Assembly (NCBI RefSeq): GCF_025144145.1
Contig: NZ_CP083546.1
Coordinates: forward strand, 2,992,501-3,056,500
Length of the DNA: 64,000 bases
Source of the DNA: Leisingera sp. M658
GTDB lineage: Bacteria > Pseudomonadota > Alphaproteobacteria > Rhodobacterales > Rhodobacteraceae
Reading direction: 5' to 3'
Shown: positions 1-64,000 of the stretch, in pieces
How the letters are laid out: every line of letters begins with the position of its first letter
Numbering within the stretch: the first letter of the stretch is position 1
Translations under genes and position numbers: made by a program
Notes under the pieces: generated by a model
What the model saw: only the letters and a program-made list of their open reading frames with translations
The model's database searches: none
What the model was told of the DNA's origin: nothing

Positions 1-490
1 GTGCATTGCCATAGCGCAGCACGTTGACACCGCCGGCATTGGTCGAAAGGTTGCCGCCGATCCTGGCTGATCCCTCTGCCGCCAGCGACAGGGGAAACAG
101 CCGCCCCGCCCCTTCCGCCGCTGCCTGGACATCCGCCAGAATGGCCCCTGCTTCGGCAATCAGGACATTTTCCTGCGGGTGGACCGACCGGATTGCTTTC
201 ATCCGTTCCAGCGACAGCACCAGCGGCGCCGGGCCGTCCGGCATCACCTGGCCGCCGACCAGGCTGGTGCCGCCGCCATAGGGCACAACCGGCACCCGGG
301 CGGCATTGGCCTCGCGGATCAGCCGTGAGACCTGCTCCACCGTCTGCGGCAAGGCCAGCACCCCTGCCTGCCCCTGGTAGCGGCCGCGCGGTTCCTCAAG
401 GTATCGCGGCTCTGGCGGCCGCAGCACGCCTTCCGGCAGCAGGTTCGAGAGATGGTTGGCAAAGGCAGTATCTGCGGGGTTCAGCATCAT
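1..490 (-). CDS. FAD-binding oxidoreductase (GlcD/FAD-linked oxidase family), N-terminal part
   Basis: The gene runs off the left edge of the window, so only the first 163 residues are visible. They form an FAD-binding type 4 (PCMH-fold) domain: a nucleotide-loop motif YGGGTSLVGG at residues 71-80 and IGGNLSTNAGG at 144-154, both typical of GlcD, D-lactate and D-2-hydroxyglutarate dehydrogenases. Such enzymes oxidise 2-hydroxy acids with FAD and pass electrons to a quinone or cytochrome; the substrate cannot be told without the C-terminal half. The start is a double ATG (490 and 487) behind a GGATAAGG ribosome site. No signal peptide is seen, so it is probably cytoplasmic. Confidence 0.85.
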   Translation of the reverse strand, partial: MMLNPADTAFANHLSNLLPEGVLRPPEPRYLEEPRGRYQGQAGVLALPQTVEQVSRLIREANAARVPVVPYGGGTSLVGGQVMPDGPAPLVLSLERMKAIRSVHPQENVLIAEAGAILADVQAAAEGAGRLFPLSLAAEGSARIGGNLSTNAGGVNVLRYGNA

Positions 491-531
491 GCCTTATCCA
501 TGCCGGAAGCGGCACTGGCTGGCAAGGCAGG

Positions 532-1356
532 TCACTCTTCTTCAGCCAGGTACTTCGGCTGCAGCACATGGATCGTCGGACGGCCGGGCAAGCCGCGCAG
601 GGAGACCGTAAGGGCGCTATTGCCTTCATTCACGACATCAAACTCAGGGCCGATCCGGGCCAGGAAGCGCTGCAGAGATGCGTCGCTGAACCAATGCATC
701 GGGATAATGACCGAGGAACGCAACCGCCCCAGTACCTCCAGCATCTGATCCAGCGGCAGGGTTATGCCGCCATCCACCGCCGCCATCACCACATCCAGCC
801 GCCCCAGCGCCGCATATTGTTCCGGGGTCGGCACGTGGTGAAGATGGCCCAGATGGCCGATGCAGAGGCCAGCCGCCTCAAAAACGAAGATCGAATTGCC
901 CCGCTTCTCGACTCCGCCGAACATGTTGCGGATGTCGGTCGGGACATTGCGGATCAGCATTTCTCCCAGATCAAGGTGATGCTCGGCACCTGCCCCGGAC
1001 GCCGCCCAGCCCTCCAGCACGTGGGGAATGGCTGGGTCGGGATGCGCCGTCCAATGGGTTTCATGGGCGTGGTTCATGGTGACCACATCCGGGATCAGCG
1101 GCGCAGCGCCGGTGAAGCCAGTGAAATCGGTGACCACATTCAGCCCGCCTTCGGTGCGCAGCAGGAAGGAAGCATGCGCGATATAGCGGATCTGCACGCT
1201 GTCCCGGGCAACAGGATCCTGCCAGCCGGCTTGGTGCAGATACTCCAGGCCAGGGGTTGCCCCGGCCAGCGCGATACAATGGCTGGCCCGCCGCTCCTGG
1301 GCCTGGAGGGCAGTGGCACAGAGGATCAGCCAAAGGAGACAGCAAAAGCCGCGCAT
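532..1356 (-). CDS. Exported MBL-fold metallo-hydrolase-like protein
   Basis: A 274-residue protein with an N-terminal signal peptide (hydrophobic residues 2-17, ending ALQAQ). The start is set at the ATG followed by this signal; an upstream in-frame extension is low-complexity and overlaps an intergenic repeat. The body is a beta-lactamase-fold domain of the UlaG-like kind: IAHASFLL at 59-66, VTDF at 75-78 and the metal-site strand NHAHETH at 95-101. The canonical HxHxDH has Thr where the metal-binding Asp is expected, so metal binding or catalysis may differ. Further metal-ligand-type residues follow (IGHLGHLHH, PMHWFS). The substrate is unknown. It is read alone, 41 bases upstream of the FAD oxidase. 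Confidence 0.75.
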   Translation of the reverse strand: MRGFCCLLWLILCATALQAQERRASHCIALAGATPGLEYLHQAGWQDPVARDSVQIRYIAHASFLLRTEGGLNVVTDFTGFTGAAPLIPDVVTMNHAHETHWTAHPDPAIPHVLEGWAASGAGAEHHLDLGEMLIRNVPTDIRNMFGGVEKRGNSIFVFEAAGLCIGHLGHLHHVPTPEQYAALGRLDVVMAAVDGGITLPLDQMLEVLGRLRSSVIIPMHWFSDASLQRFLARIGPEFDVVNEGNSALTVSLRGLPGRPTIHVLQPKYLAEEE

Positions 1357-1460
1357 GAAGCAGGTTCTAGGGCGCAAACCGCAGTTGTCAGCCCCCGGGG
1401 CGGAAAATTGCGCCGGGCGCGGCCACGGCAGGCCGCAGAACTCTTTCCGGCCGCGAGGCC

Positions 1461-1537
1461 GGGTAGCGCCGCACCGCAGGTGCGGCGCTACCCCCAACGG
1501 AAGCGGTGCATTTCAATGCACCAGCGACGGGCGGGAG
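1461..1537 (+). repeat. Hairpin plus 45-nt dispersed intergenic repeat, copy A
   Basis: A perfect 15-bp stem (1461-1475 with 1479-1493, loop GCA) runs into a 45-nt block (1493-1537) that begins CCCAACGG and ends GGCGGGAG. The block contains an inner stem GGTGCAT/ATGCACC. Equivalent 45-nt blocks occur at 14979-15023 (reverse strand) and 60678-60722. The copy lies between the GNAT gene and the MBL-fold gene, which are both on the minus strand. No known element name is assigned. Confidence 0.8.
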
Positions 1538-1562
1538 TTCCCGGCTGCCTGTGCGCCTGCGG

Positions 1563-2153
1563 TCATGCCTGGCCCGTCAGGGTTTTGCCGCGCCGGTCGT
1601 GCCGCAGCGAAGCATACAGAACATGGGTCCGCCAGCGGCCGTTGATCTGCAAATAGGACTGAGCGACGCCCTCGTATTTGAAGCCGGATTTCTCCAGCAG
1701 TCCGCGGGAAGCCTGGTTTTCCGGCAAGCATGCAGCCTCAATCCGGCTGAGATCCAGTTTGCTGAAGGCGTGATGCACCACCGCGCCGATCGCCTCGCGC
1801 ATGTAGCCGTGGCGGGCAAAGGGCAACCCGGTCCAGTACCCCAGCGTACCCGCCTGGGCCGGCCCGCGGCGGATATTGTCAAGCGTGATCGCGCCCAGCA
1901 GCATATTGTCGGACCGCCGGATCAGGAACAGCGGCAGCGCCGTGCCCCCAGCCACCGAGCGGCGGGCCCAATAGACCCGGTTGGTGAATGACTTGCGGCT
2001 GAGGTGGTCCGCCGCCCAGCTCGGCTCCCACGGCGTAAGGTACGGCTGGCTCTGCAGCCGCAGCGCCGCCCAGCCGTGAAAATCCGCATGCACCGGCGGC
2101 CTGAGGGTCAGGCGCTCGGTTTCAATGCGGACCTTGCGGCGGTTCAGCAGCAT
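1563..2153 (-). CDS. GNAT family N-acetyltransferase (RimJ-like)
   Basis: A 196-residue protein of the RimJ/RimL branch of GNAT acetyltransferases, which move an acetyl group from acetyl-CoA to an amine, often a protein N-terminus. The opening strand IETERLTLRPP (10-20) is diagnostic. The acetyl-CoA loop is FARHGYMREA (112-121), and ENQASRGLLEKSGF (145-158) is the usual RimJ helix. Its ATG overlaps the stop of the upstream M16 peptidase gene (TGATG), so the two are translationally coupled. The actual acceptor is unknown; rimJ as such is not claimed. Confidence 0.85.
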   Translation of the reverse strand: MLLNRRKVRIETERLTLRPPVHADFHGWAALRLQSQPYLTPWEPSWAADHLSRKSFTNRVYWARRSVAGGTALPLFLIRRSDNMLLGAITLDNIRRGPAQAGTLGYWTGLPFARHGYMREAIGAVVHHAFSKLDLSRIEAACLPENQASRGLLEKSGFKYEGVAQSYLQINGRWRTHVLYASLRHDRRGKTLTGQA

Positions 2154-3415
2154 CAGGCGGCGCGCCTCTCCTGCAGCCTCTCCAGCGCCGGGGCGTCTGC
2201 AACCGGGCCATAAAGCGCAAGAGCCGCCGGTGCGGAAACCGCCATTTCCTCGGCCATGCTGCGCACATCCTTGGTGGTCACAGCCTCAATCCGCTCAACC
2301 GTGTGCTCCAGCGACGGAACCTTGCCCCAGATCTGCACCAGCCGCGCCAGACGTTCCGCCCGGTTCGACGGGCTTTCCAGCCCCATCAGCATCCCGGCCT
2401 TCATCTGGGCGCGGGCGCGCTCGACCTCGGCCTCGGTCATGTCGTCGGCGGCGCGTTTCATCTCGTCGATGGTGATGCCTGCCAGCTCCTCCAGCTGCTC
2501 GCCAGAGGTGCCGGCGTAAACCGTCATTGCGCCGGTATCGGCATAAGATCCGGCCTGCGCAAAAATCGTGTAGCACAGACCGCGCTTTTCGCGCACCTCC
2601 TGGAACAGCCGCGAGGACATGCCGCCGCCAAGCGCGCTGGCGTAGATCTGCGAGGTATACATCGACTGGTCGCGATAGCTGGGGCCTTCAAAAGCCAGCG
2701 CGAAATGCGCCTGCTCCAGATCCTTGACCTGCCGCGCCTCGCCGCCGGTGAACCGCGCGCCTTCAGCGGTGAAATCGGGCTTGGCTTCCATGTGGCCGAA
2801 CAGCCGCTCAGCCAGTTTCACCAGCATTTCGTGATCCACGCCGCCAGCTGCCGCCAGGATCATCTGGCCGGGGCCGTAATGCTCAGCCACGAAACTCTGC
2901 AGATCTTCGCGGTTGAAGCTGCTGACGCGCTCAGCCGGGCCCAGGATGGTGCGGCCCAAAGGCTGGCCGCGGTAGCTTTCTTCCTGCAGCCAGTCAAAGA
3001 TCACATCATCCGGCGTGTCCAGCGACTGGCCGATTTCCTGCAGGATCACCCCGCGCTCGATCTCGATCTCGCGGGCATCAAACACCGGGTTCAGCAGGAT
3101 GTCCCCGATCACATCCACGGCCAGCGGCACGTCCCCCTTAAGCACGCGGGCGTAATAGGCCGTCACCTCGCGCGAGGTGTAGGCGTTGATATAGCCGCCC
3201 ACATCCTCGATCTCCTCAGCGATTTGCAGGGCCGAGCGGGTCTTGGTGCCCTTAAAGGCCATATGCTCCAGGAAATGGGCGATGCCGTTCTGCTCAAGCC
3301 GCTCGTGGCGGCCGCCGGCATTGACCCAGATCCCGACCGCCGCGGATTCCAGTCCTGGCATGTGTTCGGAGACGATGCGGAACCCGTTGGCGAGTGTGTG
3401 CTGCTGAACTGTCAA
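2153..3415 (-). CDS. M16 family zinc metallopeptidase
   Basis: A 420-residue peptidase of the pitrilysin/mitochondrial processing peptidase beta family. The inverted zinc motif HFLEH is at 47-51, in the setting NGIAHFLEHMAFKGT, with the N-terminal M16 domain to about residue 160 and the inactive-type M16_C domain at about 165-345. There is no signal peptide, so a cytoplasmic role in peptide turnover is likely. It overlaps thrC by four bases (ATGA) and the following GNAT gene by one, so thrC, M16 and GNAT form one coupled unit. Many bacteria carry M16 genes in active/inactive pairs; only one is present here. Confidence 0.93.
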   Translation of the reverse strand: MTVQQHTLANGFRIVSEHMPGLESAAVGIWVNAGGRHERLEQNGIAHFLEHMAFKGTKTRSALQIAEEIEDVGGYINAYTSREVTAYYARVLKGDVPLAVDVIGDILLNPVFDAREIEIERGVILQEIGQSLDTPDDVIFDWLQEESYRGQPLGRTILGPAERVSSFNREDLQSFVAEHYGPGQMILAAAGGVDHEMLVKLAERLFGHMEAKPDFTAEGARFTGGEARQVKDLEQAHFALAFEGPSYRDQSMYTSQIYASALGGGMSSRLFQEVREKRGLCYTIFAQAGSYADTGAMTVYAGTSGEQLEELAGITIDEMKRAADDMTEAEVERARAQMKAGMLMGLESPSNRAERLARLVQIWGKVPSLEHTVERIEAVTTKDVRSMAEEMAVSAPAALALYGPVADAPALERLQERRAA

Positions 3416-4800
3416 TTCGCGATATTCTTTCTGATGTGATCCTCAAGGGCGGCCAGATCGTTGGCGATCCGGGTCACCCGTTCCGGCCTGTCATACAGGT
3501 CGCCCATGCGCGGGGGAAGAGGCGGATGGATGCCGCTGGCATCTTCGACCGCTGCCGGAAACTTCGCCGGGTGCGCAGTGGCCAGCGTGATCATCGGCAC
3601 GTCTGCCTGGCGGTGCTCATTTGCGACCTTCACCCCGACGGCGCCGTGCGGGCACAGCAGTTCGCCTGAGGCGGCCAGCTCGGACTTGATGGTCGCCAGG
3701 GTCTCCGCCTCGGAGGTGCGGCCCGAGACGTAGGTCTCGCTCAGCGCCTGCATCGCGCCTTGGGAGACGTCAAAGCCGCCGGTCTTCAGCTCATCCATCA
3801 ACAGCGCCACCGCCTTGCTGTCCTGGCCGTAGGCATAGAACAGCGCGCGCTCGAAGTTGGACGACACCTGGATGTCCATCGAGGGTGAGATTGAGGGCGC
3901 GGTATCGCCCTTGTAATAGCCCTGCCCCGACAGGCAGCGGTGCAGGATATCGTTCTGGTTGGTGGCGACGACAAGCTGGTCGATCGGCAGGCCCATCTGC
4001 TTGGCGATGAAGCCTGCAAAGATGTCGCCGAAGTTGCCGGTCGGCACGGTGAAGCTGACCTTGCGGCCCGGCGCGCCAAGGCTGACGGCGGCTGAGAAGT
4101 AATAGACCACTTGTGCCAGCACGCGGGCGATGTTGATCGAGTTCACGCCGGCCAGTTTCACGCCGTCGCGGAAATCGAAGTCGTTGAACATGTCCTTTAC
4201 GCGTGCCTGGCAATCGTCAAAATCGCCATCGACAGCCAGCGCGTGGACGTTGGCATCCTGCGGCGTGGTCATCTGGCGGCGCTGCACCTCCGATACGCGG
4301 CCATGCGGATAGAGGATGAACACATCGACGTTGCTGAGACCGCGGAACGCCTCCATCGCCGCCGAGCCGGTATCGCCCGAAGTGGCGCCTGCAATGGTCA
4401 CCCGGTCGCCGCGGCGTTCCAGTGCCGACTGGAACAGCTGGCCGATCAGCTGCATCGCAAAGTCCTTGAACGCCAGCGTCGGGCCGTGGAACAGCTCCAG
4501 CAGGAAATGGTTCGGCGCCAGCTGCTTCAACGGTGCGCGGGCGGCATGGCCGAAGCCCTGATAGGCACGGGCGATGATGGCGCGGAACTCCTCGTCGGTG
4601 AAACAGTCGCCAAGGAAAGGGCGCATCACGCGGAAGGCGGTTTCCTCGTAGGAGAGACCGGCCAGTGCGGCGATGTCATCCTGGGACATCTGCGGGATTT
4701 CGGCCGGCACATAGAGACCGCCGTCGCGGGCAAGCCCGGTCAGCATCGCGTCTTCAAAGGTCAGCTCGGGCGCTTGGCCCCGGGTCGAGATATATTTCAT
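3412..4800 (-). CDS. thrC: Threonine synthase
   Basis: A 462-residue pyridoxal-phosphate enzyme that converts O-phosphohomoserine to threonine, the last step of threonine synthesis. The PLP lysine lies in HGPTLAFKDF (105-114, Lys112) and the phosphate-binding loop is ATSGDTGSAA (139-148). The N-terminal MKYISTRG start is the usual one and the length matches the long bacterial form. It sits 12 bases downstream of the SURF1 gene and overlaps the M16 gene by four bases, an order common in Rhodobacterales. Confidence 0.96.
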   Translation of the reverse strand: MKYISTRGQAPELTFEDAMLTGLARDGGLYVPAEIPQMSQDDIAALAGLSYEETAFRVMRPFLGDCFTDEEFRAIIARAYQGFGHAARAPLKQLAPNHFLLELFHGPTLAFKDFAMQLIGQLFQSALERRGDRVTIAGATSGDTGSAAMEAFRGLSNVDVFILYPHGRVSEVQRRQMTTPQDANVHALAVDGDFDDCQARVKDMFNDFDFRDGVKLAGVNSINIARVLAQVVYYFSAAVSLGAPGRKVSFTVPTGNFGDIFAGFIAKQMGLPIDQLVVATNQNDILHRCLSGQGYYKGDTAPSISPSMDIQVSSNFERALFYAYGQDSKAVALLMDELKTGGFDVSQGAMQALSETYVSGRTSEAETLATIKSELAASGELLCPHGAVGVKVANEHRQADVPMITLATAHPAKFPAAVEDASGIHPPLPPRMGDLYDRPERVTRIANDLAALEDHIRKNIAN

Positions 4801-4812
4801 CGCCTTGGCTCT

Positions 4813-5481
4813 CTAGGAATTGGCGCGGTTGCGCCTCAGGAAGTAGACAGTCATCGCAGCCCAGATGAAGGCCAGCGAAAACCAGGTGATCGCATATTGC
4901 AAGTGGTTGTTTGGGATGGTGCTGGTGCTGATCCCCATCGGCCGGACATTTTCCCCGAGAGGCTCGCGTGAGATCACCAGGACCGGCTCTGTTTTCAGGG
5001 TGGCCGCCATCTCGGCCAGATCGCGCGCGTACCAGAAATTGTTGGCCGGGTCATTCTGCGGGGTAAAACTGTCGCGCTCAACCGGCCAATGCAGGTTGCC
5101 GGCGGCATAGACCGGGCCGGTGCTGCGCTTGGCGTTCTTTGCTGCCTCGGGCACGAAACCGCGTTCCAGCAGGATACGGCGGCCTGTCTTGTCTTCCGTC
5201 AGGGCCTGAATGATCCGGAAGCCGGTACCGGTTTCCTTGGAGCTGACCAAAACGTGCAGCTCCGCACCCGAGATTGTCCCGAACAGATCCACAGCTTGGT
5301 ACTTGTGCTCTGCCGCGTTGGGGGAGGCTGGCAAGGGTTCAGGCAATCCGGCCAGCCGGAAGATTATATCCTCGATGACCTGCTCTTTCCACGCCAGCCG
5401 CTGCAGCTGCCAGGTGCCAAGGCCCAGCAGGATCGCGATCCCCAGACCGCTGACCACCACCAAAAAACCGACATGCCGCAT
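4813..5481 (-). CDS. SURF1-family cytochrome oxidase biogenesis protein
   Basis: A 222-residue inner-membrane protein with one N-terminal (about 4-22) and one C-terminal (about 196-215) membrane helix around a periplasmic domain, the standard SURF1 layout. Conserved segments are LGTWQLQRLAWK (21-32) near the first helix, the RGFVP strand and NNHLQYAITWFSLA near the second. SURF1 proteins help insert haem a into subunit I of aa3 oxidase. The gene follows ctaE, separated by a hairpin that may lower its expression relative to the structural subunit. Confidence 0.93.
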   Translation of the reverse strand: MRHVGFLVVVSGLGIAILLGLGTWQLQRLAWKEQVIEDIIFRLAGLPEPLPASPNAAEHKYQAVDLFGTISGAELHVLVSSKETGTGFRIIQALTEDKTGRRILLERGFVPEAAKNAKRSTGPVYAAGNLHWPVERDSFTPQNDPANNFWYARDLAEMAATLKTEPVLVISREPLGENVRPMGISTSTIPNNHLQYAITWFSLAFIWAAMTVYFLRRNRANS

Positions 5482-5505
5482 CCGGGCCGCTCCGCTTCAA
5501 CAGTA

Positions 5506-5538
5506 AAGGCGCGCAGAGCGTGATGCCCTGCGCGCCTT
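5506..5538 (-). terminator. Hairpin between ctaE and surf1 (possible partial terminator)
   Basis: An 11-bp perfect stem AAGGCGCGCAG (5506-5516) pairs with CTGCGCGCCTT (5528-5538) around an 11-nt loop. Read on the minus strand it is followed only by TTTAC, so the U-tract is weak. It lies downstream of ctaE, so it could attenuate transcription into surf1 and thrC or end the oxidase message. Confidence 0.55.
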
Positions 5539-5614
5539 GCTCATTAAGGTCTGTCTGCGGCTTTTGGAACCGCAAACATGTAACCGTTACAAACCGCCCG
5601 TTACAGGCCGCCGA

Positions 5615-6424
5615 TTAGAGGCCGGAAGTGCCCCAGATGTAGACAGCGACAAACAGGAACAGCCATACGACGTCCACAAAGTGCCAGTACCAGGCAGCGG
5701 CCTCAAAGCCGACGTGCTGTTCAGGGGTGAAGTCGCCCTTCATCGCGCGGATCAGGCAGACGGTCAGGAAGATGGTGCCGATCACAACGTGGAAACCGTG
5801 AAAGCCGGTTGCCATGAAGAAGTTCGAATAGAACTCATCGCCGCCGAACTGCCAGCCTTCGTGCAGCAGGTGGTAGTATTCGTAGCCCTGCAGCGCGGTG
5901 AAGAGGATGCCGAAGGCAATGCCGATGGCCAGGCCCTGCACCAGTGCCTTGCGGTCGTTGTTGTGCACCAGCGCATGGTGCGCCCAGGTCACGGCGCAGC
6001 CCGACAGCAGCAGCAGCAGCGTGTTGATCAGCGGCAGGTGGAACGGGTCGACGGCAACGATCTCCGGCTTCAGGTACTCGGTGCCGACATAGGTCTCCAT
6101 CGGGTAGATGGCATGTTTGAAGAATGACCAGAACCAGGCGAAGAAGAACATCACCTCGGACATCACAAACAGGATAAAGCCATAACGCAAGCCGATCCGC
6201 ACCACAGTGGTGTGATCGCCGGCCTTGCTTTCGGCGACAACTTCGGACCACCAGGCGAAGGCCGAGTAGAGAACTGCAACCAGGCCGATCCAGAACGCCC
6301 AGGCAGTGATGCCCTTCATCCAGAAGACCGCGCCGACCAGCATGACAAAAGTGCCCAGCGATGCGGCCAGCGGCCAGATCGACGGCGGCAGAATATGATA
6401 ATCGTGATTTTTAGCGTGCGCCAT
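5615..6424 (-). CDS. ctaE: Cytochrome c oxidase subunit III
   Basis: A 269-residue polytopic membrane protein with about seven helices, the aa3-type oxidase subunit III. Recognisable segments are the N-terminal [11 protein letters not shown] (5-15), the [12 protein letters not shown] helix, a WAHHAL segment and the C-terminal [19 protein letters not shown] stretch. Subunit III binds phospholipid and protects the proton-pumping subunit I from suicide inactivation. It is the last structural gene of the ctaC-ctaB-coxF-ctaG-ctaE operon. Subunit I (ctaD) is not in the window, as is common in Rhodobacterales where ctaD is elsewhere. Confidence 0.97.
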
Positions 6425-6448
6425 TCAAGTGTCCCTCACCAAAGCGGC

Positions 6449-7036
6449 CTAATTCGTGGTTGCCCCTGCCCCGGTGTTAGTCCCGGTGTCGAGAGCAGCA
6501 AAGCCCTCGGGCAGATCGATTTCATGAAACGTGTACGAAAGCGTGATCGTATGCACGTATTTTGCGTCCCGGTCGTCAAGGATTTCGGGATCGACAAAGA
6601 AGGTCACGGGCATCTGCACCCGTTCCCCCGGCTGAAGCACCTGCTCGGTAAAGCAGAAGCAGTCTATTTTTTCAAAAAACCCGCCGGCCTGATAGGGCGT
6701 CACATTGTAGGACGCCTGCCCTGCCACGGGGCGGTCGGTCGGGTTGTAGGCCTCGTAAAAGGCCAGTCCGGTTTCCCCCAGCTTGATCTCCATCTCGCGC
6801 TGGGACGGTTTGAACTCCCACGGCATGCCGCGCTGTTTTGAGCCGTCAAAGCGCACTGTGATGGTCTGATCCACAATCGTGTCCGAACCGGTGCTGGCAA
6901 CGCCGGTAACGCCGCCAAAGCCGGTGACCCGGCAGAACCAGTCATAAAACGGGACCGAGGCCCAGGACAGGCCGCTCATCAGGACGACAACGCCCACCAG
7001 CTGGACAACAGTTTTCTGCGGCCCCTGCAACGCCAT
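6449..7036 (-). CDS. ctaG: Cytochrome c oxidase assembly protein CtaG/Cox11
   Basis: A 195-residue protein with one N-terminal membrane helix (about 11-29) and a periplasmic Cox11 domain. Cox11 delivers copper to the CuB centre of subunit I. The copper motif CFCF is present at 126-129 (KIDCFCFTEQ), and Cys35 in YDWFCRVTGFGG matches the conserved membrane-proximal cysteine. The start codon overlaps the coxF stop by one base, and ctaE begins 24 bases after the ctaG stop. Confidence 0.96.
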   Translation of the reverse strand: MALQGPQKTVVQLVGVVVLMSGLSWASVPFYDWFCRVTGFGGVTGVASTGSDTIVDQTITVRFDGSKQRGMPWEFKPSQREMEIKLGETGLAFYEAYNPTDRPVAGQASYNVTPYQAGGFFEKIDCFCFTEQVLQPGERVQMPVTFFVDPEILDDRDAKYVHTITLSYTFHEIDLPEGFAALDTGTNTGAGATTN

Positions 7037-7200
7037 CAGTTCTGCTCTCCCTGGGCGTCCGGGAATTTGAAAGTGGCCGAGGTCACCTTGGCCATGGTCA
7101 GCGCCATCACCAGCACCACAAAGGCGCCCAGCAGGATGCCAACGCCCTTATTGAGGCCGGAGCGGCGTTTGTGGATCTCATGCTGTTTTCGCAATGCCAT
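7036..7200 (-). CDS. CoxF-like small membrane protein of the oxidase operon
   Basis: A 54-residue open frame too short for most gene callers. It starts MALRKQHEIHKRR, continues with a single hydrophobic helix (about residues 20-40, GVGILLGAFVVLVMALT) and ends in a short polar tail. Its ATG lies one base beyond the ctaB stop and its stop overlaps the ctaG start (TGATG), so it is tightly packed inside the operon. A small protein at this place is known in other alphaproteobacterial cta operons as CoxF. The basic N-terminus followed by one helix suggests N-in topology. Its assembly function is not established from sequence. Confidence 0.85.
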   Translation of the reverse strand: MALRKQHEIHKRRSGLNKGVGILLGAFVVLVMALTMAKVTSATFKFPDAQGEQN

Positions 7201-7201
7201 C

Positions 7202-8143
7202 TTACCAGCCTCCCAGGCCGTAGGGCTTCAGCAATGCTTCCGCCAGGATCGCACCGAAATGCAGGAACAAGTAGAGCAGCGACAGTTTGAAGAAGCTGCG
7301 CTCCACCTTGAAGTTGTCGTTCTCGGAATCGTCCTCATCGCGGCGGGTGATCTTCCAGGCGCCGTGCAGGAACAGCGCGTTCATGACCAGCGCTGCGGCC
7401 AGATACAGCGGGCCGCCGATACCGGAGAATGCGGTGCCAATGGCCAGCACCGCCAGCAGAACTGTGTATACCAGAATATGGACACGGGTGGCGCGGCGGC
7501 CGTGGGTCACGGTCAGCATCGGCACGCCGGCGTCGTCATAGTCCGAGCGCATGAACAGCGCCAGCGCCCAGAAATGCGGCGGCGTCCACATGAACGTCAG
7601 CAGGAACATCAGCCAGGGCTCAACCGACATGGTGCCGGTGGCGGCAATCCAGCCGATCACCGGCGGAAAGGCCCCCGCAGCACCGCCGATCACGATGTTC
7701 TGCGGCGTCGCGCGTTTCAGCCACATGGTGTAGACCACCACATAAAAGAATATGGTGAAAGCCAGGAAGGCGCCGGCAAAGACATTTGCTGCCAGCGCCA
7801 GCATGATCACCGACAGGCCCGACAGCGCCAGGCCAAGTGCCAGCGCCTCGCCCGCCTCCACCTTGCCGGACGGGATCGGGCGGGTCCTGGTGCGCTTCAT
7901 CACCTTGTCGATGTCAGCGTCCCACCACATGTTGAGCGCACCGGACGCACCGCCGCCAATGGCGATGAACAGGATGGCGCAGAAGCCGATAACCGGATGC
8001 ACGGAGACAGGCGCGGCCAGCAGCCCGACCAAAGCGGTGAACACCACCAGCGACATGACACGGGGCTTCAGCAGGGCGAAGTAATCGCCGAAACTGGCCT
8101 CGTCTTCATATGCACGGCTTGCGTTGATGCTTGCGTCGCTCAT
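7202..8143 (-). CDS. ctaB: Protoheme IX farnesyltransferase (haem O synthase)
   Basis: A 313-residue UbiA-family prenyltransferase with about nine membrane helices. It attaches farnesyl to haem b to make haem O, the precursor of haem a. The first Asp-rich motif lies in NMWWDADIDKVMKRTRTRP (71-89), with the conserved downstream RTRPIPSG; a second loop (FMRSDYDDAGVPMLTV) carries the later motif. It is the second gene of the operon, 96 bases after ctaC across a perfect 8-bp hairpin. Confidence 0.97.
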   Translation of the reverse strand: MSDASINASRAYEDEASFGDYFALLKPRVMSLVVFTALVGLLAAPVSVHPVIGFCAILFIAIGGGASGALNMWWDADIDKVMKRTRTRPIPSGKVEAGEALALGLALSGLSVIMLALAANVFAGAFLAFTIFFYVVVYTMWLKRATPQNIVIGGAAGAFPPVIGWIAATGTMSVEPWLMFLLTFMWTPPHFWALALFMRSDYDDAGVPMLTVTHGRRATRVHILVYTVLLAVLAIGTAFSGIGGPLYLAAALVMNALFLHGAWKITRRDEDDSENDNFKVERSFFKLSLLYLFLHFGAILAEALLKPYGLGGW

Positions 8144-8165
8144 CTTGGGTCCTTTGGCGGCAATA

Positions 8166-8185
8166 GGTGCGCATTGCTGCGCACC
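8166..8185 (-). other. Perfect short hairpin between ctaC and ctaB
   Basis: GGTGCGCA (8166-8173) and TGCGCACC (8178-8185) form an 8-bp perfect stem with a 4-nt loop, 19 bases beyond the ctaB start. There is no U-tract. It could stabilise the 3' end of a ctaC-only transcript or act as an RNA-processing point that gives more subunit II than CtaB. This role is inference. Confidence 0.5.
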
Positions 8186-8239
8186 CTGATCTTTTGACTA
8201 TACCACACGAAGCGCTCTCAAGCTCCGTATGGCCAGGTC

Positions 8240-9085
8240 TCAGTTGGAGGCGACCTGATAGGCCTGCGGCAGGCCCGCGTATTCTTCCTTGGCGCCTTCC
8301 AGCCAGGCGTCATATTCCGCCTGAGTCACAACCTTGACGGTGATCGGCATATAGGCGTGGTCCTTGCCGCACAGCTCGGAGCACTGACCGAAATAGATGC
8401 CTTCCTTGCCTTCATCGACGTTGAACCACAGTTCTGCCAGACGGCCAGGAACAGCGTCCTGTTTCACGCCGAATGCGGGAATGGTCCAGGAGTGGATCAC
8501 GTCAGCCGCAGTCACCTGCATCACAACGGTTTTGCCCGACGGCACCACAACAGCCGTGTCGGTGGCCAGCAGCCACTCGTCCTCGGCATAGCCGTTTGCA
8601 GCCAGCTGGTCCTTGGGCAGCAGGAAGCTCTCAAAGCCGAATTCGTGGTCGGTGTATTCATAGCCCCAGTACCACTGGTAACCCGTCACCTTGATGGTGA
8701 TGTCGGCCTTGGGGATTTCCTGCTGGGCAAACAGCTGCGGCAGCGAAAAGGAACCGATGAACACCAGCACCAGGATCGGGATAATGGTCCAGGCGATCTC
8801 AACCGGGGTGTGGTGGGTGAACTTGGCCGGTGTCGGGTTGGCGCGCTTGTTAAAGCGGACAATGGCGTACAGCATCAGGCCGGCAACAAAAACACAGATC
8901 ACGGTGATGATCACCAGGATCATGTAATCCAGTTTCTGCAAGCCATCCGCCAGCGAGGTCGCCGCCGGCTGGAAGTTCAGGCCGCCGTCAACCGGCTTGC
9001 CAATGGTTTTCAGACCTTCTTGCGCCATTGCCGGAAGGCTTGAAAGGCCGGCGAAAAGGCCCGAAAGCATCAAAGCGTTTTTCAT
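8240..9085 (-). CDS. ctaC: Cytochrome c oxidase subunit II
   Basis: A 281-residue subunit with a cleavable signal (residues 1-22, ending AMAQ), two membrane helices (about 55-75 and 95-115) and a periplasmic cupredoxin domain. The CuA site is complete: Cys235, Cys239, His243 and Met246 in CSELCGKDHAYMPI, plus the earlier His in VIHSWTIPAFGVK. CuA receives electrons from cytochrome c. The start was chosen at the ATG that begins the signal peptide, behind an AGGACA ribosome site; an upstream in-frame ATG would add 27 non-conserved residues. It is the first gene of the oxidase operon, facing the divergent tldD. Confidence 0.96.
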   Translation of the reverse strand: MKNALMLSGLFAGLSSLPAMAQEGLKTIGKPVDGGLNFQPAATSLADGLQKLDYMILVIITVICVFVAGLMLYAIVRFNKRANPTPAKFTHHTPVEIAWTIIPILVLVFIGSFSLPQLFAQQEIPKADITIKVTGYQWYWGYEYTDHEFGFESFLLPKDQLAANGYAEDEWLLATDTAVVVPSGKTVVMQVTAADVIHSWTIPAFGVKQDAVPGRLAELWFNVDEGKEGIYFGQCSELCGKDHAYMPITVKVVTQAEYDAWLEGAKEEYAGLPQAYQVASN

Positions 9086-9138
9086 GTTCTGTCCTGATCG
9101 GTTGATCGCATTGTTCCTGCGGCAGCACGAAATGCGGG

Positions 9139-9155
9139 GGGAATCATTGATTCCC
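9139..9155. promoter_or_regulatory. Perfect 17-nt palindrome upstream of ctaC
   Basis: GGGAATCATTGATTCCC is an 8-1-8 perfect inverted repeat, 53 bases upstream of the ctaC start codon and within likely promoter distance. This is the form of a dimeric repressor or activator site. The cognate regulator is unknown; the half site does not match FNR or CtrA. Confidence 0.55.
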
Positions 9156-9249
9156 ACAAAACGCACCTGCCCCGTTGTCTTTGACGCTGGTTAAAATCAT
9201 ATTCGGGGGCACAGATAAAGAGGCAGCCAAGCGTCAAACCGTCGCTTTC

Positions 9250-9263
9250 TTGATTTAGATCAA
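9250..9263. promoter_or_regulatory. FNR/FnrL-type box
   Basis: TTGATTTAGATCAA matches the FNR consensus TTGAT-N4-ATCAA at all ten fixed positions. Its 3' edge is 20 bases before the tldD ATG, and it lies about 165 bases upstream of the ctaC start. FnrL-type regulators sense oxygen in Rhodobacteraceae. The position close to the tldD start suggests repression of tldD, or control of the divergent ctaC promoter from a distance. Confidence 0.7.
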
Positions 9264-9283
9264 AAAAATCCGAGGACCGTGCC

Positions 9284-10705
9284 ATGGAAAACCCAGCCTT
9301 CCGTCCCTTTGAAACCGCGCTCCCCGAGGATGAGGCCCTCGCCAGCTTGCGCGATGCGCTGAACGGTGCGGAGGATGGCGAGATCTTTGCAGAGCGCCGC
9401 AAATCCGAAGCGCTGTCCTTTGATGACGGGCGGCTGCGCAGTGCCAGTTATGATGCCTCCGAAGGCTTTGGCCTGCGGGCGGTGAACGGTGATGTGGCCG
9501 GATATGCACATTCCACCGATGTCTCCATTGCGTCACTGAAGCGGGCGGCGGAAACGGCCAAGCTGGCGGTTGGCGAGGGAGGCGGCACCTATTCGGATGC
9601 GCCGCAGGCAACCAATGCCAAGCTGTACACCGATGCCGACCCGATCAGCGCCATGCCGTTCCCGGTGAAGGTAGAAACCCTGCGCGAGGTTGACGCCTAT
9701 GCGCGCGGCCTGGACCAGCGCGTGGTGCAAGTGTCTGCATCGTTGGCCGCCTCGCTGCAGGAAGTGGAGATCCTGCGCGCTGACGGAACGCGTGTGCGCG
9801 ACATCCGCCCGATGGCGCGATTCAACGTGTCGGTGATCGTCGAAAAGGACGGCCGCCGCGAAGGCGGCTCGGCCGGCGGCGGCGGGCGGCTGGGGCTGGA
9901 CGGGCTGGTCGACCCTGAACATTGGCAGGCCCAGGTGCAGGAGGCTTTGCGGATTGCGCTGGTGAACCTGGATGCGGTCCCTGCCCCTGCGGGCGAGATG
10001 GATGTGGTGCTTGGCCCCGGCTGGCCCGGCATCCTGCTGCACGAGGCGATCGGCCACGGGCTGGAGGGCGATTTCAACCGCAAGGGTTCCTCCGCGTTTG
10101 CCGGGCTGATGGGCCAGCAGATCGCCGCCAAGGGCGTTACAGTACTGGACGATGGCACCATTCCCGACCGGCGCGGATCCATCACCGTGGATGACGAAGG
10201 CACCCCCAGCCAGAAAACCACTCTGATCGAGGACGGCGTGCTGGTCGGTTTCATGCAGGACCGCCAGAATGCACGGCTGATGGGGGTTTCTCCCACCGGC
10301 AACGGGCGGCGTCAAAGCTACGCCCATGCGCCGATGCCGCGGATGACCAATACCTACATGCTGGGCGGCGAGGCCGATCCCGGTGATCTGGTCGCAGGCA
10401 TCAAGGACGGCATCTGGGCCGTGGGATTCGGCGGCGGCCAGGTGGATATTACAAATGGCAAGTTCGTGTTCTCCTGCACCGAGGCTTACAGGGTGAAGGA
10501 CGGCAAGGTCGGCGCACCGGTTAAAGGCGCCACGCTGATCGGCGACGGTGCCACCGCGCTGAAACAGATTCGCGGGCTTGGCAACGACATGGCGCTGGAC
10601 CCCGGCATGGGCAATTGCGGCAAGGCAGGCCAGTGGGTGCCGGTCGGCGTCGGCCAGCCCTCGGTGCTGATGGGCGGCCTGACGGTGGGCGGCTCAGCGG
10701 CCTGA
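9284..10705 (+). CDS. tldD: Metalloprotease TldD
   Basis: A 473-residue TldD/PmbA-family protein. The metal-site motif HEAIGHGLEGDFN starts at residue 253, with HEAxGH as expected for the active TldD partner rather than TldE/PmbA. The N-terminal domain covers about 20-240, and the C-terminal GGGQVD and GNCGKAGQ segments are usual. TldD with TldE degrades unfolded peptides and processes some antitoxins and ribosomal peptides. TldE is not adjacent. It is preceded by GAGG and an FNR-type box. Confidence 0.95.
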   Translation: MENPAFRPFETALPEDEALASLRDALNGAEDGEIFAERRKSEALSFDDGRLRSASYDASEGFGLRAVNGDVAGYAHSTDVSIASLKRAAETAKLAVGEGGGTYSDAPQATNAKLYTDADPISAMPFPVKVETLREVDAYARGLDQRVVQVSASLAASLQEVEILRADGTRVRDIRPMARFNVSVIVEKDGRREGGSAGGGGRLGLDGLVDPEHWQAQVQEALRIALVNLDAVPAPAGEMDVVLGPGWPGILLHEAIGHGLEGDFNRKGSSAFAGLMGQQIAAKGVTVLDDGTIPDRRGSITVDDEGTPSQKTTLIEDGVLVGFMQDRQNARLMGVSPTGNGRRQSYAHAPMPRMTNTYMLGGEADPGDLVAGIKDGIWAVGFGGGQVDITNGKFVFSCTEAYRVKDGKVGAPVKGATLIGDGATALKQIRGLGNDMALDPGMGNCGKAGQWVPVGVGQPSVLMGGLTVGGSAA

Positions 10706-10746
10706 GGCAGCGCAAATTCACGGTAAAACCATGTTTTGACCGTAAA

Positions 10747-10782
10747 AATCCGGGCCGCCCGCCAGTGTTGCCGGCCCGGATT
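10747..10782. terminator. Hairpin after tldD
   Basis: AATCCGGGCCG (10747-10757) pairs perfectly with CGGCCCGGATT (10772-10782) around a 14-nt loop, 41 bases after the tldD stop. No T-run follows on the plus strand; the A-run at 10744-10748 would serve as U-tract only for minus-strand transcription. It may end tldD by a factor-dependent route or protect its 3' end. Confidence 0.5.
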
Positions 10783-10944
10783 ACGGCAATGCCTCCCCGT
10801 TCGAACTGTGAGCGAAAGGTAATTTCCCCCGTTTTCCGGCTACTTAAGAAAATTTTCGGGGAATTGGCCGAAAACCCTCCAGCGTTCACCACCTGTTAAC
10901 CCCCTTAAGGTTAATTCTGGTTCTGCAAACAGGCGGAGCTGCGG

Positions 10945-12126
10945 ATGACCGAAGAAACACTTTCTTCCACTCACCCCCCACTCCCACCCACCACGGAAGA
11001 TACCCGGTTTTCCTGGCTTCGCCTTTTGCGCTCTAAACGGGTCGGCCCGGTGACCTTTCACCGGCTGCTCGCCGAATATGGTTCAGCGCAGAACGCGCTG
11101 GATGCGTTGCCCGAAGTGGCACGTTCCGCAGGTATCAAAGGGTATGAAACATGCCCCGCCAAGGCGGTAGACGCTGAAATTAGGACCGCAAAAGCCGCCA
11201 AAGCGCGGCTTTTGTGCTTTTCCGACCCGGAATACCCTGAGCTCCTCCGCAGCCTGAAAGATGCACCGCCGCTGTTGTGGGCCATTGGCGACCTTGCGGC
11301 ATTGCGGCGTCCGTTGATTTCCATGGTCGGCGCCCGCAACGCGTCTTCGCTGGGGTTGCGCATGGCCAGATCGCTGGCGCAAAACTTGGGCGACGCCGGC
11401 TATACCGTTGTCTCCGGCATGGCCCGCGGCATCGACACCGCCGCGCATCAATCAGCGCTGCAAACAGGAACAATTGCCATTCTGGCGGGCGGCGCCGATG
11501 TGATCTACCCGGCAGAAAACGCCCGGCTTGCCGAAGACATAGCCGGTACAGGGCTGCGCCTGTCAGAGCAGCCGATGGGCAAGACACCGCAGGCCCGCGA
11601 CTTCCCCAAACGCAACCGGATCATTGCCGGCATGTCCCGCGCCGTTGTGGTGGTGGAGGCGGCCGCCAAATCCGGCAGCCTGATCACTGCCCGCGACGCG
11701 CTGGACTACGGCCGCGAGGTTCTGGCGGTGCCCGGCCATCCCTTTGATGCCCGCAGTTCCGGCTGCAACAGGCTGATCCGCGACGGCGCCCTGCTGGTCC
11801 GCAGTGCCGCTGACGTGCTGGAGGCGCTGCCGCCGCAAGACCTGTCGCAAGAACAGGCGCCGGCAACCGGCAGTCCGCAGCAGGCCCTGGCCGGCCTGCC
11901 GCAGCAGCCGCCCGAACGGCGCAGCCTTGCGCAGGCCAACGCCCTGCATCAGCAGATCCTCGGCAGGCTCGGGCCCTCCCCCACATCTGAGTCCGACCTG
12001 CTGCGCGAACTTTCCTTGCCGCCGCAGCTGCTGGCCCCGGCGCTGACGGATCTGGAGCTGGAAGGCGCGATCCGGCGCCAGCCGGGCGGGTTGCTGTCCA
12101 AGGCCTTTCCGGAAAATGAAGACTGA
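10945..12126 (+). CDS. dprA: DNA-processing protein DprA
   Basis: A 393-residue DprA/Smf protein. It has an N-terminal helical (SAM-like) region, the Rossmann-fold core (about 90-300) with SMVGARNASSLG, GMARGIDTAAHQ, ILAGGADVIYPAEN, DFPKRNRIIAGMS and GSLITARDALDYGREV, and a C-terminal winged-helix domain (about 325-385). DprA binds incoming single-stranded DNA and loads RecA during transformation. Presence of dprA alone does not prove competence, since it is widespread in Rhodobacterales. It stands alone on the plus strand between tldD and topA. Confidence 0.95.
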   Translation: MTEETLSSTHPPLPPTTEDTRFSWLRLLRSKRVGPVTFHRLLAEYGSAQNALDALPEVARSAGIKGYETCPAKAVDAEIRTAKAAKARLLCFSDPEYPELLRSLKDAPPLLWAIGDLAALRRPLISMVGARNASSLGLRMARSLAQNLGDAGYTVVSGMARGIDTAAHQSALQTGTIAILAGGADVIYPAENARLAEDIAGTGLRLSEQPMGKTPQARDFPKRNRIIAGMSRAVVVVEAAAKSGSLITARDALDYGREVLAVPGHPFDARSSGCNRLIRDGALLVRSAADVLEALPPQDLSQEQAPATGSPQQALAGLPQQPPERRSLAQANALHQQILGRLGPSPTSESDLLRELSLPPQLLAPALTDLELEGAIRRQPGGLLSKAFPENED

Positions 12127-12243
12127 CCCTGCGCGCCTTGCCTTGCCCCTGCCTGCCGCGCCGGACAGCAGGAACAGGCTGCCGCGAACCGTCGGAATAC
12201 CACCGTAAAAGGCCCGTTTCCCGCCGCGTCGAATGCACCTGGA

Positions 12244-12272
12244 TTGACAATCTCCCCTTGCGCCCCACATCC
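12244..12272 (+). promoter_or_regulatory. Candidate topA promoter (-35 TTGACA)
   Basis: TTGACA at 12244-12249 is a perfect -35 hexamer. The best -10 at 17-18 bases spacing is weak (ACATCC/CATCCT at 12267-12272). It sits about 50 bases before the topA start in a 195-base gap after dprA. This suggests topA has its own promoter rather than relying on dprA readthrough. Confidence 0.35.
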
Positions 12273-12321
12273 TGCCCCGCCATAGAACCCGCAGAAGCGG
12301 TCCGAAGAGGTTACAGAATTT

Positions 12322-14949
12322 ATGCCAGTAGTCGTTGTCGAATCCCCGGCCAAAGCAAAGACAATCAACAAGTATCTTGGCTCCAACTATACGGTTCTGG
12401 CGTCTTACGGGCATGTGCGCGACCTGCCGGCCAAAGATGGTTCGGTCGACACTGACGCCGATTTCGACATGACCTGGGAGGTCGGCAATGATTCCCGCAA
12501 GCACGTCAAGGCGATTGCCGACGCGCTGAAAGAGGACAATGCGCTGATTCTCGCTACCGACCCCGACCGCGAGGGCGAGGCGATCAGCTGGCACCTGCAG
12601 GAGGCGTTGACCAAACGGCGCTCGATCAAGAAGGACACGCCGGTCAGCCGGGTGACATTCAACGCGATCACCAAAGAAGCGGTGACCGAAGCGATGCAGA
12701 ACCCGCGCCAGGTCGACATGCCGCTGGTCGAGGCCTATCTGGCCCGCCGCGCGCTGGACTATCTGGTGGGCTTCAACCTGTCGCCAGTGCTGTGGCGCAA
12801 GCTGCCGGGCGCGCGGTCCGCGGGCCGGGTGCAATCCGTCTGCCTGCGCCTGATCGTCGAGCGCGAGATGGAGATCGAAGCCTTCAACGCCCAGGAATAC
12901 TGGTCCGTGCGCGCCCAGATGGCGACCCCGCGCGGCCAGGAGTTCGAAGCCCGCCTGACGGTGCTGGGCGGCGACAAGCTGGACAAATACAGCCTGAAGA
13001 CGTCCACCGCTGCCGAACTCGCGGTCCAGGCCGTGGCCTCGCGCCAGCTGTCGGTGCTTTCGGTCGAAGCAAAACCCGCTTCCCGCAACCCCTCTGCCCC
13101 GTTCATGACCTCGACCCTGCAGCAGGAAGCCAGCCGCAAATTCGGCATGGGCGCGCGCCAGACCATGAACGCCGCGCAGCGCCTTTATGAGGCCGGTCAC
13201 ATCACCTATATGCGGACCGATGGCATCGACATGGCGCCCGAAGCGGTGCAGGCCGCGCGTGCCGAGATCGAAACCCGCTATGGCGCTGAATATGTGCCCT
13301 CCTCCCCGCGGATCTACAAGAACAAGGCGAAGAACGCCCAGGAAGCGCACGAATGTATCCGCCCCACGGATATGAGCCGCGATGCGGCCAGCCTGAAAGT
13401 CACGGACGACGATCAGCGCAAGCTCTATGACCTAATCTGGAAGCGCACCCTGTCGTGCCAGATGGAAGGTGCCCGTCTGGAACGCACCACTGTCGACATC
13501 GGCTCGGATGACAAACAGGTGGTGCTGCGCGCCACTGGCCAGGTGATGCTGTTTGACGGTTTCATGCGGGTTTATGAAGAAGGCCGCGATGATGTGGCCG
13601 ACGAAGACGATAAGCGCCTGCCGCAGATCATGCAGGGCGAAGCGCTGAAATTTGCATCTTCGCTGGCCGCGCAGGCTGACAAGGCCGGCAAAGAGGCATC
13701 CGTGCTCTCTGAAGACGGCGCTGTGCTGGCGCTGCAGCACCATACCCAGCCGCCACCGCGCTATACCGAGGCGACACTGGTCAAGCGGATGGAAGAGCTG
13801 GGCATCGGCCGCCCCTCGACCTATGCCTCCGTGATCACCACAATCCAGGACCGCGAATACGTCCGCAAGGACAAGAACCGCCTGTTCCCCGAGGACAAAG
13901 GCCGGATCGTCACGATCTTCCTGCTGAATTTCTTCCGCAAATACGTCGGCTATGAATTCACCGCCAATCTGGAAGAAGAACTGGATGACGTCAGTGCCGG
14001 CAACGGCGACTATAAGGAACTGCTGGGCAAGTTCTGGCGCGATTTTTCAGCTGCCATTTCGGAAACCTCCGAGTTGCGGATCACCGAAGTGCTGGATGTG
14101 CTGGATGACGCCCTGGCACCGCAGCTTTATCCGCCGCGCGAAGACGGCACCGACCCGCGCGTCTGCCCCAAATGCGGGGAGGGCCAGCTGCATCTGAAAA
14201 CCTCGCGCACCGGCGGCTTTGTCGGCTGCGGCAATTACCCGGAATGCACCTACACCCGACCCATCGCCGGCGAAGGCGCTGATGGCGACGAGCGGCTGCT
14301 GGGGATGGATGGCGAAGATGAGATCCACCTGAAGGCCGGCCGCTTTGGGCCCTATGTTCAGCGCGGCGAAGCAACGCCCGAAAACAAGAAGCCGCCGCGC
14401 GCCAGCCTGCCCAAGGGCTGGAGCAAGGACGATATGGACCTGGCAAAGGCGCTGACCCTGCTCAGCCTGCCGCGCCAGATCGGCGACCACCCCGAAGGCG
14501 GTGTGATTGCCTCCAACTTCGGCCGCTTCGGTCCCTATTTGATGCACCAGCTGCCCGAAGAGGAAAAACCTGTCTACGCCAACCTCAAGGACCCCAACGA
14601 CGTCTTTGAAATCGGCATGAACCGGGCGGTGGAACTGCTGGCGGAAAAGCGCGCCAATCCGGGCCGCCGCGGCAGCCGGGCTGCTGCCAAGCCGCTGAAG
14701 GAGCTGGGGGATCACCCCGACAGCGGTGGCGCCATCAACATCATGGACGGCCGCTACGGGCCTTACGTCAAATGGGAAAAGGTCAATGCCACCCTGCCCA
14801 AGGACGTGGAACCCAAGGATGTCACCATGGAAATGGCGATGGAGCTGATTGCGGAAAAATCCGCAAAGGGCGGCAAGAAGAAAACCGCCGCCAAAAAGCC
14901 CGCAGCCAAGAAAAAAGCAGCGCCTAAGAAGGCCGCAGCGAAAGATTGA
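12322..14949 (+). CDS. topA: DNA topoisomerase I
   Basis: An 875-residue type IA topoisomerase that relaxes negative supercoils. The TOPRIM domain starts at once (VVVVESPAKAKTI, 3-15) and includes DPDREGEAISWHL. The nucleophile is Tyr296 in HITYMRTDG. A C4 zinc finger begins at Cys615 (CPKC ... CGNYPEC). Three GR(F/Y)GPY repeats (about residues 674, 734 and 812) form the C-terminal Topo_C repeats, and a Lys/Ala-rich basic tail of about 30 residues ends the protein. The length is usual for alphaproteobacteria. Confidence 0.97.
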   Translation: MPVVVVESPAKAKTINKYLGSNYTVLASYGHVRDLPAKDGSVDTDADFDMTWEVGNDSRKHVKAIADALKEDNALILATDPDREGEAISWHLQEALTKRRSIKKDTPVSRVTFNAITKEAVTEAMQNPRQVDMPLVEAYLARRALDYLVGFNLSPVLWRKLPGARSAGRVQSVCLRLIVEREMEIEAFNAQEYWSVRAQMATPRGQEFEARLTVLGGDKLDKYSLKTSTAAELAVQAVASRQLSVLSVEAKPASRNPSAPFMTSTLQQEASRKFGMGARQTMNAAQRLYEAGHITYMRTDGIDMAPEAVQAARAEIETRYGAEYVPSSPRIYKNKAKNAQEAHECIRPTDMSRDAASLKVTDDDQRKLYDLIWKRTLSCQMEGARLERTTVDIGSDDKQVVLRATGQVMLFDGFMRVYEEGRDDVADEDDKRLPQIMQGEALKFASSLAAQADKAGKEASVLSEDGAVLALQHHTQPPPRYTEATLVKRMEELGIGRPSTYASVITTIQDREYVRKDKNRLFPEDKGRIVTIFLLNFFRKYVGYEFTANLEEELDDVSAGNGDYKELLGKFWRDFSAAISETSELRITEVLDVLDDALAPQLYPPREDGTDPRVCPKCGEGQLHLKTSRTGGFVGCGNYPECTYTRPIAGEGADGDERLLGMDGEDEIHLKAGRFGPYVQRGEATPENKKPPRASLPKGWSKDDMDLAKALTLLSLPRQIGDHPEGGVIASNFGRFGPYLMHQLPEEEKPVYANLKDPNDVFEIGMNRAVELLAEKRANPGRRGSRAAAKPLKELGDHPDSGGAINIMDGRYGPYVKWEKVNATLPKDVEPKDVTMEMAMELIAEKSAKGGKKKTAAKKPAAKKKAAPKKAAAKD

Positions 14950-14978
14950 CAACCGGCGGCGTGGACTTGGGCGGGGCG

Positions 14979-15048
14979 CTCCCGCCGGTTCCAGGCGCAT
15001 TGACATGCGCCGTCACCGTTGGGCCCGGCGCCGCTAACGCGGCGCGGG
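14979..15048 (-). repeat. 45-nt dispersed intergenic repeat, copy B, with adjacent hairpin
   Basis: On the minus strand, positions 15023 down to 14979 read CCCAACGG, then a core stem GGCGCAT/ATGCGCC, then CGGCGGGAG: 45 nt, the same length as copies A and C. Relative to copy A the stem has G-C where A has T-A at the third pair, a compensatory change. The usual upstream GC hairpin is at 15024-15048 (CCCGGCGCCGC with GCGGCGCGGG, one bulged base). Confidence 0.8.
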
Positions 15049-15071
15049 TCATGTCCTGCGCGCGTCCTTCT

Positions 15072-15142
15072 CTGTTCTGCGCTGCGTCAAGGGCGGCCCT
15101 GCCGCTGCGTCAGCGGCTTGCCCTTGGCGCGGCGCAGAACAG
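15072..15142. repeat. Long inverted repeat (23-bp stem with inner hairpin)
   Basis: Positions 15072-15094 pair with 15120-15142 over 23 positions. The only two departures from Watson-Crick on the plus strand are G-U wobbles. Inside lies a perfect 7-bp hairpin GCCGCTG-CGT-CAGCGGC (15101-15117). The wobble-only divergence points to selection on an RNA structure rather than on DNA alone. Confidence 0.65.
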
Positions 15143-15392
15143 TTTCACTCCCGCGAAGGCCCAATAAGGGCAAAGCTAACCTTATTGGCTTATCAGCAAA
15201 GCTTTCTTTTGCGCCGCAAAGCGGCGCCACGCCCAAGGCTGATGGAGCATCTGCCGAAGGCAAATGCTCCGGGAAGGCGCGGGAGCCTTGCCCTTTCCGT
15301 TCTCCGTAGAAATACGTGCCCGTCTCCGTATTCATTGACTCTGCTCCAGCAGGCAGCCAGAAATCCCGCAACCGGCATACTGGGAGAACTCC

Positions 15393-16115
15393 ATGAAGAA
15401 GGTATATTCCAACGCTGCTGAAGCGCTCGACGGGCTGCTTCACGACGGCATGTACATCGCTGCGGGCGGTTTCGGCCTCTGCGGCATCCCCGAACTGCTG
15501 CTGCAGGCGATCAAGGACGCAGGCACCAAGGATCTGACCTTTGCCTCCAACAACGCCGGCGTCGATGATTTCGGCATTGGCATCCTGCTGCAGACCCGGC
15601 AGGTGAAAAAGATGATCTCGTCCTATGTGGGCGAAAACGCGGAATTCATGCGCCAGTACCTGAGCGGCGAGCTGGAACTGGAATTCAATCCGCAGGGCAC
15701 CCTGGCTGAACGCATGCGCGCGGGCGGCGCAGGCATTCCGGGCTTTTTCACCAAGACCGGCGTGGGTACAGTGATTGCCGACGGCAAGTTTGAAAAGCAG
15801 TTCCCCACCGGTGCGGACGGCGCCATGGAGGACTACATCATGGAAGAAGGCATCTTTGCAGATCTTGCCATCGTAAAGGCCTGGAAGGCGGATGAGACCG
15901 GCAACCTGGTGTTCCGCAAGACCGCCCGCAACTTCAACGCGCCGGCCGCGACCTGCGGCAAGGTCTGCGTGGTCGAGGTCGAGGAGATCGTGCCGACCGG
16001 ATCGCTGGACCCGGATTCCATCCACCTGCCCGGCATCTACGTGCACCGCATCATCCAAGGCCAGCACGAGAAACGCATCGAACAGCGCACCGTGCGCAAG
16101 CGGGAGGAAGCATAA
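15393..16115 (+). CDS. scoA: 3-oxoacid CoA-transferase subunit A
   Basis: A 240-residue alpha subunit of the family I CoA-transferases (SCOT/AtoD/PcaI type). The glycine-rich CoA loop [13 protein letters not shown] (27-39) is near the N-terminus, and the [10 protein letters not shown] segment (50-59) follows. It forms a heterotetramer with the next gene's product and moves CoA from succinyl-CoA to acetoacetate or a related 3-oxoacid. The stop overlaps the subunit B start by one base (TAATG). The substrate is not proven; scoA is the commonest name for this pair in Rhodobacterales. Confidence 0.92.
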
Positions 16116-16744
16116 TGCCCTGGGATCGTAATCAGATGGCGGCACGCGCCGCGCAAGAGCTGCAGGACGGCTGGTATGTGAACCTCGGCATCGGCATTCC
16201 GACGCTGGTTTCCAACTACATCCCCGAAGGTGTGGAAGTGACCCTGCAATCGGAGAACGGCATGCTGGGCATGGGCCCCTTCCCCTATGAGGGCGAAGAG
16301 GATGCCGACCTGATCAACGCGGGCAAGCAGACCATCACCGAACTGCCGCAGACCGCCTATTTCGACTCGGCGCAGTCGTTTGCGATGATCCGCGGCGGCA
16401 AGATCGCCATGGCGATCTTGGGTGCGATGGAAGTGGCCGAGAACGGCGATCTGGCCAACTGGATGATCCCCGGCAAGCTGGTCAAGGGCATGGGCGGCGC
16501 CATGGATCTGGTCGCGGGTGTCGGCCGTGTGGTGGTCGTGATGGATCACACCAACAAACACGGCGACAGCAAGGTTCTGAAGGATTGCACCCTGCCGCTG
16601 ACCGGCAAGGGCGTTGTCGACCGGATCATCACCAATCTGGGCGTCCTGGACGTCGTGGACGGCGGCCTGAAGATCGTTGAGTTGGCGGATGGTGTCAGCG
16701 AAGACGAGATCCGCAGCGCGACCAAGGCCACCCTGGTCGACTGA
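16115..16744 (+). CDS. scoB: 3-oxoacid CoA-transferase subunit B
   Basis: A 209-residue beta subunit. The catalytic glutamate that forms the CoA thioester is Glu47 in [11 protein letters not shown], and [10 protein letters not shown] (23-32) is the family signature. It is coupled to subunit A by a one-base overlap and followed by a strong terminator, so the operon is just these two genes. The pair fits ketone-body or polyhydroxybutyrate-derived acetoacetate use. Confidence 0.93.
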
Positions 16745-16768
16745 TCCCGGATCAGATCTGACAATCAG

Positions 16769-16795
16769 GGCCCGCCGGTTTCCGGCGGGCCTTTT
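16769..16795 (+). terminator. Rho-independent terminator after scoAB
   Basis: GGCCCGCCGG (16769-16778), loop TTT, CCGGCGGGCC (16782-16791), then TTTT. A perfect 10-bp GC stem with U-tract 24 bases after the scoB stop. On the minus strand it sits beyond the convergent membrane-protein gene and may also help end that transcript. Confidence 0.92.
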
Positions 16796-16816
16796 CATTG
16801 CAAATCCGGTTTGCAG

Positions 16817-17293
16817 TCAAACCCCGGCAGCAGATCCGGGCCGTGCGCGCGGCCGCTGGGTGTGCCAGATGGCGCCTTCGGGCGGGTTGACGATTTCATA
16901 CATGTAAACGCGCTTATCGTACCAATTGACGATCTTCTCCCGACCGTCTTCGAACACCACCACGCAATACCTGCCCCTGGCCGGGTCACAGCTGTCGCGG
17001 CCAAGCATGGTAACGATGACCGGATCCACCAGATGCCGGTTGAACAGCACGATCGCCTTGGTCTGCTTGCCCGAAACATACAAAGCACCTGCAAACAGGC
17101 CCGCGGCCAGCAGCACAAAACCCAGGCCCGAAAAATTCCGGAACGGGTTGACCTTTGCAAGCCCCGGAGCAAAGGCGACAAACACCATCCGCCCGAAAAT
17201 CCCGGTAAAAGCGATCAGGCCGAGCATTGCAAAGGTGCTGGTGGCCTCTTGCGAACCCGCGGCAAGCGCCGCCGGATCAATTCCCAATTCCAA
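16817..17293 (-). CDS. Conserved small membrane protein, function unknown
   Basis: About 158 residues if translation begins at TTG 17293, which sits seven bases after GGAG. The open frame continues up to an ATG at 17398, but the extra 35 residues are basic, irregular and without a good ribosome site. Two membrane helices are clear near the N-terminus (TFAMLGLIAFTGIFGRMVFV, then a second Gly/Ala/Leu-rich one ending in YVSG), followed by a roughly 90-residue soluble domain with WYDKRVYMYEIVNPPEG. No known family is recognised. It converges with scoB and diverges from the TetR gene. Confidence 0.65.
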   Translation of the reverse strand: MELGIDPAALAAGSQEATSTFAMLGLIAFTGIFGRMVFVAFAPGLAKVNPFRNFSGLGFVLLAAGLFAGALYVSGKQTKAIVLFNRHLVDPVIVTMLGRDSCDPARGRYCVVVFEDGREKIVNWYDKRVYMYEIVNPPEGAIWHTQRPRARPGSAAGV

Positions 17294-17424
17294 TTCCTGT
17301 CTCCAATTTCTCAAAGCCAAATGATGCGGCTCAATCCTGTCAATTCCTGCACCATAGCGGCGGCGGCAAGAAAAGGACAAAAACTTTGCAGAAAACACAC
17401 CATTTCAAGACGTTGCGGACTGGC

Positions 17425-17446
17425 CACTGGGCAGGTCACTGGGCAG
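17425..17446. promoter_or_regulatory. Tandem 10-bp direct repeat upstream of the TetR gene
   Basis: CACTGGGCAG occurs twice with a two-base gap (17425-17434 and 17437-17446), a 12-bp period, in the divergent region between the membrane-protein gene and the TetR gene. It may be a regulator site; TetR operators are usually inverted repeats, so it is not assigned to this TetR protein. Confidence 0.3.
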
Positions 17447-17552
17447 ACTCGCAGAACTCCGGTTATGCCCTGCTTTCGCTTGTTAAACTGATTTGAGTTG
17501 CCTGCCCCTTCCTCCGCCAATATGAACAGACCGGTACACATAGAGATGAATC

Positions 17553-18122
17553 ATGCGCCCGAACAAACGAGACGAATTGGTCCGCAAAGCCCTGGACGTG
17601 TTTTACCGCAGCGGATTTCACGCGACGGGAATGGACACGCTGGTCAAGGAAACCGGCGTCTCAAAAACCTCCATGTACAAGCATTTCCGCACCAAGGATG
17701 ACCTGATCAGTGCTGTTCTGCAGCTGCGGGACGAGAACTTCCGCAACTGGCTCTATGGCCGTATGGAGGCCCTGTCGGACACACCGGCGGGACAGCTGAT
17801 CGCTGTTTTCACCGCTCTGGGAGAGTGGTTCGGCAAGCCCGGGTTTGCCGGCTGCATGTTTGTAAAGGCCAGCTCTGAATTCCAGGACCATGCGCATCCG
17901 GTGTACCGGCAGTCCAGTGAACATAAGCAGATACTGCTGGACCATTTCACTGCGCTGGCCCAATCGGCCGGGGCGCCTGATCCCGCAGCATTGGCCCGGC
18001 AGCTTTTGATGCTGAAGGAAGGTGCCACTGTTCTGGCCGCCATGTCAGTCACCCCTGCCCCGGCAGAGGACGCACTGCAAACCGCGCGGATACTGTTGCA
18101 GCCTTATCTGAAAGACAGCTGA
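17553..18122 (+). CDS. TetR/AcrR family transcriptional regulator
   Basis: A 189-residue regulator. The N-terminal helix-turn-helix (about 6-52) reads ALDVFYRSGFHATGMDTLVK, then GVSKTSMYKHFRTKDDLI, the standard TetR_N pattern. The rest is a helical ligand-binding and dimerisation domain. It is divergent from the membrane-protein gene at 16817-17293, its likely local target, and convergent with the transglycosylase gene. The ligand is unknown. Confidence 0.92.
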   Translation: MRPNKRDELVRKALDVFYRSGFHATGMDTLVKETGVSKTSMYKHFRTKDDLISAVLQLRDENFRNWLYGRMEALSDTPAGQLIAVFTALGEWFGKPGFAGCMFVKASSEFQDHAHPVYRQSSEHKQILLDHFTALAQSAGAPDPAALARQLLMLKEGATVLAAMSVTPAPAEDALQTARILLQPYLKDS

Positions 18123-18129
18123 CCGCGCC

Positions 18130-18939
18130 TTACTTGCCCAACCTGAAAACGCATCCGTCGGACAAAAACTGCGGCGGTGTCATGCATAGGCCGCGCGCCA
18201 CCTGATAGGCGGCCAGGACCTTGGGCACATAGTCGCGTGTCTCGGCAAAGGGCGGCACCCCCTGGTGCGAGCGCACGGCCCCTTCGCCGGCATTATAGCC
18301 AGCCAGCACCAAAATCGGATCGCCGCCGAATTCCCCCATCAGCCAGTCGAGATACTGAATACCGCCAGCAATGTTCTGCCGCGCCTCCAGCGCGTCACTC
18401 ACCCCGAAACGTTTGGCAGTATCGGGCATCAGCTGCATCAGCCCCTGCGCCCCGGCAGCGCTGACCGCATCAGGCTTGCCGGCGGATTCGACAGCTATCA
18501 CAGCCAGGACCAAGGCCGGCGACACCTCGGTGCCCAGGCTTTCGGTCAGGATCTGCACCCCGCGTTCCTGCACAATATCCTGCATCAGTTGCAACCGCGG
18601 GGCCGCCAGGCCTTTGGCTCCGCTCAAGGCCTGCAGGGCGTCATCCAGACGCCCCGGCCCCGATCCCTCTAGTCCAAAGGCAACCTTATCCCAGAACCAG
18701 CCATAACGGCCGGCCGGCTTTGCGCTGCTGTCTGCGGCTGCTTTCAACGCAGGCGCCGGGGGGGCTGGCTCAGGCTGCGGCTCAATCTGTATGGTAATGC
18801 GCTTGCCTGTGCCGGACGCCGGCGGTTTGATGCGTTTTGCCTCGAACTGCGGAAAAGGCCGGGGCTGCACCTCCTCAGCCACTGCAGCCAGTGGCATGGC
18901 ACAGGCTGCCAGCGCCAATACAGTGTTCCCGAATGACAT
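18130..18939 (-). CDS. Lytic transglycosylase (SLT domain)
   Basis: A 269-residue periplasmic muramidase-type enzyme that cleaves peptidoglycan glycan strands. A signal peptide covers 1-21 (ending AAVAEE). A Pro-rich linker (about 50-68) precedes the SLT domain (about 130-250): catalytic Glu151 in AVIAVESAGKPDAVS, GLMQLMP (166-172) and a later AGYNAGEGAV. It ends seven bases from the stop of the convergent TetR gene. It lies beside the tad locus and could locally open the wall for pilus assembly, but its strand is opposite and linkage is only suggestive. Confidence 0.93.
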   Translation of the reverse strand: MSFGNTVLALAACAMPLAAVAEEVQPRPFPQFEAKRIKPPASGTGKRITIQIEPQPEPAPPAPALKAAADSSAKPAGRYGWFWDKVAFGLEGSGPGRLDDALQALSGAKGLAAPRLQLMQDIVQERGVQILTESLGTEVSPALVLAVIAVESAGKPDAVSAAGAQGLMQLMPDTAKRFGVSDALEARQNIAGGIQYLDWLMGEFGGDPILVLAGYNAGEGAVRSHQGVPPFAETRDYVPKVLAAYQVARGLCMTPPQFLSDGCVFRLGK

Positions 18940-19294
18940 TGCCCTGCCTGCCTGCGGTTTCAGTTCGTTCCAATCTGTGAAAATTGACGCCCGAAGGCCA
19001 GTATTCCTGCCCCGGAATCTGGCGCAACCGCCTTATTTGCCCCGGACTGGCGCTGAAATATCACGGGGCACGGTGAAGTAACAAAAAATTAATGCAGCAA
19101 AAACAGCAGGATGCGCAAGTTATTGCCGAAAAGTAAAAATTGGGCAGCTATTTCCGGGTTTCAGCCCAAATCCTGCCACGCTGCACTGGCTATATGTATT
19201 CATCCAAGCCGGACAGTGGTCGAGCAGGTGAGAGAGCAGACCCTGGCGAGATGGCGGGATTACACATTCAGAGATCCTTTGGAGGGACCGAACC
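18940..19294. other. 355-base gap: divergent region upstream of pilin 1
   Basis: No gene is seen. A direct repeat TGCCCCGG...CTGGCGC occurs at 19008-19025 and 19038-19053. From 19122 on the sequence is one arm of the pilin duplication. It shares with the second copy the blocks ATTGGGCAGC, AATCCTGCCACGCT and CTGGCTATATGTATTCATCC, the last being the best candidate for the pilin promoter -10 region. The pilin ribosome site GGAGGG precedes the ATG by seven bases. Confidence 0.6.
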
Positions 19295-19486
19295 ATGATC
19301 AAGTTTTTCAAAAGCTTCCGCAAAGACTTCCGCAAAGACGAATCCGGCGCCGTGACCGTTGACTGGGTCGTGCTGACCGCAGCTGTCGCCGCACTGGGCG
19401 GCGTGGTTTACACCGCTGTGCAGGATGGCGCTTCCACCTTGTCGAGCGACACCGGTTCCTACCTGAAGACCAAAAAACCGACCTAA
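19295..19486 (+). CDS. Flp-type pilin, copy 1
   Basis: A 63-residue class IVb (Flp/Fap) prepilin. The short basic leader ends DESG at residue 18, with cleavage expected after Gly18 by the TadV/CpaA peptidase. The mature form begins AVTVDWVVLTAA, a hydrophobic helix to about residue 43, and ends in a short polar Lys-rich tail. The canonical Flp Glu5-Tyr6 is Asp-Trp here. The strong ribosome site GGAGGG and a dedicated terminator fit a highly expressed structural subunit. A near-identical paralogue follows 589 bases on. Confidence 0.92.
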   Translation: MIKFFKSFRKDFRKDESGAVTVDWVVLTAAVAALGGVVYTAVQDGASTLSSDTGSYLKTKKPT

Positions 19487-19883
19487 TTGCCGGCGGCGGC
19501 GGCGTATATACCGCATCGCGACACCGCAATTCGGGCCGCTCTCTTCGGAGGGCGGCCTATTCCGTTTCCGCTCGACTGCGGGAAAGTCCGGACCTGCATT
19601 TTCAACCGGCTGGAACCTTGAAAGCCCCGGCACGCGGGAAGATCCGCCAACCCCGCAATATTCTTTCCGCTTAGCTGTAGAAGACGCCCTTTCTGACACA
19701 TGCAGTTTCTTGCCAAAAAGTTAAAATTGGGCAGCCAATTCCGAATTCTCGCCCCAATCCTGCCACGCTCCGCTGGCTATATGTATTCATCCAAGCCGGT
19801 CAGTGCCCAAGCAGGTGAGAGAGCAGGCCCTGGCAAAACGGCGGGACAGCATTAATTCAGAGATCCTTTGGAGGGACCGAACC
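19487..19883. other. 397-base gap between the two tandem pilin genes
   Basis: It contains the copy 1 terminator (19534-19557), about 150 bases of sequence without a recognised feature (19563-19709), and the copy 2 upstream region with the same promoter-like blocks as copy 1. No coding frame is convincing; short frames here are in the pilin leader region and lack support. Confidence 0.6.
19534..19557 (+). terminator. UUCG-tetraloop terminator of pilin 1
   Basis: GGCCGCTCTC (19534-19543), loop TTCG, GAGGGCGGCC (19548-19557): a 10-bp stem with one T-G wobble closed by the very stable C(UUCG)G tetraloop. The T-tract is short (TATTCC), so it may be a 3'-stabilising or partly read-through structure. 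Confidence 0.8.
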
Positions 19884-20075
19884 ATGATCAAGTTTTTCAA
19901 AAGCTTCCGCAAAGACTTCCGCAAAGACGAATCCGGCGCTGTGACCGTTGACTGGGTCGTACTGACCGCAGCTGTCGCCGCACTGGGTGGCGTGGTCTAC
20001 ACCGCTGTTCAGGATGGCGCGTCCACCCTGGCAAGCGACACCGGCTCCTACCTGAAAGGCAAGAAGCCGACCTGA
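19884..20075 (+). CDS. Flp-type pilin, copy 2
   Basis: A 63-residue prepilin identical to copy 1 except Ser51 to Ala and Thr59 to Gly near the C-terminal tail. The leader cleavage site (Gly18) and the Asp5-Trp6 mature motif are the same. The start is the ATG after GGAGGGACCGAACC; an upstream in-frame ATG would add 27 residues that are non-coding in copy 1. Two near-identical copies may raise pilin dose or allow mixed filaments. Confidence 0.92.
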   Translation: MIKFFKSFRKDFRKDESGAVTVDWVVLTAAVAALGGVVYTAVQDGASTLASDTGSYLKGKKPT

Positions 20076-20118
20076 TCGCAGGCGGTGGCATCCAATCCGC
20101 ACCGCAGCACAGTAATTC

Positions 20119-20148
20119 GGGCCACTCTCTTCGGAGGGTGGCCCTTTT
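20119..20148 (+). terminator. UUCG-tetraloop terminator of pilin 2
   Basis: GGGCCACTCTC (20119-20129), loop TTCG, GAGGGTGGCCC (20134-20144), then TTTT. Compared with the pilin 1 terminator a C-G... stem pair G-C is changed to A-T on both sides (CCGC/GCGG to CCAC/GTGG), which preserves pairing. Confidence 0.92.
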
Positions 20149-20312
20149 CATTCGGCACTTCTGCAATGAGGCTGGTCCCGCGTAAAGTTTTCTGGCGAAA
20201 TCAACCGATTAACATGAGCTTGGGAAGTGGGATGCGAGACAAACCCTGCGCCAAAAAGTGCTTCCTTCCTTACCTCTCACATTAATAGGTTATTAGGCAA
20301 AAAGCACGGATT

Positions 20313-20333
20313 ACGCCCCATTAACGCCCCATT
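20313..20333. promoter_or_regulatory. Helically phased direct repeat upstream of pilin 3
   Basis: ACGCCCCATT occurs at 20313-20322 and 20324-20333, an 11-bp period, so both copies face the same side of the helix. It is about 90 bases before the pilin 3 start. It is a candidate activator site for the third pilin and the downstream cpaB operon. Confidence 0.45.
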
Positions 20334-20418
20334 CATGAAGCTTAATGATACTAACACGGGATTGCTTTCAGCAGGCGATCCTATCCCTTGAATCCCTTTG
20401 GGCAGCGAGGTCCGCAAC

Positions 20419-20595
20419 ATGAAGAAACTATGGTCATTCATTGCCAGTGACGACGGAGCGGTAACCGTTGACTGGGTTATCCTAGCCGCCGCCGCAATCG
20501 GGCTGGCCGTATTGATTGCCGGGATGACGCAAGACGGCGCGCTTGGCCTGGCCCAGGGGCTGGCAGACTATATGAGCAATTGGAACTTTGGCTGA
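20419..20595 (+). CDS. Flp-type pilin-like protein (third, divergent paralogue)
   Basis: A 58-residue protein with a short leader, a cleavage site at Gly13 (ASDDG/AVTVDW) and a hydrophobic helix to about residue 36. It shares the mature N-terminus AVTVDW with the tandem pilins but diverges afterwards (ILAAAAIGLAVLIAG, then a tail ending NWNFG). It may be a minor pilin or a pilin for a different condition. The start is the ATG after GAGG; an upstream in-frame start would add seven residues. It has its own upstream region and a hairpin between it and cpaB. Confidence 0.85.
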   Translation: MKKLWSFIASDDGAVTVDWVILAAAAIGLAVLIAGMTQDGALGLAQGLADYMSNWNFG

Positions 20596-20641
20596 GGCTT
20601 GGCGGACACCATCAATTGCCGCCGCAGTTCGAGTGATCCAG

Positions 20642-20672
20642 CAGCCGGTTCCGCCCCGCGGGGCGCCGGCTG
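20642..20672 (+). other. Strong hairpin between pilin 3 and cpaB
   Basis: An outer stem CAGCCGG (20642-20648) with CCGGCTG (20666-20672) encloses CGCCCC/GGGGCG (20652-20657 with 20660-20665). No T-run follows, so it probably stabilises the pilin 3 message or partly stops transcription into cpaB, 21 bases downstream. This would let the pilin be made in excess over the machine. Confidence 0.55.
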
Positions 20673-20693
20673 AAATCTATGAGAGGTAACACA

Positions 20694-21551
20694 ATGCGTG
20701 CAGTTTTCGGACTGGTGCTGATTGTCGGTGTGGCCCTCGCGGGCGGCGCCGTCATGATGGCAAAAAACTATATCTCGGCCTATCAGAATGAACTGGCGCG
20801 CGAACGCGCGGCCCGCGCCGAAGCGGTACCGCTGGTGGATGTTTTTGTCGCCACCAAACCCTTGAAATACGGCGAGCGGCTGTCCCAGGACGCAGTGCGC
20901 ACCGTGCGCTGGCCCGAAGATGCCATTCCCGAAGGTGCCTATATCACCCATGAAGAGCTGTTTCCGCCGCATGCCGGTGATCAGCTGAGAGTGGTTCTGC
21001 GCGCCATGGAAACGGATGAGGCCATCATGGCCCTCAAGGTCACGGCACCTGGCGAAGACGCCGGCATCACATCGCGGTTGCAGCGCGGTATGCGCGCCTT
21101 TGCAATCAAGGTCGATGTCTCCTCAGGCGTTTCGGGTTTCCTGCGGCCTGGCGACAAAGTGGACGTCTATTGGACTGGCATGATGCCGGGATCGGCCGGC
21201 AACCGCGGTGAGGTCACCCGCCTGATCCAAACCAATGTCGAACTGGTGGCCATTGACCAAAGCGCCGGCGGCGACATCAACGAAGCCGTCATTGCCCGCA
21301 CCGTCACCGTTGCGGCCCACCCCAGGCAGGTCGCCGCACTGGCACAGGCGCAAACCACCGGACGGCTGTCGCTGGCCCTGGTCGGCGCCGGGGATGACAC
21401 CATTGCTTCGTTTGTCGAAGTGGACCAGCGCAGCCTGCTGGGCCTGGGGGCATTGGAAGCGCCGCAAGAAGTGGAAAAGGAAAAAGTCTGCACCATCCGC
21501 ACTCGCCGCGGCGCTGAGGTTGTTGAAATTCCAATCCCCTGCACCAACTAG
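20694..21551 (+). CDS. cpaB: Flp pilus assembly protein CpaB/RcpC
   Basis: A 285-residue periplasmic protein anchored by an N-terminal helix (about 3-23). A SAF-like domain (about 45-105) contains PLKYGERLSQDAVRTVRWP. A C-terminal part has FAIKVDVSSGVSGFLRPGDK, typical of CpaB, which works with the secretin to let the pilus pass the outer membrane. The start is the second of two in-frame ATGs, because GAGAGG lies seven bases before it. Confidence 0.93.
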   Translation: MRAVFGLVLIVGVALAGGAVMMAKNYISAYQNELARERAARAEAVPLVDVFVATKPLKYGERLSQDAVRTVRWPEDAIPEGAYITHEELFPPHAGDQLRVVLRAMETDEAIMALKVTAPGEDAGITSRLQRGMRAFAIKVDVSSGVSGFLRPGDKVDVYWTGMMPGSAGNRGEVTRLIQTNVELVAIDQSAGGDINEAVIARTVTVAAHPRQVAALAQAQTTGRLSLALVGAGDDTIASFVEVDQRSLLGLGALEAPQEVEKEKVCTIRTRRGAEVVEIPIPCTN

Positions 21552-21584
21552 GAATTTCATTTCCGCGCGGACCGTTAACAGGTT

Positions 21585-21618
21585 CAGCCGTCCTTTTTCA
21601 GCAAAGGGCGGCTGTTTT
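21585..21618 (+). terminator. Terminator or attenuator between cpaB and cpaC
   Basis: CAGCCGTCCTTT (21585-21596) pairs with AAAGGGCGGCTG (21603-21614), 12 bp with one T-G wobble, and TTTT follows. It is 33 bases after cpaB and about 150 before cpaC. It looks like a true intrinsic terminator inside the tad gene string, so cpaC may have its own promoter. Confidence 0.75.
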
Positions 21619-21766
21619 GCCTGTTGCGCAGGCCCCACAATGGCCCGCAGACGGGAACACCCCAGAAGCCATTGATTCTTGCAATAATTCGGGATCTGCA
21701 CCACAGTGCCCGAAAGAGCGGGCAAAAAGACCCGGATTTTGAGGCGTGATCGGAAAGGCAGGTCAC

Positions 21767-23173
21767 ATGGCAATTGGACGGTTCGTAGCGGCGGCCCTGG
21801 TGGGTCTATCGCTTATTGGTATGCCACAGGCAGATGGGGCATCAGCGCAATCCTTGCGGGTGGTGAAAAAAGGCACGGTTTCACGACTGGACGTGCCGAT
21901 GAATCGCGCCGTGGTGGTGGAAAGCGAAACCCCTTTTGCTGAGCTCAGCATCGCCAACCCCGGCATTGCAGATATTTCCTCCCTGTCCGACCGCACGATC
22001 TATGTGCTGGGCAAGTCGCCCGGCCTGACCACGCTGACGCTGCTTGATGGTTCCGGCCGGCTGATCACCAATGTGGACGTGCGGGTGGCCGCGGATGTGA
22101 CCGAATTCAAGGAACGTCTGCGCCAGATCCTGCCTAATGAAAAAATTGAAGTCCGCACCGCCAACGACGGCATCGTTTTGTCCGGCACCGTGTCCAGCGC
22201 AGTGCGGCTGCAGCGGGCGCTGGACCTGGCCGAACGCTATGCGCCGGAGCGGGTCAGCAATCTGATGTCGGTCGGCGGTGTGCAGCAGGTCATGCTTAAG
22301 GTCCGCTTTGCCGAAATGCAGCGTTCAGTCTCAAAGTCGCTGAGCGCCTCGCTGGGCTTTAACGGCGGCACCGGCAATGGCCGCACCGGCGGCATCAACA
22401 CGTTGAACACATCCGGCGCGCTGGCCAACTCGCTGGCCGGCAACATCCCTGCCGCCAACGAGAACACCGGCGCCTTCCTGTTCGGCTTCAACGCAGGTTC
22501 CGTCCAGGTCAGCCTGCTGCTCGAAGCACTGGAGCAAAAAGGCGTTGTCCGCACCCTGGCAGAGCCCAACCTTTCCGCCCTGTCAGGGCAGGAGGCGAAA
22601 TTCCTGGCTGGCGGCGAATACCCGGTTCCGATTGCTCAGGAAGGCGGCGTCATCACTGTTGAATTCAAACCCTTCGGGATTGAGCTGAATTTCATTCCCA
22701 GGGTGATCGACGGCGATCTAATCAATCTTGAACTGAATGCTGCTGTGTCGGCCATCGACCCGTCCAATGCGCTGGAGCTGAGCGGCCTGACCATCGACGC
22801 CTTCACGCGGCGCGAGACCTCGACCACGGTGGAAATGCGCGACGGCGAGAGCTTTGCCATCGCCGGGCTGATCCGTGATGAATTTCTCGACAACTCTTCA
22901 CAGCTGCCCTGGCTTGGCGACGTGCCGGTGCTGGGCGCGCTGTTCCGCAGCGCCGATTACCAGCGCGAACAGACCGAGCTGGTGATTATCGTCAGCGCCC
23001 ACCTGGTGACCCCGACCCGCGGCGAGGCGCTGACCCTGCCGACCGACCGGGTGGCGCCGCCAAGCGAAAAGGATCTGTTTCTGTTCGGGCGCACCTCCCG
23101 CACCAAAAACGGACCGGCGGCCGAAGTGGCCAAGCAGGATTTCAACGGCTCATACGGCTACGTGCTGGACTGA
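21767..23173 (+). CDS. cpaC: Flp pilus secretin CpaC/RcpA
   Basis: A 468-residue outer-membrane secretin. It has a signal peptide (about 1-28), a pilus-assembly N-domain (about 30-105, with SRLDVPMNRAVVVE and ANPGIADISSLSDRTIYVLG), a BON-like stretch (about 110-165) and the secretin core (about 235-430) with EPNLSALSGQEAKFLAGGE and the SQLPWLGDVPVLGALFRS signature. It forms the gated ring through which the pilus leaves the cell. The start was placed at the ATG beginning the signal peptide. It follows an internal terminator. Confidence 0.95.
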   Translation: MAIGRFVAAALVGLSLIGMPQADGASAQSLRVVKKGTVSRLDVPMNRAVVVESETPFAELSIANPGIADISSLSDRTIYVLGKSPGLTTLTLLDGSGRLITNVDVRVAADVTEFKERLRQILPNEKIEVRTANDGIVLSGTVSSAVRLQRALDLAERYAPERVSNLMSVGGVQQVMLKVRFAEMQRSVSKSLSASLGFNGGTGNGRTGGINTLNTSGALANSLAGNIPAANENTGAFLFGFNAGSVQVSLLLEALEQKGVVRTLAEPNLSALSGQEAKFLAGGEYPVPIAQEGGVITVEFKPFGIELNFIPRVIDGDLINLELNAAVSAIDPSNALELSGLTIDAFTRRETSTTVEMRDGESFAIAGLIRDEFLDNSSQLPWLGDVPVLGALFRSADYQREQTELVIIVSAHLVTPTRGEALTLPTDRVAPPSEKDLFLFGRTSRTKNGPAAEVAKQDFNGSYGYVLD

Positions 23174-23188
23174 TAGGGAGTGGCACAG

Positions 23189-23818
23189 ATGATCAGAACC
23201 GCTGCAATTTTCGGCATTCTTCTGGCCGCAGCCGCCTGCGAACGGGAGGCAGGCCGCGAGCTGAACCGCTCAGGCGACTTTGGCGAAGCGACCCTCAGCA
23301 ATGCGGCAGTGATGAGCGGTGAGCGCAGCTTTGCCATCCAATTGGCCGGCCGGTTCGCCAAAGAAGTGCCCACGACGATCAACTTCGATTTTGACAGCGC
23401 CCGGCTGGATCAGACCGCGCGGTCTGTTCTGGACCGCCAGGCAGTCTGGATCAAGCAATTCCCCGAGGTGCGATTCCGCGTCTTCGGCCACACCGACGCG
23501 GTCGGCAGCAACGGCTATAACAAATCCCTCGGCTTGCGCCGGGCCCGCGCGGCTGTGAACTATCTGGTTTCCCGCGGCATCAGCCGCAGCCGGCTGGAAG
23601 CAGTGATTTCTCATGGTGAAACCCAGCCGCTTGTCCCGACACCTGAGCGCGAACGCCGCAACCGCCGGACGGTGACCGAGGTCAGCGGATTCCTTAAGCG
23701 CCACCCGACGGTGCTGGACGGGAAATACGCCCAGATTATCTATCGCGAATATCTGGAAAGCGCGATTCCGGGCACCACCTTGACCGAACAGCAGTCGCTG
23801 GAGCGCACGCTGCAGTAG
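23189..23818 (+). CDS. OmpA-family lipoprotein of the tad locus
   Basis: A 209-residue predicted lipoprotein: the signal ends AAAAC with lipidated Cys17. An OmpA/Pal peptidoglycan-binding domain spans about 65-165, with INFDFDSARLD and FGHTDAVGSNGYNKSLGLRR, including the Asp and Arg that hold diaminopimelate. It lies between the secretin and CpaE genes as in other Rhodobacterales tad loci, and may anchor the secretin ring to the wall. The ATG was chosen eight bases after GGGAG. Confidence 0.9.
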   Translation: MIRTAAIFGILLAAAACEREAGRELNRSGDFGEATLSNAAVMSGERSFAIQLAGRFAKEVPTTINFDFDSARLDQTARSVLDRQAVWIKQFPEVRFRVFGHTDAVGSNGYNKSLGLRRARAAVNYLVSRGISRSRLEAVISHGETQPLVPTPERERRNRRTVTEVSGFLKRHPTVLDGKYAQIIYREYLESAIPGTTLTEQQSLERTLQ

Positions 23819-23858
23819 GCAGAAGACGCGGCCAGCTGGTTACGAAGTAGTAACAATT

Positions 23859-23878
23859 CCCCAGATTTGGGGATTTTT
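23859..23878 (+). terminator. Short hairpin with T-run before cpaE
   Basis: CCCCA-GATT-TGGGG (23859-23872) then ATTTTT. The stem is only five pairs, so termination is probably partial. Just upstream is an inverted repeat GTTAC-N6-GTAAC (23839-23854), a possible regulator site. It lies in the 154-base gap between the OmpA-like gene and cpaE. Confidence 0.45.
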
Positions 23879-23972
23879 GGCCCCAATATCGCCTAGATTG
23901 CCACCGACATTGTTTCCAAGAGGCGGACTGTGCCCAAAGCCCGGTCTGCCCAAGTGAACAAGGATGATGGCG

Positions 23973-25202
23973 ATGAGCAGCGGAATGCCGCAAACAGACA
24001 CACCTGCGATTGTTGCCTGCACGATCAGCCGGGACGTGCAGAATTTCGACCTCCTTATCGAAGACATGGAAGCCGTCCTGGGAGAGGCCTGGGGCGATCT
24101 GGGCTTTACCGAAGCGCTGGCTTTCTTTGGCCAGGCCGAAGCAGAGCCGCTGCAGTTTGTGGCCCTGGCCATCGACAGCGCCGATGAGGGCGATCTGCCG
24201 CTGATGGGAGAGATTATCAGCCAGGCGAAGTCGCGCGGCATCAAGGTGATCCTGATCGCCGAGGACGTGACCCCGGCGGCACTGCATACGCTGCTGCGCC
24301 AGGGCGCGGACGAATTTGTGCCCTACCCGCTGCCGGAACAGGAACTGCAGGCTGCCATCGAACGGCTGCAGGCGCCGGAACCGGAGGTTGCGCAGAACCC
24401 GCATCAGCTGCAGTCCGGCAGCCAGCGCGAAGGCGCGGTGATCGTCTGCCACGGGCTGGCAGGCGGCACCGGATCGACCACCATGGCTGTCAACCTGGCC
24501 TGGGAGCTTGCAGCGCTCAGCGAACATGACGAGCCCAGCGTGTGCCTGCTGGATCTGGATCTGCAGCACGGTTCGGTCTCGACCTACCTTGACCTGCCCC
24601 GCCGCGAGGTGGTGATGGAAATGCTCAGCGAAACTGAAAGCATGGACGCGGATCTGTTTGGCCAGGCGCTGCTGCCGTTTCAGGAAAAGCTGCAGGTTCT
24701 GACGGCTCCGTCAGAACTGGTGCCGCTGGATCTGCTGTCGCCCGAGGATATCACACGGGTGATCGGGATGGCGCGCAGCCACTTCGACTTTGTTGTCGTC
24801 GACATGCCCCATACGCTGGTGCAATGGTCTGAAACCGTTCTGAATATGGCGCATGTTTACTTCGCGATGATCGAACTGGACATGCGTTCGGCACAGAACG
24901 CGCTGCGCATGAAGCGGGCGCTGCAGTCCGAAGACCTGCCGTTCGAAAAACTGCGCTTTGCCCTGAACCGGGCACCGAAGTTCACCGATCTTGCCGGTAA
25001 AAGCCGGGTCAAACGGATGGCCGAATCCCTAAGCATCTCCATCGACCTGCAGCTGCCCGATGGCGGCAAGCAGGTTCTGCAGAGCTGCGACCACGGGCTG
25101 CCGCTGGCCGTTTCGGCAGCGAAGAATCCCTTGCGCAAAGAAATCGCCAAGCTTGCAGCCTCGCTGCACGCATTAGGCCGAAGTGAAGCCGAAGCCGCCT
25201 AA
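23973..25202 (+). CDS. cpaE: Pilus assembly ATPase-like protein CpaE/TadZ
   Basis: A 409-residue protein with an N-terminal receiver-like domain (about 10-125) and a MinD/ParA-type domain (about 145-370) that localises the pilus machine. The Walker A region reads LAGGTGSTTMAVNLA, with Ser/Thr where P-loop lysine is expected, so ATP turnover is doubtful. LLDLDLQHG and FVVVDMPHT match the other switch regions. This deviant loop is seen in other CpaE proteins. The start is the third of three close ATGs, because AAGGA then sits eight bases upstream. Confidence 0.93.
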   Translation: MSSGMPQTDTPAIVACTISRDVQNFDLLIEDMEAVLGEAWGDLGFTEALAFFGQAEAEPLQFVALAIDSADEGDLPLMGEIISQAKSRGIKVILIAEDVTPAALHTLLRQGADEFVPYPLPEQELQAAIERLQAPEPEVAQNPHQLQSGSQREGAVIVCHGLAGGTGSTTMAVNLAWELAALSEHDEPSVCLLDLDLQHGSVSTYLDLPRREVVMEMLSETESMDADLFGQALLPFQEKLQVLTAPSELVPLDLLSPEDITRVIGMARSHFDFVVVDMPHTLVQWSETVLNMAHVYFAMIELDMRSAQNALRMKRALQSEDLPFEKLRFALNRAPKFTDLAGKSRVKRMAESLSISIDLQLPDGGKQVLQSCDHGLPLAVSAAKNPLRKEIAKLAASLHALGRSEAEAA

Positions 25203-25225
25203 GCGGCTGAACCGGGGGTGAGTTG

Positions 25226-26662
25226 ATGTTTTCCAAGTACAAAAAGCAAGCGGCCAAACCTGCCGCGCCTGCGTCTGAGCCGGTTGCGGTCGCGGCGGCT
25301 GCTGCCGCGCCAGCTGCCAGTCTGCGGCGGCCGGTCCAGCGCAAAGCCGCCGAGGCGCAGCCGATGGATAAGGATCGCAAGCGCAAGGAGCGTTTGGGCG
25401 AGATTAAGATCCAGTTGCACCGGGAGCTTTTGGAGAACCTGAACCTGGCCGCGCTGGAACGCGCAGGCGAGGCAGAGCTGCGATCTGAGATCGCCACGAT
25501 TGCAACCGAGATTCTGGCGGAAAAAGGCATTGTCCTGAACCGCGAGGACCGCCAGCAGCTGAACAAGGAGCTGTATGACGAGGTCACCGGCCTTGGCCCG
25601 CTTGAGGCGCTGCTGCAGGACGACACGGTCAGCGATATCCTGGTGAACGGCCCGCAGCAGATCTTTATTGAACGTGATGGCAAACTGCAGATCAGCGACA
25701 TCACCTTCAAGGATGAGAAGCATCTGATGCGGATCATCGACAAGATCGTCTCGGCCGTGGGCCGCCGTGTTGATGAAAGCAACCCCTATGTGGACGCCCG
25801 CCTCGCCGATGGCTCGCGTTTCAACGCGATGGTGCCGCCGGTTGCGGTGGATGGCTCGCTGGTGTCGATCCGGAAATTCAAAAAAGACAAGCTGGGCATC
25901 GACGATCTGGTGAATTTCGGCGCCTTCACCGAGGAGATGGCCGCCTTTCTGCAGGCCGCAGTTTCGACCCGGCTGAATGTCATCGTCTCGGGCGGAACCG
26001 GTTCGGGTAAAACCACCACGCTGAACGCGCTGTCCAGCTTCATCGACAATTCCGAGCGGATCCTGACGATCGAGGATACCGCGGAACTGCAGCTGCAGCA
26101 GACCCATGTGGGACGGATGGAAAGCCGCCCGCCCAATGTTGAAGGCAAGGGCGAAGTCTCCCCTCGCGACTGTCTGAAGAACGCTCTGCGGATGCGCCCT
26201 GACCGCATCATCGTCGGCGAGACCCGCGGCGAGGAAGTCATCGACATGCTGCAGGCGATGAATACCGGCCATGACGGCTCGATGACCACGATCCATGCCA
26301 ACTCGGCCCGCGACGGGATTTCACGCCTGGAAAACATGATTGCGATGGCAGGTATTGAAATGCCGCTCAAAGCGGTGCGCAGCCAGATCTCCTCGGCTGT
26401 GAACCTCATTGTGCAAGCCTCGCGTCTGCAGGACGGTTCCCGCCGGATGACCTCCATCACCGAAATCACCGGCATGGAGGGCGACGTGATCTCGATGCAG
26501 GAAATCTTCCGCTTCCAGCGGGTCGGGCTGACCCCGGACAACAAGATCATCGGTCATTTCACCGCCACCGGGGTGCGCAGCCATTACTCTGAGCGCTTCC
26601 GCCTTTGGGGCTTTGATCTGCCGCCGTCGATCTATGAACCCACCGTGATGGAGGCACGCTGA
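25226..26662 (+). CDS. cpaF: Pilus assembly ATPase CpaF/TadA
   Basis: A 478-residue secretion ATPase of the VirB11/GspE superfamily that powers Flp pilus extension. An Ala/Pro-rich N-terminus (about 8-45) is followed by an N-terminal domain and the RecA-like core. Walker A GGTGSGKTTT starts at residue 256, the Asp box has TIEDTAELQLQQ, Walker B is RPDRIIVGETRG, and the His box contains GHDGSMTTIHANS. The stop overlaps the tadB start (TGATG). Confidence 0.97.
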   Translation: MFSKYKKQAAKPAAPASEPVAVAAAAAAPAASLRRPVQRKAAEAQPMDKDRKRKERLGEIKIQLHRELLENLNLAALERAGEAELRSEIATIATEILAEKGIVLNREDRQQLNKELYDEVTGLGPLEALLQDDTVSDILVNGPQQIFIERDGKLQISDITFKDEKHLMRIIDKIVSAVGRRVDESNPYVDARLADGSRFNAMVPPVAVDGSLVSIRKFKKDKLGIDDLVNFGAFTEEMAAFLQAAVSTRLNVIVSGGTGSGKTTTLNALSSFIDNSERILTIEDTAELQLQQTHVGRMESRPPNVEGKGEVSPRDCLKNALRMRPDRIIVGETRGEEVIDMLQAMNTGHDGSMTTIHANSARDGISRLENMIAMAGIEMPLKAVRSQISSAVNLIVQASRLQDGSRRMTSITEITGMEGDVISMQEIFRFQRVGLTPDNKIIGHFTATGVRSHYSERFRLWGFDLPPSIYEPTVMEAR

Positions 26663-27630
26663 TGCAACTGAGTGCCGAACCGCTTATCTACGGCTTGATC
26701 TTCTTCGGGGTGCTGGCCCTGGTCGAAGGCCTGTATCTGTTCACTTTCGGCAAATCCATCAGCCTCAACAGCAAGGTAAACCGCCGGCTGGAGATGATGG
26801 AGAAGGGCGGCAACCGCGAACAGGTGCTGGAGCAGCTGCGCAAGGAGCTGGGCCAGCACGCCAAATCGCAGTCTATCCCGCTCTATTCACTGCTGTCGGA
26901 ACGGGCGCAGAAAGCGGCGATTGCCTTTTCGCCCAAGCAGCTGATCCTGATCATGGCCGCACTTGCTGCCGTTGCCTTTGCCGGCCTCAGCATCGGTACT
27001 TCGGCCCCCCTGCCCGTCCGGATCCTGGGATCCGTCATCATTGGCGTTGGCGCGGTGTTCTTCTGGGTCAACAAGAAAGCCGCCAAGCGGATGGCCATGA
27101 TCGAAGAACAGCTGCCGGATGCGGTGGAACTGATGGTGCGCAGCTTGCGCGTCGGCCATCCGTTCACCTCGGCTGTGCAGATCGTCGCAAATGAGGTTGA
27201 AGACCCCCTGGCGACCGAGTTCGGCATCATCTCAGATGAATGCGCTTATGGCCGCGATGTCGGTGAATCGCTCAAGGAAATGGCGGAACGGCTGGACATG
27301 CAGGACATGCGATTTCTGGCTGTTGCCGTCACTATCCAGCAGCAATCGGGCGGCAACCTGGCCGAAGTTCTGGCCGGCCTGGCCAAGGTGATCCGCGCCC
27401 GCTTCCGGCTGTTCCGCAGGGTCAAGGCGATCACCGCCGAGGCGCAGTGGTCGGGCAAATTCCTGTCGGGTTTCCCGTTGTTCTGCCTGATCGGGATCCT
27501 GGTCAAGGATCCCAATTATTATGACGGCGTGCTGGACCATCCCTGGTTCATCCCCGCCTGTTTTGCGGTGGGTGTGATGCTGACTGCCAACCTGATCGTC
27601 ATGCGCGTGCTGACCAACATCAAAGTGTAA
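26662..27630 (+). CDS. tadB: Flp pilus inner-membrane platform protein TadB
   Basis: A 322-residue T2SS-F domain membrane protein. There are helices near the N-terminus (about 7-25), a pair at about 92-135, the cytoplasmic F domain (about 155-280, with EEQLPDAVELMVRSLRVGHPF split across the domain start), and two C-terminal helices (about 265-320). With TadC it forms the platform on which CpaF acts. Translation is coupled to cpaF by a one-base overlap. Confidence 0.95.
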   Translation: MQLSAEPLIYGLIFFGVLALVEGLYLFTFGKSISLNSKVNRRLEMMEKGGNREQVLEQLRKELGQHAKSQSIPLYSLLSERAQKAAIAFSPKQLILIMAALAAVAFAGLSIGTSAPLPVRILGSVIIGVGAVFFWVNKKAAKRMAMIEEQLPDAVELMVRSLRVGHPFTSAVQIVANEVEDPLATEFGIISDECAYGRDVGESLKEMAERLDMQDMRFLAVAVTIQQQSGGNLAEVLAGLAKVIRARFRLFRRVKAITAEAQWSGKFLSGFPLFCLIGILVKDPNYYDGVLDHPWFIPACFAVGVMLTANLIVMRVLTNIKV

Positions 27631-27640
27631 GGAGGGGACC

Positions 27641-28612
27641 GTGGAATTTCTGACCGGAATAAACGATTACCTGACATCGCAATTCGGCGAGTTCGGCCCG
27701 CTCCTGGCGCTTGGCATTGCCGGGCTGTTCATGATCCTGCTGGCGGTTCCGCTGCTGCTGAACCAGCCCGAAGATCCGCTGAAGAAGCTGCAAAAGAACA
27801 TGGCGCCCGAAACCCGGAACAAACCGCAAAAACAGCGGTTGCGCCAGGCCGACCGCAACGAGCAGCTGCAAAAATTCGCAGGTTTTCTGGAACCGCAGAA
27901 CGAAGACGAACTGTCAGCGATGGAACTGAAGCTGCGCCAGGCGGGGTATCACTCCAAGGATTCGGTGCGCCTGTTCCATTTCCTGCAGTTTGCTCTTGGC
28001 ATCCTGGGCCTCGTGGCCGGGCTGTTCTTTGTCTACGTGCTGAAGGCCGATATCGATTATGACAGCCAGCAAATGGCGATCCGCATCATCGGGCCTGGCG
28101 CGGCCGGCTATTTGCTGCCGAAATACTGGATCACCCGCCGGATTGAAGAGCGCAAGCAAAAGATCACCGAAGGCTTCCCGGATGCGCTGGACATGATGCT
28201 GGTCTGTGTCGAAGCCGGCCAGTCGCTGGACCAGGCGATTGTCCGCGTTGCCAAGGAGCTCCACGCCTCTTTCCCGGATCTGGCGGAAGAATTCGAAGTT
28301 GTCGCGCAAGAGATGAAGGCAGGCAAGGAAAAGGACAAGGTCCTGCGGGACATGGCCACCCGCTGCGGGGTGCAGGATGTCTCTTCCTTTGTGACCGTGA
28401 TGATCCAGTCCGCCAGCTTCGGCACCTCGATCGCGGACGCCTTGCGGGTTTATGCCGGGGAAATGCGCGACAAGCGTGTGATGCGCGCAGAAGAGGCCGC
28501 AAACAAGTTGCCCGTAAAGATGACCCTTGCCACAATGGGCCTGACAGTCCCGCCGCTGCTGATCATTCTGGTCGGCCCGTCGGTGCAGGGCATCATGAAC
28601 ATGGGCAACTGA
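27641..28612 (+). CDS. tadC: Flp pilus inner-membrane platform protein TadC
   Basis: A 323-residue T2SS-F domain protein, paired with TadB. It starts at GTG 27641, directly after a very strong GGAGGGGACC ribosome site and 11 bases past the tadB stop; no ATG fits. Membrane helices lie at about 20-40, 105-150 and 295-318, and the F domain at about 180-305 includes EGFPDALDMMLVCVEAGQSL and the SFGTSIADALRVYA repeat half. Confidence 0.94.
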   Translation: MEFLTGINDYLTSQFGEFGPLLALGIAGLFMILLAVPLLLNQPEDPLKKLQKNMAPETRNKPQKQRLRQADRNEQLQKFAGFLEPQNEDELSAMELKLRQAGYHSKDSVRLFHFLQFALGILGLVAGLFFVYVLKADIDYDSQQMAIRIIGPGAAGYLLPKYWITRRIEERKQKITEGFPDALDMMLVCVEAGQSLDQAIVRVAKELHASFPDLAEEFEVVAQEMKAGKEKDKVLRDMATRCGVQDVSSFVTVMIQSASFGTSIADALRVYAGEMRDKRVMRAEEAANKLPVKMTLATMGLTVPPLLIILVGPSVQGIMNMGN

Positions 28613-28623
28613 GGCAACCGAAC

Positions 28624-29214
28624 ATGAACTCATCAGGACGGGCCGGGCCGGGCCGTCCCTTCCGTGCTATTGCCGCCGCCAGCGTTGTTGCGCTGGCGGC
28701 GGCCTGCGCGCCGGGCGGGCTGAAACAGGACAAGGGCAGCCCTTGGGCGCCAAGCGGCAATCACCGCCAGCAGGCCGAGGACGGGCTGGTGGTCGGCCAC
28801 CGGCTGATGGCAGCGGGCCAGCATGAACTGGCACTGGACGCCTTCACCCGCGCTGCCCTTGACCACGGGCTGACGCCAGAGGTTCTGTCCGGCATGGGCA
28901 GTGCCAAACTGGGCCTCAGGCGGCTTGGCCAGGCAGAAGATCTGCTGCGCCAGGCGGTGGATGCGGACGGCACCTGGCCGGAACCGATGAACAACCTGGG
29001 CGTCGTGCTGATGGAGCGCGGCAAAACCGCCGAAGCGGTGCAGGTGTTCCAGCGCGCCTATGCGCTTGACAATGGCGAAAGTGACGCAATCCGCGATAAT
29101 TTACGCCTTGCTCTCGCAAAGCTTGAAAATCCTGCGCATACTGACCCTCAAAATCAAGATTATAAATTGGTGCGGCAAGGCGGCGGCAGCTACCTGATAA
29201 GCCAAGCACCATGA
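28624..29214 (+). CDS. TadD-like tetratricopeptide lipoprotein 1
   Basis: A 196-residue protein with a signal ending ALAAAC (lipidated Cys near residue 28), a short linker and three or so TPR units (about 55-165: GHRLMAAGQHELALDAFTRA, GMGSAKLGLRRLGQAEDLLR, NNLGVVLMERGKTAEAVQVF). TadD-type lipoproteins help place or assemble the secretin. It begins 11 bases after tadC and so is in the same operon. Confidence 0.9.
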   Translation: MNSSGRAGPGRPFRAIAAASVVALAAACAPGGLKQDKGSPWAPSGNHRQQAEDGLVVGHRLMAAGQHELALDAFTRAALDHGLTPEVLSGMGSAKLGLRRLGQAEDLLRQAVDADGTWPEPMNNLGVVLMERGKTAEAVQVFQRAYALDNGESDAIRDNLRLALAKLENPAHTDPQNQDYKLVRQGGGSYLISQAP

Positions 29215-29244
29215 CAGAGGCAGAGCAGTAAAAAGGACGCACCA

Positions 29245-30093
29245 ATGCGCCAGCAGTATTTCCTATCCGCTTCTCTGGCAGGGGCGCTGCTTTTGTCGGC
29301 CTGCGCAGAGAAAGCCGATGAAACCGTGGAACGGGCTTTTCAGGAAGTGAATGTCATCGACGAGAGCAATCTGAATGACGTCATGCTCTCGGTCGCCGAC
29401 CCGAACGAGGCGGTTGCCCATTTCCAGCGGACGCTGAAGAGCAGCCCGGACCGGATTGAACTGCAACGCGGGCTGGCCTATTCGCTGATCCGCGCCAAGC
29501 GCACCACGGAAGGCACCACCGCCTGGAAAAAAGTTGTCTCGATGAAGGGCGCCACAAGCGAGGATCATGTTCAGCTGGCAGGCGCGCTTGTGCGCAGCGG
29601 CGAATGGGACGCGGCCAAGGCAGAACTGGACAGGGTTCCCCCAACCCATGAGACCTATGAGCGCTACCGCCTGGAGGCAGTTGTGGCTGATGCCGCCAAA
29701 GATTGGAAACGCGCCGACAGCTTTTATGAAATTGCAGTGGGTTTGACGACAAAACCAGCGAAAGTGATGAACAATTGGGGCTATTCCAAGCTGACCCGCG
29801 GCGATTTCGCCGGCTCTGAGCGGTTGTTCGGCGAAGCAATCCGTCAGGATCAACGCCTGTTCACAGCCAAGAACAACCTGGTTCTGGCCCGCGGCGCGCA
29901 ACGCAATTACACCCTGCCGGTGATCCCGATGGATCAGACTGAACGCGCATTGCTGCTGCACACGCTGGCGCTGTCGGCAGTCAAGCAAGGCGACGTCAAG
30001 ACCGGCGAGAATCTGCTGCGCGAAGCAATTGACACCCACCCGCAGCACTTTGAGGAAGCCTCGCGCTCGCTGGCGGCCCTGGAGAACGGCTGA
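29245..30093 (+). CDS. TadD-like tetratricopeptide lipoprotein 2
   Basis: A 282-residue predicted lipoprotein (lipobox LLLSAC, Cys20) with TPR-like helical repeats over about 50-280, such as EAVAHFQRTLKSSPDRIELQ and VMNNWGYSKLTRGDFAGSER. It follows the first TPR lipoprotein by 30 bases and precedes the peptidase gene by three. Two successive TPR lipoproteins are usual for alphaproteobacterial tad loci. A partnership with the secretin is inferred from position. Confidence 0.9.
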   Translation: MRQQYFLSASLAGALLLSACAEKADETVERAFQEVNVIDESNLNDVMLSVADPNEAVAHFQRTLKSSPDRIELQRGLAYSLIRAKRTTEGTTAWKKVVSMKGATSEDHVQLAGALVRSGEWDAAKAELDRVPPTHETYERYRLEAVVADAAKDWKRADSFYEIAVGLTTKPAKVMNNWGYSKLTRGDFAGSERLFGEAIRQDQRLFTAKNNLVLARGAQRNYTLPVIPMDQTERALLLHTLALSAVKQGDVKTGENLLREAIDTHPQHFEEASRSLAALENG

Positions 30094-30096
30094 TCC

Positions 30097-30594
30097 ATGC
30101 AGTTCCCGGCCCATGCTGCCCTGTGGTTCCTTCCCTTTGTTCTGCCACTGTGCTACACAGTCGCGCTGACGGATCTGCGCGGCATGCGCATTCCCAACTG
30201 GGCCGTCGATTTGCTAGCCGTGATCTATGTGGTTGCAGGAGCGGTGCTGATGCCAAGCTGGGCGGACTACGGCTGGCATCTGCTGCACCTGCCGGTCGGC
30301 ATCGGCCTGGGCTACTTGTTCTATGCAGCCGGTGCTGTCGGCGCGGGCGACGCCAAATTTGCAGGCGCCGCCGCCCCCTTCTTTGCGCTTGGCGACCTGC
30401 GGCTGTTGATGATCATCTTTGCGGCCACCCTGCTGGCGGGTTTCACCGCCCACCGGATCGCCAAATACACCCCCCTGCGCCGGCTGGCGCCGCAATGGCA
30501 AAGCTGGGACACCGGCAAAAGCTTCCCGATGGGCCTGTGCCTGGGCGGCACCCTGGCCCTCTACCTGGTGCTGGCAGCGCGCTTTGGCAGCTGA
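30097..30594 (+). CDS. cpaA: Flp prepilin peptidase (CpaA/TadV type)
   Basis: A 165-residue polytopic A24 aspartic peptidase that cuts the pilin leader. Both catalytic aspartates are present: Asp26 in ALTDLRGMRIPN and Asp85 in GxGD (AVGAGDAKFAGA). It lacks the N-terminal methylase domain of type IVa enzymes, as expected for TadV/CpaA. In many species cpaA stands near the pilin gene; here it ends the machine operon. Confidence 0.94.
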   Translation: MQFPAHAALWFLPFVLPLCYTVALTDLRGMRIPNWAVDLLAVIYVVAGAVLMPSWADYGWHLLHLPVGIGLGYLFYAAGAVGAGDAKFAGAAAPFFALGDLRLLMIIFAATLLAGFTAHRIAKYTPLRRLAPQWQSWDTGKSFPMGLCLGGTLALYLVLAARFGS

Positions 30595-30745
30595 CTGCAT
30601 CCGCTGCAAAAACTTCGCTGGAAATCCGCCGCCTCCGCGGAATTGCTGCAGCTCTGCCCCGCTGTTGCCACAGTCCTGAATAGTCTGTTTCCTTGAACGC
30701 CCCGGCTGCCGGGGCACGGATCCGATCTTAGGGACAGGTACCGCC

Positions 30746-32053
30746 ATGAACATGCAGAACCTCACCGTGATGGCCCCGCCCGCCCCCAAAGGGCTGGCGC
30801 AGATGCAGCTGCCGCTGGTGATGATGCGGGACATCCTGCTGAAGACCATCTTCCGCAAAAACGTCGAGAACGTCACGGAAATCGCCGAGGCAATCTGCCT
30901 GCCCGGCGCCGTCACCCAGGAACTGGTGGATATCGCCCGCGAGCAAAAGCTGCTGGAGGCCACCGGCACGCTCAACGCCAACAGCGGCAACGAAATGGGC
31001 TACCAGCTGACCGATGCGGGTAAATCGCGGGCGCTGGATGCGCTCAGCCAGTCGGAGTACTTCGGCGCCATGCCGGTGCCGCTGGACGTCTACCGCGCGC
31101 AGGTGAAACGCCAGTCGATCCGCAACATCCAAGTGTCCCGCGACCAGCTGACCAATGCCATGGGGCATCTGATCCTGCCAAACAGCCTGCTGGACCACCT
31201 TGGCCCGGCCGTCAGCGCGGGCCGCTCAATCCTGATGTACGGCCCGCCGGGCAACGGCAAGTCTTCAATTTCCAACGGCATCCGCGACGCCTTGGGGGAT
31301 CACGTCTATGTGCCGCGCGCCATTGAATATTCGGGCCAGGTGATCACGGTCTATGACCCGATTGTCCACACCGAAGTGGAGCAGGAACCGGAAGACCCCA
31401 ACGCCCTGCGCCGCCGCCGCCGTTTCGACGAACGCTATGTCATGTGCCAGCGCCCCACCGTGATCACCGGGGGCGAGCTGTCGCTGGACATGCTGGATCT
31501 GGTCTATAACCCGACCGCGCGCACCTATCAGGCACCTTTGCAGCTGAAATCCACCGGCGGCATCTTCATCGTCGACGACCTTGGCCGCCAGGCGGAACCA
31601 CCGCAGTCGCTGGTCAACCGCTGGATTGTGCCGCTGGAGGAAAGCAAGGACATCCTGGCATTGCAGTCAGGTGAGAAGTTCGAAGTGCCCTTTGACACGC
31701 TGGTGATCTTCTCCACCAACTTCCACCCGAACAAGATTTTTGACCAAGCCGCCCTGCGCCGGATCTTTTTCAAGATCAAAATCGACGGCCCGAACCAGGA
31801 AAATTACCTCAAGATCTTTGCCATGGTGGCCCGCAAGAAAGGCATGCCGCTGGACGAAGGCGCATTGGTGCACCTGCTGAAAAAGAAATACCCGTCGATC
31901 GATAACGTCTATGCGAACTACCAGCCGGTGTTTCTGATCGACCAGATCATCGCGATCTGCGAATTTGAGGGCATCCCCTATCAGATGTCCCCCGAGCTGA
32001 TCGACCGCGCCTGGGCTAACATGTTCGTCAAGGACGAAGATATCGTGAAGTGA
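30746..32053 (+). CDS. AAA-type ATPase at the end of the tad locus, function unknown
   Basis: A 435-residue P-loop protein with Walker A GPPGNGKSS (166-174), Walker B IFIVDDLGR (273-281), a sensor-like IFSTNFHP (321-328) and a following LRRIFFKIK arginine segment. The N-terminal 130 residues look like a winged helix (NVTEIAEAICLPGAVTQELV). An Arg-rich insertion (LRRRRRFDER) lies at 221-230. There is no signal or membrane helix. A gene like this often follows tad genes in Rhodobacterales, but its role is not known. It starts 151 bases after cpaA behind AGGGACAGG, so it may have its own promoter. Confidence 0.85.
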   Translation: MNMQNLTVMAPPAPKGLAQMQLPLVMMRDILLKTIFRKNVENVTEIAEAICLPGAVTQELVDIAREQKLLEATGTLNANSGNEMGYQLTDAGKSRALDALSQSEYFGAMPVPLDVYRAQVKRQSIRNIQVSRDQLTNAMGHLILPNSLLDHLGPAVSAGRSILMYGPPGNGKSSISNGIRDALGDHVYVPRAIEYSGQVITVYDPIVHTEVEQEPEDPNALRRRRRFDERYVMCQRPTVITGGELSLDMLDLVYNPTARTYQAPLQLKSTGGIFIVDDLGRQAEPPQSLVNRWIVPLEESKDILALQSGEKFEVPFDTLVIFSTNFHPNKIFDQAALRRIFFKIKIDGPNQENYLKIFAMVARKKGMPLDEGALVHLLKKKYPSIDNVYANYQPVFLIDQIIAICEFEGIPYQMSPELIDRAWANMFVKDEDIVK

Positions 32054-32076
32054 TCCCCGCCGGCAGACAGGCGGCA

Positions 32077-32121
32077 GCAAGAGTTTTCGAAAACTCTTGC
32101 AAAACTTTTCGAAAAGTTTTT
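32077..32121 (+). terminator. Double palindrome after the AAA ATPase gene
   Basis: Two perfect palindromes abut: a 24-nt one (32077-32100, half site GCAAGAGTTTTC) and a 20-nt one (32101-32120, half site AAAACTTTTC), followed by T. Both share the core TTTCGAAAA. They sit 24 bases after the ATPase stop and 23 before the helicase start. As RNA either can fold with a UUCGAA-type loop, so they probably end transcription, perhaps in tandem. Confidence 0.65.
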
Positions 32122-32143
32122 GGCCTTCCCCTAAAAGAAAGGG

Positions 32144-34561
32144 ATGAGCAAACTTCCCAAGGTCATTCTAGGCTGGTTTACCGCCCGCGGCTGGTCCATC
32201 CACCCGCACCAGCACTCCATGCTGGACTGTGCCGGGGATCCGGCAACCCTGCTGATCGCCCCCACCGGCGGCGGCAAGACCATGGCCGGCTTTCTGCCCA
32301 CCCTCGCCGATCTGGCAGAAAGCCCTCATGACGGGCTGCACACCCTCTATATTTCACCGCTCAAGGCCCTTGCTGCAGACATCAAGCGCAACCTGCGCGC
32401 CCCGGTCGAAGATATGGGCCTGCCCATCCGCATTGACGACCGCACCGGCGACACGCCATCCTCCCGCAAACGGCGCCAGCGCGCCGATCCGCCGCATATC
32501 CTGCTGACCACACCGGAAAGCCTGGCGCTGCTCACCTCCTACGAGGATGCGGCCCGCACTTTCAAAGGGCTGAAGCGGGTGGTGGTGGACGAGATCCATG
32601 CGCTGGCCGAAAGCAAACGCGGCGACCAGCTGATGCTGGCCCTGGCGCGGCTGCAAACGCTCTGCCCTGATCTGCGCCGGGTGGGCCTGTCAGCTACCGT
32701 GGACGACCCGCAGGCCATTGCCAGCTATCTTGCCTGCCACCCGGACCCCTGCAAAATCGTGCAGGCAGACCCCGGCCCCGCCCCGGACATCCGGATGCTG
32801 GAAACCGCAGAAGCGCCACCCTGGGCCGGCGGCGGCGCGGCCTATGCCATCGCGGCGGTGATGGAACAGATCCAGGCGCATAAAACCACGCTGATATTTC
32901 ACAACACCCGCGCCCAGGCCGAGATTTTCTTTCGCAATCTCTGGCTCGCCAATGACGATGCGCTGCCGATCGGGATCCATCACGGCTCGCTCGACCGGGG
33001 CCAGCGCGAACGGGTCGAAGCCGCCATGGTCCGCGGCGAGCTGCGCGCCATTGTCTGCACCGGTTCACTGGACCTCGGCATCGACTGGGGCGATGTGGAC
33101 CTGGTGATTCAGATCGGCGCACCGAAGAACGTGAAACGCCTGGTCCAGCGCATCGGCCGCGCCAACCACCGCTACAACGCGCCGTCCAAGGCGCTTCTGG
33201 TGCCCGCCAACCGGTTTGAAGTGGTGGAATGCCGTGCCGCGCTGGACGCCGTCCGTGCAGGCGATCTGGATGGCGAGGCGCGCGGCCCCGCCCCCCGCGA
33301 CGTTCTTTGCCAGCACATCCTGATTGCAGCCTGCGCCGGGCCGTTTGATGCGGATGAACTCTACACCGAAATAACCAGCGCCGGCGCCTATGCCGCCCTC
33401 ACCCGCGCCGGTTTCGATGCCTGTCTGGATTTCTGTGCCACCGGCGGCTACGCGCTGAAAGCTTACGACCAGTGGCAGCGCCTGTTGCAACGCCCGGACG
33501 GCAAATGGCAGCTGCGCGATCCGCGCGCCGCCCAACGCATCCGCATGAACCTGGGCACCATCCAGGACGCCGACCTCATCAAGGTGCGTCTGAAGCGCAG
33601 CCGCGGCGGCAAGCCCCTGGGCGAGATCGAGGAAGCCTTTGCCGCCACCCTCACCCCCGGCGACACCTTTCTGATCGGCGGCCGGACCGTGCGATACGAG
33701 GGGCTGCGCGAAATGACCGTCGAGGTCACCCGCACCCCCGGCAGGAAACCGAAGATCGCAGTGTTCTCCGGCACCAAATTCGCCACCTCGACCCAGCTCA
33801 GCGCGCGCATCCTGGAGATGTTCAGTCAGGACAGCTGGCCAGATCTGCCCCGCCACACCGCCGAATGGCTGGAACTGCAGCGCGACGTCTCGGACCTTCC
33901 CCGCGCCGGGTCGCTGCTGATCGAAAGCTTCCCCCGCGACGGGCGCGAGTATGCCTGCATTTACGGCTTTGCCGGCCGTAACGCACAGCAAACGCTGGGG
34001 CTGCTTCTGACCAAGCGGATGGAGGAGCTTGGCCTTGATCCGCTTGGCTTTGTCTCGACCGACTACGCCACCTTGATCTGGGGGCTTGAGCCGCTGACCG
34101 ACCCGGCCCCGCTGTTCGATGTCACAGCCCTGCGCGAGGGGCTGGACGGCTGGCTGGCCGGCAACGCAGTAATGAAACGCGCCTTCCGCGGCGCGGCGAC
34201 CATTGCCGGGCTGATTGAACGCAACACACCCGGGCAACGCAAGAACGGGCGCCAAGCAACATTCTCCTCCGACATCCTCTATGACACGCTCAGGAAATAC
34301 GACCCGGACCACCTGCTGATGGGCATCACCCGCGACGAAGCCCTGCGCGGGCTGGTGGACTTTGGCCGCGTTGAGCAGATGCTGGCACGGATCAATGGCC
34401 GGATCACCCTGCGGCGGCTGGACCGGATCTCGCCGCTTGCAGCGCCGCTTTTGCTGGAGGCTGGCAAGGTTCCGGTCAAAGGCGCAGCGCAGGAAAAGCT
34501 GCTGCAACGCGAGGCTGAAGCGCTGATGCGGCTATCCGGACTGGACCGGCTGGTGCAATAG
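32144..34561 (+). CDS. Ligase-associated DNA damage response DEXH-box helicase (Lhr-like)
   Basis: An 805-residue superfamily 2 helicase of the Lhr core type. Walker A is PTGGGKT (40-46), the DEIH box is at 149-152 (VVVDEIHALAESKRG), and the HHGSLDRGQRE and RLVQRIGRANHR segments belong to the second RecA domain. Winged-helix and Lhr-core domains fill residues 380-780. In the known four-gene cluster this helicase accompanies an ATP-dependent DNA ligase, an exonuclease and the nuclease PdeM. Only PdeM is adjacent here. Confidence 0.93.
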   Translation: MSKLPKVILGWFTARGWSIHPHQHSMLDCAGDPATLLIAPTGGGKTMAGFLPTLADLAESPHDGLHTLYISPLKALAADIKRNLRAPVEDMGLPIRIDDRTGDTPSSRKRRQRADPPHILLTTPESLALLTSYEDAARTFKGLKRVVVDEIHALAESKRGDQLMLALARLQTLCPDLRRVGLSATVDDPQAIASYLACHPDPCKIVQADPGPAPDIRMLETAEAPPWAGGGAAYAIAAVMEQIQAHKTTLIFHNTRAQAEIFFRNLWLANDDALPIGIHHGSLDRGQRERVEAAMVRGELRAIVCTGSLDLGIDWGDVDLVIQIGAPKNVKRLVQRIGRANHRYNAPSKALLVPANRFEVVECRAALDAVRAGDLDGEARGPAPRDVLCQHILIAACAGPFDADELYTEITSAGAYAALTRAGFDACLDFCATGGYALKAYDQWQRLLQRPDGKWQLRDPRAAQRIRMNLGTIQDADLIKVRLKRSRGGKPLGEIEEAFAATLTPGDTFLIGGRTVRYEGLREMTVEVTRTPGRKPKIAVFSGTKFATSTQLSARILEMFSQDSWPDLPRHTAEWLELQRDVSDLPRAGSLLIESFPRDGREYACIYGFAGRNAQQTLGLLLTKRMEELGLDPLGFVSTDYATLIWGLEPLTDPAPLFDVTALREGLDGWLAGNAVMKRAFRGAATIAGLIERNTPGQRKNGRQATFSSDILYDTLRKYDPDHLLMGITRDEALRGLVDFGRVEQMLARINGRITLRRLDRISPLAAPLLLEAGKVPVKGAAQEKLLQREAEALMRLSGLDRLVQ

Positions 34562-34598
34562 CGCTTGCCTGTTGGGCCAGCGCGTCTAAGACCACAGC

Positions 34599-35249
34599 AT
34601 GAACGGATTTGATTTCAACCTTGCCGGCGCCCGCCTGACCGCGCTCGGCTCCGGCGCGCTCTGGTGGGCGGACCACCGGCTGCTTTGCGTCTCCGACCTG
34701 CATCTTGGAAAATCCGCACGCCATGCGCGGCGCGGCGGCAGTGCCCTGCCCCCTTACGAAGGCCGTGACACACTCAACCGCCTTGAGAGACTGGTCGCAG
34801 ACCTCAACCCGGCAACTGTGGTTTGCCTCGGCGACAGCTTCGACGATAATGCCGCAGCCACAGCATTGCCGGCCTCAGAAAGAGGCCAAACCCAAGACCT
34901 GATGCAAAACCGCCGCTGGATCTGGATCGAGGGAAACCACGACCCCGCCCCCACCGGTCTAGGCGGGGAGCATTTGGCGGACTTGCGGGTTGGCCCCCTC
35001 ACCTTCCGCCACATTGCTGATCCGCCGGCAACGGCGGAAATCTCCGGCCACTACCATCCCAAGGCCCGCGTCCGCAGCAATTCACGCCCCTGTTTCCTGC
35101 TGGACACCTCCCGCCTGATCCTGCCGGCCTTCGGCACCTATACCGGCGGGTTGCGCAGCACCGATCCGGCGCTTGCATCCTTGATGGCGCCGAATGCCTT
35201 GGCCATTCTGACCGGTCCGCAAGCCCTGCCGATACCGATGCCCCGCTAA
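34599..35249 (+). CDS. pdeM: Ligase-associated DNA damage response endonuclease PdeM
   Basis: A 216-residue calcineurin-like metallophosphoesterase. Metal motifs in order are CVSDLHLGKS (DxH), CLGDSFDD (GD), EGNHD and SGHYHPK (GHxH). The insertion RHARRGGSALPPYEGRDTL is typical of PdeM. It starts 37 bases after the helicase stop and is probably co-transcribed. Its substrate (DNA or cyclic nucleotide) is not settled from sequence. Confidence 0.92.
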   Translation: MNGFDFNLAGARLTALGSGALWWADHRLLCVSDLHLGKSARHARRGGSALPPYEGRDTLNRLERLVADLNPATVVCLGDSFDDNAAATALPASERGQTQDLMQNRRWIWIEGNHDPAPTGLGGEHLADLRVGPLTFRHIADPPATAEISGHYHPKARVRSNSRPCFLLDTSRLILPAFGTYTGGLRSTDPALASLMAPNALAILTGPQALPIPMPR

Positions 35250-35322
35250 GTGGCGCAGCGTCACCGCCATGGGGCCGCCCTTCTCTTCTATGCTTGGCCT
35301 CAGCAAAAGAAGGACACTCAAA

Positions 35323-35730
35323 ATGGAACACCGCATCCGCAGCAGTTTCGCCAAGCAAAGCATGATGCAAACCCTGGGCGCAAACATCCAAAGCGTCTCG
35401 GATGGTGAAGTGGTGATCACTGCGCCGATCCTGCCCGGCAGCCGCCAGCAGCACGATGCGGCCCATGCGGCGCTGAGCTTTGCCATCGGCGACACTGCTG
35501 CCGGATATGCGGCGCTGACAAAAATGCCGGAAAACAGCGAGGTGATGACAGCTGAGATGAAGATCAACCTGCTGGCGCCGGGTGCCGGCGACACCTTACG
35601 GGCGACCGGCAAGGTCATCAAACCGGGGCGCCGGCTGGTCATCGTCACGGCTGAGGTCCACGCGCTGCAGGGCAGCCAGGAAAAGCTGATTGCCATCCTC
35701 CAGGGCACGATGGTGCCGGTCCCGGCCTGA
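35323..35730 (+). CDS. PaaI-family hotdog thioesterase
   Basis: A 135-residue 4HBT-fold protein. The central region QHDAAHAALSFAIGDTAAG (about 46-64) corresponds to the H-G/N-hotdog helix of PaaI thioesterases, which hydrolyse aryl- or acyl-CoA. The strands MTAEMKINLLAPG and LRATGKVIKPGRRLVIV follow. The start was chosen at the ATG after AGAAGGACACTC; an upstream in-frame ATG is unlikely. It lies 73 bases after pdeM and its substrate is unknown. Confidence 0.88.
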   Translation: MEHRIRSSFAKQSMMQTLGANIQSVSDGEVVITAPILPGSRQQHDAAHAALSFAIGDTAAGYAALTKMPENSEVMTAEMKINLLAPGAGDTLRATGKVIKPGRRLVIVTAEVHALQGSQEKLIAILQGTMVPVPA

Positions 35731-35810
35731 GGGTCAAAGACCGTAACTTCCACGTTTTTCTACAGGATCTCTGCGAGCCGCCAAGTGAAACGGCGCTTTT
35801 TCATCTTTGT

Positions 35811-35850
35811 AAAAAAACACTCCCGCCGGAGGCGTCCGGCGGGAGTTGTT
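35811..35850 (-). terminator. Rho-independent terminator of folD
   Basis: CTCCCGCCGGA (35820-35830) with TCCGGCGGGAG (35835-35845), loop GGCG, flanked on the plus strand by an A-run at 35811-35817. On the minus strand it gives a perfect 11-bp stem followed by TGTTTTTTT, 29 bases after the folD stop. Confidence 0.93.
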
Positions 35851-35879
35851 TGGTACAGGTTTCAGCGTTCTGCGCTGCC

Positions 35880-36782
35880 TCAGGCGGTCAGGCCTTCGGG
35901 CTCTTTCAGACCGTTGGCGCGGCAGCAGGCGGTGACGGTGTTCGCGAGCAGGCAGGCAATCGTCATCGGGCCGACACCGCCCGGAACCGGGGTGATGGCG
36001 CCGGCGCGCTCGGACGCAGAAGCGAAGTCGACATCGCCAACCAGCTTCATCTTGCCTTCCCCTTTTTCGGGCGCATCAATCCGGTTGATGCCCACGTCAA
36101 TCACGGTGGCGCCTTCCTTGATCCAGTCGCCCGGCACCATTTCCGGGCGGCCCACGGCGGCCACAACGATGTCGGCGCGGCGCACAACATCGGGCAGGTC
36201 CTTGGTGCGCGAATGCGCGATGGTCACGGTGCAGCTGTCGCCCAGCAGCAGCTGCGCCATCGGCTTGCCGACGATGTTGGAGCGGCCAATGACAACCGCA
36301 TCCATGCCCGACAGCGAGCCGTGGTGCTCGCGCAGCATCATCAGGCAGCCCAAGGGCGTGCAGGGCACCATCGATTTCTGGCCGGTGCCCAGAAGGCCGA
36401 CGTTGGAGATGTGGAACCCGTCGACGTCCTTTTCCGGCGCGATCGAGTTGATCACCAGGTCTTCGTTCATGTGCTTGGGCAGCGGCAGCTGCACCAGGAT
36501 GCCATGCACCGAAGCGTCGTTGTTCAGCTGCTCGACCACGGCCAGCAGGTCCGCTTCCGAGGTGTCCGCATCCAGCTTGTGCTCATAGGAGTTCATGCCG
36601 GCCTCAACGGTCTGCTTGCCCTTGGAGCGCACATAGACCTGGCTTGCCGGGTCTTCGCCGACCAGTACCACGGCGAGACCGGGGGTGATGCCGTTTTCCT
36701 CTTTCAGCCGCGCCACATGCTCGGCCACCTGGCCGCGCACCTTGGCCGCAAAGGCCTTGCCGTCAATCAGAGTTGCTGCCAT
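35880..36782 (-). CDS. folD: Methylenetetrahydrofolate dehydrogenase / methenyltetrahydrofolate cyclohydrolase
   Basis: A 300-residue bifunctional enzyme that interconverts 5,10-methylene- and 10-formyl-tetrahydrofolate with NADP. The catalytic YVRSKGK segment (50-56) supplies the active-site Lys. Other FolD signatures are [30 protein letters not shown] (NADP loop) and [17 protein letters not shown] near the C-terminus. It stands 103 bases after the chorismate mutase gene, downstream of fhs on the same strand, so consecutive one-carbon steps are grouped. Confidence 0.97.
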
Positions 36783-36885
36783 TTGATCTCTTCCTCTTTG
36801 CCGCAGGCGCGGGCCTCCGCCCGGATGCCTGCCCTATTCCTCTTTAGCGGTCGCGATGCCCGAGCCGCAGGTGCCCTGCTCAGCA

Positions 36886-37191
36886 TCACTCCTCACGGAT
36901 CACCCGCGCCTCGCGGGCAATCGACCACTCCACCAGCTGCCGCCACAGGCGCTCAGCCAGATCGGGGTCCAGCCCCTGGGCCTCAGCCGCGGCGCGGGCA
37001 TTCAGCACCACTTCTTCAACCCGCTCCGGGATCCGCGCCGGCCAGCCGTTTGCCTGCTTCAGCGCGATCGCCCGGTCGATGTATCCAGCCCGCACGGCCA
37101 GCAGCGCCACCAGCTCCCGGTCCAGATGGTCGATCTGAAGCCGGAGGCTGGCCATATCGCTGCAGGCATCTGGCGGGGTGCGTGTGCTCAT
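36886..37191 (-). CDS. Chorismate mutase (AroQ class, single domain)
   Basis: A 101-residue all-helical AroQ protein that converts chorismate to prephenate for tyrosine and phenylalanine synthesis. The first helix has LRLQIDHLDRELVALLAVRA (16-35), with Arg17 and the usual ID-D-LVALL pattern. IALKQANGWPARIPERVEEV carries the second-helix Lys and Arg, and LWRQLVEWSIAREARVI closes the site. It lies between fhs and folD, which is metabolically unrelated but conserved in related genomes. Confidence 0.93.
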   Translation of the reverse strand: MSTRTPPDACSDMASLRLQIDHLDRELVALLAVRAGYIDRAIALKQANGWPARIPERVEEVVLNARAAAEAQGLDPDLAERLWRQLVEWSIAREARVIREE

Positions 37192-37250
37192 GTCTTAAAA
37201 CTCTCACGGCCCGGGATGGGTCCCGGGCCGTGAGTGCCGCATATCGCCGT

Positions 37251-38927
37251 TTAGAACAAGCCTTCGATCTGGCCGTCGTCATTCAGGCGGATGGTTTCCG
37301 AGGCCGGTTTGCGCGGCAGGCCCGGCATCGTCATGATCTCGCCGCAGACCGCCACGATGAAGCCGGCACCGGCCGACAGGCGGACTTCACGCACCGGCAC
37401 CGAATGGCCGGTGGGCGCACCGCGCAACGACGGGTCGGTCGAGAAGGAATACTGGGTCTTCGCCATGCAGACCGGCAGATTGCCGTAGCCTGCGTCTTCC
37501 CATTCCTTCAGCTGGTTGCGGATCTTGTTGTCGGCCAGCACCTCGTCGGCGCGGTAGATGCGCTTGGCGATGGTGTCGATCTTGTCGAACAGCGACATCT
37601 CGTCCGGGTAGATCGGCGCAAAGTTGGCCTGACCCGCATCGACGATCTCAACCACTTTCTCGGCCAGCGGCGCGGAGCCTTCCGAGCCCAGCTCCCAGTG
37701 GCGCGACAGCACCGCCTCGACGCCATGGGTGGCGGCGTAGGCTTTGACGGCGTCGACTTCGGCATCGGTGTCGGTGACAAAGTGGTTGATCGCGACGACA
37801 ACCGGCACACCAAAGGATTTGATGTTCTCGATGTGGCGGCCGAGGTTGGCGCAGCCGTTGTTCACAGCCTCGACGTTCTCAGCACCCAGGTCAGCCTTGG
37901 CGACGCCGCCGTTCATCTTCATCGCGCGCACGGTGGCAACCAGCACAACCGCGGACGGTGCGATGCCTGCCTTGCGGCATTTGATGTTCATGAACTTCTC
38001 GGCACCCAGATCAGCACCAAAGCCTGCCTCGGTCACCACATAGTCGGCGACTTTCAGCGCGGTCTTGGTGGCAATAACCGAGTTGCAGCCGTGGGCGATA
38101 TTGGCAAACGGGCCGCCGTGCACAAACGCCGGGTTGTTTTCCAGGGTCTGCACCAGATTCGGCTGCATCGCGTCCTTCAGCAGCACGGTCATCGCGCCTT
38201 CGGCCTTGATGTCGCGGCAGTAGACCGGGGTCTTGTCGCGGCGGTAGGCCACGATGATGTCGCCCAGGCGCTTTTCCAGGTCCTTCAGATCATTCGCGAG
38301 GCACAGGATCGCCATCACTTCGGAGGCCACGGTGATGTCAAAACCGGCTTCGCGCGGGAAGCCGTTGGAGACGCCGCCCAGGGACGCGGTGATGGTGCGC
38401 AGGGCGCGGTCGTTCATGTCCACAACCCGGCGCCAGGCGACGCGGCGGGTGTCGATGTCGCATTCATTGCCCCAGTAGATGTGGTTGTCGATCATCGCCG
38501 ACAGCAGCGAGTGCGCCGAGGTGATGGCGTGGAAGTCGCCGGTGAAGTGGAGGTTCATTTCCTCCATCGGCACCACTTGCGCGTAACCGCCGCCTGCAGC
38601 GCCGCCCTTCATGCCGAAGTTCGGACCCAAGGACGCCTCGCGGATACAGATCATCGCGTTCTTGCCGATCCGGTTCAGCCCGTCGCCCAGACCCACGGTG
38701 GTGGTGGTCTTGCCTTCGCCCGCCGGTGTCGGGTTGATCGCGGTCACCAGGATCAGCTTGCCGTCTTCCTTGGACTGAACCGAGTTGATGAACGACTGGG
38801 ACACCTTTGCCTTGTCGTGGCCGTAGGGCAGCAGATCGCCGCTGGAAATCCCGATCTTCGCACCAATCTCCTGGATCGGCTTCTTCTGCGCTTCACGCGC
38901 AATCTCGATGTCACTCTTGTAGCTCAT
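37251..38927 (-). CDS. fhs: Formate--tetrahydrofolate ligase
   Basis: A 558-residue ATP-dependent enzyme that makes 10-formyltetrahydrofolate from formate. The P-loop [11 protein letters not shown] is at 67-77. [20 protein letters not shown] and [14 protein letters not shown] are signature blocks. The start is ATG 38927 behind AGGAACC; an upstream ATG would add 13 irregular residues. With FolD it forms a formate-to-C1 route, useful in marine bacteria that use methylated compounds such as DMSP or glycine betaine. That ecological link is inference. Confidence 0.97.
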
Positions 38928-39078
38928 GGCAAGGTTCCTGCTGAGTTTGCATACAATCGCCGGCACAGAGATGCCGGTTTCGCGATAGACTTAGCCAATA
39001 TGCGGCAAAACACGCGCGTGATTTCCGACATTATCCTGCCTCGAAGCGGCGTGAGGTCTTTCGCAGGCCCTGCAGAGG

Positions 39079-39110
39079 TTCCTTAAAGGAAACGCTTTCC
39101 CTTTAAGGAA
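39079..39110 (-). other. Inverted repeat between the MOSC gene and fhs
   Basis: TTCCTTAAAGG (39079-39089) and CCTTTAAGGAA (39100-39110) form an 11-bp stem, six bases beyond the MOSC stop. No U-tract follows on the minus strand. It may end or protect the MOSC transcript before fhs. Confidence 0.45.
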
Positions 39111-39115
39111 GGGAT

Positions 39116-39691
39116 TCATGGCGCCCAGGCGCGTTGATCCGGCACAAAGAGGGCGAATTCGCCGCCCAGGTTCACACTTCCCGGCCGTTCAACCCAGGCC
39201 GTGATTCCCCGGCGGTTCTTTGCGGCAGGCTTGAACCGGGCGCCACATCCGCTGTGATCTCTTTCAATCTCCCGCCCTGGCAGCACGCAAGGCCGGTTTT
39301 CCATATCGACAGTCAAGGTCACCCCGTCCGGTCCCTGCAGCCGGGAACCAGGCGGCACAAAGGTAAAGTCCGGGATGCCGCGCAGGATGATAGTGGCGCC
39401 CAGATGGGCCGGGTCGACCCGCTCCATTCCCATGTCCGCGGCAATCACTGCCAGCTCTTCCTCGGACAGGATCGTCAACTGGCGGACATTGCGGATCTCG
39501 GTGCCTTCAGGATAGAGATTGCGGACCCGCACGCAGGAGGCGCGGTTCTCCCCCTCGTGGCGTTCACCGGCAATGCCGGAAAACCCAAGCTGCAACTGGC
39601 CGGCCGGTTCCGCCCGCAGACTATCGCCAGCCGGAACCATGCCCAGCCAGGTGATTTCCCCTTTGAATCCGCTGTCCCGCAATACCGGCAT
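39116..39691 (-). CDS. MOSC domain-containing protein
   Basis: A 191-residue stand-alone MOSC (molybdenum cofactor sulfurase C-terminal) protein. The conserved cysteine is in ENRPCVLPGREIE, and strands NVRQLTILSEEEL and LGATIILRGIPDFTFVPPGS match the beta-barrel. MOSC domains bind sulfur at this Cys for Moco-related or reductive chemistry; no partner is adjacent. The start was set at ATG 39691 after AGGAG. Residues upstream in the open frame are not needed. Confidence 0.88.
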   Translation of the reverse strand: MPVLRDSGFKGEITWLGMVPAGDSLRAEPAGQLQLGFSGIAGERHEGENRASCVRVRNLYPEGTEIRNVRQLTILSEEELAVIAADMGMERVDPAHLGATIILRGIPDFTFVPPGSRLQGPDGVTLTVDMENRPCVLPGREIERDHSGCGARFKPAAKNRRGITAWVERPGSVNLGGEFALFVPDQRAWAP

Positions 39692-39849
39692 TGCCTGTTT
39701 CTCCTGCTGAAGTTTGATCAATCCCGGCGAAGGCTACACGCTTTGACAATGGTTGCCAGCGCGAAAATGCCTGATACCCCTTTGTTTCCGTATGAAGAAA
39801 TCGCACAGCCGTCCAAAGGATCGGATCGCAATGGCGATCCGATCCGGGC

Positions 39850-39890
39850 GGGGGCCGCGGCGGGCAGCTTTGCTGCCCGCCGCGGCCCCC
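39850..39890. repeat. Perfect 19-bp GC stem-loop downstream of ftsH
   Basis: Positions 39850-39868 pair perfectly with 39872-39890, loop TTT, with arms made of GGGGGCCGCGG and CGGGCAGC. It lies between the convergent-free end of ftsH (minus) and the MOSC start region. It is followed on the plus strand by CCCCCC rather than T. A second hairpin CGGATCG/CGATCCG precedes it (39826-39845). This may be a barrier to transcription from ftsH or part of an intergenic repeat. Confidence 0.6.
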
Positions 39891-39902
39891 GCCCCCCGTC
39901 CC

Positions 39903-39945
39903 AAAAAAAATGTCCCGGAAACCGCAGCTGGTTTCCGGGACATTT
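39903..39945 (-). terminator. Rho-independent terminator of ftsH
   Basis: A perfect 16-bp stem (39908-39923 with 39930-39945; arm AAATGTCCCGGAAACC) with a 6-nt loop. On the minus strand it is followed by eight T. It starts 20 bases after the ftsH stop and marks the end of the tol-pal-tilS-ftsH block. Confidence 0.95.
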
Positions 39946-39964
39946 CATTTTCAGGTTAGGATCC

Positions 39965-41878
<1,914 letters not shown>

Positions 41879-41932
41879 GGAAAGTTCTCCCTATCAGATA
41901 GGCGCGCCACACGGGCCGCCTGCGTTGTGCTT

Positions 41933-41960
41933 AAAATAAGGATCATTCGAGCAGGTTCAA
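41933..41960 (-). promoter_or_regulatory. Candidate ftsH promoter
   Basis: On the minus strand TTGAAC (41960-41955) and TATTTT (41938-41933) are spaced by 16 bases, about 55 bases before the ftsH start. The -35 overlaps the tilS stop. Because FtsH is often heat-inducible, a RpoH contribution is possible, but the -10 does not show the C-rich RpoH form. Confidence 0.35.
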
Positions 41961-43210
41961 TGCGATAAAAGGGATGCAAAGAACTCTTCTTCGGTTCCTG
42001 CCGTTTCCGCCGACCAGCCATTGGCGAATCCAGCCGCTGGTGCAGCCGCCAATTCCCCGCCCCGCCACACTGCCGGAGTGGCCTGCAGCACGGCGCCCGG
42101 CATCCCTGCAGCACGCCAGTCCGGGCATAGCTGCAGACCCTTTTGGCCTAGCGCGCGAATCTCGCAACCCTTTGCGTCGCCGCCATAAACCTTCCACCTG
42201 CCGTCCCAGGCCTGCCCCGGCAGAGAGACCTCGCCGCGCACGGAGTTATATTCGCGGCAGATCCATATCTGTTTGCTGGTGGTGACCAGACGGCAGCCCG
42301 CCAATGTGGCCGATCCGCCGTTGCGGGCCGCCAGAACGGCTTTTTCCATCGGCACACGGCGCGGCGGGTAAGCAGTGCCGGAAATCCACTGAATGGAGCG
42401 CACCAGCAGCCGGTGGCTGATTTCACTGGGCAAAGTGCGGAATTTGCGCTGACACAGGGCAACAGCGCCCGCCTGCACATGCGCCAAGTCGCGGGCGGCC
42501 AGGAACACATACCAGTCCAGCGCTTCACGGGCCTTGGCCATGTTGCGGGCAATCTTGGCAAAAACCGCAGGGGTCAAGCCCAGCGGCGCCAGTTCCTGCA
42601 GCGCCCGGCGCACCCGGACCCGTTCGAATCTGGTATCCTCGTTGCTCGGGTCTTCGGACCATGCAATGCCGCAGCTTTCCAGATAGTCCCGCAATTCGCA
42701 ACGGGTTACATCCAGCAGCGGCCGCAGCAGCGTCACGCCGTTGTGCGTGCGCCGCTCTGCCATCCCCGACAGCCCGGTCACACCAGAGGCACGCGCCATC
42801 CGCATCAGAACCGTTTCAGCCTGATCATCTGCGGTGTGGCCCAGTGCCAGCACCGGAATGCCGTGGCGCCGTGCCCAGCCGGTCAGCAGATCATAGCGCG
42901 CCTCGCGGGCCTGGTTCTGCAGATTGCCGTTCTGCGGCCCGTCTTCCCAGCGCAGCACCTCATGGCTGATGCCAAGCCGGGCTGCTGCCGCCCCCGCGGC
43001 TTCGGCCTCTGCTGCTGCTTCCGGACGCAGCCCGTGATCAACAGTGGCGGCAAACAACACGACCTCGCCGCCGGCGAAACAGTCGTGCAGCAGATGCAGC
43101 AGCGCCATAGAATCACCGCCGCCCGAGACAGCGATTCCCAGCCGGTCAGGAAGGGCGGAGCGGAACTGGCTCCGCACCAGGGGCAGGATATTCTGCCGCG
43201 CGCCCGTCAA
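41957..43210 (-). CDS. tilS: tRNA(Ile)-lysidine synthase
   Basis: A 417-residue N-type ATP pyrophosphatase that changes C34 of tRNA-Ile(CAU) to lysidine, so it reads AUA. The PP-loop is AVSGGGDSMALL (27-38), with SGGGDS as the family signature. ALGHTADDQAETVLMRMARASG (a broken stretch near 120-141) and SNEDTRFERVRVR follow. The start overlaps the cpoB stop by four bases. The essential function explains its conserved place between the tol block and ftsH. Confidence 0.95.
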   Translation of the reverse strand: MTGARQNILPLVRSQFRSALPDRLGIAVSGGGDSMALLHLLHDCFAGGEVVLFAATVDHGLRPEAAAEAEAAGAAAARLGISHEVLRWEDGPQNGNLQNQAREARYDLLTGWARRHGIPVLALGHTADDQAETVLMRMARASGVTGLSGMAERRTHNGVTLLRPLLDVTRCELRDYLESCGIAWSEDPSNEDTRFERVRVRRALQELAPLGLTPAVFAKIARNMAKAREALDWYVFLAARDLAHVQAGAVALCQRKFRTLPSEISHRLLVRSIQWISGTAYPPRRVPMEKAVLAARNGGSATLAGCRLVTTSKQIWICREYNSVRGEVSLPGQAWDGRWKVYGGDAKGCEIRALGQKGLQLCPDWRAAGMPGAVLQATPAVWRGGELAAAPAAGFANGWSAETAGTEEEFFASLLSH

Positions 43211-44037
43211 GAACAGCCCAGCTTGGCCATTTCCGCCGCGGCCCCGGCCTCTTCTGCCGCACCCGGAAAGCGCACGCCGACCTCGGTCAGCGTGACGCAG
43301 GCCTGATCGGTCTGGCCAAGACGGCCCAGTGCCGAGCCCAGCTCAAACAGCGCCTTGGGGGCCACCGGCCCGGCGGAATTGCCGGAGAACGCCGCCAGAT
43401 AGGCCCGCGCCGCCTCACGGGTGTCACCGAGACCATCCAGCGCCTTGCCGCGGCTGAATTCGGCGGCCGGCGCCAGCGGGCTGCCCGGATAGACCTGATT
43501 GAAGGCCGCGAATTTCTCCGCCGCATCCTGGTAAAGCCCCTCGGACAGCAGTTTTCCGGCAGCGTCAAAGTCTGCCTGCTCGCCGATTGCCAGCTCACCT
43601 GCTGCCGGGCCGCCCGCGCCCTCCGCCTCAATGGCGCCGGCGCCCGCAACCGGCAGCTCGCCGCCGCCGAGGGTTGTTGTCTCGCCCAGGGCGCCGATAT
43701 CGCCGCCTTCCAGCTCGACCAGCCGGAATTCAAGATCACCGATCCGGTTGGTGCCATCGCTGACAATCCGGTCGATCCGGTGGTTCATCTCCTCGGTTTG
43801 CAGGGTCAGCCGCTGCAGCTCGCTTTCAATCGCGCCGACCCGGTCCAGAACGGTATTGCCGGATAGATCCGCCGAGGGCGCGCCAGTGGTCGACAGCTCC
43901 CGTTTCAGCCGCTGGATCTCGACGTGCAAGACAGTCAGTTCCTGGCGGATATCGGCGAGGGTCTGCTGATTCTGCGCCGCCAGCGGCAGCGGCAGCAGCA
44001 GTGCAGAGGCCAAAAGCGCAATGCGCAAAGATTTCAT
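43207..44037 (-). CDS. cpoB: Cell division coordinator CpoB (YbgF), Tol-Pal system
   Basis: A 276-residue periplasmic protein with a signal peptide (1-21), an N-terminal coiled coil (about 24-100, with RQELTVLHVEIQRLKREL), a low-complexity Gly/Ala/Glu linker (about 115-150) and a C-terminal TPR-like domain (about 152-275, DAAGKLLSEGLYQDAAEKFA). CpoB links peptidoglycan synthesis to outer-membrane constriction with Tol-Pal. It follows pal by four bases and overlaps tilS by four. Confidence 0.94.
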   Translation of the reverse strand: MKSLRIALLASALLLPLPLAAQNQQTLADIRQELTVLHVEIQRLKRELSTTGAPSADLSGNTVLDRVGAIESELQRLTLQTEEMNHRIDRIVSDGTNRIGDLEFRLVELEGGDIGALGETTTLGGGELPVAGAGAIEAEGAGGPAAGELAIGEQADFDAAGKLLSEGLYQDAAEKFAAFNQVYPGSPLAPAAEFSRGKALDGLGDTREAARAYLAAFSGNSAGPVAPKALFELGSALGRLGQTDQACVTLTEVGVRFPGAAEEAGAAAEMAKLGCS

Positions 44038-44041
44038 GGCG

Positions 44042-44551
44042 TTACCCCGTCAACCCGCCTGCCAGCACCGTCACCGCGCGGCGGTTCTTGGAATAGCAGA
44101 CCTCGTCCGAACAGATTTCCAGCGGGCGTTCCTTGCCGAAGCTTACCACCTTGATGCGGCTGCCGGCGACCCCTTGGGACATCAGGTATTCACGGGCGGC
44201 ATTGGCGCGTTTCGCACCCAGGCCAAGGTTGTATTCGCGGGTGCCCTGCTCGTCCGCGTGGCCTTCGATGGTGACCACATAATCGGCGTTCCGGGCCAGC
44301 CACTGCGACTGGCCTTGCAGCGTTGCCTGGGCCGCAGGCGACAGGGTGGACTGATCAATTGCAAACAGCACCCGGTCGCCTACGGTCTGCTGGAAATAGG
44401 CCGGGCTGGCCGGATCCAGCGCGCCTGCACCGGCGCCTGCACCGCCTGCCCCGGCCCCGCCGCCGTTCAAATCGTCGTTCCATGGGTTGCTGCTGCAGGC
44501 TGTCAGCCCCAGCACGGCCACCGCCGCCATTGCCAATTTCAAACCGCTCAT
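44042..44551 (-). CDS. pal: Peptidoglycan-associated lipoprotein Pal
   Basis: A 169-residue lipoprotein, lipobox LGLTAC with Cys19, then a Gly/Ala-rich linker (about 30-48) and an OmpA-like domain (about 60-165). The diaminopimelate-binding residues are in TIEGHADEQGTREYNLGLG and the following KRANAAREYL. Pal ties the outer membrane to the wall and binds TolB. It is 91 bases after tolB, so it may be expressed more strongly from its own promoter. Confidence 0.96.
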   Translation of the reverse strand: MSGLKLAMAAVAVLGLTACSSNPWNDDLNGGGAGAGGAGAGAGALDPASPAYFQQTVGDRVLFAIDQSTLSPAAQATLQGQSQWLARNADYVVTIEGHADEQGTREYNLGLGAKRANAAREYLMSQGVAGSRIKVVSFGKERPLEICSDEVCYSKNRRAVTVLAGGLTG

Positions 44552-44642
44552 ATCGTCTGCCTATCCCTTTGCGTTTCTTAACCCGAAACTAGCATAAGCC
44601 CGGGGGTGGTACTATGCGGGTATCCCCGCCTTAACGGCCCAT

Positions 44643-45968
44643 TTACTGCTGCAGCGGAGACCAGGCCGGGTCCGAGGCCCCGTCCGGCGTCCTTACCGGC
44701 TTCAGATTGCGCCCTGTAATGTCCACCGAATAAAGCAACGCCCGCCCGGTGCTGCCCTGGCTTTCACGGGTGAACATGATCACCCGGCCGTTTGGCGCCC
44801 ATGTCGGCCCCTCGTCCAGGAACGAGGCGGTCAGCAAGCGCTCCTCGCTGCCGTCGGTGCGCATCACGCCGATATGGAACCGGCCCTTGTTCTGTTTGGT
44901 AAAGGCAATCATGTCGCCGCGCGGCGACCACACCGGGGTGCCATAGCGCCCCTGGCCAAAGCTGATCCGGCGCGCCTCGCCGCCGCTTGCGGGCATCACA
45001 TAGAGCTGCTGACTGCCTGAGCGGTCGCTTTCAAAGACAACCTGCGACCCGTCAGGCGAAAACGACGGCGCCGTCTCGATCGAGGGCGCCGAGGTCAGCC
45101 GGGTCTTGCCCCCGGTCCCGATATCCATCGAGAACAGATCGGTGTTGCCGCCCTGGGTCTGCGAGTAGACCACCGTGCGCCCGTCCGGCGCAAACCGCGG
45201 CGCAAAGCTCATGATGCCATCGCCGCTGGACAGGATTTTGCGCTGCACCTGGCCCACATCCAGCACATGGATCTGCGGAAAGCCGCTTTCATAGCTGGTG
45301 TACAGCACCCGGTCGCCAGTGGGCGAGAACCGCGGTGCCAGCACAAGAGACGCACTGTTGGTCAGATACTGCACATTGGCGCCGTCGTAATCCATGATCG
45401 CCAGCCGTTTGCGGCGGTCGTTCTTGGGGCCGCTTTCGGAGACATAGACCACCCGGCTGTCGAAATAGCCGCTCTCGCCGGTGATTTCGCTGTAGATGGC
45501 ATCAGCCACCTTATGCGCCATCCGCCGCCAGCCGCCGGTGGTGCCGGAGAATTGCAGCGCGCTTTCCAGCTCCTTCTCCGCAAACACGTCATAGCCGCGG
45601 AACCGAACCGTCAGCCGGTTGCCGGTGACGCTGACAGCGCCAGTGATCAGCGCCTGGGCGTTCACCGCCTTCCAGTCGGCATATTTCACCGGGTTGTCAA
45701 AGCCGGTCACTTTGGAGATATGGGCGCTGGCGGGCACTTCGCGGAACAGTCCGGTACCGCTGAGATCTTCCGCCACCACCCGCGCGATCTGCGCCGCATG
45801 CTCCGCAGCCGAAGGGGTCTCGGGCACAAAATCCGGCACCGCATAGGGCAACGGCTCAATCACACCCTGATCGATCTCGATGCGGAGCGGGCCGGTCTGC
45901 GCCGCAGCGGCGCCCGCCCCGGCCAGTGCCGAAGCCCCGATCAGCAGAGCTGCCAGAATTTTCCTCAT
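44643..45968 (-). CDS. tolB: Tol-Pal system protein TolB
   Basis: A 441-residue periplasmic protein with a signal peptide (about 1-23), the TolB_N domain (about 27-150) and a six-bladed beta-propeller (about 180-435) of PD40 repeats such as [38 protein letters not shown] and [15 protein letters not shown]. It overlaps the tolA stop by four bases. TolB binds Pal and TolA to move the outer membrane inward at division. Confidence 0.97.
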
Positions 45969-47104
45969 TTGATCCGCATCCTTTCCGGATTGAATGTCAT
46001 CTCGATATCACGCCATTGCGCGTATTTTTCAGGGGGAAGCTGAAACCCCTTGGCTCCGCAGCGGATTATTGCCCGACGGGCGGCCCCAAAGGCCTGTTGC
46101 GCCGCCGATGACGAGCCACCGGTGCTTGACAGCATCCGGATGCTGCCGCTGTCCGGCTTGCCGTCCTGCGCCAGCGACACCGTCACCACCACCGTGGTGT
46201 TCAGCGCGTCCGTCGACAGCGATCCCACATTCCAGCACTGCGAGACCGCAACCCGCAGGGCATCCTTTTCGCCCAGTGTCAGCGGCGGGCCGGATGGTTC
46301 CGGCGCTTCAACATCGGCGCCGCCTGCCAGGGCTTCCGCCAAGGCATCTTCCACTGCGGAGGGTGTATCCGCCGTCTCCGGCTCCGGCTGCGCTTGCTCG
46401 GCCGGCTGGGCTGCTTCCACGGCCTCTTCCGGTTGCGGCTGCGGCCGGGCCGGCCGTGTCCTGGGCCGCACCGAGACCTCTGGCGCAGCAGAGGCTGCAA
46501 CGTCCTCGCCTTCGTTTTCTTCGGTCACGATCCGGTCGCTGGCGGCCTCGGGCGCGGTGGCTTCCTGCACCTCCTGTTCGGTCTCGGCGCCCTCCTCCGG
46601 TGCCACTTCCGGCTGGGCAGTATCGTCAACCCTGGTGTCCGGTTCTGGCGGCGCAACAGGCTCAGGCGCGACACGCTCCACCGGGCGCGGCGCAGTTTCA
46701 GGGCGCACCTGCGGCACCAGCGCAGCTATCTCCGGCTCCTCAGCCGCTGCAGGCGGCGTGTCCGGAACATCGGGCTCGGACTGCGGCTCGGGGATCTCTG
46801 TCACCTGCGGATCCGGCGCCGCCGGCATGACCGGTTCGGGCTGGACAGTTTCAGGTTCCGGGTCCGGCTGCGGCGCGGGCTCCGGTGCGGGTTGCACTTC
46901 GGCCGGTTCATTCAACGGTGCAGGTTCGGGGGCAACTTGCGGCGCCTGGCGCTGCTGGCTGAGCTTTTCAAACTGCTCCGCCGATATCAGCGCCACCTGC
47001 TGCACCCGGGACGGCAACGGTTCGGAGGGGAACCAGGCGCCAAAGACAACCCACCCCATCAACAGCCCGTGTCCGGCAAGAGAGATCCTGGTTCCGGTCT
47101 GCAC
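45965..47104 (-). CDS. tolA: Tol-Pal system inner-membrane linker TolA (Pro/Glu-rich type)
   Basis: A 379-residue protein: an N-terminal membrane helix (about 7-24, [13 protein letters not shown]), a long Pro/Glu/Ala-rich middle (about 50-260) and a C-terminal TolA/TonB-like domain (about 280-379: [19 protein letters not shown] and [19 protein letters not shown]). Escherichia coli TolA has a Lys/Ala-rich helical domain II; here it is acidic and proline-rich and so probably extended. Position between tolR and tolB, with four-base overlap to tolB, makes the identity secure. Confidence 0.93.
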
Positions 47105-47119
47105 CGCCCGCGTCCCCGC

Positions 47120-47611
47120 TTATTGCCCTGCGCCCTCAGACGGCTGCCCGTCCAGGGCCGGGCCGCCGGTGTCCGTCACCAGCCCAACATTGGAAAACCC
47201 GCCTGCGTTCAGCGCGCCCATCACCTGCATGACATCCGCATAGGCGATGCGTCCGTCGGCGCGCAGGAACACCCGGTCCGAGCTGCGCTCGGCCGCAATC
47301 GCCCGCAGCTTGGGCACCAGTTCATCGCGCGAAACCGGCGTGGTCTGGATTTCAACACCGCCCTCGGCGGTCATCGTGACAGTCAGCGGCTCTTCCTCAT
47401 CGCCGGGCAAGGCGCCCGCTGCGGTCTTGGGCAGCTCGACCGGCACGCCGACCGTCATCAGCGGTGCCGCCACCATAAAGATAATCAGCAGCACCAGCAT
47501 CACATCCACAAAAGGCGTGACATTGATTTCCGACATCACCCTGCCGCGTCCGCGGCGGCGTCCGCGGCGGCGGTTGCTGCCTCCTGAAGGCTGCTGGACT
47601 GCGGCACCCAT
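47120..47611 (-). CDS. tolR: Tol-Pal system protein TolR (ExbD family)
   Basis: A 163-residue protein with an Arg-rich N-terminal cytoplasmic segment (about 11-24), one membrane helix (about 32-50) holding the proton-path aspartate in NVTPFVDVMLVLLIIFM, and a periplasmic domain. With TolQ it turns proton flow into TolA movement. It starts four bases after the tolQ stop. Confidence 0.95.
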   Translation of the reverse strand: MGAAVQQPSGGSNRRRGRRRGRGRVMSEINVTPFVDVMLVLLIIFMVAAPLMTVGVPVELPKTAAGALPGDEEEPLTVTMTAEGGVEIQTTPVSRDELVPKLRAIAAERSSDRVFLRADGRIAYADVMQVMGALNAGGFSNVGLVTDTGGPALDGQPSEGAGQ

Positions 47612-47614
47612 AGC

Positions 47615-48310
47615 TCAGGAATCCAACTGGCGGCTGAGGATGGTGGCGAACTCATCGGCAAAGCCCTCATAGCCGCCAATGATGCGGTCGCTGTCCGCGC
47701 TCAACTTATTATAAAAAACCACCGCCGGAATTGCCGCCAGCAGACCCAGCCCGGTCGCCATCAGCGCCTCGGCAATGCCGGGCGCCACCACGGCAAGGTT
47801 GGTGTTCTGCTGTTCTGCAATCTCGATAAAGGCGGTCATGATGCCCCAAACGGTACCGAACAGCCCCACAAAGGGCGCGGTGGAGCCGACGGTGGCCAGG
47901 ATCGACAAGCCGCTTTGCAGCCCTTCGGTCTCCTTGGCGATGGCCACATCCATCGACCGGTCGATGCGCGCTTGCGCGCCAGGGATCAGCCCGCCGTCGC
48001 TGCGGTGGCTGCGCCGCCATTCGGTCATGCCCGCGGAAAAGATCCGGGCCGCCTGACCCGGCGGCCTTGCCCCGACCTGGTCGAACAGCTCATCCAGCGG
48101 ATTGCCGGACCAGAAAGCCCGGTCAAAGGCATCCGCCTCGCCGCGCGCCTTGCGGTAGTTGATGGTCTTCTGAACGATGATGCCCCACGACCAGACCGAA
48201 GCCCCGATCAGCATCAGCATCACCAATTTCACGGTTACGGTGGCCCGCGCGAAAAGGCCCCACATGGAGAAATCAATCTCCTGCGCCAGCGCCAGAGTTT
48301 CTGCTTCCAT
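47615..48310 (-). CDS. tolQ: Tol-Pal system proton channel protein TolQ
   Basis: A 231-residue MotA/TolQ/ExbB membrane protein with three helices (about 20-42, 135-160, 170-195). The channel segments are STAPFVGLFGTVWGIMTAF and GIAEALMATGLGLLAAIPAV. It is the first Tol gene of the run, 105 bases after ybgC. Confidence 0.96.
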   Translation of the reverse strand: MEAETLALAQEIDFSMWGLFARATVTVKLVMLMLIGASVWSWGIIVQKTINYRKARGEADAFDRAFWSGNPLDELFDQVGARPPGQAARIFSAGMTEWRRSHRSDGGLIPGAQARIDRSMDVAIAKETEGLQSGLSILATVGSTAPFVGLFGTVWGIMTAFIEIAEQQNTNLAVVAPGIAEALMATGLGLLAAIPAVVFYNKLSADSDRIIGGYEGFADEFATILSRQLDS

Positions 48311-48415
48311 TCGCCTGCTCTACGATTTCCCGGCCGTTTCTCCGGCCTTATTTGGCCAAAGGCTAGCCCAGTTCAATGTCAAAGGCCATTAAAACAGGCG
48401 CCACTGCGCCAAATG

Positions 48416-48799
48416 TTACCGCAATGCGCGAATCTCTGCCGGAAGCCGCGCAGGCCGGCCGCCTGTGGTGATGCAGACGATGGTGACCTGGGCCCGGAAC
48501 AGCGGCTGGCCGCCGCGCGTGACCTCTTGCATCAGCACCATCCGGGCCGGTGTCACATTGTGCAGCGCGGTAGTGACCAGCAGTTCCTCGTCGAATTTGG
48601 CGGGCGCCAGGTAATCCGCCTCAATCCGGCGCACAACATAGATCCGCCCGGCCTCGCGCATGGCGTTCTGATCGACACCAATGCCGCGCACCCAGTCGCT
48701 GCGCGCACGTTCAATAAAACGCAGGTAGTTGGCGTGATAGACGATCCCGCCCATGTCGGTGTCCTCGTAGTAGACCCGCACCGGGAATTCGTGGATCAT
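48416..48799 (-). CDS. ybgC: Tol-Pal associated acyl-CoA thioesterase YbgC
   Basis: A 127-residue hotdog-fold thioesterase. The active-site aspartate lies in RVYYEDTDMGGIVYHANYL (8-26), the YbgC signature, followed by FIERARSDWVRGIG. It hydrolyses short acyl-CoA or acts on acyl carrier protein in phospholipid metabolism. As in most Gram-negatives it heads the tol-pal cluster. Confidence 0.95.
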   Translation of the reverse strand: MIHEFPVRVYYEDTDMGGIVYHANYLRFIERARSDWVRGIGVDQNAMREAGRIYVVRRIEADYLAPAKFDEELLVTTALHNVTPARMVLMQEVTRGGQPLFRAQVTIVCITTGGRPARLPAEIRALR

Positions 48800-48860
48800 G
48801 CTCTGCGCTCCTGTGGTTTGGCGGGCAATCTATGGCTGGGGCCGGACCGCCGCAAGCGTC

Positions 48861-49403
48861 TCAGCCCTCCAGCGGGTATTCCGCCAGGACATCATAGCGC
48901 GCGCCTTCGGGGGCCAGCGTGGACTGGTAAAGGGCAAAACAGTCCGCATCGGTCTGCAGCCGGAACCCCGCCGCCGTTTGCAGGAAACCGGCGATCTTCT
49001 CCAGCTGCCCCGGCTGCAGATACCGCGGGAACCGGGCCAGCGTCACATGCGGGCGGAACCGTTCCCGCGCCAAAGCAATTCCCGCCGCCTGACAGGCACT
49101 GCGCACTTGGTTCCGCAGGCGGCTTAGCTCCGGTGTCTTTTGCACCACCGCAGCCAGCACCCGCGGCTGCCTGCCGCCAAAGGTCTCCAGCCCCTGAATG
49201 CTGAGGGTCAGAACCGGCGCGCGGATGCCTGCGAGGTCCTGATGCAGGGCTTGCAGCATCTGTTCCGGCTGATCATCCAGAAAGGCCAGCGTCAGATGCA
49301 TATTCTCTGCAGCAACCGGCCGCCCTGCGGGCAGCTCTTCCTGCACACGCTCCAGCGCAATCCGGGCTGCATCAGGCAGCGGCAAGCCCGCGAAAGACCG
49401 CAT
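48861..49403 (-). CDS. thpR: RNA 2',3'-cyclic phosphodiesterase (2'-5' RNA ligase family)
   Basis: A 180-residue two-histidine phosphoesterase with the paired HxTx motifs HLTLAFL (about 41-47) and HVTLARF (about 124-130). Members cleave 2',3'-cyclic RNA ends and can join tRNA halves in the reverse reaction. Its start overlaps the stop of the upstream conserved hypothetical gene (TGATG), so they are coupled. Confidence 0.93.
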   Translation of the reverse strand: MRSFAGLPLPDAARIALERVQEELPAGRPVAAENMHLTLAFLDDQPEQMLQALHQDLAGIRAPVLTLSIQGLETFGGRQPRVLAAVVQKTPELSRLRNQVRSACQAAGIALARERFRPHVTLARFPRYLQPGQLEKIAGFLQTAAGFRLQTDADCFALYQSTLAPEGARYDVLAEYPLEG

Positions 49404-50071
49404 CAGGACTGCGGCTGCCCCGCCGCCGGCGCTTGCAACCGTGCAAACAAGCGCAGGGCGTGGGACTTGTCGTCCGCGGCCACCGGCATCATCCGGTCAT
49501 AGGCCGCCGCAATGATCCCTGCAATTTCGGGGCGCAGAATGGTGGCGCCGGTCTCCGGCAGCACCGCCAAGGGAGAGGTTTCAGCAAAGGCCGCACCACC
49601 CCACATCAGCGCCACCTGCACCGCCTGGGTGAGCGCCAGCGTTTCGGCGGGCATCTGCGCCATCGCCCCCTGCATCCGCAGGAACACAAACGCCGCCTTG
49701 ATGCCGCCCTGATCGTCAAACCGGAACGCCCGGTACTGGCTGGCCTCCGCCGCCTTCAGCCGTGCCACCAGCGGCGCAAGCCCGGGGATCAGCCGGTCCA
49801 GATCAGGCACTTCCAGCAGTTCGTCCCAGTCCAGGAAAAAGAAGAACATCAGATTCGAGCCCAGCTCAGGGTCGGTCTCGGCCATCTGATGGCCTGCCAG
49901 CGTCATCACCGCTTCCAGCGCTCCCTTAACGGTTTTCAGTGTCTCGTCCTGAACCCCGAAGACGATCGGCGCCACCGGCCGGCCCCAGCGGGCACAAGCG
50001 TATGAGCCGTCTTGGCGGGTGAACAGGGCTTCGATCTGTTCGGGCGTCAGGTCTGGCAGCTGGGCGGTCAT
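49403..50071 (-). CDS. Conserved hypothetical protein upstream of thpR
   Basis: A 222-residue soluble protein with no signal or membrane helix. The start was set at ATG 50071, which gives MTAQLPDLTPEQIEAL; 46 upstream residues in the frame are intergenic-type. It contains RWGRPVAPIVFGVQDETLKT (about 28-47) and PELGSNLMFFFFLDWDELLE (split near 68-90), and a Met-rich amphipathic helix. No known domain is recognised. Coupling to thpR and co-direction with the tol cluster are all that can be said about function. Confidence 0.8.
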   Translation of the reverse strand: MTAQLPDLTPEQIEALFTRQDGSYACARWGRPVAPIVFGVQDETLKTVKGALEAVMTLAGHQMAETDPELGSNLMFFFFLDWDELLEVPDLDRLIPGLAPLVARLKAAEASQYRAFRFDDQGGIKAAFVFLRMQGAMAQMPAETLALTQAVQVALMWGGAAFAETSPLAVLPETGATILRPEIAGIIAAAYDRMMPVAADDKSHALRLFARLQAPAAGQPQS

Positions 50072-50394
50072 ATGCGTCTCCTTGATCCTGCCCTGTCTAT
50101 GCCGTCTGTGCTGCGCGGCGGCAAGGGGGGCTCCCGCGCCTGTCCGGCCCCCTGGCTGCGCCAGGCCGCCGCAAACAGCCTTGGGCCGGGCACCGCTGGC
50201 GCGGCGCATCCCGCATCACCGCAAGCGGATGCGGCACAGCTTCTTTCTGGGTGGAAATACTCCCGCCGGAGGCAGCGCCGCGCGGCCGCGCGGCGCCCCG
50301 CCCGCGCATCGCAGTGGCGCATCTGTCCGGCCCGCCCGGCGCCAGCAGAATAGGTCATCATTCCTGACACAACTTATAGTGGTTTTTCCGCTGC
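50072..50394. repeat. 323-base GC-rich hairpin region between ruvB and the hypothetical gene
   Basis: No gene is supported. It contains a perfect 22-nt palindrome (50275-50296, half GCGCCGCGCGG), a short GGTGGAAATACTCCCGCCGG block resembling other intergenic repeats here, and further GC-rich inverted segments (GGCGCATCCC, GGATGCGGC). It separates the end of the ruv operon from the next minus-strand operon, so it probably holds both a terminator-like structure and a promoter. Confidence 0.6.
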
Positions 50395-51426
50395 CTACCC
50401 GAACAGATCGTTCCGGGAGCGCGGCGGCGCCATCCCCAGGTGGGTCCAGGCCTTTTGCGCCAGCATCCGCCCGCGCGGGGTGCGCTGGATCAGGCCCTGC
50501 TGCAAAAGGTAGGGCTCTATCACCTCCTCCAGCGCGTCGCGGCTCTCGGACAAGGCGGCCGAGATCGTTTCGATCCCCACTGGTCCGCCGCCGTAATTCT
50601 CGGCCAGCAGGGTCAGATACCGCCGGTCGGCGCCATCCAGCCCCAGCCGATCCACCCCCAGCCGGGTCAGCGCACCATCGGCCAGTTCGCGGGAGATCGT
50701 GCCATCGCCCTCCACAACCGCAAAGTCCACAACGCGGCGCAAGAGCCGGCCGGCGATCCTGGGGGTGCCGCGGGCGCGCCGCGCGATCTCGCGGGCGCCT
50801 GCATCATCCGCAGGCGCACCCAGCTTGCGGGCATTGCGGCGGACAATCTCGAACAGCTCGTCAATGGTATAGAACTGCAGCCGGGTCGGGATGCCGAAGC
50901 GGTCGCGCAGCGGCGTGGTCAGCAGGCCCATCCGGGTGGTGGCCCCGACCAGGGTAAAGGGCTGCAACTCGATCCGCACGGTGCGCGCCGCAGGGCCTTC
51001 ACCGATCACCAGATCCAGTTCGAAATCCTCCATCGCCGGATAAAGCACTTCCTCCACCGCCGGGTTCAGCCGGTGGATTTCATCGATGAACAGCACGTCG
51101 CTGGCTTCAAGATTTGTAAGGATCGCTGCCAGGTCGCCGGCCTTAGCCAGAACCGGGCCGGAGGTCATGCGGAAATTCACCCCCAGCTCGCGGGCAATAA
51201 TCTGGGCCAGAGTGGTCTTGCCAAGACCGGGAGGGCCGTGGAACAGCGTGTGGTCCATCGCCTCGCCGCGGCGGCGGGCGGATTCAATAAAGACCTTCAG
51301 ATTGGCGCGGGCTTCGGCCTGGCCGATGAACTCGCCAAGCCCCTGCGGGCGCAGAGCGCGGTCGTTGTCCGCAGCACTGTCTTCCGGCAGCGGCTCAGGG
51401 CGCAGGGCAGGGTCGGCGTCAATCAT
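50395..51426 (-). CDS. ruvB: Holliday junction branch migration helicase RuvB
   Basis: A 343-residue AAA+ motor. The start is ATG 51426 ([14 protein letters not shown]); 37 upstream residues in the frame lie in a hairpin region. Walker A is [14 protein letters not shown] (about 61-74), Walker [14 protein letters not shown], sensor [12 protein letters not shown] and the C-terminal winged helix with [13 protein letters not shown]. It is the last gene of ruvC-ruvA-ruvB and is separated from ruvA by 144 bases of structured DNA. Confidence 0.97.
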
Positions 51427-51466
51427 GGTACGGGTCTCTCTGAAATGTCCCGCCCGGCTGAAGGCC

Positions 51467-51556
51467 GGGCAGCGCCCGGCCCTCCCGTTTTGCCGAAGGC
51501 AAACCTTTGGTTTGACGGGAGGGCGCTTCGCACCCACCCAGGGTCGGGCGCTGCCC
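51467..51556. repeat. Nested inverted repeat between ruvA and ruvB
   Basis: The 17-nt arms 51467-51483 and 51540-51556 pair with a single G-U wobble. Inside, CCCTCCCGT (51480-51488) pairs with ACGGGAGGG (51515-51523). The two stems share 51480-51483, so they cannot both form fully. A separate hairpin GCCCGGC/GCCGGGC precedes it (51452-51469). It lies between two genes of one operon. Confidence 0.65.
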
Positions 51557-51570
51557 TTGGTGTTTCATCT

Positions 51571-52260
51571 TCACCCCTTCGGCGCCAGCAGCCGCAGAGC
51601 CGCGCGGATCAGCTCGGCCTCATCCGCATCCGGATAGGTGGCCGCAGCCTCGGCCACCGCAGCAGCGGCGTCCGAGGGACCATAGCCCAGATTGCCCAAA
51701 GCCGACAGCGCCCCGGCCGACGCCGCAGCGGCACCCGTGGGTTTCTTTGGCGGCGTCTTGCGGGCCGGCCTGGCAGCAGGTGCCGGCCCGGCGTCCTCGA
51801 CCACCTCCAGCCCGGGGCCGTCCATCGCATCCGCCACAGCGCCCCCCATGGCCATCACACCCGGCGCCTTGTCCTTGAGGTCCAGCACGATGCGCTGCGC
51901 GGTCTTGGGGCCGACGCCCTTGGCCGTCTTAACCGAGGCCCAATCGCCCAAAGCAATCGCACGGCTCACGCCATCCGGCCCCAGTGCGCCAAGAATGGCC
52001 AGCGAGACCTTGGCCCCCACCCCCTGCACCGACGTCAGCAGCCGGTGCCATTCCTTCTCCACCAAAGAGGTGAAACCATAAAGCTGCATCAGGTCTTCGC
52101 GCACTACCATCTCGGTATAAAGCGCGACCGCCTCGCCCGTGCCCGGCAGCGCCGCCATGGTGCGGTCGGAGCAATAGACAATATAACCGACGCCGCGCAC
52201 GTCGATCAGCACATGGTCCTGCGCCCGGTAGTCGAGCCGTCCCGTCATCTTGCCAATCAT
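51571..52260 (-). CDS. ruvA: Holliday junction protein RuvA
   Basis: A 229-residue junction-binding protein. It has an N-terminal OB fold ([20 protein letters not shown] at the start), two helix-hairpin-helix motifs (about 70-130: [20 protein letters not shown] and [18 protein letters not shown]) and the C-terminal three-helix domain that touches RuvB (about 170-229), after an Ala/Pro-rich linker. It lies 13 bases after ruvC. Confidence 0.96.
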
Positions 52261-52273
52261 GCCAATTCTCCGG

Positions 52274-52771
52274 TCATGCGCGTTTCTCCCTCAGCTGCCG
52301 CTGCTGCGTGCCGCCGTAATAGGCATGGCAGATGGCAATCGCCAGCGCATCCGCTGCATCGGCACCTTTAGGCGCACAGCCGGGAAGCTGCAGTTTGACC
52401 ATATGCATGACCTGCTCCTTTTCGGCGTGCCCCACGCCCACCACGGTCTTTTTGACCCGGTTGGGGGCATATTCACCCACCGGCAGACCTGCCTTGGCAA
52501 GCGTCAGCAGCGCCACGCCGCGCGCCTGGCCCAGTTTCAGGGTGCCGGCACCGTCCTTGTTCACAAAGGTCTGTTCGATCGCGGCCTGATCCGGGGCATA
52601 AGCCTCAATGATCTCGGTGACCTGATTGTGCAGCGACAGCAGACGCTCGCCCAGATCATCACCATCGGAACAACAATGGCCGTTGGCAACATGGCTCAGC
52701 CGCGGGCCATTTGATTCGATGACCCCCCATCCAAGGGTGCGCAGCCCCGGATCAATTCCCAGAATCCGCAT
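52274..52771 (-). CDS. ruvC: Holliday junction resolvase RuvC
   Basis: A 165-residue RNase H-fold nuclease. Catalytic acidic residues are Asp7 ([14 protein letters not shown]), Glu67-68 region ([11 protein letters not shown]) and the C-terminal pair in [14 protein letters not shown]. It opens the ruv operon and diverges from the DUF1127 gene. Confidence 0.96.
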
Positions 52772-53097
52772 GATGTGCCCGGTCCCCGTCTGCTCTTTGC
52801 AATTATTTTTTCAACGATTAGCACAAAACGCGAACATGTCCAATTGCTTTCCCTGCGCACTGCCCGCCGCCAAGGAGGCAAATCCTGTCCTGAAACCGAC
52901 CTTCCGCAATAGGCGGAACGACATTTCCCGGCAAAAGCAGTGCGCAGGCAAACCGCCCTTGTTACTAAGGCGCAAAGCTATGCGCACCGTGCATATGACG
53001 CATGCAATTTCGGATCTTGCCGGGTTGGATTTTCCTCACTAGATGCCCGCCATCGCAACATCGCGACGAAGCCAACATCAGATCAGAGGACACGGAT
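52772..53097. other. 326-base divergent region between ruvC and the DUF1127 gene
   Basis: No gene is supported. The half near ruvC is A+T-rich by local standards (CAATTATTTTTTCAACG near 52800) and probably holds the ruvC promoter. The half near the DUF1127 gene has a candidate RpoH-type promoter (53016-53044) and a ribosome site AGAGGA. Confidence 0.55.
53016..53044 (+). promoter_or_regulatory. Candidate heat-shock-type (RpoH) promoter
   Basis: CTTGCC (53016-53021), 17-base spacer, CTAGAT (53039-53044). CTTG with a CTA-starting -10 resembles alphaproteobacterial RpoHI/RpoHII promoters. The start of transcription would be near 53051, about 47 bases before the DUF1127 ATG. RpoH control is known for the homologous DUF1127-CcsR unit of Rhodobacter sphaeroides, which supports the reading. 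Confidence 0.5.
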
Positions 53098-53316
53098 ATG
53101 GCCGCATTTGACACCACCCGCACCACCTATGGTTCCACCGGCCTGTTTGGCCGCTTCGGCGCATTGGTTGCAACCGCAACCGGCATGCTTGCTGCCTGGA
53201 ATGACGCCCGTGCAACCCGCAACGCCCTGTCGGGCCTGTCCGACCGCGAGCTGGCCGACATCGGCATGTCGCGCGGCGACATCGAGACCGTTGCAACCGG
53301 CAAAACCGTTTTCTGA
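53098..53316 (+). CDS. DUF1127 domain small protein (CcaF1-like)
   Basis: A 72-residue protein. The C-terminal half is the DUF1127 motif: WNDARATRNALSGLSDRELADIGMSRGDIE (residues about 37-66, given here as the ordered pieces WNDARATRNAL, LSDRELADIG, MSRGDIE). DUF1127 proteins are small Arg-rich RNA-binding or phosphate-stress proteins; the Rhodobacter relative CcaF1 binds RNA and affects CcsR sRNA maturation. The start is the ATG after AGAGGA. The next 80 bases hold a CcsR-like hairpin and terminator, so gene and sRNA appear to be one transcript. Confidence 0.9.
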   Translation: MAAFDTTRTTYGSTGLFGRFGALVATATGMLAAWNDARATRNALSGLSDRELADIGMSRGDIETVATGKTVF

Positions 53317-53324
53317 ACCCCCTT

Positions 53325-53395
53325 TTCACGCCCTGCCTCCTCCCTCGGGGCGACTAGGGAAACGCCGCGGACCTTACAGGGCCGCGGCGTTTTTT
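53325..53395 (+). ncRNA. CcsR/'cuckoo'-type small RNA with CCUCCUCCC loop
   Basis: A stem CGCCC (53329-53333) with GGGCG (53348-53352) presents CCTCCTCCC (53336-53344) in its 14-nt loop, followed at once by the terminator at 53360-53395. A CCUCCUCCC loop hairpin directly 3' of a DUF1127 gene is the hallmark of the CcsR stress sRNAs, whose loop resembles an anti-Shine-Dalgarno sequence. Known members are tandem and usually have two such loops; only one is seen here. The 5' end, probably made by processing of the DUF1127 mRNA, is estimated. Confidence 0.7.
53360..53395 (+). terminator. Terminator of the DUF1127-sRNA unit
   Basis: AACGCCGCGG (53361-53370) with CCGCGGCGTT (53382-53391), 10-bp perfect stem, followed by T to 53395. 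Confidence 0.95.
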
Positions 53396-53426
53396 GTTGC
53401 CGGGTTGCGCCGCAGGGCCGCGCCGA

Positions 53427-53467
53427 ACAAAAAGGCCGCCGGCTCCCCCTGCCAGCGGCCTTTTTGT
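53427..53467. terminator. Bidirectional terminator
   Basis: ACAAAAAGGCCGC (53427-53439) with GCGGCCTTTTTGT (53455-53467). The A-run and T-run give a U-tract on both strands, so it can end the plus-strand sRNA unit (second stop) and the minus-strand gene that stops at 53486. Confidence 0.92.
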
Positions 53468-53485
53468 CCTTTGCTGGCATTGCTG

Positions 53486-53830
53486 TCAGCGCAGAACGGG
53501 TCCGATTTTCCGGGCCAGGAAGACTGATACCGGGTCTGCCTGCATCAGGAAGGCGCCCGCGCGTTCAATGCCGCTGCCGCCGGCCAGTGTCTGCACCCGC
53601 GCGTCATAGCTGCCAGAGCCAAGCGCGGCCATCAGGAAGCCCTTGAAGAGCAAAAACGCCGCCGCGAAGAAAATCAGCGAGCGTCCTGAAATCCGGGATT
53701 GCAGCCGCTGCGGCTTTACCACCAGCAGCCCGTCCGGCCGCAGCCTTGCGGAATAGCCCGCGGACAGAGCTTCATGTTTGCGGTTGATATGCTTCAAACG
53801 CGCCTGGAACTGATCACGATGTTCGCCCAT
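53486..53830 (-). CDS. Small membrane protein, function unknown
   Basis: A 114-residue protein. The start is ATG 53830 (MGEHRDQFQARLKHINRKH) after GAGG. It has a basic N-terminal half, a segment resembling a short beta-rich region (YSARLRPDGLLVVKPQRLQ) and one membrane helix (about 56-76: LIFFAAAFLLFKGFLMAALG), then a polar tail of about 40 residues. No family is recognised. It follows prmA by about 100 bases on the same strand and ends at a bidirectional terminator. Confidence 0.75.
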   Translation of the reverse strand: MGEHRDQFQARLKHINRKHEALSAGYSARLRPDGLLVVKPQRLQSRISGRSLIFFAAAFLLFKGFLMAALGSGSYDARVQTLAGGSGIERAGAFLMQADPVSVFLARKIGPVLR

Positions 53831-53933
53831 TACGAGCCTCCGAACTGGCCCCCACCAGCGGATGGCCCATCTTTGGCTCGAATTGGGGCGAAAATGCGGC
53901 AAACCATTCAAATTCGCCGCAAAGTTAAGTCAA

Positions 53934-54806
53934 TCAGCCCGCTTTACGGAGAAGTAACGTTGTCCATTCACCAATTTCATCCCGGCGCTCGGGATTGATG
54001 CCGTTCTGCGCATAAACGTTAACCACGTCTTCGGCCTGCTCGTTCAGGATGCCCGAGAGAATCGCATAGCCGCCGGGGCGCAGATTCGCAGCGACATCCG
54101 GCGCTAAAGCCACCAGAGGGCCCTTCAGAATATTGGCGAAGATGAGGTCGAACGGCGCCTGTGCCTGCAGATCCGGGTGATCAAAACCGGCGGCTTCCAC
54201 ACAGGCAACCTGGCCTTCCATGCCATTGGCCTTAAGATTTGCTTCGGCGACTTCAACTGCAACCTGGTCGATATCACTGGCCAGAATGGTGCCGTCCCAG
54301 ACCCGGGCTGCCGCCATTGCCAGCACCGCGGTGCCGCAGCCGATGTCGGCCACTTTTTCGCCATGAAAGCCCTGATCCAGCAGATGATCCAGCGCCTTGA
54401 GGCAACCCAGCGTGGTGCCGTGGTGACCGGTGCCAAAGGCCATCGCCGCCTCGATCAGCAGCGGGATCCGGTCCGCAGGCAGCTTGTCCGCGTCATGCGA
54501 GCCATAGACAAAAAAGCGGCCCGCTTCGACCGGCGCCAGTTCGCGGCGCACATGGGCGACCCAGTCGGTTTCCGGCAGTTCCGAGACCACAAAGGGTTTG
54601 GCTTCGTGCATCGAGGCCAGCAGGGCAAGGCCCGCTGCATCCGGAGCATCGGTAAAGTAGCCGCCCACTTCCCACAGGCCCGAGCCGTCTTCCATCTCAA
54701 AGACGCCCACGCCGCTGGGTTCCGGGGTCAGGCGTTCCATCGCTTCGCCCAGCGCTTCGGCCTGGGCTTTTCCGGTGAGCGTGGTGAGGGCAGTGAATGT
54801 GGGCAT
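53934..54806 (-). CDS. prmA: Ribosomal protein L11 methyltransferase
   Basis: A 290-residue SAM-dependent methylase. An N-terminal ferredoxin-like substrate domain (about 1-100) is followed by a Rossmann domain with AFGTGHHGTTLGCLKALD (motif before SAM loop), VADIGCGTAVLAMAA, ILASDIDQVAVEVAEANLK and the catalytic-type NILKGPLVALAP. It trimethylates ribosomal protein L11. AGGAGA precedes the ATG. A Gly-rich hairpin region lies between it and the MFS gene upstream. Confidence 0.95.
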   Translation of the reverse strand: MPTFTALTTLTGKAQAEALGEAMERLTPEPSGVGVFEMEDGSGLWEVGGYFTDAPDAAGLALLASMHEAKPFVVSELPETDWVAHVRRELAPVEAGRFFVYGSHDADKLPADRIPLLIEAAMAFGTGHHGTTLGCLKALDHLLDQGFHGEKVADIGCGTAVLAMAAARVWDGTILASDIDQVAVEVAEANLKANGMEGQVACVEAAGFDHPDLQAQAPFDLIFANILKGPLVALAPDVAANLRPGGYAILSGILNEQAEDVVNVYAQNGINPERRDEIGEWTTLLLRKAG

Positions 54807-54889
54807 GGCGTCTCTCCTGAAACTGTTGCTCAGCGCCTAGGTCGCCGCGCCGCCCGCGTCAAGCACCCCGGCCTGGCCGCAGGCAAGGC

Positions 54890-54920
54890 AGCGCCCGCGC
54901 TCACTGTGTGCGCGGGCGCT
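54890..54920 (-). other. Hairpin between the MFS gene and prmA
   Basis: AGCGCCCGCGC (54890-54900) pairs perfectly with GCGCGGGCGCT (54910-54920) around a 9-nt loop. There is no U-tract. It lies 33 bases after the MFS gene stop and could end or protect that transcript before prmA. Confidence 0.5.
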
Positions 54921-54952
54921 CGCCCCGCGGCTGGCGCCACGGGGCTGCAGGA

Positions 54953-56197
54953 CTATTCTGCCGGCGCCGGGTTTGCGTATTTGCTGAAGATGGTCTCATT
55001 GCCAGGTTCCGGATGGCGCGGGATCAGCAGCGACAGGGATAGCGACACCAGCGCCATGGCCGCCGCCAGGACAAAGACCATTCCGGGCGACAATACCCAC
55101 AAAAAACCCAGCAGCACCGGCAGAAACACCGCTGCAATATGGTTAATGGTAAAGGCCACCGCTGCGGTCGGTGCAATATCCCCGGGATCGGCGATTTTCT
55201 GGAAATAGGTTTTCAGCGCCAGCGCCAAGGCAAACAGCACATGGTCGATCACGTAGAGCACCGCCGCAACAGCCACGCCCCAGCCGAACCAGTAGATCCC
55301 GCCATAGGCCGCAAAGACAATTGCCAATCCGGCATATTCAAAGATCAGAGTGCGCCGTTCGCCGAACATGGCCACTGCCTTGCCCAGCATTGGCGCCAAG
55401 ACGATGTTGATCACCAGATTGATCAGGTAAAGCCCGGTCAGCTCATGCACATCAAAGCCGAATTTTTCGACCATCATGAAGCCTGCAAAAACCACAAAGA
55501 TCTGCCGCCGCGCGCCGGCCATGAACTGCAGCGCGTAGTACAGCCAATAGCGTTTGCGCAGGATCAGCTTCTTGGTCTGCGGGTGCGGCGCATCGAACTG
55601 CGGATAGGCAAACAGTGCAAACACAGCGATCAGCGCCGTTGCCCCGCCTGCAGCCAGAAACACGGTGTTATAGGCCAGATCAAACCGGTCCCAGGTCAGC
55701 ACGATGAGGCCATAGACCACCAGCGTCGCCGCTGATCCCGCAGCCACCAGCCAGCCCAGCGTCTGCGGCGCTTTCTCCTTGGACAGCCACTGCAGCTGCA
55801 GCGACTGGTTCACCGTCTCATAATAATGAAAGCCGATAGAGCTGAGCAGCGTCACCATCAGCAGCCCGCCCAGCGACGGGAACCAGGCGGTGACAGCTGT
55901 GGCCACTCCCAGCAAGGCAAGCGAAATCAGCCCCAGCACCTGCTCGCGCACAAACAGGATCACCGCAATCACGCCCACCGCCAGGAAACCCGGGATCTCC
56001 CGCACCGTGTGCAACAGGCCAATATCGGCGCCGTCGAATTGCGCTGCCTCGATTACGAAATTGTTGAGCAATGCGCTCCAGGCATTAAAGGCGATCGGCA
56101 TCGCCAGCGCCATCACAAACAGCAGCACCGTGGGACGGCGCCAGAAGGGGAGGCTTCGCGCCTCAAGCAGGGGCATGGGCTTGAACATATCCAGCAT
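54953..56197 (-). CDS. Major facilitator superfamily transporter
   Basis: A 414-residue protein with about 12 membrane helices and a central cytoplasmic loop near 210-230. The N-terminus is cytoplasmic and Pro/Arg-containing (PLLEARSLPFWRRPTV). It lacks a motif specific enough to name a substrate. It is divergent from the YeeE/YedE gene across 113 bases with two inverted repeats, so the two may be co-regulated. Confidence 0.85.
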   Translation of the reverse strand: MLDMFKPMPLLEARSLPFWRRPTVLLFVMALAMPIAFNAWSALLNNFVIEAAQFDGADIGLLHTVREIPGFLAVGVIAVILFVREQVLGLISLALLGVATAVTAWFPSLGGLLMVTLLSSIGFHYYETVNQSLQLQWLSKEKAPQTLGWLVAAGSAATLVVYGLIVLTWDRFDLAYNTVFLAAGGATALIAVFALFAYPQFDAPHPQTKKLILRKRYWLYYALQFMAGARRQIFVVFAGFMMVEKFGFDVHELTGLYLINLVINIVLAPMLGKAVAMFGERRTLIFEYAGLAIVFAAYGGIYWFGWGVAVAAVLYVIDHVLFALALALKTYFQKIADPGDIAPTAAVAFTINHIAAVFLPVLLGFLWVLSPGMVFVLAAAMALVSLSLSLLIPRHPEPGNETIFSKYANPAPAE

Positions 56198-56250
56198 CTA
56201 CGCCCCCCAACGGGATTTGGCGAGAGGGCAGCGGCCAATGCACATCTGAT

Positions 56251-56264
56251 CTGCATCAATGCAG
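56251..56264. promoter_or_regulatory. Inverted repeat CTGCAT-CA-ATGCAG
   Basis: A 6-2-6 perfect inverted repeat in the short divergent region between the MFS and YeeE genes. It is within promoter range of both starts. Confidence 0.35.
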
Positions 56265-56286
56265 AGGTGGCCGCATAAACATATCA

Positions 56287-56300
56287 CCATTCGTGAATGG
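56287..56300. promoter_or_regulatory. Inverted repeat CCATTC-GT-GAATGG
   Basis: A 6-2-6 perfect inverted repeat ending 10 bases before the YeeE ATG and overlapping its ribosome site, a position suited to repression. YeeE/YedE genes are often controlled by ArsR-type repressors such as BigR or SqrR; no such gene is in the window. Confidence 0.4.
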
Positions 56301-56310
56301 GAGATGTGTG

Positions 56311-57372
56311 ATGGATCTGGTTCCTCTGGTTGAACATATCGGCGAGGCCCCTGCCGCCGCGTTGTTCGGGCTTCTGACCGGCGCTGTCTTCGGGGTGGCG
56401 GCGCAAAGATCGCGCTTCTGCCTGCGGGCAGCTACGGTGGAATTCGCCAGCGGCCGCCTGGGGGACAAGGTTGCGGTTTGGCTGCTGACCTTCTCCACGG
56501 CTGTTGTCTGGGTGCAGGCGGCGCAGATGCTTGACCTGATGGACAGCGCCGATGCCCGGATGATGGCGGTGCCCGGCAGCTGGTCCGGCGCCATCCTGGG
56601 CGGGCTGATGTTCGGCGGCGGAATGGTGCTGGCACGCGGCTGTTCCGGGCGGCTCCTGGTGCTGGCAGCCACCGGCAACCTGCGCTCGGTTGTGTCGGGG
56701 CTGATCTTCGCCGTCATCGCGCAGATGAGCCTGTCCGGCCTGCTGTCGCCTGCCCGGGACTGGCTTGCCGGGCTCTGGATTACCGAAGGCGGGCGCAATC
56801 TGGATCTCCTGGCCGCGCTTGGGCTGCCGAAGGCGGGCGGGCTGGTACTGGGCCTAGCCACCGCCGCCCTGGCACTGGTGCTCGCGCAGCGCAACCGGAT
56901 TGGCGCGGCAAGACTGGTCTTTGCCTCCGGCGTTGGATTTGCAGTCGCGCTGGGGTGGGCGCTGACTTATGCGCTCAGTCAGGTCAGCTTTGATCCGGTG
57001 CAAATCGAGAGCGCCACCTTCACCGGGCCATCGGCGCACACATTGATGTTCTTCCTCGACCGGAATGCGGTTCTCGAGTTTGACATCGGCCTGGTTCCCG
57101 GCGTGTTCATCGGCGCAATGCTGGCCGCTGCGCTGGCCGGAGAAATGAAGCTGCAGGCTTTTGACAGCCCCTCCACCATGCGCAAGGCAATGATTGGCGC
57201 GGCTTTGATGGGCTTTGGCGGCATGCTGGCCGGCGGCTGCGCGATCGGAGCAGGCGTCACCGGCGGTTCGATTTTCACTGGCACCGCCTGGGCCGCGCTG
57301 TTCTGCATGTGGGCCGGGGCGGTCGCTACCAGCATGCTGACCAGAGATCACGCCGAAAGCCTGCGGGTTTGA
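56311..57372 (+). CDS. YeeE/YedE-family (TsuA-like) sulfur-compound transporter
   Basis: A 353-residue membrane protein with about nine or ten helices in two related halves. The conserved thiolate relay cysteines occur in RSRFCLRAA (about 28-36), ARGCSGRLLVLA (about 110-121) and AGGCAIGAGVTGG (about 308-320). TsuA-type proteins take up thiosulfate or move reactive sulfur. The start was set at the ATG behind GGGAGA; a GTG six codons earlier is less likely. Confidence 0.9.
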   Translation: MDLVPLVEHIGEAPAAALFGLLTGAVFGVAAQRSRFCLRAATVEFASGRLGDKVAVWLLTFSTAVVWVQAAQMLDLMDSADARMMAVPGSWSGAILGGLMFGGGMVLARGCSGRLLVLAATGNLRSVVSGLIFAVIAQMSLSGLLSPARDWLAGLWITEGGRNLDLLAALGLPKAGGLVLGLATAALALVLAQRNRIGAARLVFASGVGFAVALGWALTYALSQVSFDPVQIESATFTGPSAHTLMFFLDRNAVLEFDIGLVPGVFIGAMLAAALAGEMKLQAFDSPSTMRKAMIGAALMGFGGMLAGGCAIGAGVTGGSIFTGTAWAALFCMWAGAVATSMLTRDHAESLRV

Positions 57373-57403
57373 TCAAACGATAGATGCGAGGCTCTGCCTC
57401 GCG

Positions 57404-57472
57404 CTCCGGGATATTTTCAGCCAGATGAAGAAGGGATCCGTTATTCATCTGGCCCCAAGTATCCCGGGGGAG
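57404..57472. repeat. Paired copies of a short dispersed repeat (CCGGGATA type)
   Basis: Positions 57404-57430 read CTCCGGGATATTTT then CAGCCAGATGAAG. Positions 57444-57472, on the opposite strand, read CCGGGATACTTGGGGCCAGATGAA. The two form a long stem between the yeeE and priA stops. A third copy is at 63863-63890. Hairpins GCGAGG/CCTCGC and GGGGGC/GCCCCC flank it. It is probably a bidirectional terminator-like element of the convergent pair. Confidence 0.7.
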
Positions 57473-57509
57473 GCCGCAGGCCGGGGGCAGAGCCCCCTTC
57501 ATTCCGGCA

Positions 57510-59705
57510 TCAAAAGAAACTCTGAGGATCAATATCAATGCTCAGGCGCAAGTCCCCTTTGAGACGCAAGGGCGCGGTCCAGCGGGCGATCGCCGCTTGC
57601 AACGGCACGCCCTTTGCCGCCTTGATCAGCAGCCGTACCCGGTGGCGGCCGCGGACGCGGGCGATGGGCGCTGGGGCCGGCCCGAATACCTGGGCACCGA
57701 TCTGGCGCAACGGACCGTCGTTGCGGGCCATCGCATTGCCCAGGTCAAAGACTGCTGCCAGGTCCGGCCCCGACAGAATGATACCCGCCATCCGCCCATA
57801 AGGCGGCACGCCGGCGGCCTGGCGCTCAGCAGCCTCGGCCTTCCAGAAGCTCTCCTCGTCCCCCGACAGAATTGCCCGGATCACCGGGTGTTCAGGCTGA
57901 AAGGTCTGCATCAATGCTTCGCCGGGCCTCTCTGCCCGCCCGGCCCGGCCCGCCACCTGGCGCATCAGCTGAAAGGTGCGTTCAGCTGCACGCAGGTCAG
58001 AGCCTTGCAGGCCCAGATCGGCGTCGATCACCCCCACCAGTGTCAGCATTGGGAAGTTGTGTCCCTTAGCCACCAGCTGAGTGCCGAGGATGATGTCCGC
58101 CTCCCCTTTCGCAATTTCCTCGATCCGGCTCTTCAGGGCACGGGCGGAGCCGAAGAGGTCGGAGCTGAGAACCGCAATCCGGGCCTCGGGGAACAGGGCA
58201 GTGGCTTCCTCCGCCAGCCGTTCAATGCCAGGGCCGACGGGGGCCATCTTGCCCTCCACCTCGCAGGACGGGCAGGCCTCCGGCACCGGTTTGGTCTCGC
58301 CGCATTGGTGGCACATCAGCCGTTTCATAAAACGGTGCTCCACCATGCGCGCGTCGCAATGATCGCAGGCCACCTGGGCGCCGCAGGCGCGGCAGATGGT
58401 AACCGGCGCAAAGCCGCGGCGGTTCAGGAACAGCAGCGATTGTTCGCCCCGTTCCATCCGCAGTTTCATCGCCTGTTTCAGAGTGGGCGAGATCCAGGTC
58501 GAGGGCAGCAGATCCTCGGACCGCATATCGACGCTGCGCATCTCCGGCAGCACCGCCGCGCCAAAGCGCGCGGTCAGATCCAAGCGTTTGTATTTGCCCG
58601 CCTCAGCGTTGGCCCAGCTTTCCAGGCTGGGTGTGGCGGAGGCCAGCACCACCTGCGCCGAGCACATCGCCGCCCGCAGCACCGCCATGTCGCGGGCGTT
58701 ATAAAGCACCCCGTCTTCCTGCTTGTAGGAGGTGTCGTGCTCCTCATCAACGATGATCAGGCCCAGATCACGGAACGGCAGAAACAGGGCCGAACGCGCC
58801 CCAATCACCAGCTGCGCCGCCCCCTGCCCGACCATTTTCCACACCCGGCGGCGTTCGGTCATGGTGGCGCCGGAATGCCATTCGGCAGGATTGGCCCCGA
58901 ACCGCGCCTCCACCCGGGTCAGGAATTCCGCGGTCAGCGCAATCTCCGGCAGCAGCACCAGCGCCTGCCGCCCGGCGCGCAGGGCGGCGGCGACCGCTTC
59001 CAAATATACCTCGGTCTTGCCGGAACCGGTGACGCCCTTCAGCAGCGTGGTGCCGTAGCGCCCGCTGTGGACGCCTTCGGCCAGTGCGGCGGCGGCACTT
59101 GCCTGATCCTCGGTCAGCTGTTTGCCGGGCAGCTCCGGGTCCAGCAGCGGATAAGGCGTGTCACGCGGCGCCTCCTCCTTGCGCAGGGCGCCCTGCTTTA
59201 CCAGCCCTTTCACCACCGAGGGCGTCACATCGGCCATATCCGCCAGCTCGCGCGGGGTGAAGGCGAGGCCGCCATACTCCTCCAGCACCTCCAGCACCCT
59301 TGTTCGGGCCTCGGTCATCCGGTCGGGCATGCCCTCGCCCCGGCGCAGGATTTTGCGCATTGAGGGCGGATCGGAAAGCCCCGGCGCGCGGGTCGCCAGC
59401 CGCAGCATGGCGGGCATGGGCGTCAGCGTGTAGTCGGCGGCCTTGCCCAAAAACTGGCGCATCTCGGTCCGCATCGGGGCCACGTCCAGAACCCGGATCA
59501 CCGCACGCAGCTTGGCCGAATCGAAATCGCCCGCACCCGGTCCCCAGACCACGCCCAGAACCTTGCGCGGCCCCAGCGGCACCTCGACATAGGCGCCAAG
59601 GAAACAGCCGCCCTCCGGTGCGCGGTAATCCAAAAGCCGGTCAAGGGGTTGCGTGGTCAGCACCCCGACCCGTTCGCCTGCCTGAAAGAACTCCTGCCCG
59701 CTCAT
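57510..59705 (-). CDS. priA: Primosomal replication restart helicase PriA
   Basis: A 731-residue superfamily 2 helicase that restarts stalled forks. The N-terminal 3'-end binding domain has LTTQPLDRLLDYRAPEGG. Walker A is KGVTGSGKTEVY, the box II IIVDEEHDTSYKQEDG, and a zinc module of eight cysteines reads CRAC, CDHC, CHQC and CPSC in order. The start is uncertain between ATG 59705 (MSGQEFF) and 59717; the shorter form matches family N-termini. It converges with yeeE and diverges from tal. Confidence 0.95.
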   Translation of the reverse strand: MSGQEFFQAGERVGVLTTQPLDRLLDYRAPEGGCFLGAYVEVPLGPRKVLGVVWGPGAGDFDSAKLRAVIRVLDVAPMRTEMRQFLGKAADYTLTPMPAMLRLATRAPGLSDPPSMRKILRRGEGMPDRMTEARTRVLEVLEEYGGLAFTPRELADMADVTPSVVKGLVKQGALRKEEAPRDTPYPLLDPELPGKQLTEDQASAAAALAEGVHSGRYGTTLLKGVTGSGKTEVYLEAVAAALRAGRQALVLLPEIALTAEFLTRVEARFGANPAEWHSGATMTERRRVWKMVGQGAAQLVIGARSALFLPFRDLGLIIVDEEHDTSYKQEDGVLYNARDMAVLRAAMCSAQVVLASATPSLESWANAEAGKYKRLDLTARFGAAVLPEMRSVDMRSEDLLPSTWISPTLKQAMKLRMERGEQSLLFLNRRGFAPVTICRACGAQVACDHCDARMVEHRFMKRLMCHQCGETKPVPEACPSCEVEGKMAPVGPGIERLAEEATALFPEARIAVLSSDLFGSARALKSRIEEIAKGEADIILGTQLVAKGHNFPMLTLVGVIDADLGLQGSDLRAAERTFQLMRQVAGRAGRAERPGEALMQTFQPEHPVIRAILSGDEESFWKAEAAERQAAGVPPYGRMAGIILSGPDLAAVFDLGNAMARNDGPLRQIGAQVFGPAPAPIARVRGRHRVRLLIKAAKGVPLQAAIARWTAPLRLKGDLRLSIDIDPQSFF

Positions 59706-59786
59706 GCTGCTGCCCATGTTGCCGCCCGTAATCCCATGAGGTAAAGGCAGAAGCGACAGAGGCCAACCCATCCAAAGGACTGCCCC

Positions 59787-60440
59787 ATGAAATTCTTCGT
59801 AGATACCGCCGAGATCGACGCGATTGCCGAGCTGAACGATCTGGGCATGGTGGACGGTGTCACAACCAACCCGTCGCTGATCAAGAAATCCGGCCGCGAC
59901 ATCATCGAAGTGACCAAGGAAATCTGCAACCTGGTCGACGGCCCGGTATCGGCAGAAGTCACCGCAACCGATGCCGAGACGATGATCGCCGAAGGCCGCA
60001 AGCTGGTGGAGATCGCCGAAAACATCGCCGTCAAGGTGCCGCTGACCTGGGATGGCCTGAAAGCCTGCAAAACCCTGTCCGGCGACGGCCACATGGTGAA
60101 CGTGACCCTGTGCTTCTCTGCCAATCAGGCGCTGCTGGCGGCCAAGGCGGGTGCCACCTTCATCTCCCCCTTCATCGGGCGTTTGGATGATATCAACCTG
60201 GACGGTATGGAAGTGATCGAAGACATCCGCACCATCTATGACAACTATGGCTTTGAGACCCAGATCCTGGCCGCCTCGATCCGTTCGGTGAACCACGTGC
60301 TGGACTCGGCCCGCATCGGCGCCGATGTGATCACCGCGCCGCCGGCGGTGATTAAGTCGATGGTGAACCACCCGCTGACCGACAAAGGCCTGGATGCGTT
60401 CCTTGCCGATATCAAGGCGGCGGAGATCAAGATCCTCTGA
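59787..60440 (+). CDS. tal: Transaldolase / fructose-6-phosphate aldolase family protein
   Basis: A 217-residue class I aldolase of the short (MipB/TalC) subfamily. The Schiff-base lysine is Lys83 in [11 protein letters not shown], the N-terminus [10 protein letters not shown] is diagnostic, and [11 protein letters not shown] (24-34) follows. It interconverts sedoheptulose-7-phosphate and fructose-6-phosphate in the pentose phosphate pathway, or cleaves fructose-6-phosphate. The length does not separate the two activities. Confidence 0.95.
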
Positions 60441-60466
60441 TCCCGTTTAGCGGATCCAGGACCGGG

Positions 60467-60495
60467 AAAGGCGCCCCTGATCGAGGCGCCTTTTT
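60467..60495 (+). terminator. Terminator of tal
   Basis: AAAGGCGCC (60467-60475) pairs with GGCGCCTTT (60485-60493), followed by TT to 60495. It is 27 bases after the tal stop. Confidence 0.92.
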
Positions 60496-60606
60496 CTTTG
60501 CGAACTTTTCTACCAGTGTTTTTACCTGCGCCTTCATAACCGCAGCGAAGCACTCCCGCGTCCCCGCACTCCCCGGCTGACGCCGGACCGCATGGGGTCT
60601 TGGGCC

Positions 60607-60722
60607 CTGCAGCGCGCCTGCGGCGCGCTGCAGCGGCGTTTCACGCCGCCGCGCCGGGCACTCTGCCCGGCGCCCCGCCCAACGGACGCTGTGCATGCCA
60701 ATGCACTGCCGGCGGGCGGGAG
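60607..60722 (+). repeat. Hairpin cluster plus 45-nt dispersed repeat, copy C
   Basis: A perfect 12-bp stem (60607-60618 with 60622-60633), a CGGCG/CGCCG hairpin, and a perfect 10-bp stem GCGCCGGGCA/TGCCCGGCGC (60651-60673) lead into the 45-nt block 60678-60722, which begins CCCAACGG and ends GGCGGGAG. Its core stem is GTGCAT/ATGCAC. The arrangement, GC hairpins then the 45-mer, matches copies A and B. Confidence 0.8.
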
Positions 60723-60837
60723 CAGCGCCGCCGCTGCAATTTCCGCTGCAACTGCATTTTTCCGCAGCAAAGCCCGGTTCCCATGCTATACACGTCACCA
60801 AACCCGTCAGAGGTCCGGATCCGCAAGAGTTATTGAC

Positions 60838-61536
60838 ATGAGCAGTTCAGCCAACCTGGAAACCCAGTTGCGCGAGGCGATCCTCGCCAAACCCGACGCC
60901 GTGCTGCAAGACCAGCACCTGATGAATGCCCTTGTCGCCGCCAATGAGCGGGCAATGGGCTCCAACGTTGTTGATCTGCGCGGCATCGCGATGGAGCGGA
61001 TGGCGGCGCGGCTCGACCGGCTGGAGGATACCCACCGCTCGGTGATTGCCGCGGCCTATGACAATCTGGCCGGCACCAACCTGATCCACCGCGCCGTGCT
61101 GCGGTTGCTGGAACCGCAGGGCTTTACCGGCTTTCTGGCCTGCCTGGAACAGGATATGCCGGAGATCCTGCGCGTGCAGTCCCTGGCGCTGGTGCTCGAG
61201 ACCGCCCAGCCCGGCGGGGCCGAGATTGAACGCAAGTCCGGCGCCCTGAAGCTGTCAGGCCCCGGCTTCACCGAAAGCTATGCCGGCCAGCCCCGCAGCC
61301 AGCGCATTGTGACCCTGCGCCAGACCCAGGGCGGCAGCCCGCGTGTTTATGGGGCAAAAGCCGAATGGATCCGCTCCGAGGCCTGCCTGATGCTGGATCT
61401 GGGCGAAGGCCGCCTGCCCGGCATGCTGGTGATGGGGTCCGAAGACCCGCATCAGTTCTCGCCGATGCAGGGCACCGATCTGCTCGCTTTCTTTGCCGGC
61501 GTCTTTGAACGCGCGATGCGCTGCTGGCTGTCATGA
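60838..61536 (+). CDS. DUF484 family protein
   Basis: A 232-residue protein with a GAF-like fold. The N-terminus LETQLREAILAKPDAVLQD and VVDLRGIAMERMAARLDRLE are characteristic. DUF484 genes lie next to xerC in many proteobacteria, as here, but their task is not established. The start is the ATG after GCAAGAG; an 81-residue upstream extension in the frame is repeat sequence. It overlaps xerC by four bases. Confidence 0.9.
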   Translation: MSSSANLETQLREAILAKPDAVLQDQHLMNALVAANERAMGSNVVDLRGIAMERMAARLDRLEDTHRSVIAAAYDNLAGTNLIHRAVLRLLEPQGFTGFLACLEQDMPEILRVQSLALVLETAQPGGAEIERKSGALKLSGPGFTESYAGQPRSQRIVTLRQTQGGSPRVYGAKAEWIRSEACLMLDLGEGRLPGMLVMGSEDPHQFSPMQGTDLLAFFAGVFERAMRCWLS

Positions 61537-62453
61537 CATTGATCTCCCCGGCCTGCCGCGATGCCCTGCAGCTCTGGCTGGAGCGCTTGGGCGGGCTGGA
61601 GGCCGCCTCGGCCAACACGCTGGCTGCCTACCGCAGCGATGTCAGCGCTTTCCTGGCCTTCATGACCGGACACTCCGGCGGCCCGCAAGGGCTGGGTGCT
61701 CTGGCGCGGATCACCACTGCCGATATGCGTGCCTGGATGGCCTCGGAGCGCGGTTCGGGCACCGGTGCCCGCTCGCTGGCGCGCAAGCTATCGGCAGTGA
61801 AAACCTTTTACCGCTGGCTGGCGGAGCGCGAAGGGTTTGAGCCTGCCGCGGTGCTTTCTGCCAGGGCGCCGAAATTCCAAAAGAAACTGCCCCGCCCGCT
61901 GGCGCCGGATGCCGCCAAGGCGGTGCTGGAAACGGTGGAGCTGCAATCGCAGACCGATTGGGTTGCAGCCCGCGACGTGGCGGTAGTGACACTGCTTTAC
62001 GGCTGCGGGTTGCGGATCTCAGAAGCACTGAACCTGACGGGCTCCGACGCGCCGCTGCCGCCGGTGCTGCGTATTCTGGGCAAGGGTAAAAAGGAGCGGA
62101 TTGTGCCGGTTCTGCCAGCAGCGCGCGACTCGGTGGACCGCTACCTTGCGCTCTGCCCGCATCCGCAGGAGGCGCAAGCACCGCTGTTCCGCGGTGTGCG
62201 GGGCGGGGCGCTGAACCCGCGCCAGATCCAAGGGGTGATGGCCCGGACCCGCGCCCAGCTGGGGCTGCCCGCGACGGCAACACCGCACGCGCTGCGCCAC
62301 AGCTTTGCCACCCACCTGCTGGAGGCCGGCGGCGATTTGCGGGCCATTCAGGAGTTGCTGGGGCACGCGTCCCTGTCGACCACTCAGGCCTATACGGCGG
62401 TGGATACCACGCATCTGATGGACGTCTACATGCGGACCCACCCAAAGGCATGA
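61533..62453 (+). CDS. xerC: Tyrosine recombinase XerC
   Basis: A 306-residue site-specific recombinase that resolves chromosome dimers at dif with XerD. The N-terminal SAM-like domain (about 9-102) is followed by the catalytic domain with all active residues: Arg161 (GCGLRISEAL), the Lys turn at 184-187 (GKGKKERIVP), His252 and Arg255 (HALRHSF), His278 (LGHASLSTTQ) and Tyr287 (AYTAVD). The start overlaps DUF484, so the two are coupled. It is a housekeeping XerC by length and context, not a phage integrase. Confidence 0.95.
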   Translation: MTLISPACRDALQLWLERLGGLEAASANTLAAYRSDVSAFLAFMTGHSGGPQGLGALARITTADMRAWMASERGSGTGARSLARKLSAVKTFYRWLAEREGFEPAAVLSARAPKFQKKLPRPLAPDAAKAVLETVELQSQTDWVAARDVAVVTLLYGCGLRISEALNLTGSDAPLPPVLRILGKGKKERIVPVLPAARDSVDRYLALCPHPQEAQAPLFRGVRGGALNPRQIQGVMARTRAQLGLPATATPHALRHSFATHLLEAGGDLRAIQELLGHASLSTTQAYTAVDTTHLMDVYMRTHPKA

Positions 62454-62504
62454 CTTGACCCCAGGTCCTGGCTGGGTTTTGCTGAAGCCAGGGAGGCCTG
62501 CCGA

Positions 62505-62732
62505 ATGTCTGCAACTGACCCTGAAAAACCCGTCCTGACCAGTGTTCTTACCTGCCCTGCTTGCGGGCATGAGGCCGCAGAAGAGATGCCGCAAGACGCC
62601 TGCCAATGGTTTCATGAATGCCCGGCCTGCAGCGCCCTGCTGCGGCCAAAACATGGGGATTGCTGCGTTTTCTGCTCCTATGGCAGCATCCCCTGCCCGC
62701 CGGTACAGACAGGCAGAAACTGCTGCGGCTAG
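62505..62732 (+). CDS. GDCCVxC domain small protein
   Basis: A 75-residue protein with two CxxC knuckles, CPACGHEA (17-24) and CPACSALLRPKHGDCCVFC (39-57), the latter ending in the GDCCVFCSYG signature, and further cysteines near the end (about 12 in total). This metal-binding domain is found in mobile heavy-metal or MerR-linked loci and beside transport genes. There is no such neighbour here. It starts 51 bases after xerC and could be co-transcribed. Confidence 0.85.
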   Translation: MSATDPEKPVLTSVLTCPACGHEAAEEMPQDACQWFHECPACSALLRPKHGDCCVFCSYGSIPCPPVQTGRNCCG

Positions 62733-62846
62733 CGCGGCCGCGCATGTGCATTCGCTAAAATGCGCTCTATTTTCACGGCGGCGGGAAAGCTGCTGTTAAG
62801 GCGCCGCGGGCTTGATGGCAGAAACCGATCCAGAAAGGATTCTGCT

Positions 62847-63059
62847 ATGACCTGTAACGGCTATTCAGCCTTGTTTGCCGATGGCGCCCCTGCGGCCCCT
62901 GCCCCGCCGCCCGGGACGCACCCCTGGGAGCGGGCACGCGATATACCTTCCAAAGCCCCCTTTTCCTCGCCTGACATTACAGCGCCTGCCCCCTTTGGCC
63001 AGCGCATGGCCCGCATCCAGTTCTCCAACGGTACGGATTTCCGCCCAAAGCTGCATTGA
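62847..63059 (+). CDS. Small hypothetical protein upstream of pcs
   Basis: A possible 70-residue protein starting MTCNGYSALFADG after AAGGATTCTGCT. It is Pro/Ala-rich (APAAPAPPPGTHPWERARD) and has a repeated-looking hydrophilic end (QRMARIQFSNGTDFRPKLH). No family is recognised. Its stop is near the pcs region, and a good ribosome site supports it, but the composition is also compatible with a non-coding frame. Confidence 0.5.
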   Translation: MTCNGYSALFADGAPAAPAPPPGTHPWERARDIPSKAPFSSPDITAPAPFGQRMARIQFSNGTDFRPKLH

Positions 63060-63098
63060 ATGCTTGCGGGATTCGGCCAAATTCGCCATCAGGGGCGC

Positions 63099-63809
63099 AT
63101 GACACCTCAGATCCGCGCCCTCTCCGTTCATCTGCTGACTGCAACCGGTGCCGTGTTCGCCATGCTGGCGATGCTGGCAGCGGCGGACGGCAAGTGGAGC
63201 CTGATGTTTGTCTGGCTGGTGATTGCATTTGCCGTTGACGGCGTCGACGGCCCGCTGGCCCGGCATTACCATGTCAAACGCTACTCGCCGGAATTCGACG
63301 GGGTGCTGCTGGATCTGATCATCGACTACCTGACCTATGTTTTCATTCCGGCCTTTGCGCTGTTCCAATCGGGATTGATGGCAGGCTGGACCGGCTGGTT
63401 TGCAATCATCGTCATCACCTTTGGCAGCGCGATGTATTTTGCTGACACAAGAATGAAGACCAAGGACAATTCCTTTGCCGGCTTTCCCGGCTGCTGGAAT
63501 ATGCTGGTGCTGGTGATCTTTGCGCTGGAGCCGAGCCATTGGACCATCCTGGTGCTGGTGACCCTGCTGTCCGCCGCTATGTTCCTGCCGCTGAAGTTCA
63601 TTCACCCGGTGCGCACCGCGCGCTGGCGCAAGGTGTCATTGCCCATGGCGCTCGCCTGGACCTTCTTTGCCGGCTGGGCCGCCTGGGTTGATTTCCACCC
63701 CGCCAGCTGGGCGCATTGGGGGTTGGTGGTGACGTCGGTCTACCTGCTGTTTGTCGGCATTGCCCAGCAGATCGCGCCGGAACGGCGGCGCAAATCCACA
63801 GCGGTTTGA
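63099..63809 (+). CDS. pcs: Phosphatidylcholine synthase
   Basis: A 236-residue CDP-alcohol phosphatidyltransferase family membrane protein with about eight helices. It joins CDP-diacylglycerol with choline to form phosphatidylcholine in one step. The motif FAVDGVDGPLARHYHV (about 46-61) followed by EFDGVLLDLIIDYLTYVF (about 64-81) supplies the metal-binding aspartates. The start is the ATG after AGGGGCGC; an ATG 39 bases earlier adds non-conserved residues. Confidence 0.93.
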   Translation: MTPQIRALSVHLLTATGAVFAMLAMLAAADGKWSLMFVWLVIAFAVDGVDGPLARHYHVKRYSPEFDGVLLDLIIDYLTYVFIPAFALFQSGLMAGWTGWFAIIVITFGSAMYFADTRMKTKDNSFAGFPGCWNMLVLVIFALEPSHWTILVLVTLLSAAMFLPLKFIHPVRTARWRKVSLPMALAWTFFAGWAAWVDFHPASWAHWGLVVTSVYLLFVGIAQQIAPERRRKSTAV

Positions 63810-63820
63810 TGCGTAGCTGA

Positions 63821-63841
63821 CAGAGGGGCGCTGCCCCTCTG
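63821..63841 (+). terminator. Hairpin after pcs
   Basis: CAGAGGGGC (63821-63829), loop GCT, GCCCCTCTG (63833-63841): a perfect 9-bp stem 11 bases after the pcs stop, without a T-run. It adjoins a copy of the CCGGGATA repeat and lies between convergent genes. Confidence 0.6.
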
Positions 63842-63862
63842 CGTCCCTGGCAGGATGCATTC

Positions 63863-63890
63863 ACCCCGGGATACTTCCAGCCAGAAGAAG
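63863..63890 (+). repeat. Short dispersed repeat (CCGGGATA type), third copy
   Basis: The sequence ACCCCGGGATACTTCCAG then CCAGAAGAAG matches the copies at 57404-57430 and 57444-57472. It lies between the convergent pcs and ogt-like genes, next to a perfect hairpin. Confidence 0.65.
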
Positions 63891-63921
63891 CTGCAGCAGC
63901 GCTGCAGGCTGGACCCTGCGT

Positions 63922-64000
63922 TCAGATCAGCAGGCCCGCAGCGCCTTCATGTTTCAAAAGCGCGACTTTGGTTTCGACCCCGCCCTGGCCCGAAAAGCCG
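63922..64000 (-). CDS. Methylated-DNA--protein-cysteine methyltransferase-like, C-terminal end
   Basis: Only the last 25 residues are visible, since the gene enters from the right edge. They read GFSGQGGVETKVALLKHEG and then AAGLLI before the stop, like the C-terminus of Ogt/Ada O6-alkylguanine methyltransferases (G(F/Y)-GG---K--LL--EG). The active Cys is outside the window. An unrelated protein with a similar end cannot be excluded. Confidence 0.5.
   Translation of the reverse strand, partial: GFSGQGGVETKVALLKHEGAAGLLI

Follow-up and report, generated by a model that had tools for sequence, protein, structure and literature searches.

A probable REP/BIME-like family of structured gene-end repeats in Rhodobacteraceae

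Three 45-nt blocks in a 64,000-nt stretch of the Leisingera sp. M658 genome (the window; NZ_CP083546.1, positions 2,992,501 to 3,056,500) belong to a large family of repeats and represent its conserved core. Our data indicate, with good though not full confidence, that the family is a REP/BIME-like one, made up of structured elements at gene ends in some Rhodobacteraceae and without a name in the literature searched. Its unit is most probably 5'-(GC hairpin)-GCCCAA-X-GCGGGAG-3', which occurs singly or as an inverted pair around the hairpin and is held by selection on the fold of X.

Copies A, B and C lie at the three positions given by the original prediction, are 45 nt long as it had said (Table 1), and all start with CCCAACGG and end with GGCGGGAG. 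The stems also read as described, GGTGCAT/ATGCACC, GGCGCAT/ATGCGCC and TGTGCAT/ATGCACT, and the exchange of T-A for C-G on both sides of the copy B stem is present in the sequence; the outermost position of copy C is T.T and not a pair, so 6 of its 7 stem positions are paired. A GC hairpin precedes each copy, and copy C has two further GC hairpins besides that at 60651-60673. Under a covariance model built from 17 copies, A, B and C among them, the three scored 70.8, 57.7 and 56.6 bits, and the next best place in the window reached 10.7 bits. The repeat is far above chance level in both the window and the genome. Copy C is the right half of an inverted pair spanning 60553-60722, and it abuts no opposing gene end because it is flanked by two plus-strand genes. 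Copy A is a single module here, and the same site carried both modules, the second inverted, in all five relatives examined. A weak module-like match (10.7 bits, E 1.2) lies at 15232-15289 (+); it has the stem GGAGCAT..ATGCTCC and a GCGGGAG end, and is inverted with respect to copy B, like a widely spaced pair.

Table 1. Positions of the repeat copies, their parts and their neighbouring genes in the window.
Feature	Position	Strand	Remarks
Copy A, GC-rich hairpin of module	1463..1491	+	13 bp, loop GCA; from sequence, exact location
Copy A, core CCCAAC-X-GCGGGAG	1493..1537	+ (folding strand +)	X stem-loop 1505-1522
Copy A neighbour, GNAT acetyltransferase gene	1563-2153	-	stop codon 25 nt from GCGGGAG end
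Copy B, GC-rich hairpin of module	15027..15045	-	from sequence; limits approximate
Copy B, core CCCAAC-X-GCGGGAG	14979..15023	-	X 14994-15011
Copy B neighbour, topoisomerase I gene	12322-14949	+	stop codon 29 nt from GCGGGAG end
Copy C, left module, GCCCAAG..GCGGGAG on minus	60553..60607	-	from sequence; inverted pair by motif test
Copy C, left module, CTCCCGC	from 60553		
Copy C, left module, hairpin	60571-60589		
Copy C, left module, CTTGGGCCC	60599-60607		
Copy C, central GC-rich hairpins	60607..60673	.	60607-60633, 60635-60647, 60651-60673
Copy C, right module core CCCAAC-X-GCGGGAG	60678..60722	+	
Copy C neighbour, transaldolase-family gene	59787-60440	+	
Copy C neighbour, DUF484 gene	60838-61536	+	

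Many further copies were found in the same genome, at least 85 at E<=1 (4.89 Mb, 7 contigs). This is a lower bound because 150 of 5400 candidates were scored. The 4.32-Mb chromosome holds 83 of the 85 and the other contigs two; the probability of at least 83 chromosomal copies from length alone is 0.002. Printed with their flanks, the 85 copies show a module that consists of a GC-rich hairpin, a short joint, GCCCAA, the freely varying hairpin X and GCGGGAG. The 45-nt block is thus a part of the unit, and the module is the block together with the GC hairpin. A motif test classed 57 of 165 copies (these 85 and 80 from named genomes) as inverted pairs, and by this test the upstream left half is missing in 108. 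Pairs have the layout CTCCCGC-arm-TTGGGC-hairpin-GCCCAA-X-GCGGGAG and are about 130 nt long in most of 22 aligned full copies. Copies with the left module only, reading CTCCCGCGCCCGCAGG..TTGGGC..GC hairpin, were recognised by eye at eight loci of this genome (L285, L286, L287, L288, L291, L292, L294 and L107), and the genome total therefore exceeds 85. Two loci recovered by a left-end pattern, L295 and L297, look like full copies and are absent from the 85 model matches, a further sign that this count is a lower bound. GCCCAA and GCGGGAG are also conserved in singles, where they have no pairing partners, although this conservation is partly circular because copies were found by these motifs. 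Just outside GCGGGAG, the first base is G in 3 and the third base C in 59 of the 85 copies; in some, for example copy B, GGCG-GGAG-CGCC could form a small extra hairpin.

The fold of X is under resident selection at sites common to several species. The original prediction expected significant covariation in a larger alignment, and strong covariation was found in 110 distinct cores collected with X left free: the observed pairing was reached by 0 of 500 shuffles at each of the seven X pairs. Several pair types occur per position, for example G-C 45, T-A 24 and C-G 12 at one of them. When the registers were slid by one, the pairing excess was lost, save for two outer pairs at -1 (6 and 2 of 500 shuffles). 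Of the 14 X pairs scored in the own genome, 10 beat all shuffles and the other four were reached by 1, 3, 4 and 18 of 500. The own-genome copies were found by a model that favours G.U pairs, which played no part in collecting the free-X pattern set. The p values are overstated, since the copies are related and the shuffles ignore kinship. Matched changes also occurred in place. In one congener the copy A stem GGTGCAT/ATGCACC reads GGCGCAT/ATGCGCC, and the copy C stem TGTGCAT/ATGCACT reads GGAGCA/TGCTCC; unmatched changes are also present among orthologues, and some copies have gained a mismatch. At one site, single in the own genome and followed through 12 species, 96.2% of pair cells were paired, compared with 23.5-45.5% in slid registers (13 sequences, one of different length left out). 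Covariation there was modest, its score being reached by 15 of 500 shuffles, and one column pair was unpaired in 4 of 12 rows. X pairing is maintained in singles, whose decay is barely above that of pairs: non-pairing cells made up 5.4% in singles and 4.2% in pairs of the own genome, and 4.1% and 2.7% in the named set. The upper X stem begins with a G-C or C-G pair in 41 of the 85 own cores and with A-T in 5 of them; among the 110 cores of the named set, 72 begin with G-C or C-G. A tandem G.A in X that had looked invariant by eye was rejected, as G.A and A.G stand there in 28 and 25 of 85 copies, respectively.

When a hairpin acts as one strand, G.T is tolerated better than A.C, and the two are swapped on the other strand. 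G.T exceeded A.C in right modules by 32 to 6 in the 85 own copies, by 28 to 4 in 80 free-X copies and by 70 to 14 in 205 copies (p 4e-10 if copies are independent). Left modules read on the same strand gave G.T 7 and A.C 42 in 63 arms (p 4e-7 if copies are independent). The other internal mismatches were A.G 18, C.T 6, G.G 9 and C.C 2 in right arms, and in mirror image A.G 4, C.T 18, G.G 0 and C.C 13 in left arms. Three loci with both modules (L040, L084 and L103) were counted twice, and a few arms stand in the left and right tallies alike. These mirror-image mismatches indicate that selection acts on the fold of a module in the strand reading GCCCAA-X-GCGGGAG and, consequently, on opposite strands for the two modules of a pair. 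The central hairpin was neutral overall, with G.T 13 and A.C 14 among single internal mismatches; by class, G.T and A.C numbered 11 and 3 in pairs and 9 and 15 in singles. The mismatch pattern fits folded RNA and folded single-stranded DNA alike.

The position of the repeat relative to genes, which had been proposed as a check, proved to be mostly just after stop codons, and placement between divergent genes is rare (2 of 155). Read in module direction, the neighbours of the 165 copies were convergent in 92, both minus in 39, both plus in 22, divergent in 2 and unknown in 10. A downstream opposing gene was present in 136 of 165, and its stop codon lay within 46 nt of GCGGGAG in 103 of these, two of which overlap the called gene end. 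At such abutting gene ends, the folding strand is antisense to the gene. In 23 of 43 pairs a plus-gene stop lay no more than 46 nt from the outer left end, and a minus gene was upstream in 11 further pairs. The 39 of 155 copies that lie between two genes both reading against the module showed G.T 15 and A.C 2, and their X is as well kept as elsewhere. Gene calls came from a home-made codon scorer, for which the window served as training set. The counts of context, strand (80 copies), pair motif, terminator and distance used 80 of 119 named pattern loci, and the other 39 entered the covariation and 205-copy counts.

Terminators with a U-tract were rarer at module-bound gene ends, 17 of 100 (p 0.0015), and for plus-side genes 19 of 101 (p 0.004), compared with 64 of 181 others; a laxer definition gave a smaller gap (32 of 100 and 26 of 101 vs 69 of 181). 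No U-tract was seen by eye after the module hairpins in copies with flanks. Likewise, a scan of the window copies found no hairpin with a U-tract at the hairpins of A, B and C, and its sole terminator-like site, 15279-15291, lies away from module hairpins (0.9 expected by chance). At locus L006, a hairpin that resembles a terminator and has runs of A and of T (aaaaaaggcgcctccaggggcgccttt; about 1625-1656) separates the repeat from the convergent gene, so a module and a terminator may occur together at some gene ends.

Within the genus, the repeat was present in each of the 21 genomes searched, at 27-77 matches per genome (E<=0.01). Matches also occurred in 4 of 16 genomes from elsewhere in the family and in 0 of 24 from other families. 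A wider draw of the family, in which at most 20 candidates were scored per genome under strict filters, gave a patchy distribution over at least 44 of 295 genomes, or at least 43 of 294 genera, own included (E<=0.001). At least 119 named stretches were obtained, and Leisingera, Tritonibacter, Epibacterium, Pseudophaeobacter, Phaeobacter, Parasedimentitalea, Zongyanglinia, Meridianimarinicoccus and Pararhodobacter are among the matches listed. A typical module also occurs in JAHVJD010000010.1 (L195), titled Nocardioides marinus DP1N28-1; the strain code resembles that of Leisingera DP2N28-1, and the entry may be mislabelled. When 14 sites of the own genome were tried in one congener, both flanks were found for 12 and the module in 11; in a more distant congener, both flanks were found for 10 and the module in 8. 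Three flank-matched sites had no module match. Two of these were examined, among the few sites compared, and neither was a clean empty site: they held a remnant and a degenerate copy beside a deletion or insertion. Copies at the compared sites look old and inherited.

How the module works is a more tentative matter. Judged from sequence, it could plausibly act in RNA that nears a gene's 3' end from outside, although we hold this at somewhat under an even chance; the family identity and this mode of action, taken as one explanation, come close to an even chance without reaching it. We infer both that the folded strand is RNA and that transcripts are ended or trimmed there. The incoming RNA would be read-through of the convergent gene or antisense RNA. 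Nascent RNA would fold the GC hairpin, then X, a few nucleotides before running antisense into coding sequence, and the folding might stop, stall or trim it. A single module would then be a one-way barrier and an inverted pair a two-way barrier. We favour an RNA barrier because it would account for the folding strand, the place of the modules, the presence of inverted pairs between convergent genes and the low number of U-tract terminators. A stronger form of the idea, namely genome-wide one-way RNA barriers that guard gene 3' ends and replace U-tract terminators without needing a U-tract, is rather doubtful. Several observations speak against a barrier. The 39 of 155 copies with no plus-strand gene to feed RNA in are awkward unless antisense RNA is common, and the 22 of 155 between two plus genes, copy C included, guard no opposing end. 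In addition, no U-tract was seen after the hairpins, and the terminator depletion shrinks under the laxer definition.

Our initial reading of the full copies was one cloverleaf RNA with four arms, about 130 nt long. One strand can be written as CTCCCGC (arm) TTGGGC (arm) GCCCAA (arm) GCGGGAG for this structure, and a consensus fold of the 22 full copies gives it, but the left arm prefers the strand opposite to that of the right arm, and the left half is missing in 108 of 165 copies. Since the arms are selected on opposite strands, no one RNA is the selected form, and we regard the cloverleaf as very improbable. Another possibility is an ordinary 3'-UTR element that belongs to the adjacent gene, is read in sense in the order stop, CTCCCGC, hairpin, TTGGGC, GC hairpin, and would stabilise or end the mRNA. 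The closeness of stop codons (103 of 136), the fewer U-tract terminators at module-bound ends and the lack of an overall strand preference in the central hairpin agree with this. On the sense strand, however, X has A.C where the other strand has G.T, in left and right modules; X is thus selected on the antisense strand, which makes the 3'-UTR reading improbable for X. A double-stranded DNA site, such as a cruciform or a target of gyrase or a nucleoid protein that relieves supercoils between convergent genes, would account for the enrichment of convergent contexts (92 of 153 copies vs 60 of 181 control gene ends) and for the conserved GCCCAA and GCGGGAG in unpaired singles, with the partial circularity given above. 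A duplex or cruciform predicts no G.T excess, yet the excess is 70:14 and is mirrored in left modules. There is little probability in this explanation either.

The main rival to an RNA barrier is folded single-stranded DNA, as proposed for REPIN mobility. The repeat would be a REPIN-like mobile element, spread by a transposase of unrecognised kind or one now lost, with its copies since settled. We consider this rather unlikely, though more probable than the other rivals. Dozens of dispersed copies, inverted pairs together with singles, a strand-specific hairpin, a patchy occurrence among genera that differ greatly in copy number and a layout resembling that of REPINs as described in the accessible text of PMC3116915 would all suit it. 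The modules are also mostly oriented against the replication fork, 57 to 26 among the 83 chromosomal copies and 35 of 47 among those at convergent genes, with origin and terminus placed from the GC skew of the retrieved loci only. On the other hand, a search for the Y1 transposase (PF01797) gave no match in the own genome and, counting that one, in 15 of the 21 genomes of the genus; the repeat is present in all 21. PF01797 matches occur in the other 6 of 21, and 3 of the 16 matches were checked, none with a module nearby; as the source of the repeat, Y1 loci are unsupported by these three. The absence of a clean empty site at the two unmatched sites examined, the slight excess of decay in singles and the two off-chromosome copies among 85 also argue against a mobile element. 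The original prediction of a functional or mobile element is supported. X pairing is kept at sites common to species, and no mobility was seen.

It has long been asked whether REP-like repeats are parasitic or functional, and this family offers a clean handle on the question. The mismatch pattern reveals the folding strand, antisense to the abutting gene, so that an RNA-level role can be tested by strand-specific 3'-end sequencing in marine bacteria that can be cultured.

No name was known for the repeat at the outset, and none emerged. No Rfam family reached its gathering score in the window and 7 loci, and at E<=10 in 5 loci only a tRNA was above threshold. No description was found in the literature searched, which lacked most subscription papers and all figures. 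GTTGGGC/GCCCAAC resembles integron attC, where the order is reversed.

CGTC REPs are short palindromic sequences, mostly alphaproteobacterial and mostly in inverted pairs, which have no dedicated transposase, lie near 3' ends of genes and between convergent genes, often contain G.T pairs in their stems and include families in all alphaproteobacterial orders, according to the accessible text of PMC3733652. The module is similarly short and palindromic, at gene ends, in inverted pairs and without a linked transposase. Unlike CGTC REPs as that text describes them, it has no CGTC tag (CGTC in 7 of 165 and GACG in 3 of 165 copies within 10 nt outside GCGGGAG), no 3' CCA tail (its 3' end is GCGGGAG, and CCA occurs only inside the 5' flank GCCCAA) and no leading A-T pairs in the X stem; it is conserved in flanks rather than stems, and has a GC hairpin ahead of X (PMC3733652). 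Among the 85 own copies, 26 do have GACG in the final 16 nt of the core, where it belongs to the lower helix of X. The accessible main text of PMC3733652 does not mention Roseobacter, Rhodobacter, Ruegeria or Silicibacter, and the accessible passages of a Ruegeria pomeroyi sRNA paper contain nothing on such repeats (PMC4809877). A relative may stand in the Figure 2 species list of PMC3733652, and we therefore call the family probably new and do not put it higher.

CIR repeats of Caulobacter and Brucella (about 110 bp, intergenic) are likewise alphaproteobacterial and two-armed, but they carry GANTC (accessible text of PMC2229807), which occurs in 1 of 165 modules and 2 of 57 full spans here. 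GANTC is the CcrM methylation site, and the modules are nearly devoid of it. ERIC, Correia and RUP are, like the module, intergenic palindromic elements of about 100-150 bp; unlike these miniature elements as that source describes them, it showed no clean empty site in the two examined (PMC2229807).

The suggestion that the repeat is REP-like is borne out by location, dispersal and inverted pairing, and not by the GTAG or CGTC tags, on which the definition of the two published REP superfamilies rests, or a linked transposase, none of which was found. Within 10 nt outside GCGGGAG, none of the 165 copies has GTAG and two have CTAC. In contrast to GTAG REPs and REPINs, as far as the accessible texts of PMC3116915 and PMC3733652 describe them, the module has no GTAG and no linked Y1 transposase, and its singles are only slightly more decayed. 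Its arms are selected antisense to the adjacent gene, a polarity counted here for the module alone. The module nevertheless shares with GTAG REPs, BIMEs and REPINs, as described in the same texts, the inverted doublets (57 of 165) and singlets, the intergenic hairpin at gene 3' ends and the compensatory changes (PMC3116915; PMC3733652).
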